Origin: Hydnum rufescens UP504
Lineage: Eukaryota > Basidiomycota > Agaricomycetes > Cantharellales > Hydnaceae
Assembly: GCA_014904985.1 (NCBI GenBank)
Contig: MU129181.1
Span: 45,795 to 69,029 of the forward strand
Length of the DNA stretch: 23,235 nt
Direction of reading: 5' to 3'
The notes under the pieces are model-generated. The model did no database searches. It saw only the letters and a list, made by a program, of their open reading frames with translations, and was not told where the DNA came from. Of this stretch, positions 1 to 23,235 are shown in pieces (the stretch's first letter is position 1; every line of letters starts with the position of its first letter). The translations under genes were made by a program, and so were the position numbers.

Positions 1-35
1 ATTTTTGAGGTGTTGTGAGAACCGTTTGAATTCTT

Positions 36-619
36 TTAATTTTCTGAATCATTTTTATGTCCTGAATGTTTTGACAATCCTTCTGGTTTTGTTTCTGAGA
101 CAAGGATCCAGTCTTCTTCATGAGGTCTTGGTCCAGTAATAAAATGGCCTGGTTCATCTGGTTCCAGTTCATCTTCTGATTCAGCTGAGTCATTTTCATG
201 TGCTGGGCGCCTAGATAATCCATCTGGACCTTGGTGTTTTGTGGCTGGAACATGGACCAATTCAAAATCAAATAGCTGAATGTAGGAGATCCATCGTGAC
301 ATAGCCGCATTTGGTAATCCTGGTGTATTAATGGTTTGCTTGAGAAATTTGGCATCTACTTCCACTCTAAAATGGATTCCCCAGAGATCATTCCTTTGTG
401 CTTTGAGTGCTTTGAATAGTCCTTTCAATTCTATTTGTGGTTGGGATACTTGGTTTCAGCTTCATTATTGGTTACTGATCCAAAGACAATTGGATGTCGT
501 CCATCTTCCAGGGTTTGATATTCAATCCATCCTACTGCCATGATAGAGCTATCCACTGCAAGTGTTACAAGGCCATAATCTGATGTTCGTTCATCTTCTT
601 TTAACACTCTGGCTATATC
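36..619 (-). pseudogene. RNase H domain of Gypsy pol, frameshifted
   Basis: RNase H removes the RNA strand during reverse transcription. The candidate catalytic acids can be picked out: D in LAVDSSIMAVGW (near 550), E in the QIELKGLF segment (near 432) and D in VEVDAKFLKQ (near 350). The frame changes at about 430, between the first and second of these. The domain ends with LFDFELVHVPATKHQGPDGLSRRP, the typical RNase H C-terminus of this lineage, followed by an acidic linker. A TAA at 36-38 closes this frame, but another frame (IKRIQTVLTTPQ) continues to the window edge and probably represents the path toward integrase. Confidence 0.8.
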
Positions 620-2161
620 AATGTTTAATGTTTTTCGAGCAGGAAGGTTTGTGGAAGCTTCTTTTAGTTGGTTCATGGCTTCTTCTGCTTGGTCATTCCA
701 TTCAAAGTCATTAGGAGTCTTCTTGGTGAGCAATGTGAGAGGTTTTGCTATTTTAGCAAATTGCCAAATCCAATTTCGAGCGACTCCAACTGTTCCTAGG
801 AATCCGCGGACTTGCGTTACATTGATTGGACGCGGCCAGTTCTTTATTTTTGTGATAATTCCATGGTGAGGTCTTCTTCCTTCCATTGAACAAACATTTC
901 CTACAATGTGTACGAGTGGTGTTGCAAGCACTAATTTAGATCCTGAGGCTGTACATCCAGCTTCAATGAATGTAGCGAACAACTCATCAACGACTTGAGC
1001 AAATTCCCATATGTATCGTCGAATTTTTGGATTTTCAGGTATAGGTTCATCATTGTACTGCGTTTTTGGTCCCTTTCCTGCTACATCATCCACAAAGGCT
1101 TCAGCTCTGTCTGGGATCATTGGTCTGATCATGTGTGTGACTGTTTTCATGAATTCTTGCATGGAATTTGTATATCCTTGAGGTAGTGTTGTGAGCTTTA
1201 CAGGACCCAATGGTGAATCACTTGTTGTGAGTTCTTGGGATTCTTCTGCCAGTCGACATCCATCATATCCTGCATAGAGATCCTGCAACAATATAGACTG
1301 AGTGTCCACATGAAGCTGTCTGCAAAGTCATTGATATTTGGTGGCAGCCCTGAGTCTTTTACTGAAACTGCATTTAAGGGCTGTAAATCATGAACAATAC
1401 GGATGCCTCCTTTAGGCTTGGCCACTGCAAACATTTGTGAACAATAGGAGGACCATGATGTTTTATATTTCCCAGCTGCTAATTGATCCTTTATCATTTT
1501 GATAAGTGTAGCCACAATTGCTTTTGGAGGTCTTATTGGTGGTAATTCCCAAGGACATGTGTGGAACTGTTTCCATAACATAGTCTGGAAAGTATTCTGT
1601 TTTGAAGATTCCTCATTCCGATTCATCAAACGCAAGACCCTTTTCTCTTTGAGCAACCACATAGAGAAGCAAATCAAGTTCTTCTTCCGAAAGAAAATCA
1701 TTGGGAATGTTGTCAATTATTTTCTTTATGCGTTCAGGGGTAAGCTTCTTGGTGTATTGAAAATCTTTGAAGCTAGGTGGATGCGTTGGAAGTTGGAGGG
1801 GTATGATGGGAGGAAGGTCTTTATAAGGAAGGCGAATGACTGGGTTTCGAATAACTCCCAAGGGAATTGGGTTTTTCTTCTTGTCCACAGTTTTATATTT
1901 CGTCTTATTGGCATTTCTGATGACCTGACCAATTTGATAGCTAAAGTCCTCCACTTTTTCTGGAGATTTTTGCACAAAATCTGGTCTTAATTCGTTATAA
2001 ACGCGTACAAGATTGTCTTCAAGCTGATTTCCAGATGTTGCTGAAGATGATTTCCAAGTTTGATTGAGATATTGTGCAGACATGCTCTCCTTGTTGATAA
2101 TAGCATCTATTAGATACTTGTTTGTGCTTGGATCAAAGTCTATTGTACGTGTTTCTGGGAG
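620..2161 (-). pseudogene. Reverse transcriptase of Gypsy pol, frameshifted
   Basis: The frame continues directly from the protease without its own ATG (the reading resumes after the stop at 2162). After an N-terminal connector comes the RT entry segment FKTEYFPDYVMETVPH just past a TGA at 1613-1615. The frame then changes twice, near 1560 and near 1300. Between the changes lie the finger and palm motifs GGIRIVHDLQPLNAV and, after the second change, LGPVKLTTLPQGYTNS and the catalytic FVDDV box (1081-1095), followed by the thumb and connection region FLGTVGVARNWIWQFAKIA. FVDD is an accepted variant of the YXDD site. Two of the three catalytic aspartates are visible in FVDD; the first (motif A) lies in the stretch disturbed by the 1300 shift. 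The copy cannot make an intact enzyme as it stands. Confidence 0.85.
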
Positions 2162-3640
2162 TCATAAGGCCTCTGACAATTCCCTTCCAAATATTGGTAT
2201 AAATGGTGAATTCCCTTTTAGTGATTGGTCGGATGGAGTTGCTTCTGTGTGATAATATTTGTAGTTTTGTGAGGGAGTTTCAGGTACTGTTCGAACTAAT
2301 GATGCTCCATTTGATTTATATCGATATTGCGGCTGTGGTGGACCTGGATTACTTCCTTCAGGTGGCTGTTCTCCTGGAGGTATTGCTGATGCTTGAAGAA
2401 CAAGTTTATTTTGCTCTCGTTCCTCATTCATAAGAGCATGGAGAGAAATAGATGATCCTGTTGGGTTTCCCTTTTCATAAACCTGAATGTCCATTCCATG
2501 ATTTCCATCTGTGGCTCCTTCGTATTTGATTTGGGCACCAACTCCTACTAACCATGGTTGTCCAAGTAGTATGTCATGGCCTTCGAAGCTTCCCTTTTTA
2601 ACAAAGAAGTGATGATCAAATCTTATCCCTCCTATTTCGATTGGAACATTTCGACAGCATCCTATAAGGGGTTCTGGTCCACTATTGATTCCTTGTAGTG
2701 ACCAGTTTTGTCCATCGTAGTCTATTGGGATGTTTAATCTTTTCTGAACTTCCTGGGAGATAAGGTTTAATTCAGATCCTGTGTCGATCATAAGCACAAC
2801 ATCTTTGGTTCCATTCTGACCTGTGGCTTTGGCTGCAATTTTTCCTGTGTCCATAGCAAACAAAGGATTTGGCCCAAGGGATCCAATCAAATTTACTTGT
2901 GCTTGATAGTTCTCTTGTGTCTGTAGATCTGTTTGCTGGGATAGGTCTTCATCCAAATCTCTGTCCATCAGGGTTCATATATGGTCATAGTATTCGTCTT
3001 GCTCTGCTTCATCATCAGAGTCATAATCAGAGGCCTCAGTTGTTGGAAAACGCGGTTTAAAGGTGGCATGATTAACTGTAAGGGGCTCTCGATGTTTAGG
3101 ATTATAGTCACGTTTCAGTTTAAGTCCAGCTGCAAATATTTTGGCTGCTCCATGTGCTGATCCAAGGAAGTCTCCGAGTGTTATTTCGACTTTTTGATTG
3201 AGTACTTTCTTAGCTATTTCTTTATCTTCACATGCTTCTTGAAACTCTGTGGTAAAACGATATGTTGGAGGATTCTTTGGGATTCGTTTCTCAGGTAGTG
3301 CCATTTCTATGTCTATTGTTTCCTCTGGGAGTGGTCCAGCCTTTTTAGGAGTAGGTTTTTCTGTTATTGGTTCTTTTATTACTGAGGAGGGCAATATTCC
3401 TGGAGGATAAGTTGGCTGCGAAGGATTTTCTGGGGTTGCTTGTTTTGGTTCTGAGGGTTTTGGTTGATTAACTGGAGTTTTAGCAGGTGTCTGGCTGCGT
3501 GGGGGTACATCAACATACATTCGATTTTTAGGGCGTTGTGTGGTTTTATCTCCCATTGGATTGTGACGATTATCTGGTTTACTTGTTTTGGTTGCTGGTG
3601 CAGATATAAATGGCCTGCTGCTATCGCATATGAGTGTGTT
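2162..3640 (-). pseudogene. Protease region of Gypsy pol, with one internal stop
   Basis: This frame is open from about 3640 and runs -1 relative to gag. It starts with a proline/lysine-rich linker, followed by a conserved helical segment (YRFTTEFQEACEDKEIAKKV) of the kind that precedes the protease in basidiomycete Gypsy polyproteins. It then contains a retropepsin core with DVVLMIDTGSELNLIS near 2750-2800 and the hydrophobic flap-distal segment HDILLGQPWLVG near 2540-2580. The DTGS aspartate is the catalytic residue, and the active enzyme would be a dimer. A single TGA at 2975-2977 separates linker from protease, and another TGA at 2162-2164 ends the frame; the same frame stays open on both sides of each. 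Both stops are consistent with CGA to TGA changes, so they look like point decay rather than real ends. Confidence 0.8.
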
Positions 3641-5088
3641 CTAAATGGTGACAATCCATTTTTGTCAACAATGCGGATTGCTCCTGTTGTTCGTTGATGG
3701 GTGGATTCCTCCCTAATTCGTTTTATGTCATCCACAATGGCTTGTTTGATCCCTCCCTTTCCAGCTATTCCTCGTGGTAGTTGTGTGTCATCCATTTTTA
3801 CAAGCCTGCCTTCAATGGAGTATTTGATGATTCCTTGACGAACCATAGCTTGGGCATCTGGACAGTTCTTCATTCCAACATTATGTGCTCCTGTTTTATC
3901 ACAGAACCAGCAAAGGGTTGTTCCAGCTGATGCATTAGGACCTTGGGAACGATTAGGTCCAAGTGGTTGATTATTTGGATAGGTAGCTGGGCTTCCTTGA
4001 ATCCGCGTTTCTGAATGATGAGGTTGCATATATGGGTTGGGAGCTTGCCCCTTTTGCTGTGATTGTGCCATGAATATTTTCATTTCATTAAAGGACTGTG
4101 TGAGATCACTGATTTGTTCTGTTACATTGCGAAGTGATGGAATGATTGTTGGCTTTGGTTTGGTGGATACTTTCTTAATGGATATAGGTGATATGGCAAC
4201 TGGTTCTTCTTCACTTTCACTATCAGAGTCGCTGCCTTCATCTTCGCTTTCTGAAACTTCTGATTCATCTGAGGAGTCACTGTATCTGCCACGTGACCTG
4301 TAATAGCTGGGCTTTATTTTCGACTTTTTGGTCTTTGTAGTGGCTCGTGGTCTTTCCTTATTAAAATGTCTGAAGTTGTAATAAAGATCTTCTTTGAGTA
4401 TGGTCTTCATTGTGTCATATGCGATGGTACAGTCCAATGGTTTTGTGTCATCAAATCCTGGAACATAGCGAAATAATGGGAGTACAATCTTCTGGAGACG
4501 TCGTGGAATCCCTTGCCAGAAAAGGTCATCTCGGTCTCGCTCAGCTAGGACTTTCTTCTCATCAAGGCATTGTACCTGTGTAATGAATTCGCGATAGTAA
4601 TCATCCAGATCTGCTTCATTGATAATTATTCTCTTTTGTTGGCAGAAGTCTGCTAGTCGTTCTCGTGTGTATCTTTGTCTTCTGTCTGTCTGTCCATATA
4701 GTTTTCTGAGACGGGTTGCTAGAGCTTCAAATGTAGTAGGATTCTTAACTTCTGGGAGGTTCTTCAGTAATTCAGCTTCCTTGTTGCTACAGAATCGAAT
4801 AATGTTCTTGCATTTCCTATGATCATCATAGAGAGCTTCGTCGCAGCAGGCTTCATAGTCAAGGAGGAAGTTATCAAGGCGTTTTCCCTTAAAATGCGGA
4901 GCATCTCTACCTGTGGGCCATGGCATTGCTCGAGGATTCACTTTGGCCATTGTTTCTGAATTGTTTGATGTCGTTATATTGTTAGATTGAAATGTTTTGG
5001 AAGAGGTGAAAGGTGTATCAAAGTGAGAACTACCCCTGTAAGGACCACCAGTTATAGAAGAAGGATTGGGAGCTCCGATGACTGTCAA
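3379..5088 (-). CDS. gag: Gag polyprotein of the Ty3/Gypsy element
   Basis: This is a 569-codon open frame. Gag forms the particle shell and binds element RNA. The N-terminal part carries the family signature RDAPHFKGKRLDNFLLDYE (about residues 60-80). A helical capsid-like region follows, then an acidic serine-rich tract (SDSSDESEVSESEDEGSD, about residues 270-290). A CCHC-like knuckle lies near residues 393-409 (C-W-F-C, then H and C, spacing CX2CX5HX5C, slightly longer than the classic CX2CX4HX4C). The last roughly 80 codons (below about 3620) read the proline-rich start of the protease region out of frame. The true product therefore probably shifts to the -1 frame there, or the frame was broken by an indel. 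The start at 5088 is the first ATG; the internal ATG before KVNPRAMPWP (near 4950) is an alternative. Confidence 0.85.
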   Translation of the reverse strand: MTVIGAPNPSSITGGPYRGSSHFDTPFTSSKTFQSNNITTSNNSETMAKVNPRAMPWPTGRDAPHFKGKRLDNFLLDYEACCDEALYDDHRKCKNIIRFCSNKEAELLKNLPEVKNPTTFEALATRLRKLYGQTDRRQRYTRERLADFCQQKRIIINEADLDDYYREFITQVQCLDEKKVLAERDRDDLFWQGIPRRLQKIVLPLFRYVPGFDDTKPLDCTIAYDTMKTILKEDLYYNFRHFNKERPRATTKTKKSKIKPSYYRSRGRYSDSSDESEVSESEDEGSDSDSESEEEPVAISPISIKKVSTKPKPTIIPSLRNVTEQISDLTQSFNEMKIFMAQSQQKGQAPNPYMQPHHSETRIQGSPATYPNNQPLGPNRSQGPNASAGTTLCWFCDKTGAHNVGMKNCPDAQAMVRQGIIKYSIEGRLVKMDDTQLPRGIAGKGGIKQAIVDDIKRIREESTHQRTTGAIRIVDKNGLSPFRTHSYAIAAGHLYLHQQPKQVNQIIVTIQWEIKPHNALKIECMLMYPHAARHLLKLQLINQNPQNQNKQPQKILRSQLILQEYCPPQ

Positions 5089-5657
5089 ATCAAACTCTGG
5101 TTCAGCCAGTGTGTAGATGGGAGACTGTATTTCTGTTTTTATTCAATGGGCTGGTTCGCTCTGATGGTTGATCACTCTCTAACAAGTTAGGTATGGTATT
5201 CAGTGGAGGATAAGATTGTGGTATGGACTAGCTATAGTCAATGATATATTGTGGGATGCTTGTGAAAGGCTTATACGTGTTGTATTGAACTGTTTACTGC
5301 TATTTGTGGGTACCTATTTGTGTCCTCCTGGTCAAAATGCGGATTCTAAAGAGGGTTCTAGACTAGTTTAAGCTTGATTTCAGTGATGTCAATGTATTTC
5401 TTTCTTCTTCTGACTTGACTTTGTTTTTACTCACCTTTCCTTGGATGTCCAGCAACTCTAACCTTAGGTCCTGCAACTATCCTTGGCTCAGTATTTCGCA
5501 TAGAGGGCTTCCAGTGACTTAGTCTTAACAACCTTGTATATGACTTAGCTCCAGATGGCTTTCAGATCAGTACTCTCTTCAGATGCAAGCAGATTTGTAG
5601 ACAGTAGTATATTCCAGTAGTGAGAAGATGATGGGGGGATACAGGAAAATCTACCAG
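5089..5657. other. Leader region between LTR-like promoter and gag
   Basis: There is no convincing coding frame here. The stretch lies between the minus-strand TATA box and the gag start, so it should hold the R/U5 part of the LTR, the primer-binding site and the untranslated leader of the element. I could not identify an 18-nt tRNA complement or a clear CA end, so the inner boundary of the LTR is left open. Confidence 0.4.
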
Positions 5658-5665
5658 CTTTTATA
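5658..5665 (-). promoter_or_regulatory. TATA box of the Gypsy LTR (minus strand)
   Basis: The plus strand reads cttttata, so the minus strand has TATAAAAG in the context GGTATAAAAGC. It lies upstream of gag in the right orientation and immediately downstream (in minus sense) of the cluster of TGAGTCA sites, as expected for a U3 promoter. Confidence 0.55.
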
Positions 5666-5695
5666 CCTTTCTGAAGGTGGCTGTGTTTAAAGAAT

Positions 5696-5940
5696 ATGAC
5701 TCACTCCTAGGTGAGTCATATGTGAGAACAATAGGGTTGTCAAGGAGGGTGAGTCATTCATAAAGTGGTTGCATGATAGGTGAGTCATTCATAAAGTGGT
5801 TGCAAGATAGGTGAGTCATTCATGAACAGAACAAAAGGGTTGCTAAGAAGGTGTTATCTTTCATAAAGTGGTTGCAAGGAGGGTGAGTCATTCATAAACA
5901 GAACAAAAGGGTAGTCAAGGGAGTGTTATCTTTCTTATCT
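5696..5940. promoter_or_regulatory. U3-like enhancer array of TGAGTCA sites and tandem repeats
   Basis: Six exact copies of the bZIP (AP-1/Gcn4-type) core occur: TGACTCA at 5697-5703 and TGAGTCA at 5712-5718, 5750-5756, 5781-5787, 5812-5818 and 5884-5890. The first two form an inverted repeat with 9-bp arms (5696-5704 and 5711-5719) around a 6-bp spacer. The others sit in an imperfect tandem repeat of about 31 bp (GTGAGTCATTCATAAAGTGG...), with degenerate copies near 5852 and 5922. Because a minus-strand TATA box follows at once, the simplest reading is the enhancer part of the LTR. The link to a nutrient- or stress-responsive bZIP factor is inference from the motif alone. Confidence 0.55.
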
Positions 5941-6125
5941 GTGAGGTTCTAGAAGTTATTTGTGGCAATGGGAGATGAAATCAAAGGATATTTCCGAGTT
6001 CTTGGAGATTAATTTGTTTGTAGTCCAGTGGTTAAGATGTTTTTGTTGCTGGTTGATAATGGGGACAAGTGCATGGGATGGGATTTGATGCAGAAACAAC
6101 AGTTTCATCCGTAATAGACGTTCTT
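5941..6125. other. No identifiable feature
   Basis: This is AT-rich sequence between the TGAGTCA array and the 160-bp repeat, with no coding frame or repeat that I recognise. It may still belong to the LTR of the left-hand element. Confidence 0.3.
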
Positions 6126-6530
6126 GGTATCATTCGATGCAGATTTTTAACAGCTTTCTGGGCGCGGTGGTTCCGAGCAGATCCGGTGTAAACTGACAGA
6201 GAAATTTGTTTTTTACTGATGGGTGTTGATTCTGATAGTAATATTGTTCTGTAGAGTTCAGTTTTGATCTGTTCTTCGCGTGCTCAGTACTGTTGGATGC
6301 GGATTTTTTATATCTTTCCAGGCGCGGTTGTTCCGAGAGGATTGGATGCGAACTGACGGAGAAATTCATTTTTTACTGAAAATCCTGGATTTTGACAGTA
6401 ATATTGGTCTGGAGAGTGCATTTCTGGTCTGTTCGACTTGTGTTTGGTACCATTCGAAAGGTATGAATCGTGGCTTTCCGAGAGTTATATGGGCATACCT
6501 CTCTGATCAAAACTGACAGAGTTATAGAAC
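6126..6530. repeat. 160-bp tandem repeat, about 2.5 copies
   Basis: Three successive segments match at an offset of exactly 160 bp. GGCGCGG occurs at 6161 and 6321. AACTGACAGA/AACTGACGGA occurs at 6191, 6351 and 6511. GAAATT...TTTTTACTGA occurs at 6201 and 6361. CTTTCC occurs near 6314 and 6474. The third copy is partial and more diverged. No open frame runs through all copies. It may be part of a long LTR or an independent minisatellite. Confidence 0.75.
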
Positions 6531-6786
6531 GAATTCAATTTCTGCGTGTAGCCGTAATTAATTTCATAATAGGTCACATGATCATTCCAATGGCTGGGAT
6601 CAATGGATATTCGCATTTTCTGATACTGGATGTTTTTATCTTCCACACTGGACTTAGCTGGAATTATTTGTGTTTACATTTGTTTGGTGCCCTCGTCGCA
6701 GCGTGGCCCTGACAATGACTCATTCTGGATTATGGTTAAAATCAGTGTTGAGCTCAGATATTTCTCCTGTCTGAAGGAGCTCATGA
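6531..6786. other. No gene seen; one isolated TGACTCA site
   Basis: There is no coding frame with recognisable content. A further TGACTCA lies at 6716-6722, the same core as in the 5696-5890 array. It hints that the LTR-like material might extend this far, but nothing else supports that. Confidence 0.25.
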
Positions 6787-6789
6787 TTT

Positions 6790-6945
6790 CAGGTTTGAAC
6801 CTTGGTTAAACCTGAACCTAACCTAACATAGGTTTTCTTCAGGTTAGGTTCAGGTTTTGCCAATTGAGAAGATTCAGGTTTTGGTTAAGTTCAGGTTTTG
6901 CCCAAATGGGGCAAAACCTGACCTGAACCTGACTTTGGCAACCAT
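6790..6945. repeat. AGGTT/AACCT-rich inverted repeat with a 12-bp perfect hairpin
   Basis: The segment alternates between AGGTTCAGGTT-type and AACCTGAACCT-type runs. A perfect 12-bp inverted repeat, CAGGTTTTGCCC at 6892-6903 and its complement at 6909-6920, is separated by 5 nt. A longer imperfect pairing links 6839-6861 with 6910-6932. This could be a small fold-back element next to the transposase relic. No target-site duplication was found. Confidence 0.5.
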
Positions 6946-7001
6946 ATCTGGCAGTGTTAGTAATTTCTGCAGAGCTATAAAGCATCTTCTACACCACCTG
7001 A

Positions 7002-7474
7002 AGGCCTAGGGACAGTCCTGGTGAGGGTCATCAGACCCTTTCATGGATCTGGATTACACCTGCTGCCCCACACAGAGATGATACATTAGATATGCATGAA
7101 GGTAAGTTATGTATCTCATTCTATCATTGTATTGTACTGAGTTCCCTAGCATTGTGCATTGAATGGGCCAAGGCATGTGCACAAATGCAGCACTGGGCTG
7201 AGGAGGTGCAGCTTCTTCAAGAGGAGATGTGCTGCATCCTCCAATTTTCTGAGTATCATGCCACTTGGTGGGAAGACCAGAAATCTCTGCATATGCCTGG
7301 ACTTCTACTCAATCTGTCAGATGGTGTGCATGTGTATGCTGCCAACAAGCATCCATCCTTCATGATAGGGCCAAAGACTTCACACAGATATGGAAAACCC
7401 TGGGGGTCATGAGCAATCCTGATCAAAGTGTCAATAATATTGATCAGGGCATCATACATAGTGATGAGGATTAG
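7002..7474 (+). pseudogene. KDZ-type transposase C-terminal relic
   Basis: The plus strand encodes GEGHQTLSWIW (7023-7055), then DDTLDMHEALCIEWAKACA across a candidate 48-nt intron (7102-7149, GTAAGT to CCCTAG), then WAEEVQLLQEEMCCILQF and WWEDQ. The order and spacing of G-GH-T-SWIW, EAL-IEW-KA-A, EEV-LL-EEM and WW are those of the C-terminal part of KDZ-superfamily transposases common in basidiomycetes. An in-frame TGA lies just upstream at 6999-7001. After about 7370 the family-like reading moves to another frame (KDFTQIWKTL, near 7375-7405). Only this end of the protein is present, so it is a dead fragment. The assignment rests on recalled family motifs. Confidence 0.55.
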
Positions 7475-7635
7475 AGCAGAAAGGGTGCTTGTCCCATTAT
7501 GTATTTAATATACAAATTAAATACACTGCCCATATTGCAGAGCTGAAGGATGGTGCAGGGGCACAGAAATAGAGAATACTGTGCAGAACAACTGAGGGAG
7601 TGACTGACCTGGAAAAACCCTTGGGGTATATAGGA
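7475..7635. other. No identifiable feature
   Basis: This is a short AT-rich spacer between the transposase relic and the simple repeat; no frame or motif can be supported. Confidence 0.3.
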
Positions 7636-7905
7636 AACACTGTGACATCATCATTCTCATGTCATCATCATTCTCATGTTGTCATTCTTCTGTTGTTGTC
7701 TTGCATCATTGTCTTGTGTCATTGTCTTGCATCATCATTGTCATCATACTCACATCATTGTCATACTCACATCATTGCCATACTCACATCATTGTCATGC
7801 TCACATCATCATCATAGTTCTCACATTGCTGTACTTTTTCCATTGCCATACTTCTCATGTCAAATTCCCATGTCACATACTTCTCACCTGTTGTTATAAT
7901 TTCCA
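7636..7905. repeat. TCATCA/TCACATCATTGTCATAC simple repeat
   Basis: The plus strand is an imperfect low-complexity run made of tcatcatt, ctcatgtcatc and tcacatcattgtcatac units. The His/Ser-rich frames across it are by-products of this composition and not genes. Confidence 0.8.
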
Positions 7906-8599
7906 TATCATTGTAATCCACACAACATCACAATCCCCTCACCACCCCCTTTCCTGTCAATACTTTGCCCTTCCCACATTCAGTTTAGACTAGCCTGCTT
8001 GAAATCTCATAAAGTTTTTGATTGGAGTGATTGCTGCATATGGAGTTGGAAGAATACAGAAAAAGATACTGCTGGACTGGGAAAAAAAAGTCTATGGCAG
8101 AGATAAAGGAAGCCAATGCCAGTACTTGTACAAAAAAGGAGTTGGATGATTGCTGGCAGGGATCCAAGCTGGGAGCATGTTGCCATGGGGCCAGAGTCTA
8201 AAAAATTGTCTGGCAGGGCCCCATGAGACCAAATGGTGTAGGTGGGACTGGGGGCCCATGCCAGGTACTGAGTACATGTGGGGCCACATGCACATAGGCC
8301 TATTAGACACACTATTTTACCAAGAAAACACTATCTAATTAGGTACCAAAATAGGGCTGCCTAAGGTGGTCTGTGAATTGACTCTCTTCTCACCAATCCT
8401 CCTCTCATCTCAAGTCTCCTTGAGAATTCAGTCCTTCCCACTCCACTCCTCTGTGTTCTCATCTTTGGCAACATTATGTAATTCTCACTTTGCCAGATCT
8501 CCTTGTCAATCACATTAAGGGGCTATTCCTCACACTTGACTCAATTACATAATTGACTCCTTGACCCATGACCAACCCTTAACAGTTCTCAAGTTCCAC
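7906..8599. other. Unassigned spacer, about 690 bp
   Basis: No coding frame with recognisable family motifs was seen on either strand. Several short frames overlap around 8000-8330, none with a plausible start and conserved content. The region probably consists of decayed transposon sequence. Confidence 0.35.
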
Positions 8600-9384
8600 A
8601 AAGCAGGCATTGTTGTCTGCCTACATTTGTTGTATCATGTGCTGTAGGCTCAGGAACATTAACTCAATGTTTGGGGTTGGGGTGGCAATGGGGGGTTGTC
8701 CCATTGGTGGTCCCTGCTGGTGCTGGGTGGGGTTTTCATCATGGGACATGTTGTGTGAGGGGTGCTCAGCATGTTGACAATGACTGGAGAGGAGAGGGAG
8801 GATGAGTTCTTGATGGTGGCTGATTCCTTGCAATAATCATTGGAACCAGCTGTTGGTTTCATTGAGTGGTAGGCATATTGAATTTCAAGGGGAATCAGTT
8901 GTTTAGATCAAGAATACTGGTAAGGGTCATTCATAGTATGAGGAAGTGATTAGATAATTGGGTTGAGTATGAAAGAGAAGTCCTTAATATGATTGATGGA
9001 GTGTTCACAGAAATGAGGATTATGTAAGCATGAGTGCAGTGGAATAGGAGGGAGCAGACTGATTCCCAAGATATTCAACATGAGAGGGTTTTAAGGCAAT
9101 ATCACAAGCAATAAGAGAGTTTGTGAGAGAGTGAGGTCAATCAATAACAATATATTCTTGATCTTCTATGGAGCAAGAGTACAAGAAGTATCTACATATA
9201 TACCAAAGCTCAAGGAGGGATTACTAAGGGGATTAATAAGGAGAGTGGGGATAAATACATGGCATGGGGAGGTGGATACGTGGCATGAGGATGGTGGTTC
9301 AATGAGTAGGAAGGGTCATGTGATCATGGGATAGTCACAGTGATCTCACATATGTCATCAAGTTTGTGAGTATGACTTGTAACA
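8600..9384 (-). mobile_element. 5' LTR plus gag start of a second LTR retroelement (relic)
   Basis: On the minus strand a likely LTR begins at 9384 with TGTTACAAGTC and contains a TATA-like GGTATATATG (about 9191-9205). Gag-like coding follows at 8833-8621: MSHDENPTQHQQGPPMGQPP, then TPNIELMFLSLQHMIQQM. After an in-frame TAG comes ADNNACFVELE. A proline-rich head followed by an IQQM-ADNN-ELE coiled segment is typical of the N-terminus of certain fungal Gypsy gag proteins. The TAG sits where a glutamine codon is expected, consistent with a C-to-T change. Downstream (below 8600) homology is lost. The inner LTR end is not defined. Confidence 0.45.
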
Positions 9385-9492
9385 AATCTCCCTATCCTCC
9401 TTTTCTCAGACCTCAACACTCAGATTGACACCATGTCCCTCTCTTTTCATTCTTGATTCCATATCATGGACTGTGGCAGAATCACATAGGGG

Positions 9493-10920
9493 ATTCCTGC
9501 TTACAAATCTGGTGGTCCTTACAGGGAGTCACAATACCTCAATCTGAACCCTATATAATCAATTACACAACCCCTCATTATCAATATGGTGACCACAACA
9601 TACACTCCATGCTGGGACCATGTTCCAGGGATGCTCTGCAATTCAAAGGAAAAAGGATTCTAAGTTTCCTCACAGAATATGAATTCCCTGCTACTGCAGC
9701 TGGTCTCACTTCCACTCAAACTATCCATCAAAATTACCCATTATCTCAATACCAAGTCTGAACAGTTTATTGAGTCACTGGACAAGTACTTTGAAGACAG
9801 CTGGGACTCTTTCAAGTCCCATCTATTGGAATTCTATCCCTTGGAAGAGGAAAACCTTATTACAAGGTAGACCACTTTGTAATATAGTGTATTACATAAT
9901 TAAGTTAGGACTCAAAAGTCATGTATATACGGCAGTTGCCAAGATTAATAAAGAAAACCTTTGCCTGGATCTTTGTCACCTAGTGAGAAACCGTGAATAT
10001 CTGTCTCTACTCTGCTTCTATCTGCCTAGCTGGTTGGCCTGTCTAGTAGCCATCAATACTAGCCCTTTCCCTGGCTTTGGGACTGCACCTTTGGACCCTA
10101 GCTGGGAAAGCAGTGAGTAGGATAGCCCTTTCCTCTCACTGACCCCCCACTCTCTCTTTAGTTAGTGACTGTGCCACTTGGCCAGTCACTACTTTATGCC
10201 TTTCATCATGACTTCCCTTCCTTCACATCCTTTTCTCCTGTGTCCAGGGCAAAGCCAGTGCTTAGCCCTGTTTGCAGCTCCCCCACCTGAAGCCAGTGCT
10301 AAGGGTGGTGTGATTACCTCTTCTCCTATTCTCCCTATTCCTACTCCCTCCCCAGTCAACTCCACTTTGTCCAAGTACAACAACAGGTGCCCTCCTGAAC
10401 TGGGAGGCACTTTGTTACACACTTAATTAAACTCATTCAGAAGGACAGAGAGCTTTCATCTATCAAGAAGTTCAATAATTACATCTGTGAGTTTACAGTT
10501 ATAGCTAGGGTACTTGAAGAGCAAAAGTGCTATCCCAAACTGATAAATATGACTATTTTTGGAGGGGGATCAAACTGTAAGAGGTCACTGTTTAGGATCA
10601 TGACAGATGCACAAAATAGTCATGTGTGGACATGGCAGCCTGGATCTAGGTATGAAAGGGTGTATGGAAACCCCATTGCATATGTAAACTGCTATACAGC
10701 ATATATCAACTGTGGCTGGGAGCCTACAGCAGCAGAGGCAGCAAAGGACTGTCAAGTTTTAGAGCTTACAAGAGAGGAACACAGTACACAAGACAGAAGC
10801 TTAAGTGGAGTCACAATGAAGTCAGAAGATGATTTCCAGCTTCACATGATGAAATGCATATATACATATTATTTGGAGATAAGGATTGAGCCCAATGTCA
10901 TTGGAGGACATCATTTTTGA
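9493..10920 (+). pseudogene. Gag relic of a third Gypsy-type element, split by an insertion
   Basis: The plus strand carries SGGPYRES near 9510, SRDALQFKGKRILSFLTEYEF near 9630-9690, SEQFIESLDKYFEDSWDSFK near 9760-9820, then LLEFYPLEEENLI. The FKGKR-FL-EYE and YP-EEE features parallel the gag of the left-hand element. The frame shifts near 9725 and near 9860, and is then interrupted at 9880. It resumes at 10408 with THLIKLIQKDRELSSIKKF and stays open to TGA at 10918-10920. If the inserted 9881-10407 and one copy of the 8-bp duplication are ignored, the reading frame runs through the junction unbroken. The C-terminal part (10560-10917) is not clearly gag-like. It is a non-functional remnant. 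Confidence 0.6.
9881..10407. mobile_element. 527-bp insertion with 8-bp target-site duplication
   Basis: CACTTTGT occurs at 9873-9880 and again at 10408-10415, exactly bracketing this segment. Removing the segment plus one copy rejoins the gag frame across the junction, which is good evidence for an insertion event. An 8-bp duplication is the length made by hAT-family transposases, but I see no terminal inverted repeats: the ends read AATATAG... and ...CTGGGAGG. An internal AATAAA (about 9946) is present, and the segment has no long coding frame. It could be a non-autonomous element with eroded ends. A solo LTR is less likely because a TG...CA placement does not give matching flanks. Confidence 0.6.
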
Positions 10921-10941
10921 TACATATATTGCACATGATGC

Positions 10942-11106
10942 CTACAATGCTGTATATTGATCAATGATTGTTGCAAGTTTCCTTGCAATAGTGTATGAAG
11001 GAGATTTTTGCAAATCACCACCATCCTTGATCTGAGCCTGGATAGAGCTAGCTGTATTCTCTGTTTCATAGGCATTAGGTGACGGCAAATTCTTCCCATC
11101 CCGAAT
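10942..11106 (-). pseudogene. Short unrecognised open frame, possible gene fragment
   Basis: This frame has 54 codons without an ATG. It begins IRDGKNLPSPNAYETENTAS, continues with SIQAQIKDGGDLQKSPSYTI and ends before TAG at 10942-10944. The composition looks protein-like, unlike neighbouring frames, but I do not recognise a family. It lies downstream (minus sense) of the putative micro-exon gene and abuts the gag relic on the other strand. It could be a fragment of a mobile element or a terminal exon. Confidence 0.25.
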
Positions 11107-11255
11107 CCAAAGTATGACCACTAGTTTAACAAGCCCAAGCCAAGATCAGGAATCTCCTGTACACTTAGAATCAGTCTCAACACTGACAACAAACAAAGAC
11201 CAGATATTGAACATCAGGTTTCAATGGGATGGACAGGTGATGCTGAAATGAATGC

Positions 11256-14200
11256 TTAGACTTCCTGGACCTGGAAATTTGATTGAAAACCTAAACTGAC
11301 CAACAGGTTGAGAAAGGGCACACAGGCCTTGATCCCCTGCATGGTGGAGAACCTGGGAAACCAAGGTGAGATAAGGACAAGGTTTGGAGGGCAGATTGAC
11401 AACTCTTACCAGATTGATTGAAATCACAGGTGAGCAATGAATGAGGTTACAATTGTACAGAATCATTTGGCTTCAGTACATCAAATGGGACTTACATAAT
11501 CCTATGGAACATCCAATTGTAAAGGGAAGTGGGAAAATAGAATATGATTATTAGGTGGATCTAGGAACTCACATGCTACATTGTAAATGGCAGCAAAATG
11601 TTATGAGCCAGGGACCATAAACTGAATACTAAGACATGTGGACTTACATCCTATGAGGTACATTCCACCAAGTAAGAGATCTGCCAGAGATGATGAATCA
11701 AAGGGTGGGAGGTGTAGACTGACCTCCTATGGGGACAAGACCACATCAGCAACCAATGATGCATTGAATTCTGAGAGACCTGTACTTACAGACTGAATTT
11801 CCAATGCCACCAAAAGAGGAATCAACAAGGGATAATGAATTGAATTCTAAGGCACTTGCACTTACTTTCTAGATCATCAATGGCATCAAAAAATGGGTTA
11901 ATGTGGAGGATGCATTAAATTGTAGGAGACCTGGACTTACAACCTACAATATCAATACCACCAAAAGATGAATCAGTAAGGCACAATGCATTGAATTCCA
12001 ACACATCCAAACTTACATCCTATGTTGTCAATGCCACCAAAAGATGAATCAGTAAGGCACAATGCATTGAATTCTAACACACCCAAACTTACATACTATG
12101 TTGTCAATGCCACCAAAAGATGAATCAACAAGGGACAATACATTGAATTCTAATACATCCAAACTTACACTCTATGTTGTCAATGCCACCAAAAGATGAA
12201 TCAGCAAGGCACAATGCATTGAATTCTAACACATCCAAACTTACATGCTATGTTGTCAATGCCACCAAAAGATGAATCAGCAAGGCACAATGCATTAAAT
12301 TCCAACACATCCAAACTTACATACTATGTTGTCAATGCCACCAAAAGATGAATCAGCAAGGTACAATGCATTGAATTCCAACACATCCAAACTTACACCC
12401 TATGTTGTCAATGCCACCAAAAGATGAATCAGCAAGGCACAATGCATTGAATTCCAACACATCCAAACTTACAAGCTATGTTGTCAATGCCACCAAAAGA
12501 TGAATCAACACAGGACAATACATTGGATTCTAACACATCCAAACTTACACTCTATGTTGTCAATGCCACCAAAAGATGAATCAGCAAGGCACAATGCATT
12601 GAATTCTAACACATCCAAACTTACACACTATGTTGTCAATGCCACCAAAAGATGAATCAGCAAGGCACAATGCATTAAATTCCAACACATCCAAACTTAC
12701 ATACTATGTTGTCAATGCCACCAAAAGATGAATCAGCAAGGCACACTGCATTGAATTCCAACACATCCAAACTTACATCCTATGTTGTCAATGCCACCAA
12801 AAGATGAATCAGTAAGGCACAATGCATTGAATTTTAACACACCCAAACTTACATGCTATGTTGTCAATGCCACCAAAAGATGAATCAACAAGGGACAATA
12901 CATTGAATTCTAACACATCCAAACTTACACTCTATGTTGTCAATGCCACCAAAAGATGAATCAGCAAGGCACAATGCATTGAATTCTAACACATCCAAAC
13001 TTACACCCTGTGTTGTCAATGCCACCAAAAGATGAATCAGCAAGGCACAATGCATTGAATTCCAACACATCCAAACTTACATCCTATGTTGTCAATGCCA
13101 CCAAAAGATGAATCAGCAAGGCACAATGCATTGAATTCTAACACATCCAAACTTACACCCTATGTTGTCAATGCCACCAAAAGATGAATCAGCAAGGCAC
13201 AATGCATTGAATTCCAACACATCCAAACTTACAAGCTATGTTGTCAATGCCACCAAAAGATGAATCAGCAAGGCACAATGCATCAGATTCCAACACATCC
13301 AAACTTACAAGCTATGTTGTCAATGCCACCAAAAGATGAATCAGCAAGCACAATGCATTGGATTCCAACACATTCAAACTTACAAACTATGTTGTCAATG
13401 CCACCAAAAGATGAATCAGCAAGGCACAATGCATTGAATTCCAACACATCCAAACTTACATACTATGTTGTCAATGCCACCAAAAGATGAATCAGCAAGG
13501 CACAGTGCATTGAATTCTAACACATCCAAACTTACAAGCTATGTTGTCAATGCCACCCAAAGATGAATCAGCAATGCACAATGCAACACATCCAAACTTA
13601 CATACTATGTTGTCAATGCCACCAAAAGATGAATCAGCAAGGCACAATGCATTGAATTCCAACACATCCAAACTTACATGCTATATTGTCAATGCCACCA
13701 AAAGATGAATCAGCAAGGCACAATGCATTGGATTCTAACACATCCAAACTCACAAGCTATGTTGTTGCCACCAAAAGATGAATCAGCAAGGCACAATGCA
13801 TTGAATTCCAACACATCCAAACTTACATCCTATGTTGTCAATGGCACCACAAGATGAATCAGCAAGGCACAATGCATTGAATTCTAACACGTCCTAACTT
13901 ACATCCTATGTTGTCAATGCCACCAAAAGATGATCTGTGAGGGACAACAGATTGAATTCTAAGGACTCCAAACTCACATCCTGTGTTATTAATGCCACCA
14001 TAAGATCAATCAGCATGGGACCATGCATTGAATTTTAAGGCAACTCAACTTACTTGCTATGTTGTCAATGCCACCCAAGGATGTATGAACTGACTACCAT
14101 TCTTCATATGGTGGGTTGTATGCACTTACATCCTACAGTGTTCAGGTGAGCAACCAATCTATCAGCCAAGCACCTGACATCAAATTCTCAGAGATCCCAT

Positions 14201-16290
14201 CTTACACTCTATGTTATCAATATGAACAAAAGAGAAATAAGCCAGTAGTGTTGCATGCAATTCAAACATTCAGACCTACCCTCTTAGTTGGAGATGCCAC
14301 CCAAACATGAGTCAGGCAGAACCCATGCATAAATTAGTATGGTTGCTTGACTTACATACTATTGTCACAATGCCACAAAGATACATCAACCAAGGACCAC
14401 CTAATAAATGGTGGGAGATGCAAACTCACTACCTTACATTGCCCATCCCACCAAACAGTGTATCAGTCAGCAAGCTCACATTCCATTTCCAGAGATCCCA
14501 ACATACATGCTACATTTTTGATGCCATGCAGCAATGTGTTAGCCAACACCCAGGGATCAAATGGCAGGGGATATAACTCACTTCCTGTATTGTTAATCCC
14601 ACCCAATGATAAATCAGCCAGCAATCCTACATCAAATTGTGAGAGGCCATGGGCCCACCAGCTACATTGTTAATGGCAATGGCAGGGTCAGCCTGTCCCC
14701 ACACACTGAATCACAACCAAGTCAGGCTTACTTGCTAGGTTGTCAATGTCATCCAGATATGGATCAGCCAGTGATTGTGCATGAAGGTGGCAGATATTAG
14801 AACTTACATTCTACATTATCAATGTCACCACAGATTATATTAACCAGTAATCCCACATTGGATCAGAGATCCAAACTTACATGCTACATTGTCATGGAAC
14901 CAAGCAATGTATCAGAGAGTGACCACCAGTTACATTGTGAAAGATCCAGCCTTACACCCTAGATTGTACATGCCAGACAAACACATATCAGTCCACACCT
15001 GTGGATTGCATCAGAAGAGACTGGACTAACAGTCTGCATTGTTCATCCCACACAAAGATATATTAGCCATCAACCATAGATTGAATACTAAGAAATTCAC
15101 ACTTACATTCTATGTTGTCAGTGCCACCATAGGATGCATCAGCCTGTCACCCTGCATTGGGAAATATCCAAACTTACAGACTGCAGTGTCATTGTGACCA
15201 AATCAAATATCAACAAAACACCACCCATCAAATTGTGAGAGAACTGGACTTACTGCCTATGTTGTCCATGCCAGACAAACAAATATCAGCCCACACCTAC
15301 ATCAAATTGCAAGAGAGTAAGACTGACTTTCTACATTGTCCATCATCCAATGATAGATCAACTAGTGACCCTGTGCTAACTTATACTAAATCCCCACTTA
15401 CATACTGTATTGTCCATGTCACCAAATGATGCATCAACCAGCAACCATCCATGAATACTGGGAAATATGAACATACCTCCTATTTTATTCCCACCCAATG
15501 ATGTGTCAGCCAAGGACCTCATATTGAATCCACACTCACATACTATATTGTGAATGTCAACAAAATATCTGCCAATCAGCAACCATGCATTGAATTCCAA
15601 GATATCTGGACATACATCCTGTGGTGTTAATGCCACCAAAAGACTGATCAGTCAGGCATCATACATCAAACAGTGGACATCAACCCACATTCTATGTGTT
15701 CATGCCACCAAAAGTTCTCTCAATGAGTGACCACATTGAAATGTGCAAGGTACAGTCTTACCTCCTACATTTTCACCATATATCAATTGGCAATGGTGCA
15801 GATCCAAAGGTGGGAGATGCATACTCACCTGCTACCACCAAAAGTTGTACAAACAGTAATCTCACTTTACAGTTTGAGATGCAAACTCACCCCCTGCATT
15901 GCAGATCCAACCAGAAGTTGTATCAGGGACCAGCCATGCCTTGAGTGGTGGGAGATCCAGACTCACATACTGTGTTCCCAATGGCATCAAGAAATGCATC
16001 AGCCAGCTACCATGTATCAAATTGTGAGAGATCCAGACTGACCAACTACATTGTCAATTCCACAAAGAGAGATGTAAGTCAGTGATCATGCAATAAATGT
16101 TAGTCTGTGGTCATACCTCCTACATTGTCAATGCCACCCAATAATGTCACCAGTTATTGTAGTTACAGCACATGATACAATCAGTACACTGTTCACAAGT
16201 GACACAGTCACTCACCATGAGAATCTTGAACCCATTATCCCCACATAACTGGGATTCTTCATCTTCCCCAGATCCTGGGGTTCTGGTCAT
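11256..16290 (-). CDS. Putative gene made of 63 micro-exons (62 of 3 nt, one of 6 nt)
   Basis: Seen: on the minus strand, 63 segments of exactly 3 nt (last one 6 nt) are each preceded by AG and followed by GT, with unit lengths of 62-77 bp. Donors are mostly GTAAGT or GTGAGT. Acceptors end TAG or CAG (two AAG). A CTGAY-like branch site about 25-35 nt before the acceptor is visible in most copies. Model: first exon 16290-16216 (25 codons, starts MTRTPGSGEDEE, ends KILM) in phase 0, a 96-nt intron, then micro-exons from 16117-16119 down to 11496-11501. A tentative last exon runs 11402-11256 (48 codons, TAA), with a weak acceptor. In this phase none of the 64 micro-exon codons is a stop. A second phase, from the ATG at 16262-16260, is also open and strongly hydrophobic. 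Function is unknown. The splicing is inferred, not observed; the alternatives are a non-coding satellite or a step-wise spliced large intron. Confidence 0.5.
11496..11943 (-). repeat. Diverged 3' arm of the intron/micro-exon array (7 units)
   Basis: The downstream (minus-sense) end of the array again consists of diverged units with intact splice-like borders: 11941 GTT; 11866 AAA; 11790 TCT; 11724 GAG (donor GTCAG); 11648 GAT; 11573 CAT (donor GTGAG); and 11496-11501 GATTAT, the only micro-exon of 6 nt. Unit lengths are 66-77 bp. Below 11491 the pattern stops: no further AG-N3-GT pair fits, so the terminal exon must follow, if the array is a gene. Confidence 0.8.
11944..13905 (-). repeat. Homogeneous 76-bp core of the array (26 units)
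   Basis: These are nearly identical 76-bp units, each a 73-nt intron (GTAAGTTTGGATGTG... to ...CATTGACAACATAG) plus a 3-nt NNT micro-exon. Positions (lowest coordinate): 13903 GAT; 13827 GAT; 13754 CTT; 13678 CAT; 13602 TAT; 13536 CTT; 13460 TAT; 13384 TTT; 13309 CTT; 13233 CTT; 13157 GGT; 13081 GAT; 13005 GGT; 12929 AGT; 12853 CAT; 12777 GAT; 12701 TAT; 12625 TGT; 12549 AGT; 12473 CTT; 12397 GGT; 12321 TAT; 12245 CAT; 12169 AGT; 12093 TAT; 12017 GAT. A higher-order period of five units (380 bp) is visible: the variant with CAACAAGGGACAATAC or close to it precedes the AGT copies at 12169, 12549 and 12929. Units of 66, 73 and 75 bp also occur. Confidence 0.95.
13906..16119 (-). repeat. Diverged 5' arm of the intron/micro-exon array (30 units)
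   Basis: These are old, diverged copies of the 76-bp unit. Micro-exons (lowest coordinate, minus-sense triplet): 16117 GAG; 16043 TTG; 15967 TAT; 15891 GGG; 15829 CAG; 15762 GAG; 15689 AAT; 15616 GAT; 15540 TAT; 15477 GAG; 15402 TAT; 15328 AAA; 15254 GCA; 15178 TCT; 15107 AAT; 15031 ACT; 14956 GGT; 14881 CAT; 14808 AAT; 14732 CAA; 14659 CTG; 14582 GAA; 14507 CAT; 14430 GTA; 14356 TAT; 14280 AGG; 14206 AGT; 14130 GAT; 14054 CAA; 13978 GAT. Spacing varies from 62 to 77 bp because introns carry indels, yet each exon stays 3 nt. Donor variants are GTAAG, GTGAG, GTATG, GTCAG, GTAGG, GTGGG and GTTAG. The micro-exons at 14280 and 14430 have AAG acceptors. Intron bodies share mainly the donor, the CTGAY-like site and the GGTGGCATTGACAA-like tail. 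Confidence 0.85.
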
Positions 16291-16340
16291 GATGTTCCCT
16301 AAATATAGACAAATTGTACCATCATCTCATCAATACAGCT

Positions 16341-17864
16341 TCAGACAGGACCTTTGGCTCCACTCTCAAGGAGAACACTATGAAATAAACATGACTTTTA
16401 GTCACTTTTAATCTGTTGGACATCCACACTCACCGGATTAATACATATATCGTATGAATTCGGCGGTTTCTTTTCCAAACCGTGAGCCTGAGCAATGCTC
16501 TCTGGGTCTCATGGGGGAGAGCATCCAGAGTGGCTCGAAGAAGTTGGTTGCATGATGCTGTACTCTCCTCACTAACTTGGTCCATGTCTTTAAGCCATAA
16601 ATTTAAGTACCAAATTGCAGCCCAGATAGAGTATACATACTTCTGACCCTGATGAAACCAGCAGGTGGGTGCTGGTGGTCCCGAAATTGTGTCTCAAGCC
16701 CGTTAACAAATTCAGCCACTTTCTGCTCCGCCTTCGGGCACAATCGAGGAAATCGGATTGGCTGGGATCGGGGCCGAGAACCTCGCTCATCACCTTCGTC
16801 TCTCTTCCATCCAGCTTGGTGAAAATCCCTACAACAGGCACTGAGGGATGCACGGACCACTGCATCACATGTAGGGTCGAACGCGGGGACTCATGAGACA
16901 TACCTGATGCTGTGGGTTTGGAGAAAAAACCTGACCGGAGGAATCCAAATGGTCTATCATTATCTGTTGGAATGCAAAGCCTGTAGCAATCGATAAGTTG
17001 AAGTATGATGACGTGAGAACATACATAGATAAACGCACCAAATCGCATGCAACTGTCGTGAAGGCGAAGCTAATGAGCGGTCTCGAATAAATTCCCAGAC
17101 AGCCTCGACCTCCTTGACACCTCCTGCCTCGAAACCACCAGAATCATGAAAAACGAAGTCAGGGTTTGATGCGTAAGTGATTTCGTCGTCAATCCTGTGG
17201 ATCCCTCGCTAGATGGCATGGAAACATCAAGCAACCTGTGGGCCGTTGCTAGGATGGCTCTTACTTGATCATCTCCCCTGGGGTCCTGCTGAATCTGAGA
17301 GATAAAAGGATGGATTAGACCAGCATCTCTACTCAGCTCAAACAACTGCAGTACTTACACGGTTTCCGTTCCGGGTCACTATAGCCGCACCGGCGGGGCT
17401 GTCTGTTAATCGCTCGAGCAGAGTGGTCTTTCCTGCGTTCGCCGGTCCAAGTATGAGGATCCTGAAGCGGTAGTTTGTATCGGGAAGGGAGACACTGTCT
17501 TCGTCCGAGACTCCTTCGTCCGAGACTCCTTCGTCCGAGACTCCTTCGTCCGAGACTCCTTCGTCCGAGACTTCTTCGTCCGAGACTTCTTCGTCCGAGA
17601 CTTCTTCGTCCGAGACTTCTTCGTTGGGGCCTTCTTCGTTGGGGACTTCTTCATCGGAAACCTCTTCATCAGGGACCTCTTCGTCGGGATTTGTTCGTTG
17701 GAGACTTGTTCGTCGGGGACTTGTTCATCAAGGGCTTCTTTGTCGGGGACCTCTTTGTCGACCTGTTCACCGGGGACTTGTTCACTGGGGACTTGTTCAT
17801 CGGGGACTCGTTGCTTGGTGAGTTTCTTGGGGAGTTTAAAATGCTTGCGGATCGATTTCAACAT
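16341..17864 (-). pseudogene. P-loop GTPase (fungal G-domain protein), two single-base frame breaks
   Basis: Likely a GTP-binding protein of the large mushroom family; its cellular role is unknown. Exons by reading frame: 17864-17359, 17294-17265, 17208-17039, 16980-16904, 16840-16641, 16587-16434, 16377-16341, with GT-AG introns of 53-64 nt. The start at 17864 gives MLKSIRKHFKLPKKL, followed by an acidic pentapeptide repeat and then the G domain: G1 [10 protein letters not shown]3 DSGGFE (after RGIHRIDDEITYASNPDF), LHAIWLCIPTDNDRPF, and G4 VPVVGIFTKLD. Two 1-nt losses break the frame: one in the repeat near 17688, one near 16755 between DFLDCA and KAEQKVAEF. With both breaks counted, the exon lengths come out two bases short of a clean frame (1174 nt). 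These are true decay or sequencing errors; family-like sequence resumes after each. If exon 7 ends at TGA 16341 the protein is about 391 residues, without the C-terminal membrane part of its neighbour. Confidence 0.75.
17495..17815 (-). repeat. 15-bp minisatellite coding acidic pentapeptides V(S/P)(D/N)E(E/Q/G)
   Basis: About 20 tandem 15-bp units lie inside exon 1 of the minus-strand GTPase. The 3' part contains eight near-identical GTCTCGGACGA-centred copies (starts 15 bp apart, 17501 to 17606). The 5' part is more varied (VPDEQ, VPSEQ, VPGEQ, VPDKE). In the frame of the G domain the units read [10 protein letters not shown]; in the frame of the start codon the same bases read KKSRT. The one-base difference near 17688 (9 instead of 10 bases at a repeat position) switches between the two. 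The Arg-Leu frame on the plus strand is a shadow. Confidence 0.85.
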
Positions 17865-18474
17865 GGTTGACGGACTAGAGAAAGAGAGAGGGATCGAGCG
17901 TACGTAGGTGTGTGTGAAATGTTTCATCGATTGGATACTATAAAATGTCAAAGCCAGGCAGCAGGAGCATTCCTGTTATGTCAACTTGAGTAGCTTCTGA
18001 CGGAGGAGTCCGGGACGCTTCATCGAGATAGAGTGCTTCTGGGGACCGGTGTGGCCGAGTACGGCCTGATCTGGAAAGAGTGACCCAGACACACATACAG
18101 CAAATCAGAGGGAAATATTACGATATGACGGATTTGATAGCGACACCCGGAAGTGGCCAGATCTGACCGCCCTGATTACTCCTGATCACACTGGACAACA
18201 GCCCGACTTTGCGTGAGTGACCAGGACGGTGTCTGGCCAAAGAATGTACCAATCGCCATATCAGACAGTTGCGGCTACGGGAGAGAGACGTGCTCGACCT
18301 CACCTCTCCTTGTTGACCTTTTGCACGCTTCATTCCCTAGGATCCCACGGCTCATTTGGGCAGTACGTTGTTTTCTGTAGCTTCTATTCTGATGGGTAAG
18401 AACGTGGCCTCCCCGTGTCCCCAATTCAGGATACACCGACAATCAAACTGTCTCTGTACTCCATCCGTTAGCCA
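17865..18474. promoter_or_regulatory. Shared intergenic region of two head-to-head GTPase genes
   Basis: These 610 bp separate the start codons of divergent genes (minus start 17864, plus start 18475), so both promoters must lie here. A TATAAAA is seen on the plus strand at 17939-17945, but it is far from the plus start and in the wrong orientation for the minus gene, so I do not assign it. No other motif is convincing, and the short open frames here have no family content. Confidence 0.45.
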
Positions 18475-20765
18475 ATGACGCCTCTCTTCAAGTTCCTCCG
18501 TCGATCGCACCGCCCTCCTATGCCGGATCGGGCGGCTGGCCCTTATACTGTGGATTCCACTCATCCGGGGATCGAAGCTTCGCGCGAGGCTGAGATACCT
18601 CAAGCATCAACCAATCCCGCCAACGTCCCGCAGAACACCTTCCTGCTCAGACCCACCACCGACTCTCTCCTAGAGGATTCTAGGTATGCCACGCTCTTCA
18701 TCCATAACCCCTTCCATGTTCAAGTAGTGTCGCTAGGTTTAGGGTACTCGTTGTGGGCAAAGTAAGCCATGTATCCTTTCCGATCCACCTCACTCACTAT
18801 GGATCCGTAGTCAGGGGTGGGGAAATCTTCTTTGATCAATGCAGTATTCCGTGCCAACAACCTCACTGTACGTCCTCTACTCCCCAAAAATCTCGCATTC
18901 GATTCCACTGTATGTTACAGAAAACCTCCGATGACCACGCCATTAAACACAATATTGACGAAGAATTCACCTCTCATGATAACGATCGACTCATTCTACA
19001 TGATTCACAAGGATTCGTTGGTGGTGATATTGGGAATCTTCGAACAGTCCAGGAGTTCATCAAGAGGAGGAGCGCCGAAAGGGAGCTTAAAGACAGGCTA
19101 CATGCAATTTGGTGCATATAATCTTATCTTTTCTCCAGAGTACACCCATGACATCCTCATTTCTCGAGGCTCTAGGTTGTGCTGCGAGATTCCCGTTTCT
19201 GGAGGTCGAGTTTTTGAATTAGGAGATGAAATACTTCTCAAGGACAATGCCAACAACGGTATAGTGATCATTTCTCTTGAAAATGGTGTTCCTGTGCTAA
19301 GTTGGAAACGCACCCTTCCGCATCCCCCAAGTTCCTATCATTGTCGTATTCACCAAGTATGACCAGCTTGTGGTCCAAAAGAAGTTTATTCTCGCACGGT
19401 CCCTTGCTAATGCTGACAAAGTGGAATGGGTGCGTCAGGCCGAAGAGGCTGCTACGGAGGAGGTGAAAGTCCGCTGTGAGAAGCCCCTCAACGCCGTAGC
19501 AGGCAGTAGACATACATGGACCGAAGTTTCTAGTGCGTACTATTGGTTGAATGACCTTTATTCTCGACTAATAGAGTCTGATTTCCAGCGAGGAACGAGC
19601 ACAAAGACACTATCAGGAGACTAATCGACCTCACCATGAACTCTATCCTTGCGGCCACTGATCCGAAACCCCAGACAACGGTGGGCCAGGGTACTGCCGA
19701 TTCAGACCAACCGAATCTTGAAGGCTTGCTCTTCGCGGTTGCTCAAAGAGGTAGTCTCGGCACAAAGATCTCAACATCGATTCGGTCAGTCCAGTCTATT
19801 CACTATTGCTGGTCTAACGTTCACATTCTGATATGAGATCTTCCAGGGTCGGGAAACACAGTGTGTCCATTTTGGAAGCACCAGAGATTCCGACCTCATG
19901 TCCACCTTTTCGCTTCTATAGAGTATTGGGGCTATATGTTCTCTGGAACCTTTAACGGCATTCCCCTGGATGAATGCGTTGGGGTCATTCATGATGATAT
20001 CGTCAACGTCTGGAATTTTAATGATCCGAATCATCAGGTACGTCTTGCATCAGCCCTGACGATTCTTCGGACTCAGAGAGTTTTTGGTGTAGTGTCTAAA
20101 GTCGACAGAATTCCGAAGCCTGATGACGCATCTGGTCAAAGATCTTGCAAGCGAGCGTCCGAATCCTCCGAGTCTGTAAGCATTACCCTGTCCTCAAATG
20201 TAAATGACAAAGTCTTTGACTGAAATACCTCAGCCTTGATAACGTCATAAGGATTATGCCTCCTGCGGTTGCGGTGGCTACGAGTGTCCCACCTGCGGCA
20301 CCATTTGTCCTTCCAGCTGCAGCAGCTGTGGCCCTGGCTTCATGGGTCTATGGAAAATACCGAAGAACGTGGGTGCCCATCATGCGTAGACGAAGCTCCA
20401 GTTAAATCATGCCATACTATAGTCCCGAAATCCTTCGATATCTGATGGGATATGTGATCGACATCATCATTGTGATGAGCTGTTTATTTGCATTGGTAGA
20501 TTCGCGTGGATTGGATCGGATATCTCCTGCGATGGTCAATCTCGTGCTGAGGGAGTATTCACAGCAGAAGGGCAGCATCCATGAGCAGGTCAAGTCGTAC
20601 GTCAACGACGCCACGCTCCCGGTGTTGAGACCGAAGCGCGCAATCGACCGGATATCTGACCTTGTCAAGGTTGAGCAGTACAGGGAACTTCATGAGGCAG
20701 TGATATTATCTGCCCCAAGACTCCTCGACGATAAAGAAAAGTGGATCACTCCAGATATGATCTGA
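18475..20765 (+). CDS. P-loop GTPase with C-terminal membrane segments, 12 exons, 548 aa
   Basis: Exons: 18475-18683, 18743-18761, 18811-18867, 18921-19111, 19176-19258, 19332-19532, 19589-19784, 19847-19860, 19922-20037, 20093-20175, 20234-20368, 20423-20765. All introns are GT-AG, 49-73 nt, and the exons sum to 1647 nt (549 codons including TGA), so the frame closes exactly. Motifs: G1 VVGKSGVGKSSLINAVF (P-loop residues about 75-82), G3 LHDSQGF (about 122), the family segment ELKDRLHAIWLCCEIPVSGG, and G4 IIVVFTKYD (TKYD about 194-197). Then come RRLIDLTMNSIL, VIHDDIVNVWNFNDP and FRSLMTHLVKDL. Near residues 398-428 there is an alanine/valine-rich hydrophobic stretch, and near 442-460 YLMGYVIDIIIVMSCLF; both suggest membrane association. 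It belongs to the fungal G-domain/MMR_HSR1-like group; substrate and pathway are unknown. Exons 2 (19 nt) and 8 (14 nt) are unusually small. Confidence 0.88.
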
Positions 20766-20800
20766 ATCTTGACGCTCGTATTTCATGGACTATACATATA

Positions 20801-21190
20801 TTATATGCAAGATCCTGTAATTTTGAAATGAACGCAATACTGAAGAACGAGGCATGAATCTGGACAAGTTAAATGCATTTGGGTCCCTGGTACTGCAAAA
20901 CTTAAACTAACAAGGCGACACCCCGAAAGGCTTGAACTTCCCACAAGTGCACTAGGAAAGGCAGTCCTAACATTGTTTTGCAGCCCATTGCTAACGTCAC
21001 CACCAAGCACTTGTGTCACTCCTCGATAGTGTCCTTTAGCTTGGACTTCCGCGTTGCCTGGTCGGCAGATCGAAGTCGGAACTGGTTCCCATAGAGCTCG
21101 AACTGAATGCCAAGTTCGATTGTTGAAGTCGATACGAAAGGCACCCGTGGGGGGAGGATTGGAATAGTAATGAACCGGTTGGCGGGACAT
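20801..21190 (-). CDS. Hypothetical protein, weak support
   Basis: An uninterrupted minus-strand frame starts with MSRQPVHYYSNPPPTGAFRI at 21190 and ends at TAA 20801, 129 residues. The first half is polar and looks plausible as protein; the second half is serine/cysteine-rich without recognisable motifs. No intron is needed. It would be convergent with the plus-strand GTPase, with stop codons about 35 bp apart. The frame may be fortuitous, since other frames over the same bases are also partly open. Confidence 0.25.
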   Translation of the reverse strand: MSRQPVHYYSNPPPTGAFRIDFNNRTWHSVRALWEPVPTSICRPGNAEVQAKGHYRGVTQVLGGDVSNGLQNNVRTAFPSALVGSSSLSGCRLVSLSFAVPGTQMHLTCPDSCLVLQYCVHFKITGSCI

Positions 21191-21196
21191 CTTCAA

Positions 21197-22113
21197 TTAT
21201 CCATAGGCTATCTGTAGGGAGACTACTGAGCATGCTAAAGTACAACAAAAAGGGATGAGAGGAGTCAGATAGCTGGTAATATCAATTTTGGCAGGCTGCC
21301 GATTGAGCAACCTGAATAAAAGGGGTAGAACTCACCCTCTTCGAGTTATTGCGACTATCGATGTCACCGGAACTGAAACGGTACGTAATATGCTGCTGGC
21401 TGTTGGTCGCGCCGACGTTTGTGCACAGAGGCTGGTTAGTGGTTATAGACTTACAGTGGGGTCTGGTCACGAGACTAACTGACAGTATAAGCGCCTCGGA
21501 TATTGCCGATTGTTTCGAGTCTATTCTGGCGTCGACTCTATGGCATTGCGGGTTTCCTTCGTGGCCGGTGTTTGCTGCCATTCGTGTCAGGTTCACGGTG
21601 GAACAGGATGGAGCTCACGCCTCTTTTATTTCTGGGTAATTTCGGGCATGCGAGCGGTCTTTCTGAAGGCAATCGCCTAGTAAACGCTTTACACAGAGAT
21701 CCTCTAATTTTGGGGAATCAACTTGCGCCATCACGTCAAAAACGTCGGGGATACCGGCTTCGAGCGGTTCCCATCATAACGAGGCTTCAACCGCGCTTCC
21801 GTCCCGCATTGATTTATTTTTGACTCTGACTAACATGGGTTTGACTCGGAAGACGGCCACCACCTGTCTTGTTCTTTGGGTCCTGCGATCGTCGGTGATC
21901 CCCCTGCCCCCTGCCCCCTGTTACGTCCCTATGCACCAAATTGTCTTACCTATCTCATACAACGCTGTACCTGTCTCGTCAAATTGGCTATTCAGTGGGT
22001 ATTGCCCATGGCTCGGTAGTGGCTCAGTTTGGTGCCCTTTAAGAGAGGGTGACTTCTGAGTTTGTGTCTGGCCTTCCTGTTCCTCTTGGCTGTATATTTC
22101 CTTTCGCGAATCG
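21197..22113. other. No supportable gene, about 920 bp
   Basis: Several overlapping plus-strand frames (21288-21823) are open for 60-106 codons, but none shows family motifs or introns that join into a longer frame. No repeat or RNA gene was recognised. Base composition resembles the neighbouring gene region and not the AT-richer repeats to the left. Confidence 0.35.
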
Positions 22114-22757
22114 GTGGTGCTCCCATTATTCCTGAACGGCCCATACAAGGCAATTCTCAAGATCGACCGCTTGCTGCACCGGTGCTGGGAAATTCTCCGG
22201 CAACCGCAACTCGAGAGCAGTGAAGGTCTGGGCTATACTGGCAGGGCTCGTCGAAGGCAATGTGCGATAGGCGACGCACCCTCCATCCCCCCTCTCTTTC
22301 CGGGACGAACAGTGGAAGGCGTGATACCACGGCTGAAGCGGCCACGGAATGGAAGAATGTGGCCGAGCGTCGTGTGAAACGCTTCTAATTACATGTCTCT
22401 CCGGTCCCAAAGCCTCTGACAATATCAGCTCCTACTTCTGCCTTCAAAGAAGTGGCGAGATTTGCATGATTCATCTGCAGCCGTGCGCGAGTCTTTCCCA
22501 GTTGTCGGCTCAGATCTGAACGAAGCAGTGACAAAATTGAAGAGGAACTCGGTACGTCCTAGCGGTCCTTGCCCAATAACAACGGACCTCGTGAGACTCG
22601 ACGGACTCAGAAGAGCACACCCCTTCCTCCAATGATGTCCTCTAACACCCTCTCTCAAGCTGAATATGAATCGTCAGGTACAAAGCATACCCTCGTACAC
22701 TATTTAGATACCCCCACTCTCTCATTGTATCGCCGCGAGCAAAGCGGTTCGTCCTAG
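22114..22757 (+). CDS. Hypothetical three-exon gene, unrecognised
   Basis: A possible model is exon 22114-22371 (86 codons), intron 22372-22428 (57 nt, GTGTGA to ATATCAG), exon 22429-22551 (41 codons, including AVRESFPVVGSDLNEAVTKL), intron 22552-22610 (59 nt, GTACGT to GGACTCAG), exon 22611-22757 ending in a stop. Both introns are phase 0, and the total is 175 codons plus stop. The middle exon is the most protein-like part. The first exon is uncertain, because another frame (ERPIQGNSQDRPLAAP) is also open there. No family is recognised. The last exon could instead end at a donor near 22677. Confidence 0.28.
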
Positions 22758-23053
22758 CTCATTCCCCCGATTTCGCTTACGCCGCCCAGGGTCTTACCAT
22801 CGGCCCATGGCGGGAGCCGCTCGTCTAGATCTTGAAGGTCGCACCGAGCTTCAGCGGCCCGACGCGTGATCCCGCCGTCGCCGTTGGGCCAACCAAAACC
22901 TTCAGCTGGTGGTCCTCTGCGAAGTGGGAGCCCGGTGCACACTTCTTCATCAGATCGTCTGCCGGGGGACGGCGACATCTTATAACGACTCGCTGCCTCG
23001 ATGGGTGTTTAGTCGTCGGGTACCAAGTTCAAGTCTCCCCTCCCCCCTTGGCA
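22758..23053. other. No identifiable feature
   Basis: This stretch is GC-rich. Open frames occur on both strands (for example minus 22978-22754), but there are no recognisable motifs, repeats or splice-joined frames. Confidence 0.3.
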
Positions 23054-23235
23054 ATGGCAAATGACGAAGGAGAGAGGAGAACGAGGAACCAGAAGAGTAC
23101 GCCCGCAGTTATCCCAACGCCATCCTGGTGTCGACGCGAAGCGATGCCACCGAACAGGATACCAGCAGAACACCATCTCCGCAATCGTCTTCCCATAGGA
23201 GGGTGCTTTCGACAGAGCACTCAGGTATGCGGAGA
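23054..23235 (+). CDS. Start of an open frame running off the right edge, unrecognised
   Basis: The ATG at 23054 opens a frame of 60 codons to the window end: MANDEGERRTRNQKSTPAVI, then arginine- and proline-rich sequence. Its N-terminus resembles that of a plus-strand frame at 22569 (MPNNNGPRETRRTQKSTPLP). Too little is visible to assign a function, and a minus-strand frame overlaps it. Confidence 0.2.
   Translation, partial: MANDEGERRTRNQKSTPAVIPTPSWCRREAMPPNRIPAEHHLRNRLPIGGCFRQSTQVCG

Follow-up and report, generated by a model that had tools for sequence, protein, structure and literature searches.

The closest described systems are gene families built from many micro-exons. The bicycle genes of aphids, putative insect gall effectors, form a rapidly evolving family of this kind, and in the conserved megacycle gene more than 100 micro-exons encode a protein of about 2,000 amino acids (PMC9168663), so that an exon contributes about 20 residues at most. 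The Schistosoma MEG genes have exons of 3 to 81 bp and introns of up to 5 kb and encode secreted proteins (PMC10526429). Isolated ultra-small exons are also on record, namely, 1-nt exons in Fusarium CYP621A (PMC12940212) and in Arabidopsis (PMC4674806), a 3-bp micro-exon in Drosophila homothorax (PMC7392893), and a micro-exon in Trichoderma Xlr2 (PMC11121469). Splicing of exons down to 1 to 3 nt therefore occurs, a fungus included, but the accessible parts of these reports describe single exons in ordinary genes rather than dozens in series. Families of similar short introns are known in fungi as introner-like elements (PMC4457414) and as the repeated stwintrons of Hypoxylaceae (PMC8469720, PMC9024468).

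Here we describe a P-loop GTPase gene of Hydnum rufescens UP504 (Cantharellales), the 3′ part of which is an array of micro-exons; it lies on the minus strand of a 23,235-nt stretch of DNA (the window), and array probes match at least 40 places in the H. rufescens genome. Our analysis makes it highly probable that this multicopy gene has 63 predicted exons in series, 62 of them consisting of a single codon, that 28 such codons of a sister copy are joined in a likely transcript, and that the rest are spliced likewise, so that a conserved C terminus would be preceded by a variable tail to which each exon contributes about one residue. The array shares many micro-exons and rapid evolution with the aphid bicycle and megacycle genes, and short exons giving variable proteins with the Schistosoma MEG genes. 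However, internal bicycle exons are almost all in phase 2 and the Hydnum array exons are in phase 0, bicycle proteins are not GTPases, and the accessible text on them does not mention a tandemly repeated unit of intron and codon (PMC9168663). Likewise, a consecutive array of one-codon exons is not described in the parts of the MEG report available to us (PMC10526429), and in place of long introns the Hydnum gene has array introns of 59 to 80 nt, its protein having a GTPase domain. As far as the available parts of those reports go, introner-like elements and stwintrons are multiplied elsewhere or nested, whereas in the Hydnum copies compared, all from this gene family, near-identical introns follow each other within one gene, one codon apart. 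Our literature searches on tandem or single-codon exons found no equivalent.

The array is in frame inside the GTPase gene, and ordinary coding exons flank it on both sides. The N-terminal coding region (17359..17864, by homology to proteins P0001 and P0002) starts with MLKSIRKHFK at 17864 and continues with a charged 15-bp repeat region and then the G1 (P-loop) sequence (17472-17359, also by homology to P0001 and P0002); in the window copy, the start and the G1 part are in different frames. GTPase exons 2 to 5 (16641..17294; 17294-17265, 17208-17039, 16980-16904, and 16840-16641), placed by an alignment of 10 copies, carry the motifs HDSGGFEAGG, LHAIW, and FTKLD, and exon 5 has 200 nt in the window copy versus 201 nt in seven of nine sister copies. 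Exons 6 to 8 (16216..16587; 16587-16434, 16377-16352, and 16298-16216) were placed with protein P0002; exon 8 is an ordinary coding exon of 83 nt that ends with ...FKILM right before the array.

The micro-exons, all in phase 0 between ...ILM and GIKA, span from 16119 down to 11496 and fall into three parts. The 5′ arm (14130..16119) has 28 single-codon exons, with first bases at 16119 (GAG), 16045 (TTG), 15969 (TAT), 15893 (GGG), 15831 (CAG), 15764 (GAG), 15691 (AAT), 15618 (GAT), 15542 (TAT), 15479 (GAG), 15404 (TAT), 15330 (AAA), 15256 (GCA), 15180 (TCT), 15109 (AAT), 15033 (ACT), 14958 (GGT), 14883 (CAT), 14810 (AAT), 14734 (CAA), 14661 (CTG), 14584 (GAA), 14509 (CAT), 14432 (GTA), 14358 (TAT), 14282 (AGG), 14208 (AGT), and 14132 (GAT). 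The core (11941..14056) has 29 single-codon exons, from CAA at 14056 to GTT at 11943, which lie mostly within a nearly homogeneous 76-bp repeat and have hypervariable codons, mostly NNT. The 3′ arm (11496..11868) comprises exons at 11868 (AAA), 11792 (TCT), 11726 (GAG), 11650 (GAT), 11575 (CAT), and 11501 (GATTAT), the last (11501-11496) being the one 6-nt exon. The first exon beyond the array, GIKACVPFLNLL (11301..11336), is in phase 0, and the last coding exon (11121..11156) encodes EIPDLGLGLLN followed by a TAG stop; the frame thus runs on past the array into GIKASVPLLKVL-EIAYLGLLN and TAG. This stop triplet is present in 23 of 23 copies and the last acceptor in 22 of 23; in one copy, C281, the last exon has lost 8 bases. 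None of the NCBI gene models examined includes the array.

The gene has the G1 and (T/N)KxD motifs and the fold of a fungal P-loop GTPase (G domain). Among 26 homologues, N99-A-G-K-T-T104 is nearly invariant and TK.D invariant. The best Foldseek matches are GTPases (septin, GIMAP, Rac, and IRG; best E value, 5.8e-5), but the query TM-scores are just 0.19 to 0.39; the Pfam MMR_HSR1 profile scores 20.0 bits, under its cut-off of 21.9, and sequence searches found no relative in the PDB. The first eight exons encode the same domain as basidiomycete “G domain-containing” P-loop GTPases, with 36 to 37% identity to those of Plicaturopsis (P0042) and Stereum (P0044). An array is seen in Hydnum and in proteins from short contigs only, the genomic comparison being confined to Hydnum. 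Pairwise dN/dS values of 0.22 to 0.43 (six pairs among the 4 of 10 examined copies that are open through all eight exons) indicate that the GTPase exons are under purifying selection. This reading-frame test used the shorter form of one exon, for which annotated proteins place the acceptor 12 nt upstream, and copy C32a, in which a base is lost where exon 1 meets the edge of the alignment, was judged from exon 5 on only.

The initial annotation had read the array as 63 introns separated by segments of 3 nt, or 6 nt in one case, and a parse with free exon length arrives at the same structure. Dynamic programming with exons of 1 to 12 nt, in which the donor following ...ILM (16216) and the acceptor at 11337 served as anchors, yielded 63 exons, of which 62 have 3 nt and the other has 6 nt. 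The splice signals are canonical: GT follows and AG precedes every short segment (63/63 for both, as had been claimed), with 39 GTAAGT donors and with 51 TAG, 10 CAG, and 2 AAG acceptors. The claim that indels in the intron bodies leave exon length in multiples of three likewise stands, given that 27 of the 62 inner introns deviate from 73 nt (range, 59 to 74 nt). A CTRAY branch motif occurs 8 to 60 nt upstream of the acceptor in 45 of 63 introns; in 52-nt array windows its frequency is 51% on the sense strand versus 21% antisense. A second, simpler parser, which chains exons without anchors or a branch bonus and uses splice matrices trained on the same exons, recovered 39 exons from the sense strand, all with 3 nt except one with 6 nt. 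Its yield was 4 exons, one of them with 3 nt, from the antisense strand and no more than 3 in any of 30 Markov-1 simulations.

The splice sites are invariant among the sister copies. Of the first 27 micro-exons, 24 can be aligned in 8 or more of the 10 copies, and in these all 96 splice-dinucleotide columns are invariant (AG, 48/48; GT, 48/48), compared with 64% of 1,540 intron columns. These column statistics had been named beforehand as a possible refutation, and their outcome favors splicing. In the last three micro-exons, 12 of 12 AG and GT columns are invariant in 23 copies. Within the 5′ arm, the exon positions themselves are not more conserved than the introns (π of 0.156/0.109/0.134 versus 0.108). 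The same parse gave mostly 3-nt exons in C133a (84/86), C303 (82/86), C476 (72/76), C14 (72/76), C243 (55/58), C6 (48/51), and C32b (45/47), and a similar parser gave 25 of 25 in the distant copy C35. In copies C65, C32a, C74, C373, and C2, exon lengths that break the frame (2, 4, or other) are numerous, several copies required introns of more than 100 nt, and the anchored free-length parser obtained no parse for C133b and C164. The 2-nt exons in C65 and C164 read CT, GT, TT, or just a single T and have neighboring introns with additional indels, and those of C32a are messier; we take them as possible decay or assembly error.

Spliced-type proteins agree with the genomic exons of the 5′ arm. 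Protein P0041, from an intron-free contig of 1,186 bp, reads ...FRILM-ELYGCENDYEYKASDNLDHEKAEHDALE, and its residues match 28 of 28 consecutive single-codon exons (AG-NNN-GT triplets) of sister copy C243. Threading on other copies gave 27/28 (C373), 26/28 (C6), and 24/28 (C133a and C32b), and 50 shuffles per copy reached at most 13 overall and at most 9 on C243. Because introns are absent, we infer that the short contigs derive from RNA; the P0041 contig is likely a transcript, in whose mRNA these exons would be joined. Four more proteins (P0034, P0091, P0092, and P0033) enter the array; P0041 and P0091 are probably from one gene, and P0033 matches every threaded copy poorly (9 to 11 of 33). 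The proposed series of spliced single-codon exons is supported by homologous copies and by these transcript-like proteins, and full, efficient splicing through the whole array remains a prediction; the transcript match was obtained for sister copy C243 rather than for the window copy, in which exon 5 lacks one base compared with seven of nine sisters.

These proteins also bear on the strongest rival explanation, that one-codon splicing is real but mostly incomplete. The array would then drag on expression, yielding truncated GTPases and decayed transcripts, its core would rarely or never be translated, and codon variability would reflect a local mutational process. All five transcript-like proteins go out of register inside the 5′ arm or where it ends, via a retained intron or a cryptic acceptor, namely, after 4 (P0034), 11 (P0092), about 29 (P0041 and P0091), and 33 exons (P0033). 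P0041 and P0091 lose register by skipped exons and a cryptic acceptor, the tails of P0092 and P0034 resemble the translated next, retained introns, and P0016 retains the intron directly after ILM. Queries with the whole array brought up no protein that spans the core, and none of the sequences examined extends as far as the C-terminal exons; with all five proteins out of register by the close of the 5′ arm, core splicing is a prediction. Nevertheless, 23 copies retain both the splice sites that border the last micro-exons and the TAG past the array, a pattern to be expected only where complete splicing takes place on at least some occasions, and variation is largely limited to codon positions 1 and 2, as expected for translated sequence. 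We regard mostly incomplete splicing as unlikely.

In the core, hypervariable codon positions stand against homogenized introns. Among 11 arrays, π at positions 1 and 2 is 0.50 to 0.78 (with one exception, 0.22 in C65), compared with 0 to 0.18 at position 3 and a mean of 0.00 to 0.07 in introns, although single core intron columns reach 0.63; these statistics are from the first parser and cover only 3-nt exons that show up to 6 mismatches against the consensus of the unit, which in the window are 23 of 37 parsed units. For selection acting by itself, the 15-fold contrast in rate is steep. The core of each of the 11 arrays has T at almost every position 3; in eight arrays, the frequency of third-base T is 0.92 to 1.00 in the core versus 0.53 to 0.65 in the arms.

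Still less probable than incomplete splicing is that mobile introner-like introns were inserted into an older coding sequence, with growth of the array not by duplication of intron plus codon. Such insertion would account for near-identical introns amid unrelated codons, and codon differences are indeed uncorrelated with intron differences (mean of 1.26 of 2 at zero intron differences versus 1.31 at 8 or more). On the other hand, when blocks of the window array are compared at offsets of 5 and 10 units, two comparisons that have units in common, the same rare intron variants recur together with some of the codons (AGT and TAT), so units were copied along with their codons. Between these blocks, introns differ at 26 of 1,168 sites, codon positions 1 and 2 at 11 of 32, and position 3 at 0 of 16. 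Block duplications were seen in three of six arrays searched, with that of the window alone convincing; the runs in C14, at overlapping offsets, are weak, and no run was found in C133a, C303, or C476. The near-uniform third-base T of the core, not seen in the arms, also fits whole-unit copying.

That the array is a decaying satellite with fortuitous GT...AG around three bases is hardly credible, for although TRF calls the homogeneous core, and that alone, a tandem repeat (11952-14083, 76 bp × 28), splice dinucleotides are selectively conserved, a spliced-type protein follows the exon order, and the core triplet is the most variable part of the unit, the opposite of satellite homogenization. 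Two other candidates were rejected. A transposable element had been considered from an apparently sharp flank end at 10876, but other copies are similar beyond that point and the copies are GTPase genes. A noncoding array had been considered from early flank alignments without exon/intron contrast by eye and from stops that some copies showed in one exon as first framed; annotated proteins place the acceptor of that exon 12 nt upstream.

We thus read the array as the fast-diversifying tail of a GTPase, lengthened by duplication of intron-plus-codon units. The short introns would be recognized by intron definition, which would make exon size irrelevant. Unequal crossing-over or block duplication of units may add or remove whole residues with the frame undisturbed, and core codons may change through diversifying selection or raised local mutation. 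Since P0041 carries 28 sister-copy codons in the predicted order, the whole run would add a highly variable tail, and each GTPase paralogue might acquire a G/H/Y-rich tail that is specific to it and perhaps serves to recognize self or partners. A more tentative idea, which we consider possible rather than probable, is that the array is a coding satellite with a unit of one spliceosomal intron and one NNT codon. Repeat machinery would homogenize the introns and shift copy number by whole residues, and a focused process, either diversifying selection or targeted mutation, would scramble the two informative bases. Because a third-base T never yields a stop, any dinucleotide would specify a legal residue and the tail could evolve almost freely.

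If fully spliced, the window gene would represent an extreme intron-exon architecture, in which each exon adds one residue and about 64 residues take up about 4.6 kb of array DNA. Exon definition has no room to act on an exon of 3 nt; these genes are therefore a natural test of pure intron definition, as well as of the number of minimal exons possible in series and of fidelity over more than 60 consecutive introns. The annotated models examined miss the array, so further cases may be hidden. For the GTPase family, a tandem repeat of this form offers a simple route to lengthen a protein without frameshift, and hypervariable codon bases amid homogenized introns make selection versus targeted mutation directly testable. 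Should the coding-satellite idea be true, the effect would be comparable to that of a diversity-generating cassette, possibly used in recognition.

A parse of the window with both ends anchored and exon length left free gave 63 exons on the minus strand, from 16119 to 11496. Sixty-two are 3 nt long and one is 6 nt, with GT at every donor and AG at every acceptor, so that the tandem series of introns split by single-codon micro-exons, as claimed in the initial annotation, was recovered in full. Its further claim that intron indels leave exon length a multiple of three also held: of the 62 inner introns, 27 depart from the 73-nt length, and no exon is off-frame. With a simpler, unanchored chain whose matrices were trained on these same exons, the sense strand yielded 39 exons and the antisense strand 4, and none of 30 Markov simulations exceeded 3. 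TRF detected the 76-bp core as the sole part of the array.

Sister-copy alignment and comparison with annotated proteins revealed the anatomy of the surrounding gene. Upstream of the array are ordinary exons of a P-loop GTPase, including an FTKLD motif and ending in NIMTRTPGSGEDEESQLCGDNGFKILM before the first micro-exon; two coding exons follow the array, GIKACVPFLNLL and then EIPDLGLGLLN, ending in TAG. All 23 copies share this stop and have unchanged splice dinucleotides at the last three micro-exons, and 22 retain the acceptor of the last coding exon; one copy (C281) has an 8-base deletion within that exon. The closest homologous proteins are BS47DRAFT proteins of Hydnum rufescens UP504. 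The G domain is common to relatives named from other Agaricomycetes (best P0042, P0044, P0045, and P0049; 36 to 39% identity over 77 to 91% of the query), and the AlphaFold model of the homolog P0001 (mean pLDDT, 71.6) best matches GTPases (septin, GIMAP, Rac, and IRG), with modest TM-scores. All eight exons are open in 4 of 10 copies, among which pairwise dN/dS is 0.22 to 0.43 (six pairs); C65 and C164 are open as far as the last exon. Exon 5 is 201 nt long in seven of nine sisters (202 in C32a and 199 in C133a) and 200 nt in the window copy, whose frame is therefore shifted there, which may reflect a mutation or a sequence error. The base shortage lies at ~16752 (minus strand), where part of the exon is missing from the annotated model P0002. 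The N-terminal region encoded by a 15-bp tandem repeat (17498 to 17808) is charged and reads VSDEE or SRTKK depending on the frame; the reading frame of the window copy switches near this repeat.

H. rufescens is described as an ectomycorrhizal member of the Cantharellales with a JGI genome (PMC7550596). At least 40 genomic places, including that of the window, were matched by each of three probes (the array 3' end and either flank). Retention of splice signals was borne out column by column: in a MAFFT alignment of 10 copies, which is blind to splicing, 24 micro-exons among the first 27 can be aligned in at least 8 copies, and all 48 of their AG and all 48 of their GT positions are invariant, versus 64% of the 1,540 intron columns. 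This comparison, named in the initial annotation as a possible refutation, favors its claim. Counting against a simple view of constraint, 5'-arm exon bases are not more conserved than introns (pi of 0.156, 0.109, and 0.134 versus 0.108). Free parsing of tidy copies yielded mostly 3-nt exons (C133a, 84/86; C303, 82/86; C476, 72/76; C14, 72/76; C243, 55/58; C6, 48/51; C32b, 45/47), and a similar parser found 25/25 in the distant copy C35. Other copies are less tidy (C65, 63/83; C32a, 58/83; C74, 59/84; C373, 66/78; C2, 30/44), and several parses required one to four introns of >100 nt. Just 2 to 15 exons were parsed in C123, C252, C281, C10, C217, and C489, and the free parse yielded no exon chain in C133b and C164; some of these are cut by contig or fetch ends, and others failed to parse. 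The arrays of C65, C32a, and C164 (loci L010, L019, and L024) contain many 2- or 4-nt exons, which could represent either decay or assembly error. The short exons of C65 and C164 are CT, GT, TT, or a lone T, resembling homopolymer shortening, and indels occur in introns too.

C32a is colinear with the window across 15098 to 21316 (87%), indicating that the array gene and its neighbor were duplicated together there. This divergent neighbor (18735 to 20765, plus strand) looks like a further member of the same GTPase superfamily, with LHDSQGFVGGDIGNLRTVQEFIKRRSAERELKDRLHAIW falling within 18930 to 19118 (plus strand). LTR-retrotransposon-like open reading frames (ORFs) occupy 431 to 5088 (minus strand), comprising an aspartyl protease above the Pfam cutoff (PF13650), reverse transcriptase/RNase H below it, and one more ORF without a Pfam match.

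We examined 38 homologous proteins (36 of 90 search matches and two new matches from a later search), five of which run from ILM, the end of the preceding exon, into the array. Their source contigs are 0.9 to 1.5 kb long and are very likely transcripts, because their open frames cross the intron positions of the gene. P0041 and P0091, probably one gene, read ELYGCENDYEYKASDNLDHEKAEHDALE and then DSRYHID; P0033 reads ELYGLEDLYEYKTPQAHNLENENEEQHQLETVY and then VSPDPY; P0092 reads ELYGCENDYEY and then VGWGYLW; and P0034 reads ELYG, the first four one-codon exons, and then VSLPLL. The P0041 string was threaded through nine genomic copies, with each residue assigned to one AG-NNN-GT exon, and matched C243 at 28/28, C373 at 27/28, C6 at 26/28, C133a and C32b at 24/28, C65 at 21/28, C32a at 20/28, and the window copy at 13/28, with no path on C14; shuffled strings (50 per copy) scored 13 at best. 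The P0033 string scored poorly on all nine (9 to 11/33) and by eye resembles C35. The P0092 and P0034 tails resemble translation of the next intron in fetched copies. SRYHID occurs inside the array at eight loci, and in C243 it directly follows the AG of a GTAAG after a later micro-exon, so that the sequence points to cryptic acceptor use at the P0041/P0091 ends. In C243 their shared end comes after a micro-exon with a weak TAAG acceptor. Two observations count against a spliced array: all five proteins end before the C-terminal exons, and in P0016 the first intron of the array is retained. Past ILM, eight models from NCBI (P0001 to P0006, P0008, and P0011) continue for 3 to 41 residues, and none contains ELYG; the P0002 end, DYVSVDSI, reads as micro-exons 8 and 9 plus the next intron.

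Across the cores of 11 arrays, introns are nearly identical between units (mean pi, 0.00 to 0.07; single columns, up to 0.63). In the same cores, pi is 0.50 to 0.78 at codon positions 1 and 2 (one exception, 0.22 in C65) and 0 to 0.18 at position 3. T ends 219 of 226 core codons (11 arrays) and only 53 to 65% of arm codons (eight arrays). At position 1, G is frequent (99/226) and A rare (12/226). Among 203 core codons, most encode G, H, Y, V, or L. Tyrosine is absent from the 42 core codons of C476 and abundant in those of C133a and C14. When the 73-nt intron flanks of two units are identical, the units differ on average at 1.26 of the first 2 codon positions, close to the 1.31 seen for pairs whose introns differ at eight or more sites. 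The window contains two overlapping block duplications, offset by 5 and 10 units, with differences at 26/1168 intron positions, 11/32 codon positions 1 and 2, and 0/16 third positions. Duplication runs were found in three of the six arrays searched and together give 114/4964, 79/136, and 1/68, respectively. Thus, units seem to have been copied together with their codons, with the codons then changing about 15 times faster than the introns.

Published accounts include a single ultrasmall exon (1- to 3-nt class) in fungi (PMC12940212), other single exons of 1 to 3 nt (PMC4674806, PMC7392893, and PMC11121469), and micro-exon-rich genes of schistosomes (PMC10526429) and aphids, among them megacycle, which encodes about 2,000 residues in >100 micro-exons (PMC9168663). 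No equivalent of consecutive one-codon exons was found in the literature covered, which excluded most subscription papers.

The short introns are probably recognized across the intron itself, which would make exon length irrelevant, and one duplicated intron with its codon would add one more residue in frame. Two codon bases would then diversify, by selection or local mutation, and a fixed T would allow 15 possible residues and never make a stop. The result would be a variable tail between the GTPase domain and the conserved C terminus; given its variability and copy number, our guess is that this tail serves recognition or partner choice.
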